Assembly: GCF_000826645.1 (NCBI RefSeq)
Contig: NZ_JXJP01000003.1
Coordinates: 248,001-312,000 of the forward strand
Length of the DNA: 64,000 nt
Source: Psychroserpens mesophilus
GTDB lineage: Bacteria > Bacteroidota > Bacteroidia > Flavobacteriales > Flavobacteriaceae
Direction: 5' to 3'
The stretch's first letter is position 1; the number at the start of each line of letters is the position of its first letter. The position numbers were made by a program, and so were the translations under genes. Under the pieces are notes generated by a model, which saw only the letters and a list, made by a program, of their open reading frames with translations, did no database searches and was not told the origin of the DNA. This document shows positions 1 through 64,000 of the stretch, piece after piece.

Positions 1-151
1 GACTCCAACCAATGCCATCAATTGAAAATTTTGTGAGTTTTGTTTCAGTAAAACCAAGCTTTTTTAAGCACTGATTATAACGCTCAACTAATTTCCCTGA
101 AATTGGTATAAGTTCACTTCTATATAAATTTGCAGCTTTTAATTTTTGCAT
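1..151 (-). CDS. Unknown protein, N-terminal part only
   Basis: Fifty codons are readable from an ATG at 151-149 to the window edge, beginning MQKLKAANLYRSELIPISGK. The frame is open throughout and its start overlaps the end of the NUDIX gene by 13 bases, as expected for the next gene of the same leftward operon. No domain can be recognised in so short a piece. It has no signal peptide or membrane segment. Confidence 0.6.
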   Translation of the reverse strand, partial: MQKLKAANLYRSELIPISGKLVERYNQCLKKLGFTETKLTKFSIDGIGWS

Positions 152-738
152 TGTAATACATTATTATTCTGAGCATATTGCAATAACATAATTGTTTTTG
201 CATCCATAATCTCTTTTGTTTCAATCATACTCAAAGCGTCGCTAAATGGCATTTCTAAAACATCTATCTCTTCATTTTCGGAAGCTAAACCTCCTCCTGG
301 ATTGATTCGCATGTCTTCTGAATATTCTGCACAAAACAAGTACAATTTTTCGGTCATTGCGCCAGGTGACATATAGGCTTCCAAAACACAATTAGCCTCT
401 GTAATCTTATAACCTACTTCTTCTTCAATTTCTCTTAAGATTGTAGTTTCTGGAGATTCATTTTGATCAATGGCACCAGCACAAACTTCTATAGACATAC
501 CTTCACTTTTATTATTTTCATAAATCGGCATTCTGAATTGTTTGGTTAAAACTACAGTTGATTTTTCAACATTATATAATAACACAGCTGCTCCATCTCC
601 TCTGTTATAACATTCTCTAGACAAGCGTTTTATACGACCATCTTTGAACTGATAGTCATAATCAATTCTATAAAGTGTTGCCCATGCCTTCGAAAGTACA
701 TGATGTGTAATATTTTTTATGGTAACAATGGTTTTCAA
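139..738 (-). CDS. NUDIX hydrolase, NudK/GDP-mannose pyrophosphatase type
   Basis: A 199-residue cytoplasmic NUDIX enzyme. The NUDIX box runs from G88 to Y110 and matches G-x5-E-x7-REUxEExGU, with the metal-binding core REIEEE. Enzymes of this length with the preceding SIEVCAGAID strand belong to the ADP-ribose/GDP-mannose pyrophosphatase branch, which splits nucleoside diphosphate sugars into a sugar phosphate and NMP with Mg2+. The best start is a TTG at 738-736, because no ATG lies early enough to keep the conserved N-terminal strand. It sits 12 bases downstream of the membrane-protein gene and overlaps the next gene, so it is probably in one operon. Substrate is uncertain. Confidence 0.85.
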   Translation of the reverse strand: MKTIVTIKNITHHVLSKAWATLYRIDYDYQFKDGRIKRLSRECYNRGDGAAVLLYNVEKSTVVLTKQFRMPIYENNKSEGMSIEVCAGAIDQNESPETTILREIEEEVGYKITEANCVLEAYMSPGAMTEKLYLFCAEYSEDMRINPGGGLASENEEIDVLEMPFSDALSMIETKEIMDAKTIMLLQYAQNNNVLQCKN

Positions 739-750
739 ACAGATTATAGA

Positions 751-1371
751 TTAGTCTTTATTTTGTAATTTCTGAATTTTAAGTACATTCCCATCTATTG
801 GAGAAATAGAAACCTTCTTATCTCCTTTCTCAATATAAAAAACACTTAAACTATTTTTTCCCAACACCTTAGCATTTAAAGTCTTACCATTAATAAATTC
901 AATTTTATGAGTGTTTTCTATGGTATTCTCAGCAATTTGAGTTTTATTTTTCATACCTCTACCATATCCAAAACCCAGAAAATATCCTAAAATGAATAAC
1001 GCTATAATAAAGAGTAATGCATAGCTGTTTTTAGAAAAAGCTTCTAAACCATTAATCTTTTTTAGATGTTTACCCGATTGATACTTCTTTTTGTTTCTTC
1101 GCAACCTCACAAGTAAAGGTATTAACACTTTAACATAAATAACACTAATGAGTATGATAGCAAGAAAAGTCATTGATGATTTTAAACTTGACGTAATAAC
1201 GCTTATCGGACTAATAAGTACGTCTAAAACTGAAGAATGTTCTAAATAATTCACATCGACCAGATTGAAATATATGGCATTATGAATAATTCCTAAAATA
1301 AGTAGATAGATATAGCCTAAGGACAAAACTTCCTGAACATCAATTGACTTTTTTGAATTTGTTTCTTCCAT
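751..1371 (-). CDS. Small three-helix inner-membrane protein of unknown function
   Basis: The 206-residue protein has three likely membrane segments (about 16-36, 68-90 and 116-136). A basic loop with RRNKKK and KHLKK lies between helices two and three, and a soluble C-terminal part of about 65 residues follows (about 140-206). The positive loop suggests the N terminus is outside and the loop inside. The C-terminal part looks like a small beta-rich domain. It lies 2 bases downstream of the AAA+ ATPase gene, so it is probably co-translated and may be the membrane anchor of that machine; this is inference from position. I do not recognise the family. Confidence 0.75.
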   Translation of the reverse strand: MEETNSKKSIDVQEVLSLGYIYLLILGIIHNAIYFNLVDVNYLEHSSVLDVLISPISVITSSLKSSMTFLAIILISVIYVKVLIPLLVRLRRNKKKYQSGKHLKKINGLEAFSKNSYALLFIIALFILGYFLGFGYGRGMKNKTQIAENTIENTHKIEFINGKTLNAKVLGKNSLSVFYIEKGDKKVSISPIDGNVLKIQKLQNKD

Positions 1372-1373
1372 GT

Positions 1374-3332
1374 TTAGTTTTTTCCAAATTGTTCACGAGC
1401 TTCAGTATCTATTTTCAACTGATTGACTCTCGACTCCACTTTTCGTTTAAAGTCGGTATCAGCAATAGTCGCTACATTGTCTAAATATCGTACGACTTCC
1501 TGACGACGAATTTCAGAAAAATCCAAGCCTTTCATATTGGCTCGCATCAATTCCTGAAGCATGTTAAATTTCGTTTCGTAATCTTTCTTGAAATAGATTT
1601 CAGGATTTTCAAACCAGTCTTCCTCTAAGTCGAAATCGGTTAAACGCAATGACACAGCACTCTGAATATTTCTCACATCTCGAGATGAGAAAAATGGAAA
1701 GATTTTCTGAATTTCTTTATACAAATTAGCATAAAACAGATGTTGGTTTGTTTTGAAGCTGCTTTCAACTTTATCATAGGCTTTAAGCACGCGTTCTTCA
1801 GTTGGTTTATCTGAAACGTTTAGGATTTCTCCCATGTTTTTTGCCAATCCTTGATCTTGCAGGTAACTATAATTTTCTGGTCCTTGCATGTTTACGAAAT
1901 CTGGCATTGTATCATCTAGTTTTCGCCACCATAAATGATCCTGATCTAAGAAATCGTGTTCTGTTCGTGCGCCATCAATTTTGAAACGACCTTGAACACG
2001 AGAGATCACAGCTTTATCTAACATTTCAGGAAGGTTGGTAAATAAACCAATTGAACTATTACCATAATTTACTGCATAAGCACCTTCAGTGTATCTTAAA
2101 AATACACCAATCACTTCTTTTACTCCAGCAGACACACCTTGAGCAGTTCGTTCCTGCAAATTATTTTCGGCATCGTCAATAGGTGCAAAAATTAATTTTG
2201 AAGGATCTTGTAAAGGCTTCATCCAGTCCACCATCTTTTCTGCAGAACCACCTTGAAATGTTGAAATCAGTGTATCTGGCATTGGGTGAAACAAGAACGG
2301 AATATCTAAATTATCGCAATGTTCTTTTAATCGAGTAGCAATAGCAGCAATCAACATACTTTTACCTGTTCCTGGAATTCCGTAACCCATAAACACAGGC
2401 ATGAAACCTCCAAGTTCCTGAAACGGATTCTTTTTAGCTGTAAAATCGTAACTCAGCATACGCTCGGTTAAACGACGAGCAAAATGTTTAGCATCTCTGT
2501 TTCCGACAATTTGTTCAAACTGAATTTTATTAAATTCAACACTTTTTGCTGCACCTTGAAAAACATTATCCCAACCTGAAACAGCAAATTCGGAATTTTC
2601 AAGTTTATAGGTTCTGTCGAGAATGGTTTCAGTGTATTCCAAACTGCTTTTACGCATTTGAATTTCTGCAATTAAGGCTTCAAAGTACACGACAGTAAAA
2701 TCGACAACATCTTTATCTGTTTTTACAATTTCAGGATGACCTAAATATTTGTCGTAATAAAATAGAGCACAAGAAATTCCTTTTAAAGGCGACATTAGAG
2801 ACACCTCAGGAATTCCAGCAAATTTATTCTTCATGACGCTTAAATCATCTGAAGCAATCGTTTGTAAATCATGTAAAATTTTATAAGCCGTTGAAAACAA
2901 CATAAACGCCGTAGCCGTTTGCATTTTGCTTTCGTATTCTCGCTTACCAGAATTATCTAAAGCCGATTTGTTTTCAGATAAACCAGACAAACCTGAAGCA
3001 TCGTAATAGCTGTCTTTTATCCAAATCCCAAGAGTAATACCTTCCTGAACTGCATAAAGTGTTTGATTGAGATACACAGGAATGGCAATCGACTCAGGCA
3101 GCAGTCGTTTTTTGAGTTCTAAAACCGTTTTTGAGACTGAAGTTACTTCTGCTCCACCATTTCCTTTGGCACGTGATAAATACAAAAGAATCGATTCATC
3201 TTTAGCATCTTTATCTTTATTCTTTGCGCGCTGACCTTGTTCCCATTGTACACTTTTAATATAGGAAGTCACTTCATCACGAAGCATATCAAGTTCATTT
3301 TGTTTTATAGGAAATGTTGAGTTGTGTTCCAT
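1374..3332 (-). CDS. AAA+ family ATPase, unusual large form
   Basis: The protein has 652 residues. Residues 1-260 are largely helical and match nothing I know. An AAA+ core follows, with Walker A GIPGTGKS at 318-325 and a Walker B-like stretch IFAPIDDAEN around 381-390, which carries DD rather than the usual DE. A possible sensor 1 (YGNSSIGLFTNLPEM) and an arginine-rich stretch (VISRVQGRF) lie further on. The C-terminal 180 residues are again helical. It is probably an ATP-driven remodelling factor acting in the cytoplasm. Neighbours are a membrane protein downstream and, upstream beyond a decayed gene, two unknown proteins, one with long coiled coils. The target cannot be inferred from sequence. 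Confidence 0.8.
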   Translation of the reverse strand: MEHNSTFPIKQNELDMLRDEVTSYIKSVQWEQGQRAKNKDKDAKDESILLYLSRAKGNGGAEVTSVSKTVLELKKRLLPESIAIPVYLNQTLYAVQEGITLGIWIKDSYYDASGLSGLSENKSALDNSGKREYESKMQTATAFMLFSTAYKILHDLQTIASDDLSVMKNKFAGIPEVSLMSPLKGISCALFYYDKYLGHPEIVKTDKDVVDFTVVYFEALIAEIQMRKSSLEYTETILDRTYKLENSEFAVSGWDNVFQGAAKSVEFNKIQFEQIVGNRDAKHFARRLTERMLSYDFTAKKNPFQELGGFMPVFMGYGIPGTGKSMLIAAIATRLKEHCDNLDIPFLFHPMPDTLISTFQGGSAEKMVDWMKPLQDPSKLIFAPIDDAENNLQERTAQGVSAGVKEVIGVFLRYTEGAYAVNYGNSSIGLFTNLPEMLDKAVISRVQGRFKIDGARTEHDFLDQDHLWWRKLDDTMPDFVNMQGPENYSYLQDQGLAKNMGEILNVSDKPTEERVLKAYDKVESSFKTNQHLFYANLYKEIQKIFPFFSSRDVRNIQSAVSLRLTDFDLEEDWFENPEIYFKKDYETKFNMLQELMRANMKGLDFSEIRRQEVVRYLDNVATIADTDFKRKVESRVNQLKIDTEAREQFGKN

Positions 3333-3338
3333 AGTTTT

Positions 3339-3372
3339 AGTCTTCAGTATCCAGTACTCAGTCTTCAGTAAT
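3339..3372. repeat. Degenerate CAGTcTtCAGT low-complexity tract, left copy
   Basis: The gap holds imperfect tandem units related to agtcttcagt/atccagtact. A similar tract (3767-3806) flanks the other side of the four-helix-bundle gene. The two bracket a single gene, which suggests the gene and its flanks may have moved as a unit; that is inference. Confidence 0.5.
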
Positions 3373-3397
3373 CTAGACTAAGTCTGAATTTATTATT

Positions 3398-3762
3398 TTA
3401 TAGTAATCCAAATTTCTGTGGATTGTTTATCATGTAATTTATAAGCTTACCTATTTCATGGCTTTTACTATTAATTCTTTATTCTTTTCTTCAGAAATAT
3501 AATCACACGCTAATGCAAAATCAAGCCATAATTGAGTTTCTGAGTTTTCACTATCAGCATCAGACATTTTACTCATAAAATGCTTTTCATATTGACGTTT
3601 TCTATAACCTTCAGCAATGTTAGAGCAAACTGACCTACTTGAGCGTATCATTTGAGAAGTCAATCCAAACATTTCAGATTTAGGAAAAGATTTAGTCAAA
3701 TGAAAAATTTCCATTGCTAAATCAAAACCTTTCTGATATGCTAATAACGTTTTAAAACTCAT
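3398..3762 (-). pseudogene. Four-helix-bundle (S23/IVP) protein, frameshifted near the 3' end
   Basis: The intact frame (3451-3762, 103 residues) has the hallmarks of the 23S-rRNA-intervening-sequence/four-helix-bundle family: MIRSSRSVCSNIAEGY at about 37-52, followed by a long amphipathic helix. It stops early at TAG 3453-3451. One frame over, the sequence continues as EIGKLINYMINNPQKFGLL to a TAA at 3400-3398, which is the standard C terminus of the family. Restoring one missing base near 3458 would give about 121 residues, the usual length. So this is a one-base deletion, or a sequencing error. Members are accessory proteins of unclear cellular role. Confidence 0.8.
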
Positions 3763-3766
3763 TGTT

Positions 3767-3806
3767 TAGTTTTCAGTCTACAGTTGTTAGTCCACAGTCT
3801 TCAATA
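3767..3806. repeat. Degenerate CAGTcTaCAGT low-complexity tract, right copy
   Basis: An imperfect run (tagttttcagtctacagttg, then a related unit) lies directly upstream of the four-helix-bundle gene start. It resembles the tract on the other side of that gene at 3339-3372. Confidence 0.5.
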
Positions 3807-3878
3807 CTTGCATTAGTGGAAATAGTTTTTTATTAAAACCTTATATTTTCAATTCTTTACTAATTAACTACATATTTC

Positions 3879-4916
3879 TTACTTAAAACTACTTACTTCT
3901 ATTGGAGGCTTTGCCAGCAGATTCATAATCTCTGGTGTTTTGTTATACAATAATTGTATGATTCGATGTGGTGCAAAAACATAATTTTGTTTAATGACAT
4001 CGCTCCATTTTTGTAATATTTGTTTACTGAAATAACCGCCTTCTTTAAATTCACTTCCAGAAAACACTTCATGAATTTTAAATGATAAGGCATATGACTC
4101 TAATGGAATTTCCTTATTAGCGATACTTTTTAAAATGGTATGTGTTATTTCGTTTTCATCTTTTGCAAACACATTGTGAAATGGTCCTAAATCGATGCGT
4201 TTGATATGTTTAGGTTTTACATCTGGTAGTTTTCTATCAATTCCATAAGCCATCGTATCTAAGTCCATATCACGATCTGCTGTATTTTTTAGGACTTCAT
4301 AAATTTCATCTTTATAATTTTCAATATTACGACCATCATAATCGAAATACATAAAACATATAAATGGTCGGTTATGAGACACATCATAAAAACTCCAGCT
4401 CGTCATATAATCTGCTGAAGCCGTTTCTGGAGCTTCAATGATTTTACCTTGTACAAAACGATTGAAAATATATTTCTGTTCTACAGACGTGTAATAAACA
4501 ATAGATGCTGCCTGAAATAATTTATCTTTTCTTACCGGTTGTTTCTTTCGTAATAACTGATCCAGAAACTCATTTTGCAGTTCACTTACATCCTTAAGCT
4601 TAGCAATGTAATTATCTCTTAAAGACAAATCATTGAATAGATATCTAAACTCCAAATAATTCGGAAACCCAGAATCGGTTAAATCGACTTTCATGTTATC
4701 CTCTTCGTCATACATGTACTTGACACGCATGGCTTCGATTGAATACAACAGTAAATCACGATATTGTTTAAAAAAGACGAGTTCTTTTGATGTGCATAGA
4801 TTTTCCTTTTGAACACTTACAATAAGCTCTTTAAGAACAAAATCTACTTTTTTATGATAAAAGATGTATTGTTCTTTAGAATCTAATATTGCGGAATCTA
4901 ATGGCGTTACAATCAT
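3879..4916 (-). CDS. Unknown 345-residue cytoplasmic protein
   Basis: No signal peptide, no membrane segment and no motif that I recognise. The first 160 residues look helical (about 25-70, 95-130 and 140-155). The middle holds a mixed region with FICFMYFDYDGRN near 205-217. The C-terminal half has ADRDMDLDTMAYGIDRKLPD and then helices. It is not obviously an enzyme. It lies between the coiled-coil gene and the AAA+ gene on the same strand, which suggests a shared role as adaptor or substrate selector; this is inference only. Confidence 0.7.
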   Translation of the reverse strand: MIVTPLDSAILDSKEQYIFYHKKVDFVLKELIVSVQKENLCTSKELVFFKQYRDLLLYSIEAMRVKYMYDEEDNMKVDLTDSGFPNYLEFRYLFNDLSLRDNYIAKLKDVSELQNEFLDQLLRKKQPVRKDKLFQAASIVYYTSVEQKYIFNRFVQGKIIEAPETASADYMTSWSFYDVSHNRPFICFMYFDYDGRNIENYKDEIYEVLKNTADRDMDLDTMAYGIDRKLPDVKPKHIKRIDLGPFHNVFAKDENEITHTILKSIANKEIPLESYALSFKIHEVFSGSEFKEGGYFSKQILQKWSDVIKQNYVFAPHRIIQLLYNKTPEIMNLLAKPPIEVSSFK

Positions 4917-5002
4917 GTTTAGCTGTTAGCTGTTTGCTGTTGGCTGTATAGCCAGAATTGTTTTAAATATTTCGTTTAAATTTGAAATGAATCTGAATTT
5001 GC

Positions 5003-5060
5003 GTTAAGGATTGAATGACATGTTTGAGCTCCTCGAAGAGAGCGAGTAATGAAAGCCTGA
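5003..5060. repeat. Degenerate copy of a dispersed intergenic repeat
   Basis: The segment shares gagctcctcg followed by a near-identical agagagcga and a gaaagc block with the element at 59819-59890, in the same order and spacing. The matching blocks bracket a variable interior. Elements of this type are common between genes in Flavobacteriaceae; function unknown. Confidence 0.6.
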
Positions 5061-5090
5061 CCAACTTTTGTCAATAAAAACAAAAGTTGG
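5061..5090. terminator. Perfect 10-bp hairpin between genes, possible terminator or RNA processing site
   Basis: ccaacttttg (5061-5070) and caaaagttgg (5081-5090) are exact inverted repeats around a 10-base loop. It lies just past the stop of the leftward coiled-coil gene. A good T-tract is missing, so simple intrinsic termination is uncertain. Confidence 0.45.
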
Positions 5091-5109
5091 TAACGCCATC
5101 ATTATTAAT

Positions 5110-6453
5110 TTAGCTTAACAAATCGTCATTACTACCTTCTGGCTTCGGACTTCCTTTTGGTTCTCCATCACCTCCTGAAGGTGCATTTGGATCTGCTTTA
5201 TAATAATCTTCGAAAATCTCTTTCATATCGATACCATAACGCTCTGCAAAATTCTTCTGGATATCGACATCTTTTGCTCGAATTTCCTGTAAAGCTTCGG
5301 CATAGCTACTATAAACTCCTTGCATTACTTTTTCATGAACTGGAATATTATCCATCATTTCCTGACGTGCTTTAGCACTAGCCGTATGCATTGACGCTAA
5401 AGTTTCGCCAATATGCTCATCGGTTTTAACACCTAAATGTTCTAAAATGGCAGCAAATTCCTGATCTGTTCTTGCTTTTAAAGCGACCACGTAACCGTCG
5501 TAATATTTGAGACGCTCTTCAGTGTCACTTTTTAATTTAGCACGATGTGTTTGCAGGTTGCTACGTAAAGACGTTAAAACTTTAATTGTAAGGTTATGCT
5601 TATGAACGAAACTATCTTTAGAAGCCGCTAATGTTGTGTAAGCATTTTTAAGTCCTTCTAATTCTTCAACAGCTTGTTCTAACGTTGTCACGTTACCAAT
5701 GGCCTGCGCATACTCGGCAGATTGTTTATCTACAATTTCTTCTAAAGCCTGACGCGCTTGTTTTAAAGCTGCATATTTTTCTTCAAGCTTAGCTTCTACC
5801 TCTTTTTTCTTCTCTAAAGCTTTCGTATGGTTTTTAGTTGCTTCAACAATTGCTGTTTGCAATTTATCTTCTACTTCTTTTATTTCTACTTCACGATTTT
5901 TTAGTCGCGTCACAGCGGCTTGAGACTTATAACTTAATTCGCTTAATAACGTTTGTACATCAGCACTTTCAATACGTGTTTGAAACATAGCCTTTGCTTT
6001 ATTATCGGCTGCATCTCTGTCCTTTTGAGCAATTTTTAATTCATCTTGGGCTTTTTTGATTTTGCTTTTTCTTCCCCAAAGATTGTTCCACCACGTATCA
6101 GGTTTAGCTTCAGCATCTTCCAATTCAACTTTAGCACGCTCTAAACGTTTGATAGCATCATCAATGATTTTTTGCTCCTCTGGATTAAGCGCAGAAAATT
6201 TTTCGAAAATAATTCCAACTTCGTCCTGATAGTCTGTAAGATCTTTAATTGCATCTAAAAGCGTAGTTCTATCCTTTTCTGCCATGTGAACGACATCGTC
6301 AAGTGTTGCGTTCAATATCTTCTGACGGCTTTCAGGATCATCTTCTTGAGCTAATTTAGATTTCATAGTGTCAATGGCTTTTCCCCAATTAACATCTACT
6401 TTCTCACTTTTCTCGTTAGTATTGGTTTCTAATAAATCAAAATCGTCAGACAT
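5110..6453 (-). CDS. Long coiled-coil protein of unknown function
   Basis: The 447-residue protein is rich in K, E, A and Q, with heptad-like helices at about 85-155 and 160-310. A short Trp patch (TWWNNLWGRK) interrupts the first coil near 119-128. The C terminus is a disordered, Gly/Pro-rich tail ending NDDLLS. There is no signal peptide or membrane segment. The size and all-helical design recall TelA-type proteins that sit next to AAA+ or tellurite-type loci, but I see no diagnostic motif, so that is only a comparison. It is the first gene of the leftward cluster and is a plausible scaffold or substrate of the AAA+ ATPase. Confidence 0.75.
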   Translation of the reverse strand: MSDDFDLLETNTNEKSEKVDVNWGKAIDTMKSKLAQEDDPESRQKILNATLDDVVHMAEKDRTTLLDAIKDLTDYQDEVGIIFEKFSALNPEEQKIIDDAIKRLERAKVELEDAEAKPDTWWNNLWGRKSKIKKAQDELKIAQKDRDAADNKAKAMFQTRIESADVQTLLSELSYKSQAAVTRLKNREVEIKEVEDKLQTAIVEATKNHTKALEKKKEVEAKLEEKYAALKQARQALEEIVDKQSAEYAQAIGNVTTLEQAVEELEGLKNAYTTLAASKDSFVHKHNLTIKVLTSLRSNLQTHRAKLKSDTEERLKYYDGYVVALKARTDQEFAAILEHLGVKTDEHIGETLASMHTASAKARQEMMDNIPVHEKVMQGVYSSYAEALQEIRAKDVDIQKNFAERYGIDMKEIFEDYYKADPNAPSGGDGEPKGSPKPEGSNDDLLS

Positions 6454-6597
6454 GGTATGTATAGTATTTTTAGTTGAACAAAGTTTCGGACAAGCAATTT
6501 CGTTAAAAAATATGATTTTAAAAACTTAATGCGCTTAAATTATGAGTATACAAATTGAATACTTTGTTACATACTTTCTTTAATCCTTTTTTGTAAT

Positions 6598-6605
6598 TAT
6601 CTTTG
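6598..6605 (+). promoter_or_regulatory. Candidate -7 element (TATCTTTG)
   Basis: It matches the Bacteroidetes TAnnTTTG element and lies 22 bases before the lipoprotein start codon. No TTG is found at the expected 17-23 base distance upstream, so confidence is limited. Confidence 0.4.
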
Positions 6606-6627
6606 AGATACTAAAAAAATATACCTT

Positions 6628-7473
6628 ATGAAATACTTAAAGCTTATAGTTCTACTGATTAGTATATCGGTTTATTCATGTAAATCTGATAAAAACGATA
6701 CCAAGTCCACTACAACTGATAATTCTACCGAAACAGAATTGAGTTCTGAACGTAAATCTGATGCTAACGATACTGATTTGTCAGATGGTAATGTCATTGT
6801 TAAACCCATTTCTCACGGTACATTGGTTTTAGAGTATGGTAATGTCATTATATATGTTGATCCTGTTGGAGGAGCTGAAGCTTTTAAAGGTCAGAAACCA
6901 CCAACCTATATTTTAGTTACCGATATTCATGGTGATCATTTAGACATAAAAACTTTAGAGGCTGTATCAACTGAAAGTACAAAAATAATTGCACCTCATG
7001 CTGTTGCAGATCAACTGCCTTCAGCCTTAAATAATCAGACTATTGCACTTTCTAATGCTGAAACAAAAGCCTATGCGCTCGCCGATATTGAATTGATTAT
7101 TGAAGCCATTCCGATGTACAATCTTAGAGAAGAAGCGTTACAATTTCATCCTAAAAAGCGTGGCAATGGTTATGTATTAACGTTAGGTGAAGAACGCGTT
7201 TATATTTCTGGAGATACTGAAGATATTCCAGAAATGCGACGATTAAAAGATATCGACATTGCCTTTGTTTGTATGAATTTACCATACACAATGCCTGTTA
7301 AAGCTGCTGCAGATGCCGTTTTAGATTTTAAACCTAAAAAAGTATATCCATATCACTACAGAGGAACTGATGGATTAAGTGATGTAGAATTATTTAAATC
7401 TATCGTAAATAAGGAAAATGAGCTTATAGAAGTGATTCTAGTTGACTGGTACAAAAAATCGGATGAAGTGTAA
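6628..7473 (+). CDS. Metallo-beta-lactamase-fold lipoprotein
   Basis: A 281-residue protein. The signal peptide ends in lipobox VYSC, giving an acylated Cys18, so it is an exported lipoprotein. A Ser/Thr/Asp-rich linker runs to about 53. A UlaG-like metallo-hydrolase domain follows: ISHGTLVLEY near 61-70, metal motif D99-I-H101-G-D103-H104, SGDTEDIPE near 194-202 and YPYHYRG near 240-246. The canonical HxHxDH motif has Asp in place of its first His, which may change metal site 1 or be usual for this subgroup. It resembles the UPF0173 protein at 28363-29040 but is longer and exported. Substrate unknown. Confidence 0.85.
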   Translation: MKYLKLIVLLISISVYSCKSDKNDTKSTTTDNSTETELSSERKSDANDTDLSDGNVIVKPISHGTLVLEYGNVIIYVDPVGGAEAFKGQKPPTYILVTDIHGDHLDIKTLEAVSTESTKIIAPHAVADQLPSALNNQTIALSNAETKAYALADIELIIEAIPMYNLREEALQFHPKKRGNGYVLTLGEERVYISGDTEDIPEMRRLKDIDIAFVCMNLPYTMPVKAAADAVLDFKPKKVYPYHYRGTDGLSDVELFKSIVNKENELIEVILVDWYKKSDEV

Positions 7474-7506
7474 ACGTTAAAATGTAACTTTTTTAAAATT
7501 AAATAG

Positions 7507-7535
7507 TTGGCGTTTCGATTAAAATTGTATATTTG
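7507..7535 (+). promoter_or_regulatory. Promoter TTG-N18-TATATTTG
   Basis: TTG at 7507-7509 and TATATTTG at 7528-7535 are separated by 18 bases, a textbook Bacteroidetes housekeeping promoter. It drives the pair of small membrane-protein genes starting at 7566. Confidence 0.75.
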
Positions 7536-7565
7536 AGAACCAAATCTAATTAAACTTAAAAAGAT

Positions 7566-7796
7566 ATGTTAGCTAACTTCTTAAGGAATTACTCCCTTGT
7601 AAGTACAACTCAGCTCACTATTGTACTCATTATAACCGCTGTTATTTTTGCCTTTTTTATTGGTATTGCAGTCATCAAAATGTATAAACTTAAAGCTGAG
7701 AACAAACGCTTAATGGATAAGAGTAAATATAAATCAAACGTAGATAAAGAATACACTGATTTTACTGATGGTCACCTCTATGATACTAACAATTAA
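7566..7796 (+). CDS. Small single-pass membrane protein (first of a tandem pair)
   Basis: The protein has 76 residues with one membrane helix at about 17-38. A basic, charged cytoplasmic stretch IKMYKLKAENKRL follows, then an acidic/polar tail. The same juxtamembrane pattern (IKVYKLKKENKKL) occurs in the next gene, so the two look like tandem duplicates. A strong promoter lies 31 bases upstream. Function unknown. The E. coli-type comparison would be small membrane regulators, but no family is recognised. Confidence 0.7.
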   Translation: MLANFLRNYSLVSTTQLTIVLIITAVIFAFFIGIAVIKMYKLKAENKRLMDKSKYKSNVDKEYTDFTDGHLYDTNN

Positions 7797-7807
7797 ACTT
7801 TAGTAAT

Positions 7808-7948
7808 ATGCAGGATGATTCAAAGATGGTTGCTATATTATCCATCGGATTTACAACTCTACTACTTCTATTAATTCTAAACTTCATTAAAGTTTACAAA
7901 TTAAAAAAGGAAAACAAAAAACTTAAACATCAACTTAGTAATAAATAA
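7808..7948 (+). CDS. 46-residue single-pass membrane protein (second of a tandem pair)
   Basis: It starts with ATG 7808-7810, 11 bases after the previous stop, and ends at TAA 7946-7948. The protein is a short acidic N terminus, one hydrophobic helix (about 8-28), then the basic segment IKVYKLKKENKKLKHQ. It shares this segment with the upstream 76-residue protein and lacks its longer tail. A strong terminator begins 2 bases after the stop, supporting a real transcript end here. Confidence 0.65.
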   Translation: MQDDSKMVAILSIGFTTLLLLLILNFIKVYKLKKENKKLKHQLSNK

Positions 7949-7950
7949 AA

Positions 7951-7977
7951 AAGCCAGCTTATTTGCTGGCTTTTTTT
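7951..7977. terminator. Bidirectional intrinsic terminator
   Basis: aagccagc (7951-7958) pairs with gctggctt (7965-7972) across a 6-base loop, with A-run before and T-run after. It can stop both the small-protein transcript and the oncoming EttA transcript. Confidence 0.85.
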
Positions 7978-7999
7978 ATTACAATATATTTAAAACTAT

Positions 8000-9691
8000 C
8001 TATCGCACTAGTTTCTTATACTTGATACGTTTCGGAATTAAATCTCCACCTAAACGTTTTTTCTTGTTTTCTTCATAATCTGAAAAACTACCCTCAAAGA
8101 AATACACCTGGCTATTGCCTTCAAAAGCTAAAATGTGCGTACAAATACGATCTAAAAACCATCTGTCGTGACTAATTACAACAGCACAGCCAGCAAAATT
8201 CTCCAGACCTTCTTCTAATGCTCTTAAGGTATTGACATCAAGATCATTAGTTGGCTCATCTAAAAGTAATACATTACCTTCTTCTTTGAGTGTCATAGCT
8301 AAATGTAATCGGTTTCGTTCTCCTCCAGATAATAATTTAACAGCTTTATTTTGTTCACTTCCTGAAAAATTAAAACGACTTAAATAGGCTCTTGAATTTA
8401 CTTGCTTTCCTCCCATCATCACCAACTCTTGCTCATCACTAAAATTCTGCCAAATGGATTTTTCGGGATCTATATTAGAATGCGACTGATCCACATAAGC
8501 TATTTTGGCAGTATCACCAACAATAAACTCACCCTTATCAGGCGTTTCTTCTCCCATAATCATTCTGAAAATAGTTGTCTTTCCTGCGCCATTCGGACCA
8601 ATAACACCAACTATTCCAGCCTGAGGCAGATTGAAATTTAAGTCTTCATATAATAATTTGTCTTCGTAACCTTTGCTAACGCCTTTGGCTTCGATAACAT
8701 TCGTTCCTAAACGTGGACCGTTAGGAATGTATATTTCAAGCTTTTCATCCAGTTGTTTCTGATCTTGACTCATTAATTTATCGTAGTTCTTCAAACGTGC
8801 TTTTTGTTTCGTTTGACGACCTTTAGCACCTTGACGAACCCATTCCAACTCGCGTTCTAAAGTTTTCTGACGTTTGGAAGCTGTTTTGCTTTCCTGAGCC
8901 ATTCGTTTCGATTTTTGATCTAACCAAGATGAGTAATTTCCTTTCCAAGGGATTCCTTCACCTCTATCAAGCTCTAAAATCCATCCAGCAACATTATCTA
9001 AGAAGTATCTATCGTGTGTTACTGCAATAACAGTACCTTTGTATTGTGCTAAATGATGCTCTAACCAATGAACAGATTCGGCATCCAAGTGGTTGGTAGG
9101 TTCGTCTAACAATAACACATCAGGTTCTTGCAGTAGTAAACGACAAAGTGCTACTCTACGACGCTCTCCTCCAGACAATACTCCGATTTTCTTATCTCCA
9201 TCAGGTGTACGAAGCGCATCCATGGCAATTTCTAATTTAGTATCTAATTCCCATGCATTAGACGCATCAATTTGATCTTGAAGTTCGGCCTGACGATTCA
9301 TTAGTTTCTCCATTTTATCAGGATTACTATAGACTTCTTCTAAACCAAACTGATCATTTATTTTATTGTATTCATCAAGAATCGCTACAGTTTCAGCAGC
9401 ACCTTCACGCACAACTTCCATAACTGTTTTATCATCATCAAGTTTAGGTTCCTGCTCCAAATAGCCAACTGTATATCCAGGAGAAAACACTACATCACCT
9501 TGATAATTTTTATCGACACCTGCTATAATCTTCAATAATGTCGATTTACCAGAACCATTAAGACCCAAGATGCCTATTTTTGCACCATAAAAGAAACTCA
9601 AATATATATTCTTTAGAACTGGTGTATTAGCAGATTGAAATGTCTTTGTAACACCAGACATAGAGAAGATTACTTTCTTGTCATCACTCAT
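8000..9691 (-). CDS. ettA: Energy-dependent translational throttle protein EttA (ABC-F)
   Basis: The protein has 563 residues with two ABC cassettes and no membrane domain. Cassette 1 has Walker A GLNGSGKST near 42-50, signature LSGGERRR and LLLDEPTNHLD. Cassette 2 has GPNGAGKTT, LSGGERNR and LLLDEPTNDLD. The linker between them carries the basic GAKGRQTKQKARL stretch typical of the EttA P-site tRNA interaction motif. Family knowledge: EttA binds the ribosomal E site and gates entry into elongation according to ADP/ATP ratio. Length and start fit the family exactly. The gene faces the small membrane-protein pair and shares its terminator. The sequence is intact. Confidence 0.93.
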   Translation of the reverse strand: MSDDKKVIFSMSGVTKTFQSANTPVLKNIYLSFFYGAKIGILGLNGSGKSTLLKIIAGVDKNYQGDVVFSPGYTVGYLEQEPKLDDDKTVMEVVREGAAETVAILDEYNKINDQFGLEEVYSNPDKMEKLMNRQAELQDQIDASNAWELDTKLEIAMDALRTPDGDKKIGVLSGGERRRVALCRLLLQEPDVLLLDEPTNHLDAESVHWLEHHLAQYKGTVIAVTHDRYFLDNVAGWILELDRGEGIPWKGNYSSWLDQKSKRMAQESKTASKRQKTLERELEWVRQGAKGRQTKQKARLKNYDKLMSQDQKQLDEKLEIYIPNGPRLGTNVIEAKGVSKGYEDKLLYEDLNFNLPQAGIVGVIGPNGAGKTTIFRMIMGEETPDKGEFIVGDTAKIAYVDQSHSNIDPEKSIWQNFSDEQELVMMGGKQVNSRAYLSRFNFSGSEQNKAVKLLSGGERNRLHLAMTLKEEGNVLLLDEPTNDLDVNTLRALEEGLENFAGCAVVISHDRWFLDRICTHILAFEGNSQVYFFEGSFSDYEENKKKRLGGDLIPKRIKYKKLVR

Positions 9692-9869
9692 TTTTAAAAA
9701 GTTTGTTAGTTGTTAATTTGTTGAGTTGTTTGTTATATAAATAACGTTGACTAAATATAGATTTAAATTCTACCTTTTATATTTGTATCTCTACAGCTTA
9801 TAAAAAACAAAATACTTATAAAAACATGTTATTTATTTTGTTTTTTATAGGCTACCCTTTGCTTGGGTA

Positions 9870-10052
9870 TTAAACTCTTCCTTTAAGCGCATTAAACACC
9901 CAAGCAATGGCGAAAAAGCCAATTCCAACAGCTGCAAAACCCCATCCAGCCACATCATCATATCGAAATGCTCCTAATGCTATTAAACCTAATCCAACTA
10001 TTATCATAATTGTGGTAGCCCAAGCTAACACTGTATTTTTATTCATTGCCAT
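9870..10052 (-). CDS. CAL67264 family membrane protein
   Basis: The protein has 60 residues with two membrane helices (about 9-27 and 35-55) joined by a short turn AFRYDDVAGWG. This small two-helix protein matches what I recall of the CAL67264 family, found almost only in Flavobacteriaceae. Function is unknown. An opposite-strand open frame over the same bases is a shadow. It lies upstream of EttA on the same strand but is separated by 178 bases, so it is probably a separate unit. Confidence 0.8.
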   Translation of the reverse strand: MAMNKNTVLAWATTIMIIVGLGLIALGAFRYDDVAGWGFAAVGIGFFAIAWVFNALKGRV

Positions 10053-10096
10053 AATTTTATTTTTAAGGGAATTACAAATATCGCATTTTTAAACTA

Positions 10097-10126
10097 AAAA
10101 AAGCATCCAAATTTAGATGCTTTTTT
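10097..10126. terminator. Bidirectional intrinsic terminator
   Basis: aaaaaagcatc (10097-10107) and gatgctttttt (10116-10126) form an 11-bp stem with an 8-base loop. Read leftwards it ends in a T-run 21 bases after the stop of the pirin gene, so it closes the pirin-MarR operon. Confidence 0.85.
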
Positions 10127-10146
10127 GTTATTAATCAACAGGAAGT

Positions 10147-10863
10147 TTATGCCATAGGAACTTCAATAATAATTAATTCTGAATTTTGAATCGCTTTTAT
10201 TTTTACAGTTTCTGTTTCATAAACACCAATGGCATCTCGTTTTACAAGAGTGTAATTAGCTACTTCAATTTCACCATCAACCACAAATATATATATACCG
10301 TTTTGTTCCGATCTAGCTTTCAAATCGATTCCTTTATTTGATTCTAAGTTTGTTCTATAGATATATGCCTGCTGACTTATAGGCAAAGCATTACTTTCTA
10401 ATTTATCTTTAGGAGCGACTATCGTTTGCAACTTATTTACGCGTTCTTCTTTAGGAAAAAGACGTTGCTCATAGTTGGGTTCTACATTTAATTCTTCAGG
10501 AATAATCCACAATTGCAAAAAATTAACTTCGTCTGTTTTACTGTCATTAAATTCTGAATGTGTTAGTCCAGTTCCAGCACTCATGACCTGAACTTCACCA
10601 ACGTCAATAGCACGTTTATTTCCCATACTATCTTTGTGAGATAATGCGCCTTGTAAAGGAATTGAAATGATTTCCATGTTTTGATGCGGATGCGTTCCGA
10701 ATCCCATTTTAGGCTGAACAACATCATCATTTAAGACACGAAGTGCGCCAAAATTCATACGTTCTGTATTTTGATAATTGGCAAAACTGAAGGTGTGATA
10801 AGATGTTAACCATCCATGATTTGCGAATCCTCTTGTAGCTGATTTGTGTATTATTATTTTCAT
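10147..10863 (-). CDS. Pirin family protein, YhhW-like
   Basis: A 238-residue double-cupin protein. The N-terminal cupin carries H58-x-H60, H102 and E104 (in GTHPHQNMEI and GLTHSEF). These are the metal ligands of E. coli YhhW, which has quercetin 2,3-dioxygenase activity in vitro. The C-terminal half is a second, metal-free cupin. It is cytoplasmic. The gene is the last of the leftward redox operon, after the larger pirin. Its upstream gap holds an inverted repeat TTTCC-N9-GGAAA (10880-10898) resembling the operator sites described below. The true substrate of pirins is usually unknown. Confidence 0.88.
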   Translation of the reverse strand: MKIIIHKSATRGFANHGWLTSYHTFSFANYQNTERMNFGALRVLNDDVVQPKMGFGTHPHQNMEIISIPLQGALSHKDSMGNKRAIDVGEVQVMSAGTGLTHSEFNDSKTDEVNFLQLWIIPEELNVEPNYEQRLFPKEERVNKLQTIVAPKDKLESNALPISQQAYIYRTNLESNKGIDLKARSEQNGIYIFVVDGEIEVANYTLVKRDAIGVYETETVKIKAIQNSELIIIEVPMA

Positions 10864-10927
10864 TTTTATTCTTATTTACTTTCCACTAAAAAAGGAAAAT
10901 AAGTTATACATAATTGATTATTATTAA

Positions 10928-10953
10928 GATGTCTCGACTACGCTCGACATGAC
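10928..10953. repeat. Dispersed palindromic repeat, copy 1
   Basis: The 26-base segment gat..tctcgact...ctcga.atgac matches the segment at 24145-24170 at most positions and is an imperfect inverted repeat. It lies in the gap between the two pirin genes. The TCGAct...CTCGA core is a common intergenic repeat in Bacteroidetes. Confidence 0.65.
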
Positions 10954-10959
10954 AAAAAA

Positions 10960-11835
10960 TTAATTTGCTGGAAGAAATCCCATTTTACCCATTTGATAAT
11001 CTCTCATCGCTTCTAACAGTTCTGTTTGAGAATTCATAACATAAGGACCATAAGTTGCTACAGTCTCATTAATTGGCTCACCAGATAAGAATAATAACTG
11101 ACTATCTTTTTCAGCTTTAATAGAGAAACCTTCACCATCCTGATTGAATTCCATGAGTTGATTTTTGTCAAGTTCTATAGCTTCAACTCCATTAACAGTT
11201 ACCTTTCCTTTTAAAAGATATACCATTCCTTGATGAGATTTTGAATATTTGATTATCTGCTCTCCTCCTGCTTTAGCATCAATCATAAAGGCATTCACAG
11301 CTGTTTGCGTTTTAATTCTTCCGAACGTATTATCTAATTCTCCAGCAATAATTCTGGTAGTTATTTGTTGATCTTCGGAAGTTATCACATTAAAATCTTC
11401 ATGTTTTTCATGCTGATAATTAGCTTCCATCATTTTCTTTTCAGAAGGTAAATTCAACCATAGCTGAATACCTTCAATCGTACCTCCTTGTTTTACAAAT
11501 TCTTTTGTGGGTCTTTCAGCATGAATAATTCCGCGTCCAGCGGTTGTCCATTGCACATCTCCAGATTTAACAACACTTTCATTGCCTAAAGAATCGCGAT
11601 GTAATTGTTCGCCTTGGACTAAAAATGTTACTGGTTCAAAGCCTCTATGAGGATGTGGACCCAAATCAAACGGATTATTAGTTTCTGAAATCTGATAAGG
11701 ACCATAATGATGTAGTAATACGAATGGATCTATCATTTCTATGTGTTGTGTTGGAAATGGTTGTCTCAAACGAATTGGTCCCATATTGACGAAATGACTC
11801 CGTCCTGCTCTTTTTATAGTATTTAGTTTCATCAT
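10960..11835 (-). CDS. Pirin family protein, larger form
   Basis: A 291-residue bicupin protein. Metal ligands H61, H63, H105 and E107 sit in GPHPHRGFE and IIHAERP, as in human pirin and bacterial PA2418-like proteins. The C-terminal pirin domain runs about 170-285. Pirins of this type bind Fe and are redox-responsive. The gene follows MarR by 87 bases, and a 12-bp palindrome lies just before its start, so it may have its own MarR-controlled promoter. It is more distantly related to the other pirin, so this is not a recent duplication. Confidence 0.88.
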   Translation of the reverse strand: MMKLNTIKRAGRSHFVNMGPIRLRQPFPTQHIEMIDPFVLLHHYGPYQISETNNPFDLGPHPHRGFEPVTFLVQGEQLHRDSLGNESVVKSGDVQWTTAGRGIIHAERPTKEFVKQGGTIEGIQLWLNLPSEKKMMEANYQHEKHEDFNVITSEDQQITTRIIAGELDNTFGRIKTQTAVNAFMIDAKAGGEQIIKYSKSHQGMVYLLKGKVTVNGVEAIELDKNQLMEFNQDGEGFSIKAEKDSQLLFLSGEPINETVATYGPYVMNSQTELLEAMRDYQMGKMGFLPAN

Positions 11836-11851
11836 AATTAATATTTAATAC

Positions 11852-11863
11852 TTTCCATGGAAA
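11852..11863. promoter_or_regulatory. Palindrome TTTCCATGGAAA, likely operator
   Basis: A perfect 12-bp palindrome lies 17 bases upstream of the larger pirin start. The 17-base segment TTCCATGGAAAATATTT (11853-11869) matches TTCCTAGGAAACTATTT (13231-13247) at 14 of 17 positions. MarR proteins bind such palindromes; which one binds here is inference. Confidence 0.6.
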
Positions 11864-11922
11864 ATATTTAGTTAAAAAAACGCTCTGTTACATAGCTACA
11901 GTTGAAGGTTTGTAAAATAACG

Positions 11923-12360
11923 TTAGCGCATTTTGTCAAGCAGATTACTCAGTTGTTCTGCTTCTTCTTCGCTTAAATTTTTCAGCAAAGTTTTATTAAA
12001 ATCATCAGGAATTGAACTTAATAAGTCTAATCCTAATTTTGTTATGGCGATTTTCACAACACGTCTATCATGGTCTGAAGGTAAACGCTCAATATAATGT
12101 TTAGCACAAAGTTTATCCATTAAACGAGTCGCATTGGGAGAACGTTCTAGCATTCGATCTTTAATGGTTTGAACATTTAAGGGTTCGTTTGCTCCTCTCA
12201 GTATTCTCAAAATATTATACTGTTGTGGTGAAATTCCAAAATCTTTAAAAAATTCATTCTGACAACTTGTGATCCAGTTAGCAGTATAAATAATATTGAG
12301 TAAGGCTTTCACCCTATTATTTTCAAACTTCGAATTGATATCTTTAGCTAAATCTCCCAT
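11923..12360 (-). CDS. MarR family transcriptional regulator
   Basis: The 145-residue winged-helix protein has the HTH in about 48-85 (GISPQQYNILRIL) and the wing with DHDRRVVKIAIT near 117-128. The last helix ends SNLLDKMR. MarR proteins are dimers that repress genes for oxidant or aromatic stress and release DNA on ligand binding or cysteine oxidation. Two cysteines are visible, at about C33 and C105. It sits inside the operon it probably controls: FMN reductase, GNAT and two pirins. Confidence 0.88.
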   Translation of the reverse strand: MGDLAKDINSKFENNRVKALLNIIYTANWITSCQNEFFKDFGISPQQYNILRILRGANEPLNVQTIKDRMLERSPNATRLMDKLCAKHYIERLPSDHDRRVVKIAITKLGLDLLSSIPDDFNKTLLKNLSEEEAEQLSNLLDKMR

Positions 12361-12369
12361 GTTTTGTGC

Positions 12370-12651
12370 TTAAAATAAAACGTCGCTATAGTCACTTTTC
12401 TTTTTAAATACAGCTGCTGCAAAAGGACATAATGGTACAATTTTAAGTTCATGATTTCTTGCATAGGCTACAGAAGCTTCAACGAGTTCGTAACCAATTC
12501 CCTGACCTTTTAGGGATTCGTCAACTTCAGTATGATCAATGATAATTTTATCAGTTCCAGCCTGACTGTAGGTCATTTCAGCTTTTTGAATGCCATCTAA
12601 TTCATAAAAGAATCGGCCTTTTTTTGAGTTGTGTTCATGTTGGATGTCCAT
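12370..12651 (-). CDS. Small GNAT-type N-acetyltransferase
   Basis: The 93-residue protein is of the short acetyltransferase type (PF14542/YidJ-like), with VDESLKGQGIG (about 43-53) as the acetyl-CoA-binding motif and LKIVPLCPFAAAVFKK near 69-84. Length fits this mini family. The gene is 9 bases upstream of marR and 2 bases downstream of the FMN reductase, so the three are co-transcribed. The acetyl acceptor is unknown. Confidence 0.85.
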   Translation of the reverse strand: MDIQHEHNSKKGRFFYELDGIQKAEMTYSQAGTDKIIIDHTEVDESLKGQGIGYELVEASVAYARNHELKIVPLCPFAAAVFKKKSDYSDVLF

Positions 12652-12653
12652 AC

Positions 12654-13184
12654 TTATAATTTATCTTGAAACTGCTTAACTTGATTAAGCAATTGATTAT
12701 TTAAGTCCTCATTAATTATTTTCCCATCTTGGAAATTGGTTCCAAATGATGGTAGTGAAAACATACCAGTAATTTCTGCATCATGTCTTGGAAAACGATC
12801 ATTTGCCATGCCTAAGACAGATTGTCCTCCTCTTGCTCCAGGTGATGTTGCCATTAACAACATTGGTTTCTTAAAAAATGTTTTTTGCTCTGCTCTAGAC
12901 ATCCAGTCGAATAAATTTTTGAACGCCGTTGAATACGCACCATTGTGTTCAGCCAAGGATATAATAATTCCATCAGACGATTTGATATGATCTATAAATT
13001 GGAATGCAGTATCTGGTATTCCATGTTCTATTTCAAAATCAATTCCATAAATCGGAAGTTCAAAATCATTCAAATCTAAAATGGTGACTTTAGCATCATC
13101 AATCAATGAAGCGGCATAAATTGCTAATTGTTTATTAATGGAATTCTTACTGTTACTTCCACCGAATGCTATGATATGTTTCAT
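12654..13184 (-). CDS. NADPH-dependent FMN reductase-like oxidoreductase
   Basis: The 176-residue protein has a flavodoxin-like fold. FMN phosphate-binding loop GGSNSKNSINKQL is at about 8-20. SLAEHNGAYSTAFKNLFDW lies near 77-95, and ATSPGARGG, around 113-121, contacts the flavin. Family members use NAD(P)H to reduce FMN, quinones or azo compounds by two electrons. It is the first gene of the operon, preceded by a TATATTTG -7 element at 13212-13205 and the palindrome at 13231-13240. This arrangement fits repression by the downstream MarR. Confidence 0.88.
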   Translation of the reverse strand: MKHIIAFGGSNSKNSINKQLAIYAASLIDDAKVTILDLNDFELPIYGIDFEIEHGIPDTAFQFIDHIKSSDGIIISLAEHNGAYSTAFKNLFDWMSRAEQKTFFKKPMLLMATSPGARGGQSVLGMANDRFPRHDAEITGMFSLPSFGTNFQDGKIINEDLNNQLLNQVKQFQDKL

Positions 13185-13204
13185 ATAAATTGTATTTTCT
13201 GATA

Positions 13205-13212
13205 CAAATATA
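13205..13212 (-). promoter_or_regulatory. -7 element TATATTTG of the redox operon
   Basis: On the minus strand TATATTTG lies 20 bases before the FMN-reductase start. The expected -33 position, about 19 bases further upstream, is occupied by the palindrome TTCCTAGGAA, so a bound repressor would cover the polymerase site. Confidence 0.65.
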
Positions 13213-13230
13213 CAATAAAAAATTATTATA

Positions 13231-13240
13231 TTCCTAGGAA
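13231..13240. promoter_or_regulatory. Palindrome TTCCTAGGAA, likely operator
   Basis: A perfect 10-bp palindrome at the -33 position of the FMN-reductase promoter. It is followed by ACTATTT, as its partner at 11853-11869 is followed by ATATTT in the same orientation. Confidence 0.6.
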
Positions 13241-13326
13241 ACTATTTCCATGTTATTATTTTTAACAAATTATTCACTTTTTAATCCGTTAAGGGTTTCG
13301 TAAATTCGTGACAAATTAAACAGACT

Positions 13327-14955
13327 ATGGATATCAACTTCAATAAAAACGAAGATCACAATAAATTACTCCTTTCAGATTTAAAAAAACGCTTGGCTAA
13401 GGTAAAACTAGGTGGCGGTGAAAAACGTATTGAAAAGCATCATTCTAAAGGAAAAATGACAGCCAGAGAGCGTATTGACTATTTGTTAGATGCTAAGAAA
13501 CCTTCGATCGAAATTGGAGCATTTGCTGGAGACAATATGTATGCAGAACATGGTGGCTGCCCATCTGGTGGTGTCGTTGTAAAAATGGGCTATGTTAAAG
13601 GCAAACAATGCATTGTTGTTGCCAATGATGCTACTGTGAAAGCTGGCGCCTGGTTTCCTATTACCGGAAAAAAGAATTTACGTGCTCAGGAAATTGCTAT
13701 TGAAAACAGATTACCTATCATTTACCTAGTGGATTCAGCTGGAGTTTACCTTCCTATGCAAGATGAAATCTTTCCTGATAAAGAGCATTTCGGACGCATA
13801 TTCAGAAATAATGCCGTGATGAGCAGTATGGGAATTACGCAGATTGCAGCTGTTATGGGAAGTTGTGTTGCAGGTGGAGCCTATTTACCTATTATGAGTG
13901 ATGAAGCTTTAATTGTGGACAAAACCGGAAGTATCTTTCTTGCTGGTAGTTACTTGGTAAAAGCTGCCATTGGAGAAACGATTGATAATGAAACTTTAGG
14001 AGGTGCAACCACACATTGCGAGATTTCTGGAGTGACTGATTATAAAGCCAAAGATGACAAAGATGCTTTGGAAACCATTCAGCGAATAATGGATAAAATT
14101 GGTGATTATGACAAAGCAGGATTTAATAAAGTTGCGTCCAAAAAGCCTAAGGAAAATCCGGATGATATCTTCGGAATATTGCCACGTTCAAGAGCAGATC
14201 AATACGATATGAAAGACATCATCAAGCGATTGGTTGATAATAGCGAGTTTGATGAATATAAAGAAGGTTACGGACAAACCATTATTACAGCCTATGCAAG
14301 AATAGATGGTTGGGCTGTTGGTATAGTTGCCAATCAACGTAAACTGGTAAAAACCAAAAAAGGTGAAATGCAGTTTGGTGGCGTGATTTATAATGACAGT
14401 GCTGATAAAGCCACCCGTTTTATTGCCAATTGTAATCAGAAGAAAATTCCGTTAGTATTTTTACAAGACGTTACTGGTTTCATGGTTGGTAGCAAATCGG
14501 AACATGGAGGAATCATTAAAGATGGTGCAAAAATGGTGAATGCCGTTAGTAATTCAGTTGTGCCAAAATTCACCATCGTTATTGGTAACAGTTATGGTGC
14601 AGGAAACTATGCCATGTGTGGAAAAGCCTATGACCCAAGATTAATTGCGGCTTGGCCTAGTGCAGAGCTAGCGGTTATGAGTGGGAATTCTGCTGCAAAG
14701 GTTTTACTTCAGATTGAAAAAGCATCACTTCTGAAAAAAGGAGAGAAAATTACCGAAGAGAAAGAAAAGGAGTTATTTGATAAAATTAAAAACAGATATG
14801 ACAATCAAGTGTCTCCATATTATGCAGCTGCTCGTATATGGACAGATGCTGTTATCAATCCTTTAGACACTAGAACCTGGATTAGTATGGGAATAGAAGC
14901 AGCTAACCACGCTCCTATTGAAAAACCATTTAATATGGGTGTTTTGCAGGTATAA
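13327..14955 (+). CDS. Acyl-CoA carboxylase beta subunit, methylcrotonyl-CoA carboxylase-like
   Basis: A 542-residue carboxyltransferase. The N-terminal half carries GAWFPITGKKNLRAQEIA and VDSAGVYLPMQDEIFPDKE near 136-154, a pattern typical of 3-methylcrotonyl-CoA carboxylase beta subunits rather than propionyl-CoA ones. The C-terminal half has VFLQDVTGFMVG and YGAGNYAMCGKAYDPRL. It would transfer carboxyl from biotin to an acyl-CoA, in leucine breakdown if the assignment holds. The biotin carboxylase partner is not in the window. It is the first gene of a two-gene unit with the MFS carrier, whose start overlaps the stop as TAATG. Confidence 0.88.
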   Translation: MDINFNKNEDHNKLLLSDLKKRLAKVKLGGGEKRIEKHHSKGKMTARERIDYLLDAKKPSIEIGAFAGDNMYAEHGGCPSGGVVVKMGYVKGKQCIVVANDATVKAGAWFPITGKKNLRAQEIAIENRLPIIYLVDSAGVYLPMQDEIFPDKEHFGRIFRNNAVMSSMGITQIAAVMGSCVAGGAYLPIMSDEALIVDKTGSIFLAGSYLVKAAIGETIDNETLGGATTHCEISGVTDYKAKDDKDALETIQRIMDKIGDYDKAGFNKVASKKPKENPDDIFGILPRSRADQYDMKDIIKRLVDNSEFDEYKEGYGQTIITAYARIDGWAVGIVANQRKLVKTKKGEMQFGGVIYNDSADKATRFIANCNQKKIPLVFLQDVTGFMVGSKSEHGGIIKDGAKMVNAVSNSVVPKFTIVIGNSYGAGNYAMCGKAYDPRLIAAWPSAELAVMSGNSAAKVLLQIEKASLLKKGEKITEEKEKELFDKIKNRYDNQVSPYYAAARIWTDAVINPLDTRTWISMGIEAANHAPIEKPFNMGVLQV

Positions 14956-16226
14956 TGAAAAACAATAAAACTAGTTCGCCAGCTTATATCATCATCTTAC
15001 TCATCTTAGCTGGTGAAGCTGTTTTTATTCTACCTTTTGTTTTACAACGTATTTTCAGACCCACTTTTTTAGAAACTTTTGCCATAACCAACCTACAAAT
15101 TGGAAGCTGCTTTTCTATTTATGGATTAGTAGCCTTGTTTTCTTATTTATTTGGAGGACCACTAGCCGATAAATTTAAACCTCACATTTTAATGTCTGTT
15201 GCTTTAATGCTAACTGCTCTAGGTGGTTTTTATCTGGCAACTTATCCAACCTTAAAAAACCTTCATCTACTCTATGGTTTTTGGGGTTTTACAACAATAT
15301 TTTTGTTTTGGGCTTCTATGATAAAAGCCACCCGAATTTGGGGAGGAACAGATAAACAAGGCATCGCTTTTGGGTTTTTAGATGGTGGACGCGGACTTAC
15401 AGCTGCGCTTTTTGGTTCTGTAGGTGTTATGATATTTTCATTTTTTATTACGAAGGAAATTGAAGTTACAACTTTGGATGAACGTCGTGAAGCGTTCAAA
15501 CAAGTCATTATTTATTCATCTGTTGCCATATGTATCATTGCTCTATTGGTGTTTTTCTTTCTTAAAAACTTAAATTCTTCGGAAGAAAATACAATTGATA
15601 AGTCAAAATCACTGACACTTTCCAGTTTCAAACAAGTTATGAAGTTTAGAGCTGTCTGGCTTTTGATGATTATCATTTTATGTGCTTATTTTGGATATAA
15701 AATGACTGATGTTTTCAGTCTTTATGCCAATCAGGTGATGAATTATAATGAGATTGATTCAGCAAAAGTTGGTACGTATTTATTATATATGAGACCAGTT
15801 ATTGGCGTCGTAATTGGTTTATTAGCTGATCGAACAAGAGCTTCATTATGGATTATTATCGGTTTTATCTTAATGCTAATTACCAGTCTCGTTTTTGCAT
15901 CAGGTATCCTCAATGATTCTACAACACTTTTATTTATTTTATCAATTGGTACAATGGCACTGGGAGTCTATTCTGCAAGAGTTCTTTATTTTGCAACTTT
16001 AGAAGAATCTAAAATTCCATTAGCTCTCACAGGAACTGCTGTCGGATTTATATCTATTGTTGGTTATACGCCTGACATATTTGCTGGTCCGTTAATGGGT
16101 TACGTTTTAGATGCAAATCCTGGAGAAATTGGTCTTCGACATGTCTTTGCAATTATGTCAGGCTTTTCACTTGTAGGTAGTATTGCTGCTTATTTTTTAT
16201 ATAAAAATCCGAGTTCTAATCCTTAA
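14955..16226 (+). CDS. MFS family transporter
   Basis: The 423-residue protein has about 12 membrane helices in two halves of six and a loop at about 195-225 between them. The first half has GGPLADKF after helix 2, the usual MFS loop motif, and LLADRTRASLW occupies the matching place in the second half. The start overlaps the carboxylase stop by one base, so the two are co-translated and the substrate may be an acid or amino acid linked to that pathway. Its 3' end overlaps the convergent gene at 16216 by 11 bases. Substrate not predictable. Confidence 0.85.
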   Translation: MKNNKTSSPAYIIILLILAGEAVFILPFVLQRIFRPTFLETFAITNLQIGSCFSIYGLVALFSYLFGGPLADKFKPHILMSVALMLTALGGFYLATYPTLKNLHLLYGFWGFTTIFLFWASMIKATRIWGGTDKQGIAFGFLDGGRGLTAALFGSVGVMIFSFFITKEIEVTTLDERREAFKQVIIYSSVAICIIALLVFFFLKNLNSSEENTIDKSKSLTLSSFKQVMKFRAVWLLMIIILCAYFGYKMTDVFSLYANQVMNYNEIDSAKVGTYLLYMRPVIGVVIGLLADRTRASLWIIIGFILMLITSLVFASGILNDSTTLLFILSIGTMALGVYSARVLYFATLEESKIPLALTGTAVGFISIVGYTPDIFAGPLMGYVLDANPGEIGLRHVFAIMSGFSLVGSIAAYFLYKNPSSNP

Positions 16227-16818
16227 TCACCGAAATAAGCTCAGGTAATAACGCCATAGCTGTAATTAAAACCACATTGTTTTTTACTTTGGGTGCTTTA
16301 GTATTCTCCACAGTTACCTGTTCTCTATTTGCAGCATTCGGATTTCTAATCATAATGACTGTATTTACTGCTTCTTCCATAAAATTTTCATTGGCGAATT
16401 GGTAAGCTAATGCAATGCCATCGTCATGAAACTCCTTAACGCTCAATTTTAAATTATCAATGGTATATAAAATTGCTTTTAATTCTTTTGGAGAGGTTTG
16501 ATTTAAAGCGATTCCGTTAAATCCTGTGTAGGTCAAAATTGAAATGTAATCGTCTTCGGTTAATCGTTTTGATACCAGTTTGAAGGCTTGATTTAAAATG
16601 ACTTTATCTTCAGTTATAAGATCATTTAAAGGTGTTTCCAATAAAAAGATAATATTATCCAGAGGAGCTTCTGAAGCTTCAGTTTTTCTGTCTATTTGTT
16701 CAACAACAAAGTTGATTAAGTTATCTAACTCAATAGATTTCGTTTCAATATTTTTGTCCTGACTTGTAACTGTGTATGAAAACAACAGTAATCCGAATGT
16801 AATAATAAAATGTTTCAT
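16216..16818 (-). CDS. Exported protein with a degenerate von Willebrand A domain
   Basis: Starting at the second Met (16818) gives a clean signal peptide, MKHFIITFGLLLFSYTVTSQ; the first Met at 16839 adds seven polar residues. From residue 60 (counted from the first Met) it aligns with the vWA domain of the next gene: IIFLLETPLNDL against LTFLIDVSGSMS, QAFKLVSKRL against SAFKLLVNQL, DGIALAYQFA against AGIQLAYHLA, VIMIRN against VILATD. All metal-binding MIDAS residues are lost: D-x-S-x-S is E-T-P-L-N, and the later Thr and Asp are gone. It is probably a diverged duplicate that cannot bind metal. Function unknown. Confidence 0.7.
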   Translation of the reverse strand: MKHFIITFGLLLFSYTVTSQDKNIETKSIELDNLINFVVEQIDRKTEASEAPLDNIIFLLETPLNDLITEDKVILNQAFKLVSKRLTEDDYISILTYTGFNGIALNQTSPKELKAILYTIDNLKLSVKEFHDDGIALAYQFANENFMEEAVNTVIMIRNPNAANREQVTVENTKAPKVKNNVVLITAMALLPELISVIKD

Positions 16819-16922
16819 TTGTTTGGTTTTTAAGTTCATAATAAACTTACAACCAAATAGTTGCAGATAAAATAATGAATGAGTGAAACACTCACTTCAA
16901 TTAGTAAAAAACATAAAAAGAG

Positions 16923-16948
16923 AAAGAGCGACTAACTAGTCGCTCTTT
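16923..16948 (-). terminator. Intrinsic terminator after the vWA gene
   Basis: aaagagcgac and gtcgctcttt form a 10- to 12-bp stem 18 bases past the stop of the 697-residue vWA gene, and the leftward transcript then runs into T-rich sequence. Confidence 0.8.
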
Positions 16949-16965
16949 ACAAAAGGTAAACTCAT

Positions 16966-19059
16966 CTACAGATGTTCATAAGATTCTAAAAGTCTTATAA
17001 ATTCTGCTCTGTAACCATCATCATCTTTACCTCTTCCGCTATTAGCTAGTCTAATGATATCTTCAATTGTTGCATTATTATCATATTTTGATGCTCTAAG
17101 TCTCATTCCGAATAAGGCAATTGCAGATACAAAATTCATATCTTCAGATGGTTCAGATAGGTTTGAATTCTGAATATGAATCATTTCAATACTTTTTGAT
17201 TCATCTGGCTTTTTATATCTAAATTTCACTGTAAACAATTCGTCGTGATATTTATCAGAAGTTAAATTAGTTGTGTACTTCAGTCTTGGAATGTCTTTTA
17301 AATAATCAACTTCTACTCCTACTGGAATTATTTCATACAAAGCTGTAACCGTATGACCACTTCCCAACTCACCTGCATCTTTGGTGTCATCAATGAAATC
17401 TTCTGCAGCAAGTAATCTGTTTTCATAACCAATAAGTCGGTAAGCTTGTACTTTCTTTGGATTGAATTCCACTTGAATTTTTACATCCTTAGCAATGGTA
17501 AATAACGTACCTCCAAATTCTTTTCCGAAGACTTTTTGTGCCTCCTGCATATTATCGATATAAGCATGATTCCCATTGCCTTTATCTGCAAGTGTTTCTA
17601 ATTTTGAATCTTTGTAGTTTCCGTATCCAAAACCTAAAACTGATAAGAATACACCAGATTTTCGTTTCTCTTCAATAAGAGTTTGCATATCGCTATCACT
17701 TGAAGCTCCAACATTGAAATCACCATCTGTTGCTAATATTACTCTATTATTACCTCCTTTTTTAAAATGTTTTTCGGCTAAATGATAAGCCAATTGAATT
17801 CCTGCTCCTCCAGCAGTTGAACCACCAGCTTCTAAATTGTCTAGTGCTTTTAAAATAACATTCTTCTTATGACCTTGAGTTGGTTCTAATACAACTCCAG
17901 CAGCTCCAGCATAGACTACAATTGACACCATATCTTTATCTCTTAATTGGTTTACTAAAAGCTTAAAGGCACTTTTTAATAATTGTAATTTATTTGGAGA
18001 ACTCATTGAACCAGAAACATCAATAAGAAAAGTAAGATTGGATGCAGGCAATTCTTCATTGTCGTATGTTTTTCCTTGAAGTCCGATTCTAACTAATCGC
18101 GTTTTTTGATGCCATGGTGTTTGAATTACTTCTGTATTTATTGAAAATGGATGTTCGTCTTGTGGTTGTGGATAATCATAATTGAAATAATTTACCATTT
18201 CTTCAATCCTTACAGCATCTTTTGGAACTGTTTGTCCGTTATTCAACATACGTCTGATATTGCTGTATGATGCCTTATCTACATCAATTGAAAAGGTTGA
18301 CAAAGGAGATAAATGTGAGCGCTTGAATGGATTGTCTACAATTTGAGTATAGGACTCATTTAAAAAATCGTTTAAAATATTTACATCGACATTGTTATTT
18401 CTTATTCCTTTTGTGCGCAATACGGCAACGCCCTTGGAGCCTTCATAGTTATATAAAACTTTACCCTGCATAGGACTAAGAATTTCAACATGTTTTATTT
18501 TATTAATTTGAATACTATTCAATTGACCTCTCGTTATCGGTTGTCCATCTAAAATAAACAGTGGTTCTCTAGTATTAGTGCTAATGGAATTACTTTGGAC
18601 ATTGACTCTAGACGCTACTCCAGGTTTGCCTTTTAAATAAGCACTATTAACTCCTGATGCTCGTCCTCCAAAAACAGAAGACAATGTTGGCTTTGGTCTA
18701 AAATTAGATCTATTTGAATGAGATGATTTAGATGAAAATCCGCAAACTACAATTTCTTCTAATTTTTCTACATCTTCAATCATACTAACATTTAGTTCGT
18801 CTGTTTTAGCCACTATTGCTGTTGTTTCTTTCATTCCTAAAAAAGAAAACACTAAGACATCTCCCGTTTGCGCATATATTGAGTAATAACCATCAAAGTC
18901 GGTTTGAACGCCATTTGATGTGCCTTTAATAATAACATTTACACCAGGTAATGGCAATCCATCAGTTGCTGAAGATACAGTTCCTGTTATATTTCTTTGC
19001 TGTGCATTTAAGCAGATACTTATTAAAAAGAAGCACGATAATTGTAATAATAGTTTCAT
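16966..19059 (-). CDS. Exported protein: SusC-like N terminus fused to YfbK-type vWA domain
   Basis: The 697-residue protein has a signal peptide to about 20 and a carboxypeptidase-regulatory-like domain (about 23-95, GVQTDFDGYYSI). A TonB-plug-like domain without a barrel follows (about 100-220). Next comes the YfbK N-terminal domain (about 245-335), then the vWA domain (about 341-515) with an intact MIDAS (D347-x-S349-x-S351, T415, D445). A DUF3520-like end completes it. The first two parts are borrowed from SusC/TonB-dependent receptors. It probably sits in the periplasm or at the outer membrane and binds a protein through the metal site. The downstream gene at 16216 is its degenerate relative. 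Confidence 0.85.
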   Translation of the reverse strand: MKLLLQLSCFFLISICLNAQQRNITGTVSSATDGLPLPGVNVIIKGTSNGVQTDFDGYYSIYAQTGDVLVFSFLGMKETTAIVAKTDELNVSMIEDVEKLEEIVVCGFSSKSSHSNRSNFRPKPTLSSVFGGRASGVNSAYLKGKPGVASRVNVQSNSISTNTREPLFILDGQPITRGQLNSIQINKIKHVEILSPMQGKVLYNYEGSKGVAVLRTKGIRNNNVDVNILNDFLNESYTQIVDNPFKRSHLSPLSTFSIDVDKASYSNIRRMLNNGQTVPKDAVRIEEMVNYFNYDYPQPQDEHPFSINTEVIQTPWHQKTRLVRIGLQGKTYDNEELPASNLTFLIDVSGSMSSPNKLQLLKSAFKLLVNQLRDKDMVSIVVYAGAAGVVLEPTQGHKKNVILKALDNLEAGGSTAGGAGIQLAYHLAEKHFKKGGNNRVILATDGDFNVGASSDSDMQTLIEEKRKSGVFLSVLGFGYGNYKDSKLETLADKGNGNHAYIDNMQEAQKVFGKEFGGTLFTIAKDVKIQVEFNPKKVQAYRLIGYENRLLAAEDFIDDTKDAGELGSGHTVTALYEIIPVGVEVDYLKDIPRLKYTTNLTSDKYHDELFTVKFRYKKPDESKSIEMIHIQNSNLSEPSEDMNFVSAIALFGMRLRASKYDNNATIEDIIRLANSGRGKDDDGYRAEFIRLLESYEHL

Positions 19060-19151
19060 GATGATTAAAGTTTAAAGTTCATACCAAACTTATCATCATA
19101 TCCTATTTTAAAAAATGGAAAGTGAGTGAAACCTTCTTTTCAATGAGTAAA

Positions 19152-20216
19152 CTACGTTAAAATAGTATCCAGAATTTTTTTTCGTTGAAGTTTTCCAGTT
19201 TCAGTGACTAAGAATTTAGGAATCGTATAAACCATTTTTGGAACCTCATGTTTGTCTAATTGTGAGAATACTTCTTTATCAAAATCTGCCGTTTCGCCTT
19301 CAATAACGAGAATGACTTTCTGACCTAAATCATTATCTGTTTCTGAAGCAATAAAAAAACGAGGTTCTATCAAATCCTGAAGCTTTAATTCTATCAGTTC
19401 TGGATAAACCTTTACTCCTCCAGAGTTAATCATATTATCATATCGCCCAATAATTTCAAATTGATGTTCAGAAACCATATTCACCAAATCGTTTGTCACT
19501 ATAATAGCATCACTTAATTTTGGTGCATCAACAACTAAACAATCGTTTTCATTTTTAGAAATACGTACATCTGGTAATGTTTCAAAAGCCTTGCTCATTG
19601 AGGTATTATGATTTAATTTTTTAACTGCAAAATGACTAATAGTTTCTGTCATACCAAAGGTTTCATATACACTCGTTTCTAAATCTTGTAAACTATCAAT
19701 AAGTGCTTTTGAAACACTCGCACCTCCTACAATAAGCGTTTTGATATGTTGTAATCTATTTAAAGAATTTTTGAGTTGCAACGGAATCATTGCACAAAAA
19801 TCATAATCTTTTTCATCATCATAAGCAGGATGTAAAGTTGGAGCGACCATGTCTAATTCTAAACCTAAAATCATGGCACGTACTAGCATCATTTTACCAG
19901 ATATATAACGACTTGGTAAACAATGTAAAGCAGTATCACCTGGCTGAATCTTAAAAAAGTCACCTGTCATGATTGCAGAATTAACCATGTGTTTTTTATT
20001 AATTTTAATTGTCTTGGGCAAACCTGTTGTTCCCGATGTACTAACCAAAATGTAATCTTTACTATCTAACCAGTCCAGTAAAAAATTACCTGCTACTTTT
20101 TCAAAGGCTTCGCCTTCTTTTACGAGACTATAAGCAACTTCTTTCAATTCGTCATGATCAAAAGAGGAGCCGTTTAACTTAAATTTTAAGTGAATTTTAT
20201 CAAATGTAGGTGTCAT
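19152..20216 (-). CDS. menE: o-succinylbenzoate-CoA ligase (MenE, short form)
   Basis: A 354-residue AMP-forming ligase, shorter than the 450-490 of enterobacterial MenE but typical of Bacteroidetes. The P-loop is STSGTTGLPK near 59-68. YETFGMTET forms the adenine/acyl pocket, and GRYDNMINSGGVKVYP the hinge. The final TETGKLQRKK holds the catalytic lysine. It activates o-succinylbenzoate with ATP and CoA in menaquinone synthesis. It stands alone, not with the other men genes 5 kb away, and has no obvious terminator. Confidence 0.85.
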   Translation of the reverse strand: MTPTFDKIHLKFKLNGSSFDHDELKEVAYSLVKEGEAFEKVAGNFLLDWLDSKDYILVSTSGTTGLPKTIKINKKHMVNSAIMTGDFFKIQPGDTALHCLPSRYISGKMMLVRAMILGLELDMVAPTLHPAYDDEKDYDFCAMIPLQLKNSLNRLQHIKTLIVGGASVSKALIDSLQDLETSVYETFGMTETISHFAVKKLNHNTSMSKAFETLPDVRISKNENDCLVVDAPKLSDAIIVTNDLVNMVSEHQFEIIGRYDNMINSGGVKVYPELIELKLQDLIEPRFFIASETDNDLGQKVILVIEGETADFDKEVFSQLDKHEVPKMVYTIPKFLVTETGKLQRKKILDTILT

Positions 20217-20282
20217 TTTGGTATGATATTAGCTATGAGTTATATACTATTTTTAACACAACTAAGTTAAAGATAAATAGTC

Positions 20283-20290
20283 TATATTTG
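20283..20290 (+). promoter_or_regulatory. -7 element TATATTTG before the DUF3857 pair
   Basis: TATATTTG lies 18 bases before the first start codon of the DUF3857 gene pair. A clear TTG at 17-23 bases upstream is missing. Confidence 0.5.
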
Positions 20291-20308
20291 AATTAAAACA
20301 CCCAAACA

Positions 20309-22192
20309 ATGCCTAAATATTTTTTCTTTTTTTTACTTGTACCATTTCTCTGTTGGTCACAAGATTTTTCAGATAAAGATTACATCTACCTTAAAAGACA
20401 TCAACACATCACTATAAAATTAATCAACGACAAATTTGATATTGTTCAAAACGTCACAGAACAAGGAAAGTTTATCAGTTCAAAAAAATTATATTTCGCC
20501 AACGAATCTATTGGCTACAGTAGTTTTTCAGAAATTAAAGATATTGAAGCCTATACCTATTTACCAGCATCAGATAAGAAAATAAACGTTGATTATATTG
20601 AAACTAAGCAAGAATTCGATAACATGGTGTTTTACAGTGATGACGAATTTAAAAGCTTTATATTTCCGGCAGTCACTCAAGGTGCAGAAACGTATTTGAG
20701 CTATAAGCGTATTATCAAAGAACCTCAATTTCTAGGTGGTTTTAATTTTGCTATTCATGTGCCAACTAAAAGCGCACAGCTCTCTGTTGAATTTCCAAAA
20801 CATGTAGAAATTGGTTATGTCGAGTTCAACACCGAATCAATTAATTTAGATTTCAAAAAAGAAGAAACGGAAACCAGCACTATTTACACCTGGAGTGCTA
20901 ACAACACCGAAGGCTTTCAATTAGAAGATGATAGTGAAGCGCCTATGTATTACTTACCACACATATTACTTTACATAAAAAATTATGAAAGCAATGGTAA
21001 AATAATAAATGTTTCAAATGATTTATCAGATTTATACAAATGGTATGTCAGTTTATTAGATCAGGTGGATACTAATGACTTGGCCAAGGTACATGAAATT
21101 ACAGATGAGATTACAAGTGCACTAAATACTAAAGAGGAGAAGGCAAAAGCAATTTTTGAATGGGTACAAAATAACATCAATTACATTGCGTTTGGTGATG
21201 GTTATGGTGGATTTATTCCTGCTGGAGCAGCTGCAACCTGTGAAACTCGTTATGGTGATTGTAAAGCCATGTCAAATTTATTATATGAAATGCTCAATCA
21301 TGTTGGTATTGAAGCATACAGAACATGGATTGGCTCTAGAAGTAAGCCTTACTCATACTACGAAGTTCCTACAACCTCTGTTGATAATCATATGATTACT
21401 ACAGCAATTATAGAAAATGACACTATCTTTCTGGATGCTACAGATAGCTATGTGCCATTTGGTATGCCAAGTGCATTTATTCAAACCAAAGAGGCACTCG
21501 TAGGAATTGATAAAGACAATTTTGAAATTATTAAAGTTCCTGCACAAAAAGCAAAACAAAGTGTTACCAATATTACAACTAAAATGCATTTAGAAAATGG
21601 AACGTTAAAAGTATCTGAAAAACGTTCCCTTCAAGGTTATGACAAGGTAGAATTTGTATCAGATTACACCTATAAAAAAGAAAGTAAAACGGAAGAAGAA
21701 TACCTTAATACGACACTTGCGTTGGGAAACAACAAAACAAAATATACCAATATTAATAAAACCCATTTTGACAATAAGGCTACGCCTCTGATTTTAGAAT
21801 ACGACCTGATTATAGATAGTTACACGAGAAATATTGGAGACAAAATTTATATCAACTTGAATATTGATCGCTCACTGTCTAACAGTGATGTTGAAACCGA
21901 AGGCCGAAAATTTAGTAAAAAAATAGATTATAAGTTCGAAAGACATTTTACCACCAATTTTGAAATTCCTGAAGGCTATCAAGCGAGCTACGTTCCTGAT
22001 GCTTTGGTTTTTGAAGATCCAAACTATGGTTTTAAAATAAACTATGAACAAAATGGTAATGTGATAACACAAACTAAAACTATTTACGTTAAGACCTTAA
22101 GTATTGAATTGAAAGATTTTGATAACTGGAATCAATTTATAAAAAGTTTACAAAAAGCCTATAAAAAAAGTATAATATTAGAACAGATATAA
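20309..22192 (+). CDS. Exported DUF3857/transglutaminase-like protein, catalytic triad present
   Basis: A 627-residue protein with signal peptide MPKYFFFFLLVPFLCWSQ. The DUF3857 beta domain covers about 25-225. A transglutaminase-like core follows with C318 (RYGDCKAMSNLL), H361 (DNHMITT) and D376 (FLDATDSY). A C-terminal beta domain closes the protein. Related proteins are common in Bacteroidetes and are periplasmic or surface; their activity is unproven, possibly a cysteine protease or transpeptidase. The stop overlaps the next start as TAATG, so the two genes are co-translated. Confidence 0.82.
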   Translation: MPKYFFFFLLVPFLCWSQDFSDKDYIYLKRHQHITIKLINDKFDIVQNVTEQGKFISSKKLYFANESIGYSSFSEIKDIEAYTYLPASDKKINVDYIETKQEFDNMVFYSDDEFKSFIFPAVTQGAETYLSYKRIIKEPQFLGGFNFAIHVPTKSAQLSVEFPKHVEIGYVEFNTESINLDFKKEETETSTIYTWSANNTEGFQLEDDSEAPMYYLPHILLYIKNYESNGKIINVSNDLSDLYKWYVSLLDQVDTNDLAKVHEITDEITSALNTKEEKAKAIFEWVQNNINYIAFGDGYGGFIPAGAAATCETRYGDCKAMSNLLYEMLNHVGIEAYRTWIGSRSKPYSYYEVPTTSVDNHMITTAIIENDTIFLDATDSYVPFGMPSAFIQTKEALVGIDKDNFEIIKVPAQKAKQSVTNITTKMHLENGTLKVSEKRSLQGYDKVEFVSDYTYKKESKTEEEYLNTTLALGNNKTKYTNINKTHFDNKATPLILEYDLIIDSYTRNIGDKIYINLNIDRSLSNSDVETEGRKFSKKIDYKFERHFTTNFEIPEGYQASYVPDALVFEDPNYGFKINYEQNGNVITQTKTIYVKTLSIELKDFDNWNQFIKSLQKAYKKSIILEQI

Positions 22193-24126
22193 TGATAAAA
22201 AAAATTGCACTGATTGCCATATTACTAACAACTACAACTGGTATTGCTCAGCATTACAAAACGTATGATTGGCAAAAAAAACCAAAATTACATAAATTAA
22301 GCAGTGACGAAAAAGAAGCGTCTTCAGTTGCTATTTTCAAAAAAGTTATTGTAGAATATCATGCTGATGAAGTTGCTTCAGAGCCAAGACTTTACGAAAC
22401 TAAACACACCATTATTCGTGTTAATGACGATAATGGAATTGCGCAACACAACACTGTTTACATCCCAATGTATGACGTAAAACAACTTATTAGTGTAAAA
22501 GCAAGAACAATTAGTCCGTCTGGAAAAGTCGTTTTATTAAATGAAGAAAATATAAAAGACGTTAGCAATGTTGAAGAATACGGCGACTTCAAAATATTTG
22601 CAATTGAAGGTGCTGAAATCAATTCTGAAATAGAAGTCTTATATACCGTTGAAAGAGCTTTTGAAATTTATGGCTCTGAAACCATTCAGGCGAATTACAA
22701 AATAAAAGAGGCGCAGTTTTTATTTATTACCGGAAAACTTATGTCTAATGTGAAGGCTTACAGAACAATTGAAACTTTCGAACCTGTAAATATTGAAGGT
22801 AACAAAGCGCAACTCTTGACCATTAAAGATATTCCTGCCATGGTTGAAGAAGAATATGCAACACCAAAAGCTAATAATATTGCTGTTGTCTATCAATGTT
22901 TTCTTCCTGATCAAAACATCACACAAAACATGTTCTGGACGAACGTTTCAAATAATGTTGGCAGACAATTTTTTCCTGAAGAAGTTGTTGCTCAGGCTAA
23001 AGAAGATGCAGATAAAATTGTTGAAGGTTATACAGATTTATCTACCTATAAAAAAGCTGCGCTTGTAGATATTTTTGTAAAATCTAATTACACGGTTGTG
23101 AAGAATAACAATCAGGAGCTTTCCGATTTAAATTATATTTTAACAAATCGTTCGGCAAGTGATTATGGCATCATGAAAGTTTATGCGCAGTATTTAACGG
23201 CATTAGATGTTGAATTCGAAATCGTTATTACAGCCAATCGTTTTTTAACTAAGTTTGATCCTGAATTTTTTGTTCCTGGAATGTTGAGAGATTTCTTAAT
23301 CTACATACCTTCAGAACGAAAATACATCGCTCCAGACCGTTTTGAAGCTAGAATTGGTGAAGCACCATTTAATATCTTAGGGAATTATGGTTTGTTTATT
23401 TCTTCAGATTTTAAACATTATTTCTCTAAAATTATTCAGGAAGATCCAGATTACAGTAAAATTAGAAGAGATATGAATATTTCTTTTAAAAACGATTTTG
23501 AAAGCGTAACCATTGAACAAGATCAAGATTACTTTGGCCATTGGGCTGAAACCAGTAGAGCTGTTTTAAATTTATCTACTGAGCAAGGGTTAATAGAATA
23601 TAAAGATTATTTAACGGGTTCTGGTATTGAAGACAAAGCAATTATAAGTTACGAAACTTTTAATACAGATATGAATCAACTGGAATACAATGTTCCTTTT
23701 CAGGTAAAAACTACGATTTCTTCTGAAGTCTTACTTGAAGATGCTGGTGATAGTTATATTTTTCAAATCGGAATGGTAATTGGTACTCAAAGTGAGTTAT
23801 ATCAAGAAACAGAACGTATCAATCCAATAGAAATGATTTATCCTAACCGTTATAATTATGAAATTATCGTTAATATTCCTGAAGGCTACACTGTTGAAGG
23901 TCTAGAATCGTTAGTGATTGACAAACGATATATTGCAAGTAATGGTAAAGAAACTGCTAAGTTTGAGTCTAATTACAAGTTAGATGATGACAAGATTATA
24001 ATTACTATAGAAGAATTTTATAAAACACATGAATTTGATTTGAATAAATATGAAGAATTCAGAGAAGTGATTAATGCAGCTTCCGATTTCAACAAAGCAG
24101 CGATTTTGTTTAAGGCTGCAGATTAG
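22192..24126 (+). CDS. Exported DUF3857/transglutaminase-like protein, catalytic triad lost
   Basis: The 644-residue partner of the preceding gene starts inside its stop codon. It has a signal peptide (to about 19), a DUF3857-like domain and a transglutaminase fold. The region matching RYGDCKAM is SASDYGIM, so the catalytic Cys is Tyr325. The residues at the His and Asp positions are also not conserved (RDFLIYIP and KYIAPDRF). It cannot be an active cysteine enzyme of this type. It may be a binding or regulatory subunit of the active partner. No degradation is seen, so it is a functional non-enzyme rather than a pseudogene. Confidence 0.8.
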   Translation: MIKKIALIAILLTTTTGIAQHYKTYDWQKKPKLHKLSSDEKEASSVAIFKKVIVEYHADEVASEPRLYETKHTIIRVNDDNGIAQHNTVYIPMYDVKQLISVKARTISPSGKVVLLNEENIKDVSNVEEYGDFKIFAIEGAEINSEIEVLYTVERAFEIYGSETIQANYKIKEAQFLFITGKLMSNVKAYRTIETFEPVNIEGNKAQLLTIKDIPAMVEEEYATPKANNIAVVYQCFLPDQNITQNMFWTNVSNNVGRQFFPEEVVAQAKEDADKIVEGYTDLSTYKKAALVDIFVKSNYTVVKNNNQELSDLNYILTNRSASDYGIMKVYAQYLTALDVEFEIVITANRFLTKFDPEFFVPGMLRDFLIYIPSERKYIAPDRFEARIGEAPFNILGNYGLFISSDFKHYFSKIIQEDPDYSKIRRDMNISFKNDFESVTIEQDQDYFGHWAETSRAVLNLSTEQGLIEYKDYLTGSGIEDKAIISYETFNTDMNQLEYNVPFQVKTTISSEVLLEDAGDSYIFQIGMVIGTQSELYQETERINPIEMIYPNRYNYEIIVNIPEGYTVEGLESLVIDKRYIASNGKETAKFESNYKLDDDKIIITIEEFYKTHEFDLNKYEEFREVINAASDFNKAAILFKAAD

Positions 24127-24144
24127 ACTTCTAATTGTGATAGA

Positions 24145-24170
24145 GATTTCTCGACTGATCTCGAAATGAC
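24145..24170. repeat. Dispersed palindromic repeat, copy 2
   Basis: gatttctcgactgatctcga followed by aatgac matches 10928-10953 closely. ATTTcTCGA...TCGAAAT can fold as a hairpin. It lies just before the bidirectional terminator. Confidence 0.65.
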
Positions 24171-24190
24171 ATTAGGGTTTTATACTAAAA

Positions 24191-24220
24191 AAAAAAAGCG
24201 ACTATTAAGTCGCTTTTTTT
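24191..24220. terminator. Bidirectional intrinsic terminator
   Basis: aaaaaaagcgact and agtcgcttttttt flank a 4-base loop. The terminator separates the convergent DUF3857 pair and the CPBP gene, which stops 2 bases later. Confidence 0.88.
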
Positions 24221-24221
24221 A

Positions 24222-25181
24222 TTATTCAATAATTTTATAATCTTCTTTAGGTGGTTCTTCAATAGAACCAAAGAGTTTGTCTTTCCAATTGGACCATTTG
24301 TATTTTTTAGAAAAAATAAATAGGATAATTGGATACATGACAAATACAGGTATAATCAAATCTATCGCATTTACCTCAGGTTCTGAAATATCTTTTAAAA
24401 TGGAATGTGTTTGGAAAACAGTCCAATCTGTTGTTACCAACAACGCAGTAAATAAGTTATTAGCTGCATGAAAGCCTAAAGCGAGTTCTGTACCTTCATC
24501 CATTAAGGTCATGATTCCAAAGAGAAAACCAGTTCCTATATAATAAATCATTATGGAATAACCTAGTTTGCCTACTTCAGGATTGAATACATGAAGACCT
24601 CCAAAAATAACTGAAGTCATCACTAATGGAAACCATCTGTTCTTAGCTAAAGTTCCGAAACCTTGCATTAAGTAGCCTCTAAAAATATACTCTTCTAAAC
24701 TGGTTTGAATAGGAATTAAAGCTACCGCAATTACAGCCAGTATGGCAAATCGTTTAGCTTCAAAATTAAATTCATAATTTTCAGGTGATAAATAAAAATA
24801 ATCTAATAACACCAGACTTGAGGAGAGCACACCCCAAAATATAAAAGCAAACCAGATACGTTTCCAATCTAATTTAGATCTTGACGTTGCTATTGAGATC
24901 ATGGTTTGTTTATGCAAGTATTTAACAGCTATGAATAACCCAACAAATGCTACTAAAAAGGATATCAACATTAAAAATAAGAACAAATTCGAGTCTAATA
25001 GCGTATACATTGTTTCTTCGGTAATATCCTCTAATCCTAAAACGCCATCGTTTAGAACCTTCATGATAACGACTCCCAACAACGGTAATTGTCCTATAAA
25101 TGATGCTGCAAATACAATTACAGAACCTATGAGGTATCTCCAAAAATCATGTTCTACTTTAAATGCTTGTTTAATAAACAT
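24222..25181 (-). CDS. CPBP family intramembrane metalloprotease
   Basis: The 319-residue protein has about 8 membrane helices. The Abi/CPBP catalytic motifs are all present: EExxxR as E163-E164-YIF-R168, FxxxH as F193-GGL-H197, and HxxxN as H238-AAN-N242. Members are glutamic/metalloproteases of the Rce1 type; bacterial ones include bacteriocin-immunity proteins. The gene lies 10 bases downstream of menC and is probably co-transcribed with it. The link with menaquinone synthesis is positional only. Confidence 0.85.
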   Translation of the reverse strand: MFIKQAFKVEHDFWRYLIGSVIVFAASFIGQLPLLGVVIMKVLNDGVLGLEDITEETMYTLLDSNLFLFLMLISFLVAFVGLFIAVKYLHKQTMISIATSRSKLDWKRIWFAFIFWGVLSSSLVLLDYFYLSPENYEFNFEAKRFAILAVIAVALIPIQTSLEEYIFRGYLMQGFGTLAKNRWFPLVMTSVIFGGLHVFNPEVGKLGYSIMIYYIGTGFLFGIMTLMDEGTELALGFHAANNLFTALLVTTDWTVFQTHSILKDISEPEVNAIDLIIPVFVMYPIILFIFSKKYKWSNWKDKLFGSIEEPPKEDYKIIE

Positions 25182-25191
25182 AGTATAAATT

Positions 25192-26241
25192 TTATATCGT
25201 TATATTTAAGTTGGTCACATTCCAACCTTTCTTAATTTCGTGCTGCAATGTACCATTTTTTACTAATAACGGACTCTCAAAATTATTGGTAAATAAACTT
25301 CCTGTTCCTAAACCTTGTGGCATATTGCTTTGTAAGGTGTAAGTCCATTGCGCTACAGCATTTAATCCTACATTACTTTCAAGAGCACTTGTAATCCACC
25401 ATCCAATGTTATGTCGTTCAGCGATGTTAATCCATTGCTCACTTCCACTCCATCCTCCAACCAAACTTGGTTTTAAAATAATGTATTGCGGATTAATCAT
25501 TTGTAGCAATTCGGTTTGTCTTGTTACAGTAAACACACCAATTAATTCTTCGTCTAACGCAATTGGCAAAGGGGTTACTTCACAAAGCCTTGCCATTTCT
25601 TCATGCTGTCCTTGTTTTATAGGTTGTTCTATAGAATGTAATTCGAAAGCAGATAAGCGCTTGAGTTTTTCTAGAGCTTGGTCTGGCGTAAACGCACCAT
25701 TTGCATCCACTCGTAATTCAATATCATGTGCTGAAAATTCTTGTCGGATAGACTTTATTAGATTCAATTCAGTATCAAAATCGATAGCACCAATTTTCAT
25801 TTTAATACAATTGAATCCTGATTCAAGTTTTTCTCTTATCTGATCTTTCATAAAAGATTCACTTCCCATCCAAATGAGTCCATTAATAGGAATTGAAGCT
25901 TTTCCACGAGTAAATTCTGAAGGAAACAGTTCAAAAGGCGATTCACTTTCTAGAGATTTAAAGGCTTGCTCTAAACCAAACTGAATGCTTGGGAATTCGA
26001 TTAAATCCGATAGTAATTCATCTAAACCTAATTTAATATGATCGCAAACCCATTGAAGTTTTTCAACATAATCTGATCGGTCATCACTACTTAAACCTCT
26101 AAACAAGCCACATTCGCCAATACCTGTTTTGCCGTCACCTTTTAAAATGATAAACCAAGTCTCTTTAGTTTTTAAAATTCCACGAGAAGTTCCGCTTGGA
26201 TTTTTAAACTGTAGAATGTATTGCTGAAAGCTTGCTGTCAT
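25192..26241 (-). CDS. menC: o-succinylbenzoate synthase (MenC)
   Basis: A 349-residue member of the enolase superfamily. The barrel has the KxK acid-base pair K147-M-K149, metal ligands D179, E205 and D230, and the second base K257 (ILKPSLVGG). These are the residues used for dehydration of SHCHC to o-succinylbenzoate. A dipeptide epimerase or N-acylamino acid racemase is possible in this superfamily, but the neighbouring men genes make MenC the best reading. The gene follows the DUF2490 gene by 27 bases and precedes CPBP by 10. Confidence 0.82.
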   Translation of the reverse strand: MTASFQQYILQFKNPSGTSRGILKTKETWFIILKGDGKTGIGECGLFRGLSSDDRSDYVEKLQWVCDHIKLGLDELLSDLIEFPSIQFGLEQAFKSLESESPFELFPSEFTRGKASIPINGLIWMGSESFMKDQIREKLESGFNCIKMKIGAIDFDTELNLIKSIRQEFSAHDIELRVDANGAFTPDQALEKLKRLSAFELHSIEQPIKQGQHEEMARLCEVTPLPIALDEELIGVFTVTRQTELLQMINPQYIILKPSLVGGWSGSEQWINIAERHNIGWWITSALESNVGLNAVAQWTYTLQSNMPQGLGTGSLFTNNFESPLLVKNGTLQHEIKKGWNVTNLNITI

Positions 26242-26268
26242 GTTGAAGCAAAAATAGGATTTATAAAA

Positions 26269-26958
26269 TTAGAATTTATGATGAAAACTCAATTGTAATT
26301 GCGCTTTTCCAACAGTATCTGTTTTTTGGTTCATCCAGCCTAACTGAAAACGCATGCCTTCTTTCAAAACATAACCCAAACCAAGATAAGTACGATTACG
26401 ATCGAAGAATTCAACTTCTCTCCCATCACCTATATCTTTTTGCCCGTTAACAAATAATTCATTATACAAAGCAGCATACAAAGCCCCTTTCTCTAGTGCT
26501 GATTTATTAAAAGGTACGTTCAAAAATAAGTTGTAGCGATATCGTGTTCTAAAATCCTGATCTTCAACAAATCGCTGCTCATATCTAAAGCGATGCGTCA
26601 GGTAAATTCTCTTACCTAATTGTTGCGGCATCAAGACTTCCTGATAAATTCTACTTTCAACAGAGGTAGCGTTGCCATCTCCAAATTCGCCAGTAGTAAT
26701 ATTTCCGTAGCCTAATGTTAATAGGACTTTAGAGTTTTTTGGTGTATAAGTTACTCCTGTTCTAATTAGTAGTTGTTCTAAATCACCTCCCAAATTCCAG
26801 TTACGATATTGAATATCTCCCTGAATCCCAAATTGACTTTCTTTAAACTGATGATTGAAGAAATACATGTACCAAGCACCTGTTTTTCCAGCTTCAACCT
26901 GAGCAAAACTGTTTGAAGAACAAAGTATAATTAAAAAAAGTAAGCATTTATATTTCAT
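26269..26958 (-). CDS. DUF2490 family exported beta-barrel-like protein
   Basis: The 229-residue protein has a signal peptide (to about 19, SSNSFA then QVEAGK). It is rich in aromatic and alternating residues, as in small outer-membrane barrels, and ends LQLSFHHKF with a terminal Phe. It matches the DUF2490 type: WYMYFFNHQF near the start and DFRTRYRYNL in the middle. Function unknown. It lies just upstream of menC on the same strand, which is not proof of a functional link. Confidence 0.8.
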   Translation of the reverse strand: MKYKCLLFLIILCSSNSFAQVEAGKTGAWYMYFFNHQFKESQFGIQGDIQYRNWNLGGDLEQLLIRTGVTYTPKNSKVLLTLGYGNITTGEFGDGNATSVESRIYQEVLMPQQLGKRIYLTHRFRYEQRFVEDQDFRTRYRYNLFLNVPFNKSALEKGALYAALYNELFVNGQKDIGDGREVEFFDRNRTYLGLGYVLKEGMRFQLGWMNQKTDTVGKAQLQLSFHHKF

Positions 26959-27031
26959 AGCGGTATTTTTAGCTAGTGCAAAAGTAAAGATTTTTAAGGA
27001 TTTCGTACTTTAGCATAAACCTTAATCTTAA

Positions 27032-27937
27032 ATGCACGAGCCAAGTTTTCCAAATATCATTTTGTATGCCATTCCATTGTTCATATTGGCAATGCTTTTA
27101 GAATTATTTATAACCGTAAAACAAGGTATCAAAACTTACGAAACTAAGGATGCGTTTTCATCTATTGCTATGGGTTTAGGAAATGTATTCTTAGGTTTTT
27201 TTAGTAAAGCCCTCGTGCTTTTATCCTTTGTTTACATCTACGATAATTTTAGATTGTTTACGATTCCAATTACCTGGTGGAGTTTTATATTAATCTTTTT
27301 TGCTGATGATTTTGCCTATTACTGGTTTCATCGGATCTCACATGAATGTCGTTTATTTTGGGCATCTCATGTGGTTCATCATTCTTCTCAGCATTATAAT
27401 TTAAGTACAGCCTTACGTCAGACCTGGTCTGGAGGATTTTATACCTTTATATTTTGGTTATGGTTGCCTTTGCTAGGTTTTCATCCCGCTATGATTATTC
27501 TTCAAATGTCTGTGAGTTTATTATATCAGTTTTGGATTCATACAGAAGCGATACACAAGATGCCTCATTGGTTTGAAGCTATTTTTAATACACCTTCACA
27601 TCATCGTGTGCATCATGGTAGTAATCCCTTATATCTCGATCGAAATCAAGCAGGCATTTTGATTATTTGGGACAAGCTTTTCGGCACTTTCCAACCCGAA
27701 TTAGAAGATGAAAAAGTGGTTTACGGATTGGTAAAAAACATCGACACCTATAATCCCATTAAAATTGCTTTTACAGAGTGGATTCACATGTTCAAGGATG
27801 CGTTTTCAGGACGAAAATCTTTAAAAAACAGATTCCTATACATTTTTAAACCACCAGGCTGGAAACACGATGGTACTGGAATTTTAAGTAGCGATTTGAG
27901 ATCAGATTGGTTAAACAAAAAATCTAATAAGAACTAA
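27032..27937 (+). CDS. Sterol desaturase/fatty acid hydroxylase family membrane protein
   Basis: The 301-residue protein has about 5 membrane helices and the three His clusters that bind the di-iron centre: HRISHE (about 102-107), HVVHHSSQH (about 113-121) and HHRVHHG (about 190-196). These proteins hydroxylate or desaturate lipids with O2. The substrate is unknown: a sterol, fatty acid or carotenoid is possible. The start is on the plus strand, divergent from the DUF2490 gene. Confidence 0.85.
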   Translation: MHEPSFPNIILYAIPLFILAMLLELFITVKQGIKTYETKDAFSSIAMGLGNVFLGFFSKALVLLSFVYIYDNFRLFTIPITWWSFILIFFADDFAYYWFHRISHECRLFWASHVVHHSSQHYNLSTALRQTWSGGFYTFIFWLWLPLLGFHPAMIILQMSVSLLYQFWIHTEAIHKMPHWFEAIFNTPSHHRVHHGSNPLYLDRNQAGILIIWDKLFGTFQPELEDEKVVYGLVKNIDTYNPIKIAFTEWIHMFKDAFSGRKSLKNRFLYIFKPPGWKHDGTGILSSDLRSDWLNKKSNKN

Positions 27938-27948
27938 GCGTCTATCTA

Positions 27949-28341
27949 CTATTGATTTGTATCCGTTTTAAGTAATTTAGTAGATGAAAACAAGTCGTGC
28001 ATACCTAATTCACTTCCAAAGAGCTAAGACAAGGCATCAAAAGGAATAAGTCTGCTTAAAGTACGAATTCGTATGTTCACAAAAGTAGGCCTTGTTCCAT
28101 CTTTAGTAATGACTTTGGTTTTTGTAACCATTTTTCCTAAAGTCTGACCTGTAATGGTTTCAAATATTAGATAATACAGAAACATAAGTATATAAAAAAT
28201 TAGATATTCAGCATTATAAAACTGACTCATAAGGACAACAACAAACCACAAGCTATAAATGACTATCAAATCGATAAGATAGTTAGCTAGTCTGGTTCCT
28301 TTATCTATATGTTTCATTGGTTGAATTGAATTCAACGCCAT
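27949..28341 (-). pseudogene. RDD family membrane protein interrupted by an in-frame TAG
   Basis: The open part (28024-28341) is 105 residues: the RDD-like start KGTRLANYLIDL and two membrane helices, then TGQTLGKMVTKTKV. It ends RLIPFDALS at TAG 28026-28024. Directly in frame behind that stop the sequence reads LFGSELGMHDLFSSTK and on to a second TAG at 27951-27949. That extension contains the G-x-HD-x-x-S-x-T motif that closes RDD domains. So one TAG replaces a sense codon, and the ancestral protein had about 130 residues. It may still make a shortened protein. It follows the UPF0173 gene by 21 bases. Confidence 0.75.
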
Positions 28342-28362
28342 AAAATGTGGACTTTCATAACA

Positions 28363-29040
28363 TTATAACTCAATACTCTCTCCAATCTCTAACAGCATTA
28401 AATCTTTATTTTTATCGAAGAATTTTCGTTTTGCAACTTCATGATCTATTTCGATATATCCAAAGGTATCAAAGTGGTAGCCTAACACCTTATCACATGC
28501 AACAAAATCACTTGCAAGTATAGCGTCATCAATTCCCATGGTAAAATTATCTCCAATGGGTAGAATAGCTAAATCAAGTTGTGTTTGTAATGGAATTAAT
28601 TTCATATCCATCGTTAATGCAGTATCTCCTGCGATATAAACATTTTTATGTTCTCCTTCTATGACGAAACCTCCCGGTTGACCACCATAGCTACCATCTG
28701 GAAAAGACGAGGTATGAATAGCATTGACGTATTTTAGGTTTCCAAATTCAAAATCCCATTGGCCACCATGATTCATTGGGTGATTTTCTAGTCCTAATTT
28801 ATCGTAATACGTAGCAATCTCAAAATTAGAAACAACGACTGCACCTGTTCGCTTAGCAATTGCTTCTACGTCGAGGATATGATCCTGATGTGCATGAGTC
28901 ACCAGAATATAATCTGCTTTAAGTTGTTCTATATCAATTTTAGAAGCTTTAGGATTACCAGAAATAAAAGGATCAACTAAAATAGTAACATCAGCGACCT
29001 GAATACCTAAACTTGCGTGACCATAAAATGTAATTTGCAT
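28363..29040 (-). CDS. UPF0173 family metal-dependent hydrolase (metallo-beta-lactamase fold)
   Basis: The 225-residue cytoplasmic protein has the full HxHxDH motif in VTHAHQDHI near 48-56, AGDTALTMDM near 137-146, and GYHFDTF near 190-196. Length and motifs fit UPF0173. The reaction is unknown. It lies between menA and the broken RDD gene on the same strand. A terminator at 29088-29125 separates it from menA, so it is probably its own unit. Confidence 0.85.
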   Translation of the reverse strand: MQITFYGHASLGIQVADVTILVDPFISGNPKASKIDIEQLKADYILVTHAHQDHILDVEAIAKRTGAVVVSNFEIATYYDKLGLENHPMNHGGQWDFEFGNLKYVNAIHTSSFPDGSYGGQPGGFVIEGEHKNVYIAGDTALTMDMKLIPLQTQLDLAILPIGDNFTMGIDDAILASDFVACDKVLGYHFDTFGYIEIDHEVAKRKFFDKNKDLMLLEIGESIEL

Positions 29041-29087
29041 AACATGAAATATTTAAAAAAATAATTAACAGCAAGGTAAATTACGAA

Positions 29088-29125
29088 AAAACTCAGACAG
29101 ATTAAAGATAATTTGTCTGAGTTTT
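29088..29125 (-). terminator. Intrinsic terminator after menA
   Basis: aaaactcagaca (29088-29099) and tgtctgagtttt (29114-29125) form a 12-bp stem with a 14-base loop, downstream of the menA stop. It closes the menB-menA unit. Confidence 0.75.
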
Positions 29126-29236
29126 AAAGCCCCAAATTTCATTGCCAACATAATAGCAAATAATGCCGACCTACAAAATTTCAATACTAAATATATGAAT
29201 TAATTATTTGAAAACCAAACAATTATGTTAAAAAAA

Positions 29237-30142
29237 TCACAAAATATAACCTATCCCTAAAAGTACTGATAATAAAAAGGTAGTTAAAGCTAGTACTTTT
29301 AACTGCGAATCAAAATCATCAGCTGCTTTAGCTTTGTTAATTTTAAGCATGTGGATAATTAGAGGTATATATGCTATAAAAAAGAGGATGTTGTAAAATG
29401 ACGAAAAATATAAAATTCCAAATAATAATGAGACCAAGATTGCAGAACCAATTAAAAACATATGATATTGTTTCGCTTTTTTCTTCCCTAGCTTAACTGC
29501 TAAAGTTATTTTATTTGAAGCTTTATCAGATTCTATATCTCGCATGTTATTAAGATTTAATACGCCTGCACTTAATAATCCTAAGGTGATTGCTGGTAAA
29601 AATATGTGATGATCTAATTGCTTTACAAATAACAAATAACTACCACCTACACTTACCAAACCGAAAAAAATGAAAACAAATACGTCTCCTAAACCTCTGT
29701 AACCATATGCCGACTCTCCAACAGTATAAGTTATAGCCGCATAAATAGATAAACCAGCCAGTAAAAAAAACAGAAGAGACAGTAGTAGATGACTCACTCC
29801 AAAAGAGGCATAAATTAGGCCAACAGATAAACCTACAACTATTAGGATATTGTTCTTTATACCAAGCATCATTTCATGTTCGCTTATAGCTCCACTTTGT
29901 ATTGCTCGTTCAGGACCTACTCTATTTTCATTATCAGTTCCTTTGATACCATCACCATAATCGTTTGCCAGATTAGAGAGAATTTGTAAACTTATGGTTA
30001 AGAGAATTGCTAAAATAAATATGAACATATTAAAGGCTCCATTATGTTCAGCTAAACAAGCACCAATAATAATTCCTGAAACTGACAAGGGCAAAGTTCG
30101 CAATCGAAAAGCAGCAATCCAGGGTTTGATTTTTTTAAACAT
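29237..30142 (-). CDS. menA: 1,4-dihydroxy-2-naphthoate polyprenyltransferase (MenA)
   Basis: A 301-residue UbiA-family integral membrane protein with about 9 helices. The first Asp-rich motif is N60-D61-x-x-D64 in NDYGDGIKGTD, and the second is NNMRDIESDK near 197-206; both bind the Mg-diphosphate of the prenyl donor. MenA attaches the isoprenoid chain to DHNA and releases CO2 in the inner membrane. It is 15 bases downstream of menB, so the two are one operon. Confidence 0.9.
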   Translation of the reverse strand: MFKKIKPWIAAFRLRTLPLSVSGIIIGACLAEHNGAFNMFIFILAILLTISLQILSNLANDYGDGIKGTDNENRVGPERAIQSGAISEHEMMLGIKNNILIVVGLSVGLIYASFGVSHLLLSLLFFLLAGLSIYAAITYTVGESAYGYRGLGDVFVFIFFGLVSVGGSYLLFVKQLDHHIFLPAITLGLLSAGVLNLNNMRDIESDKASNKITLAVKLGKKKAKQYHMFLIGSAILVSLLFGILYFSSFYNILFFIAYIPLIIHMLKINKAKAADDFDSQLKVLALTTFLLSVLLGIGYIL

Positions 30143-30157
30143 ATAACAGAACTCTAT

Positions 30158-30997
30158 TTACGGAATCCATTTTTTATCGAAGTTCGGTTTACGCTTTTCT
30201 AAAAACGCATCACGACCTTCTTTTGCTTCATCTGTCATATATGCCAATCGCGTTGCTTCACCTGCAAATACTTGCTGCCCGACCATACCATCATCGGTAA
30301 GATTCATAGCAAATTTTAACATTTTAATAGATGTTGGTGATTTCGCTAATATGGCTTGAGCCCATTCATAGGCTGTGTCTTCGAGCTCGTCATGAGGAAT
30401 TACGGCATTCACCATGCCCATATCATAAGCCTCTTGCGCTGAATAATTTCTTCCGAGGAAAAAAATCTCACGCGCTCTTTTTTGTCCGACCATTTTGGCC
30501 AAATATGCAGATCCATAACCACCATCAAAACTTGTCACATCTGCATCTGTTTGTTTAAAAATTGCGTGTTCTTTACTTGCTAACGTTAAATCACAAACCA
30601 CATGTAAACTATGTCCACCACCAACAGCCCAACCAGGAACAACAGCAATAACTGCCTTAGGCATAAATCTGATAAGACGCTGAACTTCTAGAATGTTTAA
30701 ACGATGGTAACCATCCTCTCCAACATAACCTTGATGACCTCTTGCTTTTTGGTCACCTCCAGAACAAAAACTCCAGATACCGTCTTTAGTTGATGGACCT
30801 TCGGCAGATAGTAAAACGACACCAATTGATACATCTTCATTGGCATCATAAAAAGCATCATAAAGTTCACTTGTGGTTTTTGGCCTGAAAGCATTTCTTA
30901 TATCAGGACGATTAAATGCAATTCTAGCGACTCCATTACATTTTTTATAGGTAATATCTTCATAGGTTTTAGCAGTAACCCATTTTGCTTTTTCCAT
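30158..30997 (-). CDS. menB: 1,4-dihydroxy-2-naphthoyl-CoA synthase (MenB)
   Basis: A 279-residue crotonase-fold enzyme. The oxyanion-hole segments CSGGDQKARG (78-87) and GWAVGGGHS (122-130) are present, and QTDADVTSFDGGYG covers about 149-162. The Asp in that last motif marks the bicarbonate-independent type of MenB. It closes the second ring by Claisen condensation of o-succinylbenzoyl-CoA. It precedes menA. A TATTTTTG promoter element lies 18 bases before the start. Confidence 0.92.
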   Translation of the reverse strand: MEKAKWVTAKTYEDITYKKCNGVARIAFNRPDIRNAFRPKTTSELYDAFYDANEDVSIGVVLLSAEGPSTKDGIWSFCSGGDQKARGHQGYVGEDGYHRLNILEVQRLIRFMPKAVIAVVPGWAVGGGHSLHVVCDLTLASKEHAIFKQTDADVTSFDGGYGSAYLAKMVGQKRAREIFFLGRNYSAQEAYDMGMVNAVIPHDELEDTAYEWAQAILAKSPTSIKMLKFAMNLTDDGMVGQQVFAGEATRLAYMTDEAKEGRDAFLEKRKPNFDKKWIP

Positions 30998-31015
30998 AGT
31001 TCAATCTATTTACTA

Positions 31016-31023
31016 CAAAAATA
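31016..31023 (-). promoter_or_regulatory. -7 element TATTTTTG of menB
   Basis: On the minus strand TATTTTTG fits TAnnTTTG and lies 18 bases before the menB start. The nearest TTG upstream is at a spacing of 29 bases, so the -33 element is weak. Confidence 0.45.
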
Positions 31024-31220
31024 CTGCTTTTAAATATAATATGTAAGTCAATAAGCACCCAAAAACAGACGAAAACGGCAAAAATTTTTTCAAATTATTT
31101 TAAATTTCTTTTTTTAAAATAAACGTATCTGACGTTCTGGTAATATTCATAGTAACATAAAAATTGGTTACTACTAGAATTTCTTGATTACCTTCTGCTC
31201 GACTAGCTATTTATGATTTC

Positions 31221-31493
31221 ATGAATTATTTTAGAAACACGAAACTTTTTGAACCCATATCCCATCGGGTTAATTCTTATTCGTTTTCATTATTAGAAAC
31301 TACTGAAGTAAAATCTATTTCTCCAAATCTGATTGACCATGGTGTTGTAAGTTATAATGAATCAGGACCAATGAATGCTATCATTGAAAGCAGTTATTGT
31401 GATCATAAAAATATTACTAACGATACTATGTACGAGGGATTAGTTTCTGTCTATAAAAGCGTCATGGTTAAAATGATCATCTCGTTAAATTAA
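31221..31493 (+). CDS. Doubtful 90-residue open frame
   Basis: The frame runs from ATG to TAA with a fairly normal amino-acid mix, but no family motif, membrane segment or clear ribosome-binding site is visible. No promoter of the usual type precedes it. It may be a remnant of a decayed gene or a chance frame in an AT-rich gap. Confidence 0.25.
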   Translation: MNYFRNTKLFEPISHRVNSYSFSLLETTEVKSISPNLIDHGVVSYNESGPMNAIIESSYCDHKNITNDTMYEGLVSVYKSVMVKMIISLN

Positions 31494-31664
31494 GCATGTT
31501 TAGGTAGCTACCAATCTCCAATGGCAACTAATGGTAAATACTTCATTTTAAAACTATTTTTATCAACATTAAATTAGTTCATGATACTATCAGATAGATA
31601 GTTTTAACAATTTTAACCAAATTGATAACGATAATACAAAAGTTATTTAAACTTCAGAAATCTC

Positions 31665-31695
31665 TTGAATAGACAGCACAGACATTTTATATTTG
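31665..31695 (+). promoter_or_regulatory. Promoter TTG-N20-TATATTTG
   Basis: TTG at 31665-31667 and TATATTTG at 31688-31695 are 20 bases apart, a canonical Bacteroidetes promoter 24 bases before the 139-residue gene. Confidence 0.75.
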
Positions 31696-31719
31696 AGCTC
31701 CCTATAAAATAATAACTAC

Positions 31720-32139
31720 ATGTCAATTATTGATTCCCCAATCTATAATAAGTTACTGTTTAAAAAAACGATAACTTTAGGAAATTTATATTTCTTTGAA
31801 ACCTATTTAATAGCTGAATTTAACGAAGGTGTTATTATTAATTTTGACAATTTTAATGAAGCACAGTTAGCAATAAAAGAACATTACAACAACGCGGCAT
31901 TTGGCTTTATTTCAAATAGAATACATTCGTATTCTATTGTCATTACAGACGCTCCAAAATTTAATACTACTTTTAATAATTTGAAAGCTTATGCTACTGT
32001 AACCTATTCGTCCTTTGCGAGTAAAGTATTTGAAATGGAAAATCACTTTTTCGAGTTTAATAGAAAAAATTTCGATGATTTATCAAATGCTATTATTTGG
32101 GTTGAAGAAAGTTTAAAAGGTATCACTACATCTAGTTAA
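31720..32139 (+). CDS. SpoIIAA/STAS-like small cytoplasmic protein
   Basis: The 139-residue protein has no signal peptide. The alternating strands and helices (NLYFFETYLIAEFNEGVIIN, then NNAAFGFISNRIHSYSIV, then AYATVTYSS) recall a lineage-specific Flavobacteriaceae group with an SpoIIAA-like fold. I am sure it is a real gene because of its promoter and codon pattern, less sure of the fold. Its end overlaps the convergent S1-domain gene by 8 bases. Function unknown. Confidence 0.65.
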   Translation: MSIIDSPIYNKLLFKKTITLGNLYFFETYLIAEFNEGVIINFDNFNEAQLAIKEHYNNAAFGFISNRIHSYSIVITDAPKFNTTFNNLKAYATVTYSSFASKVFEMENHFFEFNRKNFDDLSNAIIWVEESLKGITTSS

Positions 32140-32962
32140 GATAGATGCCATCATCTTTTAAAGTAATTAGTTTTTGTTTATACAAAGCACCAATAGCCTT
32201 TTTAAAGCTTTTTTTACTCATTTCCAATTCATCTTTTATCTGATCTGGATTCGACTTATCTGTAAGAGGCAAAAATCCATCACTATCCTCTAAAGTATGT
32301 AGAATTTTTTCAGCATTAGGTTCAATATTGCGATAGCCTATTTGACCAAGCGTGATATCAAGCTTATTATCATGGCGAACTTTTTTTACAATACCTTTAA
32401 GTTGATCACCTACACTTAATTCTTTATAAATATCATCCTTATAAATCAATCCATGATGTTGTTTATTAACTATCACATTCATGCCAAGCTCTGAAGGATG
32501 AGATATAATTAAATCGACTTCATCAAATTGCTGAACCGTTAAGTCTTTATTATCTAGAAAACGATTGGTTTTACTCGAAGCCACTAAACGTCCTGTTTCT
32601 TCATCTAAATAACAATAGATTAAATACCAGCCACCAGCTTTCATTTTAAACGCTTGCTCTTTAAAAGGACAAAACAATTCCTTAACCATTCCCCAATCTA
32701 AAAATGCTCCATGTTGTGTTACTTGATTGCATCGTAACATTGCAAAATTATTAACGGTTACATAAGGCGCATCAGTTACTGCAACTGGGCGTTCTTCATT
32801 ATCCAAATACACAAAGACATCGATAGGTTCCCAGATTTTAAATTCTTCAGGCACATATCTGTTAGGTAAAAGCACTTCATTTCCATCAGCATCAGCAAGG
32901 TATAAACCCTGTTCACTTTCACGAAGTATATCCAATGTATTGTATTCTCCTATTTTTATCAT
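32132..32962 (-). CDS. S1-domain RNA-binding protein, CvfB/YitL-like
   Basis: The 276-residue protein follows the CvfB plan: tandem S1-like barrels at about 1-60, 65-135 (NQVTQHGAFLDWG) and 140-210 (VGDQLKGIVKKVRHDNKLDI), then a winged-helix end with KSFKKAIGALYKQKLI. CvfB homologues bind RNA and affect virulence-gene expression in Staphylococcus. The TATCTTTG element lies only 4 bases upstream of the ATG, which suggests a leaderless mRNA. Confidence 0.85.
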   Translation of the reverse strand: MIKIGEYNTLDILRESEQGLYLADADGNEVLLPNRYVPEEFKIWEPIDVFVYLDNEERPVAVTDAPYVTVNNFAMLRCNQVTQHGAFLDWGMVKELFCPFKEQAFKMKAGGWYLIYCYLDEETGRLVASSKTNRFLDNKDLTVQQFDEVDLIISHPSELGMNVIVNKQHHGLIYKDDIYKELSVGDQLKGIVKKVRHDNKLDITLGQIGYRNIEPNAEKILHTLEDSDGFLPLTDKSNPDQIKDELEMSKKSFKKAIGALYKQKLITLKDDGIYLN

Positions 32963-32966
32963 GCCG

Positions 32967-32974
32967 CAAAGATA
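32967..32974 (-). promoter_or_regulatory. -7 element TATCTTTG directly before the CvfB-like start
   Basis: The element ends 4 bases before the ATG, so transcription would begin at or within a few bases of the start codon. The family-conserved N terminus MIKIGEYNTL argues against a later start. Confidence 0.45.
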
Positions 32975-32999
32975 CAGATATTACATATTAGAAATAAAA

Positions 33000-33034
33000 A
33001 AAGCGTTAGAATTCTATTTGAATAAAAACGCTTT
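33000..33034 (-). terminator. Intrinsic terminator after the DUF2853 gene
   Basis: aaagcgtt (33000-33007) and aacgcttt (33027-33034) enclose a 19-base loop. The leftward transcript ends in a T-run, closing the PaaI-menF-menD-DUF2853 unit. Confidence 0.7.
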
Positions 33035-33056
33035 GTATGTTAAAAGTGAGCTTATT

Positions 33057-33398
33057 TTATTTATAAACCGATTCTTTCTTAAAGTGCTTTGTCAATAAAT
33101 AATACACAACAGCTCTGTACTTATTTCGGTTAGATTTACCGTATGTTTCCATAACAGCATCTATTCCTTTATCTAAATTGGGACCATCTTTCAATCCTAA
33201 TTTTTTAATTAAGAAGTTGTTTTTTACTGTTGCTAATTCTGAATCATCAGATCCCGAAACTGTTGCAGCATCAGCATTATAAATTGATGGTCCACAACCA
33301 ATAGTCACTTTGGTTAATAAATCCATATCAGGACTTACGCCACATTTATCTTTTAAATCTGCAGCATATTTTGCTATTAATTCGTCTCTTTTACTCAT
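33057..33398 (-). CDS. DUF2853 family protein
   Basis: The 113-residue helical cytoplasmic protein fits DUF2853: MSKRDELIAKYAADLKDKCG at the start, VTIGCGPSIYNADAATVSGS in the middle and YRAVVYYLLTKHF at the end. Function unknown. It lies 88 bases downstream of menD and before a terminator, so it may be the last gene of the menF-menD operon. Confidence 0.85.
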   Translation of the reverse strand: MSKRDELIAKYAADLKDKCGVSPDMDLLTKVTIGCGPSIYNADAATVSGSDDSELATVKNNFLIKKLGLKDGPNLDKGIDAVMETYGKSNRNKYRAVVYYLLTKHFKKESVYK

Positions 33399-33486
33399 GT
33401 GTAATTGATTTTAGTGTTATTAAAAAGCTTCATAAATATAATCAATTTTTAGACACCTAAAAAATGAATAAGTCACAAAACGTTTT

Positions 33487-35247
33487 CTATTTAATAAACT
33501 TGAAATAGTCTAAGAGAATACTATCATTTTCCGTTCTTGGTGTAAACACTTCAAGAAGTTTTGGTGTTTTAGATTTGTTAAAGAAGCCTTTAAGTGATTC
33601 CGTTAGTTCCATTTCGTTTGAAGCTTTTGCGTATTCAAATTGGTACATTTTACATAAATGTTGAGCAGACAAATGATGAATGGTTTCAAAATAGTTGTCG
33701 AAATTATCTGTATTCTTATGACCAGGCAAGATTCTGAAAATCCCGCCGCCTTGATTATTAATGACAATGATTCTGAAGGTATTAGGAATGTAATTATTCC
33801 ATAAGGCATTACTATCGTAGAAAAAACTTAAATCACCTGTGATAAACGTCGTTTGTTTATTTGAAATTGCAGCACATCCTATAGCTGTAGATGTGCTTCC
33901 ATCAATACCACTTGTACCTCGATTACAAAAGACTTGTAGTGAAGGATTCAAATTAAATAATTGTGCATATCGTACAGCAGAACTATTACCAAGCTGAAGT
34001 ATGGTTTTGTTAGGAATGGTTTTCAAAACCTGATTAAACACTTTAAAATCTGAAAATGGAATCTCCTTAATATATTCTAAATGCCTTTTGCTTCTGTGCT
34101 TTTTGACCGAAGTCCATGTGTCAAAATAATTACTTTTCGGAAGATGGGTTATTTTTGATAAAAATGCCGAAAAAAATTGATTGGGTGATACTTCAATATG
34201 TTTGGTCAAACAGAAAAACGTGTCATAAGCTTTCTTTTCATCGATATGCCAATGGTGTTTCGGTTTGTGTTGTCTTAAAAATGCTTTAATTTTTTTAGAG
34301 ACAATCATACCTCCAAACGTAATCAATATCTCGGGTTGAAGCGCTTTCAATTCTTCGGGAGATAAAGGCGCAATTAGTTTATCTATACTCGGAAAAAAAT
34401 TAGGATGGTGTAAATTAGAAGTCGTCTCAGTGAAAACTAAAACACTGTCATCGTCTGCAAGTTCTTCTAAAAGTTTTTGCTCAACAGAATTGGGAGGTAA
34501 AACGCCTACCAGTATCATTTTTCTTTGCGCAACATACCATTCGTCAATACAATCTTCTAATTCTGCATCATCAATTTTAACAGGTTTTAAATCAAGAGTT
34601 TCAACTTCTGGCTTAACTGTTAAAGTCTCCGTAAGCTCATAAAGAGGTTCATCAAAAGGAACATTAATATGAACTGGTCCTTTTTTAAGCTTTGCTAAAT
34701 TTAAAGCTGTATTTATTTCAGCTTCGTTAAATGATTGAATACCTTGTTGTAAGCCTAAAATACGTTCTAATTTATTTTCTAAGCTTTTAAATATTGGTAA
34801 TTCTTCCTTTTTGGGCAAGTTATTTTCGTCTTTGATATCCAGCTTTAAGTTTGCAGAATAGACAATATGGTTTTCAAATACATTTTTTTGATTAATGGTT
34901 TGTCCATCACCTATGTCAATTAAATGTTTAGGTCTATCTGCTGAAAGAACTGCCATTGGAATATCACTATAAAATGCTTCAGAGACCGCTGGATAATAAT
35001 TAAGTAATGCACTTCCAGAGGTACAAACCACAGCAACGGTTTCGTTTGTTTGTTGCGCAATTCCTAAGGCAAAAAAGGCAGCACATCGCTCATCGACAAT
35101 ACTATAACAAGTAAAATAACTATCGTTCGTAAATCCTATAGTTAGTGGTGCATTTCTACTTCCTGGAGAAATAACAATATGCTTAATATGTTTGAGTTTA
35201 CACAACTGAACAACAGTTTGTGCTAAAGGAATTTTAGGGTATTTCAT
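33487..35247 (-). CDS. menD: SEPHCHC synthase (MenD)
   Basis: A 586-residue ThDP-dependent enzyme. The N-terminal PYR domain begins with ISPGSRNAPLTIGF near 26-39 and CTSGSALLNYYPAV. The C-terminal PP domain has CNRGTSGIDGSTSTAIG and FITGDLSFFYDSNALWNN. It condenses 2-oxoglutarate with isochorismate in the first committed step of menaquinone synthesis. It lies 30 bases downstream of menF. Confidence 0.92.
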   Translation of the reverse strand: MKYPKIPLAQTVVQLCKLKHIKHIVISPGSRNAPLTIGFTNDSYFTCYSIVDERCAAFFALGIAQQTNETVAVVCTSGSALLNYYPAVSEAFYSDIPMAVLSADRPKHLIDIGDGQTINQKNVFENHIVYSANLKLDIKDENNLPKKEELPIFKSLENKLERILGLQQGIQSFNEAEINTALNLAKLKKGPVHINVPFDEPLYELTETLTVKPEVETLDLKPVKIDDAELEDCIDEWYVAQRKMILVGVLPPNSVEQKLLEELADDDSVLVFTETTSNLHHPNFFPSIDKLIAPLSPEELKALQPEILITFGGMIVSKKIKAFLRQHKPKHHWHIDEKKAYDTFFCLTKHIEVSPNQFFSAFLSKITHLPKSNYFDTWTSVKKHRSKRHLEYIKEIPFSDFKVFNQVLKTIPNKTILQLGNSSAVRYAQLFNLNPSLQVFCNRGTSGIDGSTSTAIGCAAISNKQTTFITGDLSFFYDSNALWNNYIPNTFRIIVINNQGGGIFRILPGHKNTDNFDNYFETIHHLSAQHLCKMYQFEYAKASNEMELTESLKGFFNKSKTPKLLEVFTPRTENDSILLDYFKFIK

Positions 35248-35277
35248 GACTGTAAATTTAAGAAAAATATGTCTCTT

Positions 35278-36393
35278 TTAAGACATCAAAGCACGCTTCA
35301 TTGTTTCAGCTTTTGAAACCGTTTCCTGCCATTCAAGCTCAGTATTAGAATCTTTAGTGATGCCACCTCCAACATAGATAAATGCTTCATTAGTTTTAAT
35401 TTGCATGCAGCGCAAATTAACAAACAGATGACTCACCGTTTTTATGGAATTGTATGCATTATTCTCGACATTACGTTTTTTGGTATTTCTTGAAGTTGTT
35501 TCTTTCAAGTTAAGTTCTCCTAAAAATCCGGTGTAATAATTTCTGTTATACGATTCATTTTTGAGGATGAATGTTTTTGCTTCTTCTACTGGTAATCCAC
35601 AAACCGCTGGAGTTGGATGTAGCTTTTTTAAAACAGAATGTAAATCTGTATGTAATATCCCAGAAATATTTGATTGTAAATGCAAAAGGTTTCCAGCTTT
35701 TATTGTTTGAGTTTCGGAAATTTTTAAATCACTCACTAAAGATTTTAGCTGTGTTTCGATATAATCTGTAACATATTGTTGCTCTTCTTGTTCTTTTTTT
35801 TGCCAAATAACATCCTGTATACCTAAATAAGCTTGTGTTCCAGCCAAAGCCATAGTTTTAAAACGGTTTCCTGTAACACTGATCAAAGTTTCCGGAGTGG
35901 CTCCCAACCACAAGCCAATGTTTGGATGATACCAGCAATACACAAAAGCACTGGTATAGGTTTGTAACAATTGCTTAAAAACTGATATAGAAATGTTTTC
36001 TGAAACATCAACAGTTTCACTTCTGGAAAGCACTACTTTGTGAAAAAGTCCCTTTTTAATGGCATCAATACCTTTATTTACCAGGTTTACATGAAACGCC
36101 TTGTCTTCATCATTGGTTTGATTACTATTGGAATAGTGTTTTTCAGAAGTATTCATTTCTAATTCACAAGTAAGTACTTCGCACTGTGCTAAAGGCATTA
36201 AAACAGTTTGATTGGAATCATCAAATGGAGCAAATACAAATCCGCTTTCTTGAAAGTATTGGGTTACATGTAAATCAGTAGTTTTTTGAAGAAAGGCCTT
36301 AGTAACTATATTGTTTGGCTTTCTGTACGCTACAAAAGGCAGCCTACTTTTGAAATGATGTTCTAGATTTAAAAAGAAATCGTCTGAATTCAT
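35278..36393 (-). CDS. menF: Isochorismate synthase (MenF)
   Basis: A 371-residue chorismate-binding enzyme. FHKVVLSRSETVDV opens the catalytic domain near 137-150. The motif TMALAGTQAYLG follows, and GLPVEEAKTF and YVGGGITKDSNTELEW close the active site. The size fits the isochorismate synthase rather than anthranilate synthase branch, and the menD neighbour agrees. It converts chorismate to isochorismate and lies 1 base downstream of the thioesterase gene. Confidence 0.88.
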   Translation of the reverse strand: MNSDDFFLNLEHHFKSRLPFVAYRKPNNIVTKAFLQKTTDLHVTQYFQESGFVFAPFDDSNQTVLMPLAQCEVLTCELEMNTSEKHYSNSNQTNDEDKAFHVNLVNKGIDAIKKGLFHKVVLSRSETVDVSENISISVFKQLLQTYTSAFVYCWYHPNIGLWLGATPETLISVTGNRFKTMALAGTQAYLGIQDVIWQKKEQEEQQYVTDYIETQLKSLVSDLKISETQTIKAGNLLHLQSNISGILHTDLHSVLKKLHPTPAVCGLPVEEAKTFILKNESYNRNYYTGFLGELNLKETTSRNTKKRNVENNAYNSIKTVSHLFVNLRCMQIKTNEAFIYVGGGITKDSNTELEWQETVSKAETMKRALMS

Positions 36394-36394
36394 T

Positions 36395-36820
36395 TTACTG
36401 TTGTTTAGGAAGCGAAATAGTCGATAACTTACATATAGATATCAATCGATTAGCATCATCTGTGATTCTAATATCTAACAATTGAGTTGTTCTTCCTTTA
36501 TGAATAAATGTCGCTTTAGCATATACAAAACCTTCGCTAATACTTTTTAAATGGTTGGCAGTGATTTCTAGCCCACGAACGAAAAAATGTTCTGTATCAA
36601 TAAAAATATGTGCTGCAAAGCTTCCTACACTTTCTGCTAAAGCTGCTGTTGCACCTCCATGTAAAACACCATCTGGTTGATGTACTCTTGGTGTCACAGG
36701 CATTCTTGCCACTAAAAAATCTTCGCCATAATCTACCATCTCAATTGAAAGTGTTTCCATTAATGTGTTTTTACTCACTAAATTGGCTTGAGCCAATACC
36801 TCTTCTTTAGATTTTTGCAT
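36395..36820 (-). CDS. PaaI-type hotdog thioesterase, candidate DHNA-CoA thioesterase
   Basis: The 141-residue hotdog-fold protein has HQPDGVLHGGATAALAESVG near 47-66, the catalytic Glu in ALAES, and a C-terminal strand TQLLDIRITDD. Such enzymes hydrolyse acyl-CoAs, and some act on 1,4-dihydroxy-2-naphthoyl-CoA (MenI role). It is the first gene of the operon with menF (1-base gap) and menD, which supports that role. The biochemical assignment is inference. Confidence 0.8.
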   Translation of the reverse strand: MQKSKEEVLAQANLVSKNTLMETLSIEMVDYGEDFLVARMPVTPRVHQPDGVLHGGATAALAESVGSFAAHIFIDTEHFFVRGLEITANHLKSISEGFVYAKATFIHKGRTTQLLDIRITDDANRLISICKLSTISLPKQQ

Positions 36821-36848
36821 AGAATTGCTGTATTTTTAAAGTCGCTAA

Positions 36849-36856
36849 CAAAAATA
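36849..36856 (-). promoter_or_regulatory. -7 element TATTTTTG of the thioesterase-menF-menD operon
   Basis: TATTTTTG on the minus strand lies 28 bases before the thioesterase start, in the 40-base gap shared with the divergent hydrolase gene. Confidence 0.5.
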
Positions 36857-36860
36857 CGAA

Positions 36861-37496
36861 ATGAAATCTACTGAGACCGAAATTTATTATACCATTAACA
36901 ACAGCTATTCTACTCTAAACAAACTTACCAATACCACCAAAAACATTTGGTTTGTGTGTCATGGCATGGGATATTTGAGTCGCTATTTTATTCAATATTT
37001 TAAAGGACTTTCTTCTGATGAAAATTATATCATCGCACCTCAGGCACAAAGTAAGTATTATCAGGCGCCAAATTTTAAACATGTTGGCGCGAGTTGGCTA
37101 ACAAAGGAAAATACGTTGGTTGAGACAGAAAATATCATGACCTATTTTGATGCTGTATTTGAAAACGAATCTATTCCAAAAGATAAAAACTTAATCATTT
37201 TAGGCTATTCTCAAGGTGTAAGTGTGGCCATGAGATATATTGCAAAACGGAAACTTCAATGCAGTCAGCTCGTGATTCATTCTGGAGGTATTCCTAAAGA
37301 ATTAATGCCTAATGATTTTAATTTTTTAAATGCTAAGGTAACCTTGATTTATGGTACTGAAGATGAATTTTTAGATGAAGAACGCATCATCTATGAAACA
37401 AAAAGAGCTAAATCTCTATTTGGTAAAAATCTGAAAATTAAACCGTTTGATGGCAATCACAATGTCAATGTTAAATTGATTGAAACACTAGTATAA
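36861..37496 (+). CDS. Alpha/beta hydrolase, carboxylesterase-like
   Basis: The 211-residue alpha/beta hydrolase has nucleophile elbow GYSQGVS near 114-120, an oxyanion strand NIWFVCHGMGYL, the acid region IYGTEDEFLDEE and the His in DGNHNVN. It looks like a small carboxylesterase/phospholipase rather than MenH. It is divergent from the menF-menD operon and followed 9 bases later by a GNAT gene. Substrate unknown. Confidence 0.8.
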   Translation: MKSTETEIYYTINNSYSTLNKLTNTTKNIWFVCHGMGYLSRYFIQYFKGLSSDENYIIAPQAQSKYYQAPNFKHVGASWLTKENTLVETENIMTYFDAVFENESIPKDKNLIILGYSQGVSVAMRYIAKRKLQCSQLVIHSGGIPKELMPNDFNFLNAKVTLIYGTEDEFLDEERIIYETKRAKSLFGKNLKIKPFDGNHNVNVKLIETLV

Positions 37497-37505
37497 TATC
37501 GTAAA

Positions 37506-38078
37506 ATGAAAACACCAACCTTAGAAAACGAATGTGTAAAATTATCGCCAATAACACTAGATAATTATCATCACTTAATAAGTATCGCTCAGGAAAAAAA
37601 TTTAATCTACTTTTCGCCAAGTGATATCTCCACTCCAGAAAAACTTGAAACCTATATTGAAGTTGCTTTAGATGGTTTTCAAAAGAAAACAGTAATTCCA
37701 TTTATCATCTATGACAAACTAAAACAGACTTATGCTGGCAGCACTAGATTTGGATTAATTAATTGGGAAAACAAAGTCTTGCACATTGGATGGACATGGA
37801 TTGGTCATGAATTTCAAGGTTCCGGACTTAATACACATATGAAGTTCTTAATGCTTCAGTATGCCTTTGAAATCCTTGAATTTGAAAAAGTTGAATTTAG
37901 GATAGATGATCGCAACCAAAAATCGAGAAAAGCTGTTGAAAAATTAGGCGCAACTTTAGAAGGTATTTTAAGAAAAGACACCTTAATGAATGCTGGTTAC
38001 AGACGAAATACGTGTTGTTATGGTATCTTAAAAGAAGAATGGCCAAATATTAAATCAACAGTATTTAAAAGCCTTTAG
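37506..38078 (+). CDS. GNAT family N-acetyltransferase, RimJ/RimL type
   Basis: The 190-residue protein has WIGHEFQGSGLNTHMKFLML near 98-117 as the acetyl-CoA loop, followed by EKVEFRIDDRNQKSRKAVEK and LGATLEGILR, the standard RimL-like signature. It would acetylate a protein N terminus, amine or antibiotic. It is co-transcribed with the hydrolase, and its end overlaps the convergent YtxH gene by 4 bases. Confidence 0.85.
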   Translation: MKTPTLENECVKLSPITLDNYHHLISIAQEKNLIYFSPSDISTPEKLETYIEVALDGFQKKTVIPFIIYDKLKQTYAGSTRFGLINWENKVLHIGWTWIGHEFQGSGLNTHMKFLMLQYAFEILEFEKVEFRIDDRNQKSRKAVEKLGATLEGILRKDTLMNAGYRRNTCCYGILKEEWPNIKSTVFKSL

Positions 38079-38395
38079 CTCGTCTTTTGAAGCGTTTTAT
38101 TTTTCTCTTTTAAAATGGCCAATTGCTTTTCTAAAAATGTAATGGCCTGTTCTGTTTTGTAACTAGTTTTAGAAGCCATGTCTTTAATTTCTTGTTTTAA
38201 AGTTTCTTTACCTGAAGCTGCGGCTTTTGAAACATCTTCTTTTACTTCTTTCAAATCACTAGACAATTGATTCTTAATGTGTTTACCTTCTTTCTTGAGT
38301 TTTTCTCTTGTATCATTTCCTTTTTGAGGTGCTAACAAAACTCCTGCTGCTGCTCCAATTAGTACGCCAAGTACTAGTGCTCCTTTATGAATCAT
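38075..38395 (-). CDS. YtxH domain protein
   Basis: The 106-residue protein begins with one membrane helix holding the GVLIGAAAGVLLAPQKG motif typical of YtxH, followed by an amphipathic, Lys/Glu-rich helix region (about 30-100). Such proteins are small, stress-linked, membrane-attached helical proteins of unclear role. Confidence 0.85.
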   Translation of the reverse strand: MIHKGALVLGVLIGAAAGVLLAPQKGNDTREKLKKEGKHIKNQLSSDLKEVKEDVSKAAASGKETLKQEIKDMASKTSYKTEQAITFLEKQLAILKEKNKTLQKTS

Positions 38396-38523
38396 AACTA
38401 TTTTTTTTAAATTAAACGTGTTTTAATTATAAGTCGCAAAACATGTATTTTTGTTACAAACAAACTTTAAATCAATGACTTACTCAAAAATATTAATGAA
38501 GATTTAAAACTAAAATCTACAAA

Positions 38524-39795
38524 TTATAGACATTCGAAACAATTTATAAAGCCGACGGTAAACTCAATATCATCAGATCCTTTGAGTGTTGTTTTAACTA
38601 AACCTTGTTTATCAATTTCAAATTTAAACTGCTTAGCATATGTTATTAAATCATCTCTTCTATGCTTGATTTTCTTTACAATCGATTCCTCACTAAGTTT
38701 TGCAACGCTTTCAGGCCAAATATTCATACTCGTCTGAATCACAGAATCTGTAAGTTGTTCTTGAAGGAATCTGGCTTCAGACATAAATAGTTCTTCAGGT
38801 GTATCAATCAAAAAATAACGATCAAACGGATAGACTAAGCCTTCCATAAAATCGATATCTTCTTTAAATGGTCTTAATTCAGGTATTACATATTCATTTG
38901 ACAACACTGTTGGGATGAGTCCTTCAGGATTAAAAAAAGCATTATCCCTATCTCCTGCTATTGGAATTGCGATGTATTTATTTTCTTTTTTTTGTACTGC
39001 CCAACCCCATTGTTTAGCATGCCTATCCCAATCACCAATTATAAAATCAAAAAGACGTGCTCTTATTAAGGCCTTTTTATCAATTGAAAGTTCATTTCTT
39101 AAGTTAAGTTTCATTTCCTGTAATGTTTCAGTATCTACTAACTTATCGATTGCCTCTAAATGCGTCCAGTTGATATCGCCTTCCGTTTCAAATTCAAGAA
39201 GATATAGTCGATTACCATACGCTTCATTATATTTTTGTAATTGCTTTTGCTTAGGCACAAACACCAATTTAGGATTCGTATTGATGATATTTGCATGATC
39301 AGATAATTGAGCAACAACTAAAGCTGCATATGGATGTTGTGCAGAAATTCCATCAACCACAATATTTTCAAGACCTAACGTTTTAGCAAATTCGGGAATT
39401 AATGGTTCTGGATCTTTATTGACACTTCTCAAGGTATATTCAATACCTTTTTTAGATTTTAATCGCAGTGAATGCGTTTGCTTGCCTCCGCCTTCTTTTA
39501 CTATCGTCATGCCTCCATAAAGCGTGTCCAAAAAAACAATAGGAACCATAACTGGTGTTGACCAAACCTCTCTATACTGATTACCTTGCATCAAAGCTTT
39601 GACCTCATCTGCTGCGTATAATGTACTGGCAGCAATTAATACAGAATCATGCGCTTTAAAATCAATACTATCTATAGCTACAGAATTGGCTATGTTACAG
39701 GTCTGAAAAGTTTTTGAAGTACTCGATACTGACCAATAGATTAAGACTATAAATACAAGAAAAACACCAAAGAGAATGTAATATAATCGTTTCAT
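38524..39795 (-). CDS. Membrane-anchored protein with an atypical kinase-like domain
   Basis: The start at Met 39795 gives an N-terminal membrane helix (MKRLYYILFGVFLVFIVLIY). A longer frame to 39828 would begin inside the -7 element, so it is rejected. Residue numbers below count from 39828. The body has EGGGKQTHSLRL and YTLRSVNKDP near 112-140, like a Gly-rich loop and ATP lysine. IIGDWDRHAKQWGWA near 264-278 resembles a catalytic loop, and IPIAGDRDNAFFN near 288-300 resembles the metal Asp. Similar segments occur in large Bacteroidetes BamA-fused proteins. It is probably exported and active on an unknown substrate. Confidence 0.7.
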   Translation of the reverse strand: MKRLYYILFGVFLVFIVLIYWSVSSTSKTFQTCNIANSVAIDSIDFKAHDSVLIAASTLYAADEVKALMQGNQYREVWSTPVMVPIVFLDTLYGGMTIVKEGGGKQTHSLRLKSKKGIEYTLRSVNKDPEPLIPEFAKTLGLENIVVDGISAQHPYAALVVAQLSDHANIINTNPKLVFVPKQKQLQKYNEAYGNRLYLLEFETEGDINWTHLEAIDKLVDTETLQEMKLNLRNELSIDKKALIRARLFDFIIGDWDRHAKQWGWAVQKKENKYIAIPIAGDRDNAFFNPEGLIPTVLSNEYVIPELRPFKEDIDFMEGLVYPFDRYFLIDTPEELFMSEARFLQEQLTDSVIQTSMNIWPESVAKLSEESIVKKIKHRRDDLITYAKQFKFEIDKQGLVKTTLKGSDDIEFTVGFINCFECL

Positions 39796-39825
39796 AAAAT
39801 TGCTATTATGACAACAAAAGTACTG

Positions 39826-39833
39826 CAAATATA
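39826..39833 (-). promoter_or_regulatory. -7 element TATATTTG before the kinase-like gene
   Basis: TATATTTG on the minus strand ends 30 bases before the Met codon at 39795. It overlaps the alternative start at 39828 and so decides the start. Confidence 0.6.
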
Positions 39834-39880
39834 AATGCTTGATTAATCCATAAGATTATAGGATTAACCTATATCCTCGA

Positions 39881-40831
39881 CTAATTTACTAAGTTTGAAA
39901 CAATAGCCTTCACTGGTAAAATTTCTTTTGTATGCTCAATACTAGGTCCTGCAACCCAAACTGTTTTGTAGGTGGCTTTTTTTGCGGCTTTTTCGGTTGC
40001 CTTCATTCCAATTGAAAACCGAACCATTTTCACCCATTTCTTGAGTTTACGATTTTTATTCAGCATGTTTTCTAACCAGGTAGCTTTGGTTCCTATTTTT
40101 TGAACATAAGGCGTATTAATCACTGTACAGGGTGTTCCTGAAATACGTTCGGTCATAATAATATCGTCAGCGCCATAATCTACACAAGCCTGCTTATACT
40201 CATCAGTAACTCCAGCTTCAACTGAAGCTATAAAAGGACTACCCACTGAAACACCTTCGGCACCAAAACTTAGCATTTTTTCAATATCTGCTTTACAACC
40301 AACTCCACCAGCAGAAATCACAGGAATTGATAAGTTTTCAGTTAAAAGTTTAATGAGTTTTTCAGGTGATAAATTCCCTCGATGACCACCTGCTTCATTA
40401 TTGACTGCAATTGCGGCATCTGCACCTAAAACTTCAACTTTTTTTGCAAATTTCAAATCGGTAACATCACAAAATACCTTAATTCCTGCTGCATGCGCCT
40501 GATTGATCGTTTCTTCAGGACTACCTAAAGACGTAATAATAAAATCACAACCTTCTTCACAAAGCACTTCTAACTGACCTTTGTATTTTAAATTAGATTT
40601 ATTAACTATCAAATTAAATCCAAATGATCCACCTTCCACTTTTGCCTTCTTCAATTCTTTAATAGCTGCCCTTAACTCGTCTAACGTACGATAATTTAAA
40701 GCAGGAATACAGCCAGCAATACCAGCATGCATAGCTTCTCTAACCATAGCTACATTTGATACTAAAAACATTGGAGCCTGAATAATAGGATATTTAATAT
40801 GTAAAAGCTGAGTAAGTTTTGTAGATGACAT
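39881..40831 (-). CDS. Nitronate monooxygenase/flavin-dependent oxidoreductase
   Basis: The 316-residue TIM-barrel protein has the FMN site and typical motifs: KYPIIQAPMF at the start, EAGGHRGN near 167-174, and VISAGGVGCKADIEKML plus GAEGVSVGSPFIAS in the second half. The family includes nitronate monooxygenase and enoyl-ACP reductase-like enzymes (FabK), which I cannot tell apart with certainty. The first reading is favoured by the HRGN motif. It seems a single-gene unit. Confidence 0.82.
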   Translation of the reverse strand: MSSTKLTQLLHIKYPIIQAPMFLVSNVAMVREAMHAGIAGCIPALNYRTLDELRAAIKELKKAKVEGGSFGFNLIVNKSNLKYKGQLEVLCEEGCDFIITSLGSPEETINQAHAAGIKVFCDVTDLKFAKKVEVLGADAAIAVNNEAGGHRGNLSPEKLIKLLTENLSIPVISAGGVGCKADIEKMLSFGAEGVSVGSPFIASVEAGVTDEYKQACVDYGADDIIMTERISGTPCTVINTPYVQKIGTKATWLENMLNKNRKLKKWVKMVRFSIGMKATEKAAKKATYKTVWVAGPSIEHTKEILPVKAIVSNLVN

Positions 40832-40969
40832 ACGTGAGTTTTTTGTAAAGATATAAAAAATACTATGCGTGCATAATTTTAATTTTTCAATTTTAAATAT
40901 AGATTTTTTAAGTTAAAATACCTGATATAACTCAGCTATTAAACGATTTATTTTACATAAATTAGTAAG

Positions 40970-42871
40970 ATGACGAACACCATTGCAGAACGTATTTTAG
41001 ACTTTCTAAAAGGCTTTCCACCTTTTGATTATTTAAGTTATGACGAACTATTACATATTTCGACTCAAATAAAAGTACTTTATTATGAAAAAGGAGACCA
41101 CATTTTTAAACAAAATGAAGCTTTACATGATTACTTTTATGTGGTCAAAGATGGTGCTGTTGGCCTTTACAGTGACAATACCTTAATAGACGAATGTGAT
41201 GAAGGTGATATTTTTGGTTTACGTGCCGTTATTCGTAAAGATCTTTATTTACTCAATGCCATTGCTGAAGAAGAAAGTATTATTTATGGTATTCCTGCAA
41301 AATCAATTGATGATATTATTATAAATAATCTTCAAGCAAATCAATTTATACTGGCAAGTTTTGCAACTAATACAAGACATCCATATTCTAGTGAAAATAA
41401 AGGTAAACTTTTTGCAAATGAAACCATATTACAGCCAAATGCATCAAGTTTTACTGAAGTGCAATCAGCTTCATTCTCTAAAAATCCTATAACTTGTCAA
41501 CCGATAATTACCATAAAAGAAGCTTCAGTTATTATGAGTCAGAGCAATATTGGCTCAATTATTATTACAGAAAACAATCGACCAATTGGTATAATTACAG
41601 ATAAAGATTTAAGACATAAAATTGCGACAGGAAAACATGATATTTCAGAACATGTTACAGCCATCATGTCCGCTCCTGTGATTACGTTTCCAAAACATAT
41701 CACAGTGGCTGAAGCACAAATAGCTATGTTAAATCATGGCATATCACATTTATGTATTACTAAAGATGGCACTATTAATTCTGAATTAGTAGGAATTTTA
41801 TCAGAACACGATATAATTGTAATTCATGGTAATAATCCTTCCGTGCTTATAAAAGAAATTAAACGTGCAAGCTCCGCAAATCAATTGCAAATGATTATGC
41901 AAAAAGCACAATTGTTAATGAAGAATTATATTGAACAAAATATTCCTGTAGGATTTATAACCAATATCATTTCTGCTATCAATGATGCCATTACTAAACG
42001 ATGTATTCAATTGAGTATTGATGAATTACAAGAAGAATTACCCACGAGCTTTGCCTGGTTAGCGATTGGTAGTCAAGGTCGAAAAGAACAATTACTTTTA
42101 ACAGATCAGGATAATGCCTTAGTTTATGAAAATGTACAAAATGATGCAGTTGTAAAATCATATTTTTTAAGATTATCAAAGGCCGTCAACAACAAACTTA
42201 ATGTTGTTGGATTTGAATTTTGTCCTGCTGAAATGATGGCTAGTAATCCTAAATGGTGTTTGTCTGTTTCGCAGTGGAAAGCTCAATTTAAAAACTGGAT
42301 TACACATCCTGATGAAGATAAAATACTGCTCTGTAACATTTTCTTCGATTACGATTTTGTGTTTGGAAATCACGACCTTGTTGATCAAATGTCTGATAGT
42401 ATATTTGAAGCGATTGACAACTATGAGATCTTTTTAAACTTTATGGGTCGAAATGCTTTAAGAAACCCTCCTCCTTTAAGTTTTTTTAGAAACTTTCTAG
42501 TTGAGGATTCAGGTGACCACAAAGATCAATTTGATATTAAAGCTCGTGCAATTATGCCATTAGTCGATGCTGCAAGATTATTAATTTTATCACATGAAAT
42601 TAAAGACATTAACAGTACTATGGCTCGTTACAAAAAACTAGGTGATTTAGAACCTCAAAATAAAGATCTCTATGATTCTTGTATTAATGCCTTTAGAATT
42701 TTATTGCGATTTAGAACACAACACGGGTTAAAACGTAACGATTCAGGTCGTTTTATTGATATTAAGAATTTAAATAAAAACGATAGATTAAAATTAAAAG
42801 GTTGCTTTAAACCCGTAAAAGACATTCAAGAACTTGTTAAAATTAGATTTAAATTATCTCAATTATTGTAA
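40970..42871 (+). CDS. CNB-CBS-DUF294 nucleotidyltransferase-like signalling protein
   Basis: A 633-residue multidomain protein. It has a cyclic-nucleotide-binding-like domain (about 10-120), two CBS domains (about 170-225 and 230-290), a DUF294 nucleotidyltransferase-like domain with GSQGRKE at 367-373 and D379-x-D381, and a DUF294 C-terminal domain (about 490-630). Proteins of this plan sit beside acetate-uptake genes in many bacteria. CBS domains usually bind AMP/ATP, so a sensor of acetyl-CoA synthetase products is likely; this is inference. The stop overlaps the next start as TAATG. Confidence 0.85.
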   Translation: MTNTIAERILDFLKGFPPFDYLSYDELLHISTQIKVLYYEKGDHIFKQNEALHDYFYVVKDGAVGLYSDNTLIDECDEGDIFGLRAVIRKDLYLLNAIAEEESIIYGIPAKSIDDIIINNLQANQFILASFATNTRHPYSSENKGKLFANETILQPNASSFTEVQSASFSKNPITCQPIITIKEASVIMSQSNIGSIIITENNRPIGIITDKDLRHKIATGKHDISEHVTAIMSAPVITFPKHITVAEAQIAMLNHGISHLCITKDGTINSELVGILSEHDIIVIHGNNPSVLIKEIKRASSANQLQMIMQKAQLLMKNYIEQNIPVGFITNIISAINDAITKRCIQLSIDELQEELPTSFAWLAIGSQGRKEQLLLTDQDNALVYENVQNDAVVKSYFLRLSKAVNNKLNVVGFEFCPAEMMASNPKWCLSVSQWKAQFKNWITHPDEDKILLCNIFFDYDFVFGNHDLVDQMSDSIFEAIDNYEIFLNFMGRNALRNPPPLSFFRNFLVEDSGDHKDQFDIKARAIMPLVDAARLLILSHEIKDINSTMARYKKLGDLEPQNKDLYDSCINAFRILLRFRTQHGLKRNDSGRFIDIKNLNKNDRLKLKGCFKPVKDIQELVKIRFKLSQLL

Positions 42872-43518
42872 TGAAATGGTTTAAAAGAGATTTAAAATAT
42901 CCGAAGTTTTATAGACATTATAAAGCAGCATTTAATCATAAAATTAATGATTTAGATGCAGTGCGTTTTGTAGTTTTTGATACAGAAACGACAGGCTTAG
43001 ACCCTAAATCTGACCGAATCATTTCTATTGGAACTGTTGCTGTTCAAGCTTTTGAAATTAATGTCTATGATAGTCTGGAATGCTATGTAAAGCAAGAACA
43101 TTTTAATAAAGACACAGTTCAAATACATGGTTTACTTAAAGCTGGAAACATTACAAAATTAGAAGAAAAAGATGCTATTATTGCTTTTTTAGCACATATC
43201 AAGAATTCTGTCTTAGTGGCACATCATGCTGCCTTTGATATTGCTATGGTGAATGAAGCTCTTAAACGTATGGGCTTACCGAAACTGAAGAATAAAGTTA
43301 TTGATACTGGAAAATTGTATCAAAAAACAAAATATATTAAAGATCATAAGCATTACAGTTTAGACGAACTGTGTAACACTTTTAACATCAGAATGCACGA
43401 CAGGCATACTGCTTCAGGCGATGCTTTTCTAACTGCTTTGATATTTTTAAAACTCTCAAGTTTATTAAAGAAAAAAAGTAAAAATTTAAAACTGAAAGAC
43501 TTTATGCATTGGTTCTAA
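42871..43518 (+). CDS. DnaQ-like 3'-5' exonuclease
   Basis: The 215-residue DEDDh exonuclease has VFDTETTGL (D37-x-E39), VAHHAAFDIAMV near 114-125, and HDRHTASGDAFLTAL near 173-187. A stand-alone epsilon-like exonuclease always next to DUF294 is a known pairing, so the substrate may be a signalling nucleotide or DNA. Its start lies in the DUF294 stop. Its end overlaps the convergent DUF2306 gene by 17 bases. Confidence 0.85.
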   Translation: MKWFKRDLKYPKFYRHYKAAFNHKINDLDAVRFVVFDTETTGLDPKSDRIISIGTVAVQAFEINVYDSLECYVKQEHFNKDTVQIHGLLKAGNITKLEEKDAIIAFLAHIKNSVLVAHHAAFDIAMVNEALKRMGLPKLKNKVIDTGKLYQKTKYIKDHKHYSLDELCNTFNIRMHDRHTASGDAFLTALIFLKLSSLLKKKSKNLKLKDFMHWF

Positions 43519-44134
43519 TGTAAGCGTTATTCAATTTTTCTCGCTTTACTATATAAAATGCGACGATCATATTTGGAATCCAACATAACCAAGATACAAT
43601 TCGGTAAGCGGTTATATAGTTTTGAAGAAGTGCCGTTAATATAGGTAACCAAATTCTCAAGGTCACAGCAGCAAAACAAGCTGCATAACTATAAATCATG
43701 TATTTTTGATGCTTTTTTACACTCTGGTTTTTAATTTCTAAAAAAGCTCTAAGCGTCGTATATATCCATACAATTGCAAGAATCGAGAAACCAAGCGTGG
43801 ATACCATACCTCCTGTAGCAAAATAAGCAATATATAACCCTGAAAATCCACTTATTAGTACTGAAATAAGATAGACTTTTCCAATATTACGATGCAAATT
43901 AACATTATTTTTTCTAAGTTTTTTATTGAATTGGGCCCAACCAATCAAAAGGCCTAATCCTCCTAAAGATATGTGTGCATAGAACGCAATGTTCCAAATA
44001 CCATCATTTAATAATAAATCGCTTTTAGAATTTAGCAAGCCAAATGTTGGATCAATTAGAAAATATATCAAAGGATATAAACCAACTGAAATACAGAAAC
44101 CTGCAAAAATTATAAAAGCGATTTTTTTGGTCAT
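43502..44134 (-). CDS. DUF2306 membrane protein
   Basis: The 210-residue protein has about 6 membrane helices and matches DUF2306: HISLGGLGLLIGWAQFNKKL, NLHRNIGKVYLI and SVKKHQKYMIYSYA. The two His/Arg pockets may bind haem, but this is not shown here. The gene is 9 bases downstream of acs and so the last of the leftward acyl-CoA synthetase operon. Confidence 0.82.
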   Translation of the reverse strand: MTKKIAFIIFAGFCISVGLYPLIYFLIDPTFGLLNSKSDLLLNDGIWNIAFYAHISLGGLGLLIGWAQFNKKLRKNNVNLHRNIGKVYLISVLISGFSGLYIAYFATGGMVSTLGFSILAIVWIYTTLRAFLEIKNQSVKKHQKYMIYSYAACFAAVTLRIWLPILTALLQNYITAYRIVSWLCWIPNMIVAFYIVKREKLNNAYIRTNA

Positions 44135-44143
44135 TAGCCAAAG

Positions 44144-46051
44144 TTACAAAACATTATCCATAATATCTTGAACTACTTCCGGATTTAAAAGTGTACTGGT
44201 ATCTCCTAAATTACTCATATCTTTACCAGCAATTTTGCGTAAAATTCGACGCATAATTTTACCACTTCGTGTTTTTGGTAAGCCATGGGTAAACTGAATC
44301 TTATCTAATTTAGCTATAGGACCGATTTGTTCTGTAATAATTTGATTAATTTCTTTTCTTAAATTATCATGATTTCGATCTTCTCCTGTTTCTTTTAGAG
44401 TTACATAACCATAAAGTGCATTGCCTTTAATATCATGTGGAAAGCCTACTATTGCACTTTCAGAAACAGCCGGATGCTCATTGATAGCATCTTCAATTGG
44501 TGCTGTTCCTAAATTATGTCCAGACACAATAATCACATCATCTACACGACCTGTTATTCTGTAATAGCCAACTTCATCTCGTAATGCACCATCTCCTGTA
44601 AAATACATATTTTTAAAAGCAGAGAAATACGTGTCCTTATAACGTTGATGATTTCCCCAAATAGTTCGGGCAATACTAGGCCAAGGAAATTTTATACATA
44701 ATCGACCATCAACCTGGTTGCCCTTTATTTCGTTTCCGTTCTCATCCATCAAAGCAGGTTGAATCCCAATAAAAGGCAAAGTTGCATACGTTGGTTTTGT
44801 TGGTGTTGCAAAAGCAATTGGTGTAATCATAATTCCACCTGTTTCGGTCTGCCACCAAGTATCAACAATTGGTGATTTTTTCTTTCCAACGTTGTCATCA
44901 TACCAATGCCAAGCCTCTTCATTAATGGGCTCACCAACAGTTCCTAAAACTTTTAATGATGATAAATCATGATGTTCTAAATGTTCAACACCTTCTTTAG
45001 CCAATGCTCTTATGGCTGTTGGTGCTGTATAAAATTGATTGATTTTGTGTTTGTCTACAATATCCCAAAATCGTCCATAATCAGGATAACTTGGAACACC
45101 TTCAAACATGACCGTTGTTGCTCCATTACACAAAGGACCATAAACAATATAGCTGTGTCCTGTAATCCAACCTATATCTGCAGTACACCAATATACATCT
45201 TCTTCACGATATTGAAATACATTTTTGAAGGTATAAGCCGTATAGACCATATAACCAGCAGTTGTATGAACCATACCTTTAGGCTTTCCAGTAGAACCAG
45301 ACGTATATAAAATAAATAATGGATCTTCAGAGTCCATAGTTTCTGCAGGACAATCTGATAATGCATTATCAAGTAGTGGCTGTACCCAGTAATCACGATT
45401 TTCTTTCATGGGAATATCAGAATTGATGCGTTTTACTACTAATACAGATTCTACACAATCACAATCCTCTAAAGCTTCATCTACGATTCCTTTTAAATCA
45501 ATGGTTTTAGAACCTCGGTAAGAACCATCGCTAGTAATTACCATTTTGCAATCTGAATCATTAATTCTTGTTGCTAAAGCGATTGAAGAAAATCCAGCAA
45601 AAACAACGGAGTGTATAGCTCCAATTCTTGCACATGCTAAAACAGAAATAGCCAATTCAGGTATCATTGGTAAGTAGATACATACACGATCACCTTTTTG
45701 AATTCCTTTAGCTTTTAAAACATTCGCAAACCGGCAAACTTTTTCATGTAACTGTTTATATGTGATATGTTGGGCTTCTTCATCTGGACTATTAGGTTCA
45801 AAAATAATTGCTGTCTTTTCACCTCTTACTGCTAAATGACGATCTATACAATTTTCGGTAATATTAAGTTGAGCACCTTCAAACCATTTAATTTCCGGCT
45901 TTGTAAAATCCCAACTCAAAACATTGTTCCATTTTTTTCGCCACATAAAATGTTCTTCTGCAATTTCTTCCCAAAATATTTCAGGATTCCTTACAGATTT
46001 TCTATAAACTTGGTAGTATTCTTCTAGATGTTTAATATGATAATTACTCAT
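44144..46051 (-). CDS. acs: Acetyl-CoA synthetase (AMP-forming)
   Basis: A 635-residue AMP-forming synthetase. P-loop YTSGSTGKPKGM is near 249-260, WWQTETGGIM near 402-411 is the acyl pocket, YRITGRVDD is the hinge, and PKTRSGKIMRR carries the catalytic lysine usually controlled by acetylation. Substrate length fits acetate. It follows the second synthetase gene by 2 bases in an operon, so two related enzymes are made together. It activates acetate taken up by the upstream symporter. Confidence 0.9.
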   Translation of the reverse strand: MSNYHIKHLEEYYQVYRKSVRNPEIFWEEIAEEHFMWRKKWNNVLSWDFTKPEIKWFEGAQLNITENCIDRHLAVRGEKTAIIFEPNSPDEEAQHITYKQLHEKVCRFANVLKAKGIQKGDRVCIYLPMIPELAISVLACARIGAIHSVVFAGFSSIALATRINDSDCKMVITSDGSYRGSKTIDLKGIVDEALEDCDCVESVLVVKRINSDIPMKENRDYWVQPLLDNALSDCPAETMDSEDPLFILYTSGSTGKPKGMVHTTAGYMVYTAYTFKNVFQYREEDVYWCTADIGWITGHSYIVYGPLCNGATTVMFEGVPSYPDYGRFWDIVDKHKINQFYTAPTAIRALAKEGVEHLEHHDLSSLKVLGTVGEPINEEAWHWYDDNVGKKKSPIVDTWWQTETGGIMITPIAFATPTKPTYATLPFIGIQPALMDENGNEIKGNQVDGRLCIKFPWPSIARTIWGNHQRYKDTYFSAFKNMYFTGDGALRDEVGYYRITGRVDDVIIVSGHNLGTAPIEDAINEHPAVSESAIVGFPHDIKGNALYGYVTLKETGEDRNHDNLRKEINQIITEQIGPIAKLDKIQFTHGLPKTRSGKIMRRILRKIAGKDMSNLGDTSTLLNPEVVQDIMDNVL

Positions 46052-46053
46052 GG

Positions 46054-47958
46054 TTATTTTTTTAAATTATGAATCCCAATATTGTGGATTTGATATATTG
46101 ATTTTATTTCGTTTATAATAGTGACATCATCAATGGTTGATGGAATATTGTATTGCTGTTCGTCAGCAATATTGCGCAATAATTTACGAAGAATTTTACC
46201 ACTTCGCGTTTTTGGTAATCTATTTACAACGAGTACATCCCTGAATGAAGCTACAGCTCCTATTTCATGTCTTACCGATTGCACTATTGATTGTTGAATG
46301 TCTTTTTCTGTTGAAGTAACTCCAGATTTTAATACGATGAGTCCGAGTGGCTTTTGCCCTTTTAAATCGCAATGAATACCAAAGACAGCACACTCTGCAA
46401 CTGAATTATGAGATGCTACAACTTCTTCCATTTCAGCAGTTGACAATCGATGTCCTGCTACATTTATGATGTCATCTACTCGTCCAGTAATGAACACATA
46501 ACCATCCTCATCTTGATAGCCTCCATCTCCAGAAAAATAATAGCCATCAAATCGATTAAGATAACCTGATTTAAAGCGCTCAGGATTTCCCCAAAGATTA
46601 GATAAGGTTCCAGGAGGTAAAGGTAACTTTACGGCTACATAGCCTTCAGCCCCATTAGCTGCTATTTCGCCATCTTCATTTAAAATTCGAATATCATAGC
46701 CACAAACTGGAAAACCAGCTGACCCAGGTTTAACGGACTGCAATTCTATTCCTACCATATTGGCCAACATAGGCCAACCACTTTCAGTTTGCCACCAATG
46801 ATCTATTACCGGAACATTTAAATGCTGTCGAGTCCATGTTAATGTGGCAACATCACAACGCTCTCCTGCCAAAAATTGATATTTTAAACATGACATATCA
46901 AATTGTTTCAAAAGATCACCATTTGGATCCTCTTTTTTTATAGCTCGAATAGCTGTTGGTGCAGTAAACATAACTTTTACGTTGTGTTCACTTATTACTC
47001 TCCAAAAGGTAGATGCATCCGGTGTTTTTATCGGTTTTCCTTCAAATAATATTGTTGTATTCCGATGTAATAAAGGTCCGTAAACGATATAACTATGGCC
47101 TACTACCCAACCAACATCACTCGCTGCCCAAAATGTATCACCTTCATCAACGCCATAGATATATTTCATTGAAAATTTCAGTGCAGTAGCATAACCTCCA
47201 GTATCTCTTATGATTCCTTTAGGTGTTCCTGTGGTCCCTGAAGTATATAGAATATAAGATGGATGTGTTGACTTTAATGACACCGCTTCAACTGAAGGCG
47301 ATTTTTCAACTAATGTGGTATAATCAATATCATATGATTTGTTTGGTATTTCAACACCAAGTTGCCTGTCAAAAACGATAACATGTTCAGGCTTATAATG
47401 TGACTTTAGGATGGCCTCATCAACAAAAGGTTTATAAGGTATAATCCGTTCTATTTCAATACCACTAGATGCCGTAATTATCGCTTTCGGTTTACAATCA
47501 TCAATTCTGATAGCGAGCTCATGAGGCGCAAAACCACCAAAAACAACCGAATGAATAATACCCAATCTGGCACATGCTAACATAGCATATAGCGCTTGTG
47601 GAATCATAGGCATGTAAATAATGCAAACATCACCTGTTTTGAGTCCCATACTTTGAAGTCCACCAGCCAATTTTGATACTTCTAAGTGTAATTTATTGAA
47701 ACTTATATATTGTTTCACATTCGTTACTGGTGAATCATAAATGATGGCGTTTTGTTCGCCAAAGCCATCCTTAATATGTTTATCAATACACAAATAGCTT
47801 AAGTTGAGTTCGCCATCTTCAAACCATTGATAGTAGTCATATTTATCTTTTGACAAAATAGTTTTTGGAGGTGTAAACCATTCCAATGCTTCTGATTGAT
47901 CTTTCCAGAATAGTTCAGGATTTTGAATACTTTTTTGATAAAATTCCTGATAATTCAT
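46054..47958 (-). CDS. Acyl-CoA synthetase, propionate-type (PrpE-like)
   Basis: A 634-residue AMP-forming synthetase with YTSGTTGTPKGI near 240-251, WWQTESGWPML in the acyl pocket and PKTRSGKILRK near 594-604. The Ser-Gly-Trp-Pro in the pocket matches propionyl-CoA synthetase rather than the Gly-Gly-Ile-Met of Acs. Probable substrate is propionate or another short acid. The upstream gene overlaps its start by 4 bases (ATGA), and acs follows. Confidence 0.82.
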   Translation of the reverse strand: MNYQEFYQKSIQNPELFWKDQSEALEWFTPPKTILSKDKYDYYQWFEDGELNLSYLCIDKHIKDGFGEQNAIIYDSPVTNVKQYISFNKLHLEVSKLAGGLQSMGLKTGDVCIIYMPMIPQALYAMLACARLGIIHSVVFGGFAPHELAIRIDDCKPKAIITASSGIEIERIIPYKPFVDEAILKSHYKPEHVIVFDRQLGVEIPNKSYDIDYTTLVEKSPSVEAVSLKSTHPSYILYTSGTTGTPKGIIRDTGGYATALKFSMKYIYGVDEGDTFWAASDVGWVVGHSYIVYGPLLHRNTTILFEGKPIKTPDASTFWRVISEHNVKVMFTAPTAIRAIKKEDPNGDLLKQFDMSCLKYQFLAGERCDVATLTWTRQHLNVPVIDHWWQTESGWPMLANMVGIELQSVKPGSAGFPVCGYDIRILNEDGEIAANGAEGYVAVKLPLPPGTLSNLWGNPERFKSGYLNRFDGYYFSGDGGYQDEDGYVFITGRVDDIINVAGHRLSTAEMEEVVASHNSVAECAVFGIHCDLKGQKPLGLIVLKSGVTSTEKDIQQSIVQSVRHEIGAVASFRDVLVVNRLPKTRSGKILRKLLRNIADEQQYNIPSTIDDVTIINEIKSIYQIHNIGIHNLKK

Positions 47959-48179
47959 GGCTTTAGCTTTTTAGAGTTTAGCAAGCCAAACCAATTTGGA
48001 TTTAATACTTTTAATTTAATGAGTGCCCATATAATGACTACAAAGCATATGCCCATGACTATCGATAGTCCAGGATTTACATTGGCATCATTTTCAAATT
48101 TAAATCTGAGATATAGCGTAGCAACGGCATAGATACAAATAATGATATCTGACGCTAAAGGATTGATATAAAATTTCAT
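47955..48179 (-). CDS. Small two-helix membrane protein
   Basis: The 74-residue protein has two membrane helices (about 8-26 and 37-56) and a basic end. Its last bases overlap the PrpE-like start by 4, so it is translationally coupled to it. It has no recognised family. Its place in the acetate operon makes a role in uptake or sensing possible. Confidence 0.7.
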   Translation of the reverse strand: MKFYINPLASDIIICIYAVATLYLRFKFENDANVNPGLSIVMGICFVVIIWALIKLKVLNPNWFGLLNSKKLKP

Positions 48180-48212
48180 GTCTTAAAACTTTAATTAAAC
48201 ATTAGTTTGTTT

Positions 48213-48226
48213 GCACACAAAACCAA
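48213..48226. promoter_or_regulatory. Shared 14-base motif, copy 1 (GCACACAAAACCAA)
   Basis: It lies in the 50-base gap between the response regulator and the small membrane protein. It is identical to the reverse complement of 54999-55012 before the porin gene. The two copies face opposite ways relative to transcription. Confidence 0.5.
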
Positions 48227-48229
48227 AAT

Positions 48230-48595
48230 TTAATCGAGTAGTTCAAGAATTTCTGAAACTATTTTTTTTACTGAAAACGGTTTAGTCAAATATTTATCTG
48301 CTCCAAGTTTTAAACCTTTTTCAATATCTGAAGCTTTATTTTTAGCCGTTAAAAACACAACCTTAGTGTGCTCTAAACTTTTTAAATTTCTGATATAAGT
48401 TAACGTTTGATAACCATCTACATTTGGCATCATGATATCCAGCAACACAACATCTGGAATTTCATGCTTTAAAATCTCTAAGGCCTCACTTCCATCTCTA
48501 GCAATATACACTTCAAAATCTTGTTTTTTAAAGGTATATTCTAACGACATCACTATGTTTGGCTCGTCGTCAACTATTAAAATTTTTCTCCTCAT
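48230..48595 (-). CDS. Single-domain response regulator
   Basis: The 121-residue receiver has D9-D10 and E11 (ILIVDDEPN), the phosphorylation site D53 in VVLLDIMMPN, T-A-K-N near 83-86, and K-P-F near 106-108. It has no output domain. It follows the histidine-kinase gene by 17 bases, so it is its likely partner, perhaps acting by phosphotransfer as in ErdR/MxtR systems, though those regulators have DNA-binding domains and this one does not. Confidence 0.88.
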   Translation of the reverse strand: MRRKILIVDDEPNIVMSLEYTFKKQDFEVYIARDGSEALEILKHEIPDVVLLDIMMPNVDGYQTLTYIRNLKSLEHTKVVFLTAKNKASDIEKGLKLGADKYLTKPFSVKKIVSEILELLD

Positions 48596-48612
48596 AAAAA
48601 ATTTAATACAAT

Positions 48613-51303
48613 TTACTTAAAAGGTAACGTAAAAACAAGCTTTGCGCCATTTTTTACATCTTTTTGAGCCCAAATTTTACCATTATGTTTTTCTATTATC
48701 TGTTTGGTTATAGCCAAGCCTAATCCACTTCCATGAGGTTTGACTGTATTTTGATGTTTAGACTGATAAAATTTATCAAAAATATAGTCATGGTCTTCAT
48801 TAGGAATCCCTTTACCATTATCGGTTACAGAGATCTCTACATGTTCATTTCCAAGTTTGTAATCTACTGCGATTTTTCCAGTTTTTGGTTCACAAAATTT
48901 GATAGCATTTGAAATTAAATTAGTTAATACCTGGAGAATACGATCTTCATCATAACTTAGTTTAAAACTATGCGTATTTTTATTTACTATACTAATATCT
49001 TTTTTAGCGGCTATTTGCGATATGCTGGACATTGCTTTCTTAATTGTTTTTTGAAGATCATAGCGTTGAATATCGAGATTCAATCGACCTGTTTCTAATT
49101 TTTCAAAGTCTAAAATATTATTAATCAAGCGTCCTAGCCTATCTGAATCCTGAAGTATGTTTTTTAGAAATTGAATTTTTATGTCTTTAGGCATATCGTC
49201 ATCCTCATCCATCAATAACTCTGTTGCTGCACGAATACCTGTAATGGGTGTTTTTAATTCGTGAGCCACAGTATCTAAAAATTCATCTTTTTGCTTATCT
49301 TTTGATATTAATTCTTCATTAGCATCTTTTAATTTCAAAGATAGTTGTGATAACTCCGTTGATTTTTCCAATAAAATCTTATTATTTACAATGTTTTCTT
49401 TAGACTCTTCCAGAATTTTCAAAACTTCAACCAAACTAATTTGTTCTTCCTTAACTACGTTATCAATTAATATTTTTGCGGATGCACTACCGATGCTTCC
49501 AGTCAAAAGTTTTTCAGAAAAATTAATAAGTCTTGCATCAGCCATTTGAGTATCAGGAGACATGTTATATTTGGTAAAGAAAATTTTCAAAGCACGATTT
49601 GCTCTTTTTTCACCCAAAAACCGAATTAAAACACTTTTGATATCAGCCACATAAGCTTCCCCTTTCCAGACCAAAGCACTATCTTGAAGTGTCGTGAAAT
49701 TTTTACTATCGACAAACATTTCTGCATAATTTCGCTCTCTGTAATGACCTTTATACATCAAGGAAAACAACAAATAGCACATGATATTGACAGTCATACT
49801 CCAAAAAAAGGCATGTGCTGGAGGACTCAAAAAATCAATTCCAAACAAAGCATAAGGTTTAAGCATAGTAATACCATGTATTCCATTCTGAACAAAATCG
49901 TCGCTACCAGTATATGCTTTAATTACAAATGGCAATACTAGCGTATAAATTGCTATTGCAAAACCAGAAATCATACCGATAATAGTCGCTTTTGATGAAC
50001 CACGATTCCAAAATAATCCTATAAAAAATGAAGGTGCTAACTGAGCTATAATTACAAATGAAATTAGCCCAATAGAATACAAAGACAATTCTTTTGAAAA
50101 TGAAACGTAAAAGACATAGGCGACTATAATAATTGTGAAAATAGAAACTCTTCGTATGTTCTTAATATATTTTGAATTACGCTCAGGTTGGTTTTTAATA
50201 AACTTATCTAAAAATCCGTATGGAATGATCAAGTTATTACTCACCATAGTTGATAATGCCAGTGTAGAAACAATTACCATAGAGATTACTGCCGAAAAAC
50301 CACCTAAAAAAACAAGCGTTGCTAAAAATGTATTCTCATTTTGAAGTGGCAATAAGAGCGTATAGTATTCAGCATTTGAAGAATCACCAAAGGTTAGCTT
50401 TCCTGCCCAAGCAATAAAAATTACAAAAACGTTAAATAATAACAAGTATAACGGAAATAGCCATATGGCTTTTTTTAAATGTTTTTCACGATTATTTTCC
50501 AAAACAGCAACCTGAAATTGTCTTGGTAATAAAAAAATAGCCATAAAGGACAATGCAATCATAAAGAACCAATTAAATCCATCTTCAACGCCATCTAGAG
50601 TCGTTAAAGATTTAAAGTTGTCCAGTACAGAAATTTGATTATAGATATCTGAAGTTCCATCAAATAGATAGAATGTGATGTAAATACCAATAATTAGAAA
50701 AAATACTAGTTTCAATATGGATTCAAAAGCTACGGATGCAATGATCCCTTTATGTTTTTCTGATGCATCAGTATTTTGAGTTCCAAAAAAAGTTGCAAAA
50801 ACGGCTAACAATAAGGCAACATAAAATGTAGAGTCATCAAGTATCGTTGTTGAAATATAGCTGGTTTCATCAGCCATAATTTCAAATGTTTCAGACACTG
50901 CCTTTAATTGTAACGAGATATATGGCACTGTACCGAAAAGGCAAATCAACGTAACCAAAGCACCAAGGAACTTATGGTTTCCGTAACGTAAGGAAATAAA
51001 ATCAGCTATAGATGAAATTTTATGTTGTTTAGAAATTCTAATTATTTTTCTAAGAACAAGAATCCATAAAGGAGCAGCTATGACAGGTCCTAAATAAATT
51101 GGCAGAAAATCAATTCCAGAGTTTGCGGCAATCCCAATACTGCCATAATAGGTCCATGCAGAACAATATACTGCTAATGATAAGGTATACACATAAGGAT
51201 TGTTAACCCATTTACTTTGTTTTTTCTTTTCAGCAAGAAAAGCAATATAGAATAACACTGCCAAATAAATGATAATGATAAAAACAAGTAGATAATTATT
51301 CAT
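48613..51303 (-). CDS. Sodium/solute symporter-histidine kinase fusion (CbrA/MxtR-like)
   Basis: The 896-residue protein has an SSS-type transporter domain with about 13 helices (1-520) and a linker with a STAC-like region (about 560-620). A coiled coil (about 630-675) leads to the HisKA domain with phosphorylatable H681 in AHELKTPITG. The ATPase domain has NLISNAIKFC, VTDNGKGIPN and GSGLGLAITKQ. Such fusions sense a transported acid and control acs or porin genes in proteobacteria; the same is likely here. It overlaps the small upstream gene by 8 bases. Confidence 0.88.
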   Translation of the reverse strand: MNNYLLVFIIIIYLAVLFYIAFLAEKKKQSKWVNNPYVYTLSLAVYCSAWTYYGSIGIAANSGIDFLPIYLGPVIAAPLWILVLRKIIRISKQHKISSIADFISLRYGNHKFLGALVTLICLFGTVPYISLQLKAVSETFEIMADETSYISTTILDDSTFYVALLLAVFATFFGTQNTDASEKHKGIIASVAFESILKLVFFLIIGIYITFYLFDGTSDIYNQISVLDNFKSLTTLDGVEDGFNWFFMIALSFMAIFLLPRQFQVAVLENNREKHLKKAIWLFPLYLLLFNVFVIFIAWAGKLTFGDSSNAEYYTLLLPLQNENTFLATLVFLGGFSAVISMVIVSTLALSTMVSNNLIIPYGFLDKFIKNQPERNSKYIKNIRRVSIFTIIIVAYVFYVSFSKELSLYSIGLISFVIIAQLAPSFFIGLFWNRGSSKATIIGMISGFAIAIYTLVLPFVIKAYTGSDDFVQNGIHGITMLKPYALFGIDFLSPPAHAFFWSMTVNIMCYLLFSLMYKGHYRERNYAEMFVDSKNFTTLQDSALVWKGEAYVADIKSVLIRFLGEKRANRALKIFFTKYNMSPDTQMADARLINFSEKLLTGSIGSASAKILIDNVVKEEQISLVEVLKILEESKENIVNNKILLEKSTELSQLSLKLKDANEELISKDKQKDEFLDTVAHELKTPITGIRAATELLMDEDDDMPKDIKIQFLKNILQDSDRLGRLINNILDFEKLETGRLNLDIQRYDLQKTIKKAMSSISQIAAKKDISIVNKNTHSFKLSYDEDRILQVLTNLISNAIKFCEPKTGKIAVDYKLGNEHVEISVTDNGKGIPNEDHDYIFDKFYQSKHQNTVKPHGSGLGLAITKQIIEKHNGKIWAQKDVKNGAKLVFTLPFK

Positions 51304-51490
51304 AGTGACGTTTTAATACGATATATGAAATAATTATTGAGCATAACCAAATCGAAAATACTGAAAAATAAAAGGTAGGAATTCCGAAAATAACACCTTC
51401 ATGATTATATATTAATACAATAGGAATATTAAATAGTATAAGCAATGCGATAGCTAATACTACTAATTTTTGTTCATGACGTTTTTTCAT
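51296..51490 (-). CDS. Small two-helix membrane protein, possible symporter subunit
   Basis: The 64-residue protein has two membrane helices (about 9-28 and 35-56), a positive N terminus (KKRHEQK) and a positive end (LKRHYE). The pattern resembles the DUF3311-type small subunits that pair with SSS carriers. It overlaps the symporter-kinase gene by 8 bases and has its own promoter upstream, so it may pair with that fusion as DUF4212 pairs with the separate symporter. Confidence 0.65.
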   Translation of the reverse strand: MKKRHEQKLVVLAIALLILFNIPIVLIYNHEGVIFGIPTFYFSVFSIWLCSIIISYIVLKRHYE

Positions 51491-51516
51491 GGATTCCTGT
51501 AATTATTTTATGCTTG

Positions 51517-51550
51517 CAAAATTATAATAAAGCAACTTTAAATATTTCAA
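51517..51550 (-). promoter_or_regulatory. Promoter TTG-N23-TAATTTTG
   Basis: On the minus strand TTG (51550-51548) and TAATTTTG (51524-51517) are 23 bases apart, at the upper limit of the Bacteroidetes spacing. It precedes the small gene and the symporter-kinase. Confidence 0.55.
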
Positions 51551-51558
51551 CTAATATA

Positions 51559-51595
51559 AGAAATCAGCATTACAATTAAGTAACGCTGATTTTCT
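51559..51595 (-). terminator. Hairpin after the symporter gene
   Basis: The left arm 51559-51573 and right arm 51580-51595 pair almost fully, with a loop of 6 and one mismatch or wobble. It lies 52 bases past the symporter stop and just before the promoter of the next unit, so it probably separates the two. Confidence 0.65.
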
Positions 51596-51646
51596 AACTA
51601 ACTAATATTCCTAAGATGTTAATGATTAAAAAATCTTAAGAGTCTA

Positions 51647-53422
51647 TTAATGACTAGAAGCTTCTCCTGCTCCTGAAGGAATTCTTATGCTCTCTACCAT
51701 ATCTTGAACATCTTGTGGAGGTGCTGGTGTTAATCTAGAAACAACTACAGAAACCACGACATTTACTAGCATAGCAATAGTTCCAAATCCTTCTGGTGAT
51801 GTTCCAAACCACCATTCACTGGCTGGTCTGGCATCCATAACTCCAATCAAACCTGTTTTGTATCTAATCATGTAAAATAACATGAGAATTATACCTACAA
51901 TCATTCCAGCAACTGCTCCTTGTTTGTTCATTCGTTTATCAAAAATTCCGAGGATAATAGCCGGAAAAAATGAAGCTGCTGCTAATCCAAAAGCCAGAGC
52001 GACGACCGCTGCGACAAATCCTGGTGGATATATTCCGAAGAGTCCAGCAATGATGATAGCCACTAGAATAGCTATTCGAGCTGCCATTAATTCTCCTTTT
52101 TCAGAAATATTAGGCTTCAATTGTTTTTTGATTAAATCATGAGAGATTGACGTTGAAATAACCAATAATAATCCTGCTGCTGTAGACAGAGCCGCTGCCA
52201 ATCCACCAGCTGCTACCAAAGCTATGACCCAATTGGGTAGATTTGCAATTTCAGGATTTGCTAATACCATAATATCACGATCAACATAGAGTTCATTGCT
52301 AGCAGTACTTGCATTTGAAATCATTCGTTCACCATGTACACCTCTTGAATCAGTATATACAGGTTTTTTACCATCTAAAGCACTTCCAGCCACATATTGA
52401 ATTTTACCATCTCCATTTTTATCAGACCAAGCAATTAAACCCGTATTCTCCCAGTTTTTAAACCATTCTGGAATCTCTTTATACTCAGTTTCTGTTACAG
52501 TTTCTATAAGGTTAGTTCTTGAAAAAACGGCAATGGCAGGAGCTGTTGTGTATAAAATTGCGATTAATAATAACGCATAACCAGCCGATTTACGAGCATC
52601 TTTCACCTTAGGAACCGTAAAGAAACGAACAATTACGTGAGGTAATCCAGCGGTACCCACCATTAAAGCCAATGTTATAGCAAAAACATCCCAAGTTGAT
52701 TTTGTTCCGCTTGTATATTCGTTAAAGCCTAGTTGTGTGTGTAGTGCATCTAATTTATCCAGTAAAAAAGTTCCATCTTCAACAGTTCCTCCCATTCCAA
52801 TTTGTGGGATGATATTTCCGGTCATTTGCATTGAAATGAAAAAAGCAGGCACCATAAATGCAAAAATTAAAACACAATATTGAGCAACTTGCGTATAGGT
52901 AATTCCTTTCATTCCGCCTAAAAATGCAAATATTAAAACTACTGTCATTCCTATAATAACTCCAACATTAATATCAACTTGCAAGAATTGAGAAAATACA
53001 ATTCCTACACCTCTCATTTGTCCTGCGACATAAGTAAACGATACAATTAAAGCACAAATAACGGCTACAGTTCTAGCCGTGTTAGAGTAATAGCGATCTC
53101 CAATAAAATCGGGTACTGTAAATTTTCCAAATTTTCTAAGGTAAGGTGCTAACAGTAATGCGAGAAGCACATAACCACCAGTCCATCCCATTAAAAATAC
53201 TGAGCCATCATAACCCATAAATGAGATTAATCCAGCCATACTTATAAATGATGCAGCGCTCATCCAGTCTGCAGCTGTAGCCATTCCGTTAGCTAAAGGA
53301 GAAACTCCTCCTCCTGCAACGTAAAATTCTTTAGTTGAACCAGCTCTGGCCCAAATTGCAATTCCGAAATATAGGGCGAACGTAATCCCTACTAATATCC
53401 AAGTCCACGTTTGTACACTCAT
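51647..53422 (-). CDS. Sodium:solute symporter, VC_2705/ActP-like
   Basis: The 591-residue SSS carrier has 13 or more helices: KEFYVAGGGVSPLANGMATA near 31-50 and SAAGLLLVISTSISHDL near 413-430. A long insert (about 310-380, charged and Asp-rich) separates helices in the middle, as in the VC_2705 subgroup, which differs from ActP proper. The small DUF4212 gene is directly upstream. Substrate is likely acetate or another monocarboxylate, by sodium symport in the inner membrane. Confidence 0.88.
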   Translation of the reverse strand: MSVQTWTWILVGITFALYFGIAIWARAGSTKEFYVAGGGVSPLANGMATAADWMSAASFISMAGLISFMGYDGSVFLMGWTGGYVLLALLLAPYLRKFGKFTVPDFIGDRYYSNTARTVAVICALIVSFTYVAGQMRGVGIVFSQFLQVDINVGVIIGMTVVLIFAFLGGMKGITYTQVAQYCVLIFAFMVPAFFISMQMTGNIIPQIGMGGTVEDGTFLLDKLDALHTQLGFNEYTSGTKSTWDVFAITLALMVGTAGLPHVIVRFFTVPKVKDARKSAGYALLLIAILYTTAPAIAVFSRTNLIETVTETEYKEIPEWFKNWENTGLIAWSDKNGDGKIQYVAGSALDGKKPVYTDSRGVHGERMISNASTASNELYVDRDIMVLANPEIANLPNWVIALVAAGGLAAALSTAAGLLLVISTSISHDLIKKQLKPNISEKGELMAARIAILVAIIIAGLFGIYPPGFVAAVVALAFGLAAASFFPAIILGIFDKRMNKQGAVAGMIVGIILMLFYMIRYKTGLIGVMDARPASEWWFGTSPEGFGTIAMLVNVVVSVVVSRLTPAPPQDVQDMVESIRIPSGAGEASSH

Positions 53423-53452
53423 AATGTTTTGTTTTTTTAAATTAGTTAAGGG

Positions 53453-53713
53453 TTACTCGTCGAAACCGTATTTTTTATCGAGTTTATTCATCAATCTCAC
53501 ATACACAAATATGAGAATTACGAATACATATATCGAACCTTGCTGTGCGAACCAAAAACCTAGTTTAAAACCACCAAGTCTAAATTCGTTGAGTTCTTCT
53601 TTAAATAAGATTCCACATCCATAAGATGCTATAAACCATATTGATAATAGTATGGACAGGTACTTTATATTTTCCTTCCAATACGCTGTTGCATGTTTTT
53701 GTTTTTCACTCAT
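53453..53713 (-). CDS. DUF4212 small symporter subunit
   Basis: The 86-residue protein has two membrane helices (about 18-38 and 53-72) and the DUF4212 motif AYWKENIKYLSILLSIWF. DUF4212 proteins always accompany the VC_2705-type symporter. The gene lies 30 bases upstream of the symporter and 12 bases after the porin. Confidence 0.88.
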   Translation of the reverse strand: MSEKQKHATAYWKENIKYLSILLSIWFIASYGCGILFKEELNEFRLGGFKLGFWFAQQGSIYVFVILIFVYVRLMNKLDKKYGFDE

Positions 53714-53725
53714 AATAGTTGGTTT

Positions 53726-54970
53726 TTATAGATAAATCATTGCTTGAAGTGTTAGAGTTCCAACAGCATCATTAGCTCCGTATTTGGTATTGAAATACTC
53801 TAAAGATAGTTTAGAATTGTGTCCACTGAAATAAGCATTGGCTCCTATTCCAAAAGACGTTGCCTGGTCATCAATGGCATCAATTTGTCTGTTGTCAAAT
53901 TGAACATAAGGCTGAAATTTCGTTTTACTTTCTGAAGCAAACACATAACCCAAATGAGCATGTAATAAGGAGCCAGTTTCATACGTTGTTCCCAGAGTAA
54001 AATCTTGTCCGTAGTCACTAAACTGGCTAAGGACATAGGCCGTAATTGCAGCTCCTTTGTCACCCAATGGTGCATCATAAAAAGCATCGAATGCAAAAAT
54101 GGAAACACTTTCACCAGATAACTCACCGTTACTATCAGCTATAACCGAACCATTTGGATGCAAGAAAAAACCTGCTCCAATATTGAAAACCTTTTTACCA
54201 CCCAAATAGGTTCCCACTTTATAAGGTAAAAAATTAGATTCTTCATCTAAGAAATGATAATCAAAATAGCCAGCGTAGGTTTTACCAGCATCTTTTGAAC
54301 CTAGTAATCGTCTTCCTGAATAAATAGCCGCTCCACTATTTACTGGAACAGCAGAAGCTTGTAAATTATTCGTTATTGCTTCATTAACCGCAATTCTGTA
54401 TTGAAATTTTTTGAATTTTCCTTTTAAATACACACCCATATGACGAGCAAACTGATCGGATAAACCAATAGTAGCCCAGGCTTGTCTCTGATTATCAAGC
54501 GTCATCATGTTTAAAGTGCTTTGATTGTTTAACCTCGATATTCCATTCCAGTAGTGCAAACCACCACCAATGGCATGGTTATCGCTCAAACTGTATTGCG
54601 CCCAAACGTCATGGAAAAACAATTGTGAGTTATCACCTGTACCGACAGGAGACATATTATCAGCATTCAGACTGTTTAAACCAAAATGAGTTAGAATTAA
54701 AAAGTCTTTGTTAATCTGAGCATACATGAGTACACGAGCTCTTCGCATACTAAAGTTAAGTTCACTTTGTTCATTGCCATTGGCATCTAAAGGACGATCT
54801 GAATTATGTTGAGCCCAAAACTGAGCCCATGAGATGATTCTAAAGTATTTAGAGCCATCTTCATTTAGTTTTACTTTGAGTCCTCCTGTATAATCTGGAG
54901 AACCTTGAGCAGTTAAACATTGAAAGGTTAGAAAAAAAAGACCTATCAATACAAGGGATTGTTTTTTCAT
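53726..54970 (-). CDS. Outer-membrane porin, OprO/P-like
   Basis: The 414-residue protein has a signal peptide (FFLTFQCLTAQ) and the barrel pattern of phosphate/anion-selective porins: FRIISWAQFWAQHNSD near 43-58, NFSMRRARVLMYAQINKDFL, and an end LEYFNTKYGANDAVGTLTLQ. Its position before DUF4212 suggests a channel for the acids taken up by the symporter. Substrate specificity is not determined by sequence. Confidence 0.85.
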   Translation of the reverse strand: MKKQSLVLIGLFFLTFQCLTAQGSPDYTGGLKVKLNEDGSKYFRIISWAQFWAQHNSDRPLDANGNEQSELNFSMRRARVLMYAQINKDFLILTHFGLNSLNADNMSPVGTGDNSQLFFHDVWAQYSLSDNHAIGGGLHYWNGISRLNNQSTLNMMTLDNQRQAWATIGLSDQFARHMGVYLKGKFKKFQYRIAVNEAITNNLQASAVPVNSGAAIYSGRRLLGSKDAGKTYAGYFDYHFLDEESNFLPYKVGTYLGGKKVFNIGAGFFLHPNGSVIADSNGELSGESVSIFAFDAFYDAPLGDKGAAITAYVLSQFSDYGQDFTLGTTYETGSLLHAHLGYVFASESKTKFQPYVQFDNRQIDAIDDQATSFGIGANAYFSGHNSKLSLEYFNTKYGANDAVGTLTLQAMIYL

Positions 54971-54997
54971 TGTTTACATGTGTTAGTTAGTAATGAA

Positions 54998-55013
54998 TTG
55001 GTTTTGTGTGCAC
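54998..55013. promoter_or_regulatory. Shared 14-base motif, copy 2 (reverse complement)
   Basis: Its reverse complement GTGCACACAAAACCAA contains the 14-mer at 48213-48226. It lies 28 bases before the porin start, in a position where an activator or repressor could act. Confidence 0.5.
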
Positions 55014-55077
55014 TACTAAGCTCTGAAAAACAATGTTCTAACTAAAAATAACTATATTTAAATGCTAAATAAATATA

Positions 55078-55497
55078 CTAATCCTTGAAACGTTCCCATT
55101 TAATCAACATAAATTTATCTCCTAATTCGGTTACTACAACACCAGCACCTTTTATGTTTTGTGAATTTTGGAAGTAATTTCCAAGTTCAGAAGCATTGAG
55201 AATTTTATAAGTTGGGTGGTAGTTGGTATTGTAAGGTCGTTTGATATTGTACTTCTTGACCCAATTCATGATACTGACATGAGAAATGCCCAGAATACGT
55301 TCTATCTCACGGTAGGTTAATCCTTCTAAATACAACTGAAGCGACTTATTTACGTAATAATCGTCAATCTTCTTTCCAATTTTATTGACAGTAAAAAAAT
55401 AATTGCATTTTTTACATTTATAACGTTGACGGTTATTAATAATTCCACTCTTGATGTAATGATCAGATCCACAGTTTGGACATAAATCTATAGTCAT
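55078..55497 (-). CDS. InsA-like zinc-ribbon/HTH protein, probably a domesticated regulator
   Basis: The 139-residue protein has a zinc ribbon with C6-x2-C9 and C28-x2-C31. A helix-turn-helix follows at about 56-83 (LTYREIERILGISHVSIM). The C-terminal domain has no relation I know. The N-terminal two parts match the InsA protein of IS1-type elements. No DDE catalytic part, inverted repeat or target duplication lies around it, so it is probably a DNA-binding regulator derived from a transposase. It lies directly upstream of the porin gene on the same strand. Confidence 0.75.
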   Translation of the reverse strand: MTIDLCPNCGSDHYIKSGIINNRQRYKCKKCNYFFTVNKIGKKIDDYYVNKSLQLYLEGLTYREIERILGISHVSIMNWVKKYNIKRPYNTNYHPTYKILNASELGNYFQNSQNIKGAGVVVTELGDKFMLIKWERFKD

Positions 55498-55578
55498 ATA
55501 TATTAATTTAGCATAAATATATTAAATTAGCAACATTAATACAAATCGTAACGATATAACTAAAAAGTATAGGTCTTT

Positions 55579-56946
55579 TTAAGATTTCATGCGTTTTCGA
55601 TAGGCTTTAATCTCTTTCACAACTTTTGGAGCCAATATAATAGTAGACAACATCGTAGGAATCGCCATTAAGGCGAAAATACCATCTATAAAATTTATCA
55701 TTGTACTAAACGAGGTCGTCGCTGCAAGAATTATACTCAAAATGTAGAGATAATTATAATAGTGCTTCTTATCTGCTCCAATTAAAAAAGACATGCATTT
55801 CGTTCCGTAGTAAGCATAAGAAAACAAGGATGACATACTAAATATAAATACGCAAATCATTAATAAATACTGACCATAAGGCATTGCATCTTGAAACGCT
55901 GAAGCCGTTAAACTTACACCATTGTCATCTGTAGTTTGCCATACACCTGTGACTAAAATGGCTAATGCAGTTAATGTACAAACGATTAATGTATCGATCA
56001 CTGGGCCTAACATAGCAACTAAGCCTTCACGTACAGGTTCATTAGTTTTTGCTGCACCATGAGCCATTGGAGCTGTACCTATTCCAGCTTCATTTGAAAA
56101 TGCTCCTCGTTTGATTCCTAATATTAACAAGGCTCCTAAAGTTCCACCAAATACAGCATCTCCATTAATATAATTGGCTTCAAAGGCATCTGTAAAAATC
56201 AGTAATACATATTTCGGAACTTCAGTACGATTAATAATTAAAATAATTACAACTAAAGCGAAATATAAAAGCACCATCGAGGGCACCATTTTAGAAGCAA
56301 TTGTGCTAATACGTTTCAATCCACCCAAAATGACTACTGAAGTCAAAATCACCAGAATTGCTGCTATCATCAAATTAGAAGATAAAGTCACTTCTACGCC
56401 ATTCGGAATTAAAATAATATCATTAATAGCTTGTTTTAACTGATTGACATTAACAACAGGTAAAGCGCCTAGCATTCCGAAAATAGAAAACATTACAGCA
56501 AGAAATTGCCAGTTTTTCCCTAAACCCTCACGAATAAAATACATAGGTCCACCTTGCAAATCGCCATTGCTATCCTTACCTCTATACATGATTGCCAAAG
56601 TTGATGTAAAAAATTTAGTACTCATTCCAATAATTGCACTAATCCACATCCAGAACATCGCTCCTGGTCCTCCAATAGAAATCGCTAATGCTACTCCAGC
56701 AATATTTCCCATACCAATCGTTGATGACAAGGCTGTTGTGAGTGCTTTAAAATGACTTATTTCTCCTGAATCATTCGGATTATCATATCTTCCTCTTAAG
56801 ACTTGTATGGCATGTCCAAAAAAACGAAATGGTAAAAAACGTGACAGAATTAAAAGATATAATCCACCTCCAATGAGTAGAATTAATAAAGGAATTCCCC
56901 AAGCTAATGATGAGAATTTTTCAGATAAAAGATTGAGTTGCTCCAT
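55579..56946 (-). CDS. Alanine/glycine:cation symporter (AGCS)
   Basis: The 455-residue carrier has about 11 helices. AGCS signatures are present: TALSSTIGMGNIAGVALAIS near 66-85, GGPGAMFWMWISAIIGM, and SYAYYGTKCMSFLIG near 379-393. It couples amino acid (alanine or glycine) uptake to Na+ or H+. The gene is leftward and probably its own unit. Confidence 0.88.
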   Translation of the reverse strand: MEQLNLLSEKFSSLAWGIPLLILLIGGGLYLLILSRFLPFRFFGHAIQVLRGRYDNPNDSGEISHFKALTTALSSTIGMGNIAGVALAISIGGPGAMFWMWISAIIGMSTKFFTSTLAIMYRGKDSNGDLQGGPMYFIREGLGKNWQFLAVMFSIFGMLGALPVVNVNQLKQAINDIILIPNGVEVTLSSNLMIAAILVILTSVVILGGLKRISTIASKMVPSMVLLYFALVVIILIINRTEVPKYVLLIFTDAFEANYINGDAVFGGTLGALLILGIKRGAFSNEAGIGTAPMAHGAAKTNEPVREGLVAMLGPVIDTLIVCTLTALAILVTGVWQTTDDNGVSLTASAFQDAMPYGQYLLMICVFIFSMSSLFSYAYYGTKCMSFLIGADKKHYYNYLYILSIILAATTSFSTMINFIDGIFALMAIPTMLSTIILAPKVVKEIKAYRKRMKS

Positions 56947-57034
56947 GAATTCCTATAAAAACTCCTCTAAGATATTATTTTAGTTTTAGCAATCCTTAAA
57001 AAATAAAGTATCTTTAATTTTTAAAACCAACTTT

Positions 57035-58123
57035 TTGAATAGCAACCGACTTTTCTTCATTGATGCTGTACGTGCATTCGCTATTTTGATGATGCTTCAA
57101 GGGCATTTTATCGATACGCTTTTAAATCCGATTTACAGAGATGAAACTAATTTAGCTTACCAGATCTGGTCGTATTTTAGAGGCATTACTGCGCCAACAT
57201 TTTTCACCATTTCTGGATTGGTTTTTTTATATCTGTTATTAAGAGCAAAAGATAAAGGCAATGATTATTCAAGGATTAAAAAAGGCTTATACAGAGGTTT
57301 GTTACTCATTCTGATTGGTTACGCCTTGCGTATCAATGTTTTTGGCTGGTTTAGCGGTGAATTCCATAGCTATGTATTCGTTATCGATGTGCTACAATGC
57401 ATTGGATTATCACTTATTATACTTATTGGCTGTTATGTTTTATTTCGGAAACATGTTCGAATATTATCCCTGTTGCTGCTAATTTTGGGATGTTTAAGTT
57501 TTTTATACGAGCCTCTATATCGCAGTTTAGATTTGAGCCATATCCCAAAATTATTTGCCAATTATATGACGAAAGCTAACGGTTCAATATTTACAATTTT
57601 ACCATGGTTTGGATTTACAGCTTTTGGTGGATTTCTGGCGACTGTTTTCTTTTCACACGTCCACAGAAACAGATTCCGATTGATTACAGTGGTTTGCTTT
57701 TTTATCTTCGGAAGCTTATTCATTGAATATTCGTCCTGGTTTTTAATGCGACTGTATTACTGGACAGATATTGAAGTGTTCAAATCGTCTGCATATTATA
57801 ATTACTTGTTTACACACTTCGGAAACGTACTCGTATTATTTGGCGTTTTTTATGCAGCAGAACCATTTTTGAAGGGATCACTTATTGGAAAAATCGGACA
57901 AAAAACCTTATCGATTTATGTCATACATTTTATGATTATCTACGGAAGCTTTACTGGAATTGGTTTAAAACATTTCTTTTCCAAATCGTTAACACCAACA
58001 GAAGCAATATTTGGAGCTGTGAGTTTTATGATTATAGTTTGTCTTATTTCCTTTTATTACGTGAAGACTAATGCATTTATTTATAAAAATGTAAGACGAT
58101 TGATTAAAACGATAAGACATTGA
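57035..58123 (+). CDS. HGSNAT/DUF1624-like membrane acyltransferase
   Basis: The 362-residue protein has about 10 membrane helices. RLFFIDAVRAFAILMMLQGH near 5-24 holds the Arg/His pair of the OpgC/acyltransferase-3 and DUF1624 group. FFTISGLVFLYLL follows near 57-69. No ATG fits the start; TTG at 57035-57037 is the only good initiator. It probably acylates a sugar or glycan from acyl-CoA. Substrate unknown. Confidence 0.78.
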   Translation: MNSNRLFFIDAVRAFAILMMLQGHFIDTLLNPIYRDETNLAYQIWSYFRGITAPTFFTISGLVFLYLLLRAKDKGNDYSRIKKGLYRGLLLILIGYALRINVFGWFSGEFHSYVFVIDVLQCIGLSLIILIGCYVLFRKHVRILSLLLLILGCLSFLYEPLYRSLDLSHIPKLFANYMTKANGSIFTILPWFGFTAFGGFLATVFFSHVHRNRFRLITVVCFFIFGSLFIEYSSWFLMRLYYWTDIEVFKSSAYYNYLFTHFGNVLVLFGVFYAAEPFLKGSLIGKIGQKTLSIYVIHFMIIYGSFTGIGLKHFFSKSLTPTEAIFGAVSFMIIVCLISFYYVKTNAFIYKNVRRLIKTIRH

Positions 58124-58174
58124 ATATTCATAGCGTTTTTCTAAATCCTGTTCTGTGTTGTGCTTATTAGAACC

Positions 58175-58792
58175 TTATTTTAGCACTACAAAAAAATCTT
58201 TGAGTCCACTTAATATACTTTGCACAGCGTAAGCAGCTAAGATCAGGCCCATCACCTTACTAATTACAGTAATCCCGTAAGCTCCGATTCGTTGTTGTAC
58301 AAGACTTGCTGTCAGTAAAATTAGCATAGTAACCATAATCACAATAAAGACTAATGCTGTGGTAATAGCTTGCTGTTCAATTGGATAAATGTTATTATCG
58401 GTTAACAAAACGACAGCCATTATAGCACCTGGTGATGCGATTGATGGTATTGCGACTGGAAAAATTGTAACATGTTTGTAATCGTTGATTAAATGTTTTT
58501 CAGATTCTGGCTTACCTTCTCCGAAAATCATGGTTAATGCAAACAGAAATAATATGACACCTCCTGAAATTTGAAACGCGTCTAACGTGACATCCATTCC
58601 ATCAAGAATTAATTGTCCGACTACAATAAAAAACAACAAAATAAGAAATGCAATAAAGGATGCTCGGATGGCCACCTTCTTCCTATGCTTCTGGTCTAAT
58701 TGTTTTGTAGCTTCAAGAAAAACCGGAACTGACCCAAGCGGATCGATTACTGCTATTAAAAAGAAAATTTTGGTTATAATGGCCGCAATCAT
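58175..58792 (-). CDS. MarC family membrane protein
   Basis: The 205-residue protein has six membrane helices. AVIDPLGSVPVFL near 14-26 and AIPSIASPGAIMAVVLL near 111-127 are the MarC pattern (both carry the re-entrant Pro motif). Despite the name, these proteins do not cause drug resistance; function unknown. The gene follows purC with a 1-base gap. Confidence 0.88.
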   Translation of the reverse strand: MIAAIITKIFFLIAVIDPLGSVPVFLEATKQLDQKHRKKVAIRASFIAFLILLFFIVVGQLILDGMDVTLDAFQISGGVILFLFALTMIFGEGKPESEKHLINDYKHVTIFPVAIPSIASPGAIMAVVLLTDNNIYPIEQQAITTALVFIVIMVTMLILLTASLVQQRIGAYGITVISKVMGLILAAYAVQSILSGLKDFFVVLK

Positions 58793-58793
58793 T

Positions 58794-59744
58794 TTATTGT
58801 TTTAAATATTCTAAAACATTAGCCTCTATCCTACTATGAATATCAGTCACATCAGCTTTAACAAAAGGTTCTCCCATAATATTCTCATAGAGTTCGATAT
58901 AACGTTCGCTAACGCTTTCAATATAATCATCACTCATTTCAGGAACGGTTTGTCCTTCAAGTCCTTGAAAATTATTAGCAATTAACCACTGACGCACAAA
59001 TTCTTTTGATAATTGCTTTTGTGGTTCGTTTTTATCCTGACGTTCCTGATAACCATCAGCATAAAAATAGCGCGATGAATCTGGTGTATGGATTTCATCA
59101 ATTAAGACAATTTTGCCTTCTTTCGTTTTTCCGAATTCGTATTTGGTATCTACTAAAATTAAACCTCTGGAAGCAGCGATTTCTGTTCCTCTCTGGAAGA
59201 GTTTACGTGTATAATCTTCTAAAACTAAGTAATCTTCTTCAGAAACAATACCACGTTTTAAGATATCTTCTCTTGAAATATCTTCATCGTGGTCTCCCAT
59301 TTCTGCTTTGGTTGCAGGTGTAATAATTGGTTCAGGAAATTTATCATTTTCTTTCATGCCTTCTGGCAGTTCTACACCACACAACAATCGTCGTCCAGAT
59401 TTATATTCACGAGCCGCATGACCAGACATATAACCACGAATGACCATTTCAACTTTAAATGGCTCGCATAAATGACCGACAGCCACATTAGGATCTGGTG
59501 TTGCTGTTAACCAGTTAGGCACCAAATCTTCAGTCGCTTTCATCATACTTGTCGCAATCTGGTTTAGAATTTGCCCTTTATACGGAATTCCTTTTGGCAT
59601 CACGACATCAAAAGCCGATAAACGATCGGTGGCAATCATCACCAATTCTTCATCATTGATATTGTACACTTCTCTGACCTTTCCTTTGTAAACACTTTTC
59701 TGGTTAGGAAAATTAAAATTGGATGCTATGATGGTGTTACTCAT
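58794..59744 (-). CDS. purC: Phosphoribosylaminoimidazole-succinocarboxamide synthase (PurC)
   Basis: The 316-residue protein is a SAICAR synthetase of the longer, yeast-like form. [20 protein letters not shown] near 15-34 is the N-terminal ATP site and [20 protein letters not shown] lies near 98-117. [16 protein letters not shown] marks the C-terminal part. It ligates aspartate to CAIR in purine synthesis. Its leader holds four copies of an 8-mer ending 5 bases before the start. Confidence 0.92.
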
Positions 59745-59749
59745 TATTG

Positions 59750-59781
59750 TTTAGGTGTTTAGGTGTTTAGGTGTTTAGGTG
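59750..59781. repeat. Tandem 8-mer TTTAGGTG x4 in the purC leader
   Basis: Four exact copies of TTTAGGTG (59750-59757, 59758-59765, 59766-59773 and 59774-59781). On the mRNA strand it reads CACCTAAA x4 and ends 5 bases before the purC start. No ribosome-binding site is visible between repeat and start. Confidence 0.9.
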
Positions 59782-59818
59782 TCAAAATTATAAATAAAAT
59801 ATATTTTCTAACGATAAA

Positions 59819-59890
59819 GCCCTAGCCCAGATTAAGGCATTTGTTGGAGCTCCTCGCAGAGAGCGACTGCCGAAAGCTGGATGAGCTTCA
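59819..59890. repeat. Dispersed intergenic repeat, longer copy
   Basis: It begins gccctagcccagattaaggc and contains gagctcctcgcagagagcga and a final gaaagctggatgagcttc. The middle block matches 5026-5048. It lies 10 bases from the phoH stop. Related elements recur between genes of many Flavobacteriaceae. Confidence 0.7.
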
Positions 59891-59900
59891 AATTAAAAAA

Positions 59901-60854
59901 TTAATCTCTATTCTCAATACTCTTATAAGCTTCAATGACTTTCTTGACCAATTTATGACGAATCACATCTTTATCGTCGAGGTAAATCATGCCAATGCCT
60001 TCTACATTTTTAAGTACGAGTAAAGCTTCTTTGAGTCCGGAAATGGTTCGTCGTGGCAAATCGACCTGACCAGGATCACCAGTTAATAAAAACTTGGCAT
60101 TTTTTCCCATACGTGTCAGGAACATCTTCATTTGTGCATGCGTCGTATTTTGACCTTCATCTAAAATCACAAAGGCATTATCTAAAGTTCGTCCACGCAT
60201 AAACGCCAAAGGTGCAATTTGAATGGTTCCATTTTCGATAAAACTCGCTAATTTTTCTGCGGGAATCATATCACGAAGTGCATCGTACAAAGGCTGCATG
60301 TAGGGATCGAGTTTTTCCTTTAAATCACCAGGAAGAAATCCTAAATTTTCACCAGCTTCAACAGCAGGACGTGTTAATATAATGCGTTTGACCTCTTTAT
60401 TTTTTAAGGCTCTTACAGCCAAAGCAACACCTGTATAGGTTTTTCCTGTTCCAGCAGGACCAATAGCAAAGACCATATCATTGACACGCATACTTTCAAC
60501 CAGCTTCCGTTGATTTACCGTTTGTGCTTTAATAATTTTACCATTAACACCATGCACTATGGCTTCGCCACTTTGAGTAGATGTTGTATAATCGTCGCTA
60601 CTCTGACTTGTTAATACACGCTCTATGACATTTTCGTCAAGCTTATTATACTTTCCAAAATGTTCCATAAGCATGTTCATACGACGATCAAATTCTTCAA
60701 GCAAGTCTTCATCACCATAGGCTTTAATTTTGTTGCCTCTGGCAACAATTTTAAGTTTAGGAAAGTATTCTTTGAGTATTTTAATATTGGCATTTTGGGC
60801 TCCAAAAAATTCTTTTGGAGTAATTTCTTCTAGTTCTAAAATAAGTTCGTTCAA
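59901..60854 (-). CDS. PhoH family ATPase
   Basis: The 317-residue protein has a short helical N terminus with a KH-like stretch and a P-loop domain: Walker A GPAGTGKT at 132-139, Walker B-like FVILDEGQNTTH near 222-233, and LLTGDPGQVDLP. This is the PhoH/YbeZ form. PhoH works with YbeY in rRNA maturation in other bacteria; no ybeY is in the window. Divergent from the SAM hydrolase gene. Confidence 0.88.
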   Translation of the reverse strand: MNELILELEEITPKEFFGAQNANIKILKEYFPKLKIVARGNKIKAYGDEDLLEEFDRRMNMLMEHFGKYNKLDENVIERVLTSQSSDDYTTSTQSGEAIVHGVNGKIIKAQTVNQRKLVESMRVNDMVFAIGPAGTGKTYTGVALAVRALKNKEVKRIILTRPAVEAGENLGFLPGDLKEKLDPYMQPLYDALRDMIPAEKLASFIENGTIQIAPLAFMRGRTLDNAFVILDEGQNTTHAQMKMFLTRMGKNAKFLLTGDPGQVDLPRRTISGLKEALLVLKNVEGIGMIYLDDKDVIRHKLVKKVIEAYKSIENRD

Positions 60855-61065
60855 AAGCTATTCGATTTATAAATTAATCTGTTTTCTTTTATTAGTTTTG
60901 TGATGAGAAAAAATGAGGCTCATTTCATAACATCTCTACCAAAAATAATTAAACTATTTAACTCATTAGGTTTTCCTAAGATTAAAATATTGATTAGTTT
61001 TTAACAGTTTTGATAAACATTATAAAAGCGTATTAATCTATTAAATTATTTGTTGCAGTTTAGCT

Positions 61066-61938
61066 ATGGCAATCATCACATTAACAACCGATTTTGGAGA
61101 AAAAGACCACTTTGCTGGTGCTATAAAAGGCGCCATTTATAGTGAATTGTCTGATGTGAAAATTGTTGATATCTCACATTCCGTTGCGCCTTTTAACGTT
61201 CCTGAAGCCGCTTATATCATTCAGAATGCTTATAGCAGCTTTCCTAAAGGCACTATTCATGTGATTGGAATTGATTCTGAACTCAATCCGGAAAACAAAC
61301 ACATAGCCGTTCAACTTGATGATCACTATTTTATATGTGCTAATAATGGCATTATGAGTATGATTTGCAGAGACATTGCACCACAAAAGATTGTTGAAAT
61401 TAACATTCACGATCGTGTAGCAACCAGTTTCCCTGTACTTGATGTCTTTGTTAACGTTGCTTGTCACATTGCTCGTGGAGGCACTTTAGAAGTTATTGGT
61501 AAGGTCATTGAAACGATTAAACCGATTAAAAATTTGATTCCGTTTGTAAATGACGAACGAAATCAAATTATTGGTAGTGTGATTTATATAGATAACTATG
61601 GTAATGTCATTACGAATATCAAGCGTGGCTTTTTTGAATCGATACAAAAAACGCGTAATTATGAGATTTCTGCTCGTAGCTATAAGTTTAAAAGAATCTA
61701 TGATAAATATAGTGATGCTATTAATTTTGATATTCCTGAAGAAAAGCGATACGACGCTGGTAAAGGTTTAGTCGTGTTTAATTCATCTGGATATTTAGAA
61801 ATTGCTGTTTATAAAAGTGATAGTAGTACTGTAGGAAGTGCTTCCAGTTTAATGGGATTAAAATTACGAGATACAGTGACTGTAAATTTTGTTGCAACAC
61901 CTGTAACACCTAAAGGAAAAGAAGTTTTAGAACGATAA
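61066..61938 (+). CDS. SAM hydroxide adenosyltransferase (DUF62)
   Basis: The 290-residue enzyme is in the S-adenosyl-L-methionine hydrolase (DUF62) group. TLTTDFGEKDHFAGAIKGAI near 4-23 starts the SAM site and the region around YFICANNGIMSM near 86-97 holds the second part; the usual VDPGVG is replaced by GIDSELNP. The C-terminal domain (about 165-285) has the beta barrel. It would hydrolyse SAM to adenosine and methionine. It is followed 3 bases later by the monooxygenase gene. Confidence 0.85.
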   Translation: MAIITLTTDFGEKDHFAGAIKGAIYSELSDVKIVDISHSVAPFNVPEAAYIIQNAYSSFPKGTIHVIGIDSELNPENKHIAVQLDDHYFICANNGIMSMICRDIAPQKIVEINIHDRVATSFPVLDVFVNVACHIARGGTLEVIGKVIETIKPIKNLIPFVNDERNQIIGSVIYIDNYGNVITNIKRGFFESIQKTRNYEISARSYKFKRIYDKYSDAINFDIPEEKRYDAGKGLVVFNSSGYLEIAVYKSDSSTVGSASSLMGLKLRDTVTVNFVATPVTPKGKEVLER

Positions 61939-61941
61939 GTT

Positions 61942-62238
61942 ATGTTTGTACGAATTGTAAAAATGGGATTTGAACCTTCTAAAATTGATGAATTCCTCTC
62001 CGATTTTGAAGCTGTTAAACATCAAATCAGAGCCTTTGAAGGTTGTCAATTTTTAGAGCTTTATCGTGATAAACACAATACGAACCAATTTTTCACGTAT
62101 AGTTACTGGAACTCTGAAGCCGATTTAGAACAGTATAGACATTCCGATTTGTTTAAAAGCGTTTGGGCAAAAACCAAACCCTTGTTTAATACAAAACCTG
62201 AAGCTTGGAGTGTGGATAAGGTGGTTACCTTAAAATAA
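61942..62238 (+). CDS. Small antibiotic-biosynthesis-monooxygenase-like (ABM) protein
   Basis: The 98-residue ferredoxin-fold protein of the ABM family has FVRIVKMGFEP at the start, VKHQIRAFEGCQFLELYRDK near 25-44 and a TYSYWNSEADLEQYRHS stretch. Such proteins are small quinol monooxygenases or haem-like enzymes. It lies between the SAM hydrolase and a small membrane protein in what looks like one operon with gldF. Confidence 0.82.
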   Translation: MFVRIVKMGFEPSKIDEFLSDFEAVKHQIRAFEGCQFLELYRDKHNTNQFFTYSYWNSEADLEQYRHSDLFKSVWAKTKPLFNTKPEAWSVDKVVTLK

Positions 62239-62246
62239 CTGAATTT

Positions 62247-62474
62247 ATGACTGAAACCGAACTTAAAAAAGCGTGGAAAAAAACAATGACACCATTTGTT
62301 GTTTTTGTTATTTTATTGATAGTTTCTGTTCTTTTTAATCGGCTTGGAAGTAAAAAACCTACACCTCAAACGGTTAGCCTCTTTGCGTCGGTATATAGTT
62401 TAACATTTACTATCTTTTACGGCATTAAAATCGTGTTATTCAGAAAAAAATTGAAACAGCTAAACAACAATTAA
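62247..62474 (+). CDS. Small two-helix membrane protein
   Basis: The 75-residue protein has two membrane helices (about 15-32 and 42-62) and basic ends. No family is recognised. It stops one base before gldF starts, so it is in the gldF operon and co-translated. A role in the Gld ABC complex is only positional. Confidence 0.7.
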   Translation: MTETELKKAWKKTMTPFVVFVILLIVSVLFNRLGSKKPTPQTVSLFASVYSLTFTIFYGIKIVLFRKKLKQLNNN

Positions 62475-63203
62475 ATGATTGCCATACTTAAAAAAGAAAT
62501 CAATTCGTTCTTCGCTTCACCCATTGGCTATTTAGTCATTGCTGTGTTCTTATCGATAAATGGCTTATTTCTATGGCTTTTTAAAGGTGAATTTAATATT
62601 CTAGATAATGGCTTTGCAGACTTATCAAGCTTTTTTTTACTGGCTCCATGGATTTTGATTTTCCTTGTACCAGCAGTGACTATGCGAAGTTTTGCTGATG
62701 AAAAAAAACAAGGCACATTAGAATTATTACTCACCAAACCTATCAGTCATTTACATATCGTTTTTGGAAAATATCTTGGAGCTTTTATTTTAATACTAAT
62801 GGCTTTAATTCCGACCTTACTGTATGTTTATACCATTTCAAAATTAGGAAATCCTGAAGGCAATTTAGATATAGGCAGCGTTATGGGTTCGTATTTTGGA
62901 TTGCTGTTTTTGGTTGCTGCTTACACTGCTATTGGTGTCTTTGCTTCAAGCCTGACAGATAATCAGATTGTCGCCTTTATTACTGCTGTGTTTATTAGTT
63001 TCTTCTTTTATTTTGGATTTGAAGGGCTTTCAAATTACAATCTGTTTGGAGATGCATTTTTTATAGAAAAACTAGGCATGGAATCTCATTTTAAAAGCAT
63101 GAGTCGAGGAATATTAGATACCAGAGACATCATTTACTTTTTGAGTGTAACTGCCTTATTTTTAACGTTTACAACGTTAAACATTAAACGTGCTAATCAA
63201 TGA
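62475..63203 (+). CDS. gldF: Gliding motility ABC transporter permease GldF
   Basis: The 242-residue permease has six membrane helices and starts MIAILKKEINSFFASPIGYL. It contains FLVPAVTMRSFADEKKQGTL near 62-81, typical of ABC-2 permeases. GldF with GldA and GldG forms an ABC system required for gliding in some Flavobacteria. The gldG gene follows, but only after a small extra gene. Confidence 0.9.
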   Translation: MIAILKKEINSFFASPIGYLVIAVFLSINGLFLWLFKGEFNILDNGFADLSSFFLLAPWILIFLVPAVTMRSFADEKKQGTLELLLTKPISHLHIVFGKYLGAFILILMALIPTLLYVYTISKLGNPEGNLDIGSVMGSYFGLLFLVAAYTAIGVFASSLTDNQIVAFITAVFISFFFYFGFEGLSNYNLFGDAFFIEKLGMESHFKSMSRGILDTRDIIYFLSVTALFLTFTTLNIKRANQ

Positions 63204-63688
63204 TAATTACAATTCCATTAGTCATATTGATGTGTGTTGTATTTGTACTTGTCTTTTTGTTTGTAAAAACAATTGATAAACGTAAATGGCTCACGTTATT
63301 TGTGAGTATAATGATAACCCCTTTTATCTATTTTTATGGCGTGTATCCTATGATTAATATTTTTAGCAATTACCATCATCAGAAGTATTTTTCTTCGGAA
63401 TTATGGATTGACAAGCCATCACTTCGTTATGAACTATCTGATGATTTGATGGCATCAGAAGTATTAATTGGAAAAACAAAAACTGAAGTCGAATCGCTTT
63501 TGGGAACTTATGAATGGTTAAGTTGGAATGACTTCAACAAAGATCACGATACTAATAAATGGAATTATAGTTTAGGAATTGAGCCTGGTGCATTTAATAC
63601 TGAAAAAGAATGCGTTGAGATTGTATTTAGCAATGATAAAGTCATTTCTATTAATCCCTTTAAAGAACCTATAAAATTTGATGATTAA
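63200..63688 (+). CDS. Membrane-anchored protein inserted between gldF and gldG, BamE-like end
   Basis: The 162-residue protein has two membrane helices (about 4-24 and 31-52). A soluble domain follows with LIGKTKTEVESLLGTYEWLS and NKWNYSLGIEPG, the LxGxTxxxVxxLLG...WxYxLG pattern of BamE/SmpA-like domains. It overlaps gldF by 4 bases (ATGA) and gldG by 8, so the three are translationally coupled. This gene is not part of the gldFG pair I know; its function is unknown. Confidence 0.72.
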   Translation: MIITIPLVILMCVVFVLVFLFVKTIDKRKWLTLFVSIMITPFIYFYGVYPMINIFSNYHHQKYFSSELWIDKPSLRYELSDDLMASEVLIGKTKTEVESLLGTYEWLSWNDFNKDHDTNKWNYSLGIEPGAFNTEKECVEIVFSNDKVISINPFKEPIKFDD

Positions 63689-64000
63689 AACTAAAAAACA
63701 TATCCTAATTGTATGCATCACATTGATAATTATCATTGTAATCAACTTGATTTCCAAACAAGTATACAAGCGGTTTGATTTAACAAAAGACAAACGTTAC
63801 ACCTTATCTGAAGCAGCCAAGCATACTATTGCAACTGTTGAAGCACCTTTAATAATTGATGTGTTTTTAGAAGGTGATTTCCCTTCAGAATTCAGACGAC
63901 TACGAAATGAAACGCAACAGATTCTTGAAGAATTTTCGGTAGTAAACAGTAACTTGATATTCAATTTTATTAATCCTTTAGAGGATAAATCTACACGAGA
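63681..64000 (+). CDS. gldG: Gliding motility ABC transporter substrate-binding protein GldG, N-terminal part
   Basis: The frame opens at ATG 63681-63683, inside the end of the preceding gene. It starts with a membrane helix (about 7-23), followed by KRFDLTKDKRYTLSEAAKHT and a conserved DVFLEGDFPSEF-like stretch. This is the usual N-terminal part of GldG, which is an exported membrane-anchored component of the gliding ABC system. The gene runs off the window. Confidence 0.85.
   Translation, partial: MIKTKKHILIVCITLIIIIVINLISKQVYKRFDLTKDKRYTLSEAAKHTIATVEAPLIIDVFLEGDFPSEFRRLRNETQQILEEFSVVNSNLIFNFINPLEDKSTR

Follow-up and report, generated by a model that had tools for sequence, protein, structure and literature searches.

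The question raised by this locus is why a gene for a small membrane protein lies between gldF and gldG, and whether its product belongs to the GldA-GldF-GldG ABC transporter that these two genes help to encode. GldF is the permease of this transporter, and GldG has a large periplasmic domain flanked by terminal transmembrane helices; to our knowledge, neither the substrate nor the role of GldAFG is known in the field, and whether gliding needs it is disputed. In F. johnsoniae, gliding and GldA localisation need both GldF and GldG, and the stability of GldK needs GldF (PMC9127263). Some Cellulophaga and Maribacter glide without GldF and GldG (PMC7440613), so a gliding phenotype for an additional gene at this locus is not assured. 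The position of gldG directly downstream of gldF has been described as highly conserved in Flavobacteriia and the two genes are contiguous in the described system (PMC5682007), whereas in the 64,000-nucleotide stretch of Psychroserpens mesophilus DNA analysed here (the window) another gene, called gene X below, intervenes. No description of a third gene between gldF and gldG was found in the literature searched, and as far as that literature shows the arrangement is an unreported variant of a known system.

The initial annotation of the window had placed a 162-residue ORF at the junction, overlapping both neighbours, and its coordinates are confirmed (Table 1). Both neighbours are clear members of the F. 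johnsoniae system, gldF by TIGR03518 (366 bits, cut-off 288.5) and gldG by TIGR03521; the complete gldG has 556 codons and extends past the window end (L032:5681-7351). The genes for the transporter ATPase, gldA, and for the gliding lipoprotein GldJ are found elsewhere in the same genome, each above cut-off. A second gldFG pair, which the initial annotation had raised as an argument against a link between X and the gliding system, was not found in this Psychroserpens genome, whose single gldF is the one beside X. Between the start of gldF and the end of gldG (L032:4475-7351) the plus strand has no TAnnTTTG promoter motif, and a terminator-like hairpin lies 3' of gldG, which together fit a single transcript; translation of gldF, X and gldG is probably coupled, as the overlaps suggest. 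A further ORF for a small membrane protein of 75 aa (window 62247-62474) abuts the gldF start exactly; it is found at seven of 208 gldF loci, all seven of them loci with X.

Table 1. Features of the gldF-X-gldG region, in window coordinates.
Feature	Coordinates	Strand	Evidence or remark
gldF, ABC-2 type permease, 242 aa	62475..63203	+	TIGR03518 1.2e-109, above cut-off; sole genome copy
ATGA overlap of gldF stop and X start, 4 bp	63200..63203	+	the same 4 nt at almost every Psychroserpens locus
Gene X, 162-aa membrane protein at the gldF-gldG junction	63200..63688	+	ATG 63200, stop 63686-63688
X predicted transmembrane helix 1, residues 5-25	63212..63274	+	AF2 model
X TM1-TM2 loop KTIDKRK, residues 23-29	63266..63286	+	charge analysis
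X predicted transmembrane helix 2, continuing as one long helix, residues 29-60	63284..63379	+	AF2 model
X predicted BamE-like domain, residues 66-159	63395..63676	+	alignment, AF2 model, structure matches
Overlap between X and gldG, 8 nt	63681..63688	+	
gldG, 5' part	63681..64000	+	ATG 63681; TIGR03521 123 bits, first 106 aa

Gene X is an old, maintained gene, as its presence across genera and its low dN/dS indicate. It is intact in all 22 same-genus genomes compared, with 58-86% identity and identical neighbours, and a profile search (full length, E below 1e-57) detected it in 71 of 397 Flavobacteriaceae genomes and 47 of 237 genera. These counts rule out a recent strain-specific insertion, and with aligned homologues only 47-86% identical to the window copy, the idea of a recent insertion put forward in the initial annotation finds no support. 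A scan of GTDB contigs confirmed 107 X loci; the best 80 of the 107, which were retained, represent Psychroserpens, Winogradskyella and Gelidibacter (the latter two through named contigs), together with Subsaximicrobium, Subsaxibacter, Ichthyenterobacterium, Mesoflavibacter, Mariniflexile, Algibacter, Tamlana and Aestuariibaculum, among others. X lies between gldF and gldG at each of the 137 loci with flanks, a partly redundant set in which some loci come from the same genome, and its start either overlaps gldF by up to 4 nt or follows it after a gap of at most 10 nt, such gaps replacing the overlap outside Psychroserpens. No copy of the X subfamily was found away from gldFG, and outside the Flavobacteriaceae a search of 395 genomes of the phylum gave nothing beyond weak homologues (E 1e-16 to 1e-17), in two other-family genomes. 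The gene is under purifying selection: the median dN/dS is 0.094 and the maximum 0.196 (54 pairs), about three times the rate of gldF (0.03), and 23 positions are invariant across 93 sequences. The association with gldFG is not due to chance, because the ORF is intact, has the same neighbours in all same-genus genomes compared and is under purifying selection.

The initial annotation took gldF and gldG to be normally adjacent. This is the case at 52 of the 208 loci read, with an estimated gap of -17 to +9 nt; at 112 loci the pair is split by X, at 41 it is fused and at three it is split by another gene. The fused form is a single frame of about 795 codons found in many genera (loci L172-L189, L191 and L232-L253, from other Flavobacteriaceae). 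In a GldF plus GldG tree of 190 non-redundant loci, one large clade of marine flavobacteria (support 0.966) holds 98 X loci and 37 fused loci and no adjacent pair; two further fusions (L185 and L188) lie among adjacent lineages and look independent. In 34 of the 37 fusions within the clade the interval from the YFLS motif through RFDLT is exactly 54 residues long, and this identical junction length argues for one ancestral fusion, so that fusion within the clade may have arisen only once. X and fused loci nevertheless interleave in the clade and the state changes even inside one genus, g232, where L190 carries X and L184 is fused while the C-terminal halves of their GldG proteins are sisters (SH-aLRT 99.9). 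Different gene parts give such loci different tree placements: near the junction, protein identity of L190 favours Algibacter-type X carriers, and its GldG C-terminal half pairs with the fused L184. This suggests that exchange of the junction by recombination underlies the switch in g232; in an AU test of the junction flanks without the linker, the grouping of L190 with L184 was not rejected (p 0.55). As to whether X could have arisen when a fused gene split, the GldF tail of X carriers looks nearer to that of unfused outgroups than to that of fused proteins, a comparison over five residues only. As for the three loci split by another gene, L197 has a GIY-YIG domain gene of 104 aa (L197:2681-2995, minus strand), and two lineages have related-looking proteins of about 210 aa (L258:2211-2858, plus strand; L268:2378-2998, minus strand) with signal-peptide-like starts and no Pfam family.

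The AlphaFold (AF2) model of X, built on 93 sequences (pLDDT 91), predicts two transmembrane helices followed by a compact domain made up of helices 66-71, 73-86 and 94-101 and then four strands, with conserved W106 and W109 and a WNYxLGxEPGA motif. Residues 22-30 have a net charge of +2 or +3 in 85 of 93 homologues, and the loop between the two helices is net positive in 92 of 93, which places this loop in the cytoplasm by the positive-inside rule. Residues 1-5 contain no K or R; the N-terminus is probably periplasmic, and the positive loop and the K/R-free start together mean that the C-terminal domain should face the periplasm. The initial annotation described this end of the protein as BamE-like. 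The predicted structure agrees, since the fold of residues 73-157 resembles BamE/SmpA-OmlA (PF04355) with its alpha-alpha-beta-beta-beta arrangement, and BamE structures match the model with VIA-align Z of 5-6.5 and Foldseek E of 0.0017 to 0.08 (prob 0.92-1.00; 0.99-1.00 for the best BamE matches). The sequence does not reach the family: X scores 17.8 bits against PF04355, under the Pfam gathering cut-off of 23.2, the homologue in L025 scores 21.6 bits, also under the cut-off, and a weak PF04355 match is seen in four of 15 members. No named Pfam or NCBIfam family covers X or its homologues above cut-off, and neither a profile search of the PDB with X nor searches with GldF or GldG returned a significant sequence relative. 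BamE is a lipoprotein, whereas X has two predicted N-terminal transmembrane helices and no lipoprotein-type N-terminus, and its gene is linked to gldFG and not to bam genes; X is not an outer-membrane lipoprotein of the BAM complex.

We propose, with moderate confidence, that X serves the GldA-GldF-GldG transporter as an accessory subunit specific to this clade and belonging to its GldF/GldG part. X would be made from an mRNA shared with gldF and gldG and be held next to GldF and GldG by two inner-membrane helices, with its BamE-like domain in the periplasm, where the large domain of GldG also lies. BamE is a small non-enzymatic scaffold in a membrane complex; X may likewise act as a small scaffold or adaptor, either docking GldG onto GldF or connecting the complex with a partner in the envelope, the part that BamE plays in BAM. 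Binding to GldF and GldG, this scaffold role and any consequence for gliding or the T9SS are what we infer from the gene layout and the model. The idea of a lineage-specific part of the complex, already offered in the initial annotation, is kept as a hypothesis because X occurs across the clade, keeps its position and close spacing, is under purifying selection and is a constant member of the gldF/gldG operon at the 137 loci with flanks. The only alternative to X seen in its clade is the GldF-GldG fusion, as expected if F and G form one unit including X, and closure of the junction by fusion where X is missing speaks for the two proteins working as a unit; this exclusion is, however, in part imposed by geometry, since X and fusion take up the same place. 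Also counting against a subunit, X evolves about three times as fast as gldF by dN/dS, and many flavobacteria run GldFG without X, from adjacent or fused genes, which makes X dispensable to the transporter at large.

Rather unlikely, in our judgement, is that X is a domesticated immunity-like membrane protein kept in the gldFG operon for its expression, where it would not touch GldFG and would instead shield some target in the envelope or serve an unrelated purpose. The top-ranked structural match in both Foldseek and VIA-align is BtiO, a T6SS immunity protein of Bacteroides fragilis (PDB 9uu1), ahead of the BamE structures; it is the closest solved structure (Z 10.9, 3.8 A, 94 of 101 residues, model residues 60-159), and the model of X has the BtiO-like fold at 20% identity. 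Unrelated genes, too, enter the junction, namely those for the GIY-YIG and ~210-aa proteins. A T6SS immunity gene, however, would be expected next to that of its cognate effector, whereas X is flanked by gldF and gldG at all loci and has no effector gene beside it; immunity genes are also usually mobile and fast-evolving, whereas X is conserved, not variable, under strong purifying selection and fixed in its synteny, and its subfamily was found only with gldFG. The weaker homologues of X are uncharacterised, scattered flavobacterial membrane proteins of 120-165 aa with the same C-terminal domain. They share with X the transmembrane segment or segments and an RYxMxDDxIxSxxLIGKxxxEVxxLLG-type domain (best E about 1e-7 to 1e-19), but at the loci read they do not lie beside gldFG and, apart from those near leuS, have unrelated surroundings, and they lack the W106, W109 and WNYxLGxEPGA set. 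X is the syntenic member of a larger scattered family and its only subfamily fixed to gldFG. With its homologues scattered as singletons, one of them encoded just after a DUF6973 protein, and an immunity protein as its top match in structure, X could have another task.

Returning to a direct role in GldFG, a more specific form of it makes X a dedicated non-covalent connector, the clade switching between this connector and the covalent GldF-GldG fusion, possibly through recombinational swaps of the junction; we regard this as improbable. That X is a bridge standing in for the covalent linker, so that lineages either fuse the chains or keep X, is to our minds distinctly improbable. X and fusion do exclude each other in the clade, which has no adjacent pair without X, and the switch of state inside g232 speaks for a bridge; the possible single origin of the 34 fusions with a shared junction length weakens, however, the statistics of this exclusion. 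Outside the clade the 52 adjacent loci have neither fusion nor X, so a bridge is not generally needed. It is very improbable indeed that X is a neutral or selfish insert which persists because the overlaps keep gldG translated: the junction accepts other genes at three sampled loci, but dN/dS well below 1, conserved residues and long persistence speak against it, and no degraded copies were noted.

With the accessory subunit as the preferred reading, X is a third, conserved membrane gene within gldFG in 47 genera and offers a new handle on the role of GldAFG. Loci that are naturally fused, adjacent or split by X can be compared to learn what keeps GldF and GldG together and what the periplasmic side does.

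Two arrangements were seen among relatives of the X domain. At L040:1603-2819 (minus strand), a 153-aa X-like membrane protein is encoded immediately 3' of a DUF6973 protein, in an effector-immunity-like arrangement. In the genome of the window itself, a one-helix homologue of the domain, about 120 aa long, lies directly after leuS (L033:2122-2484); homologues near leuS recur in several other Psychroserpens, and L038 has two tandem copies.
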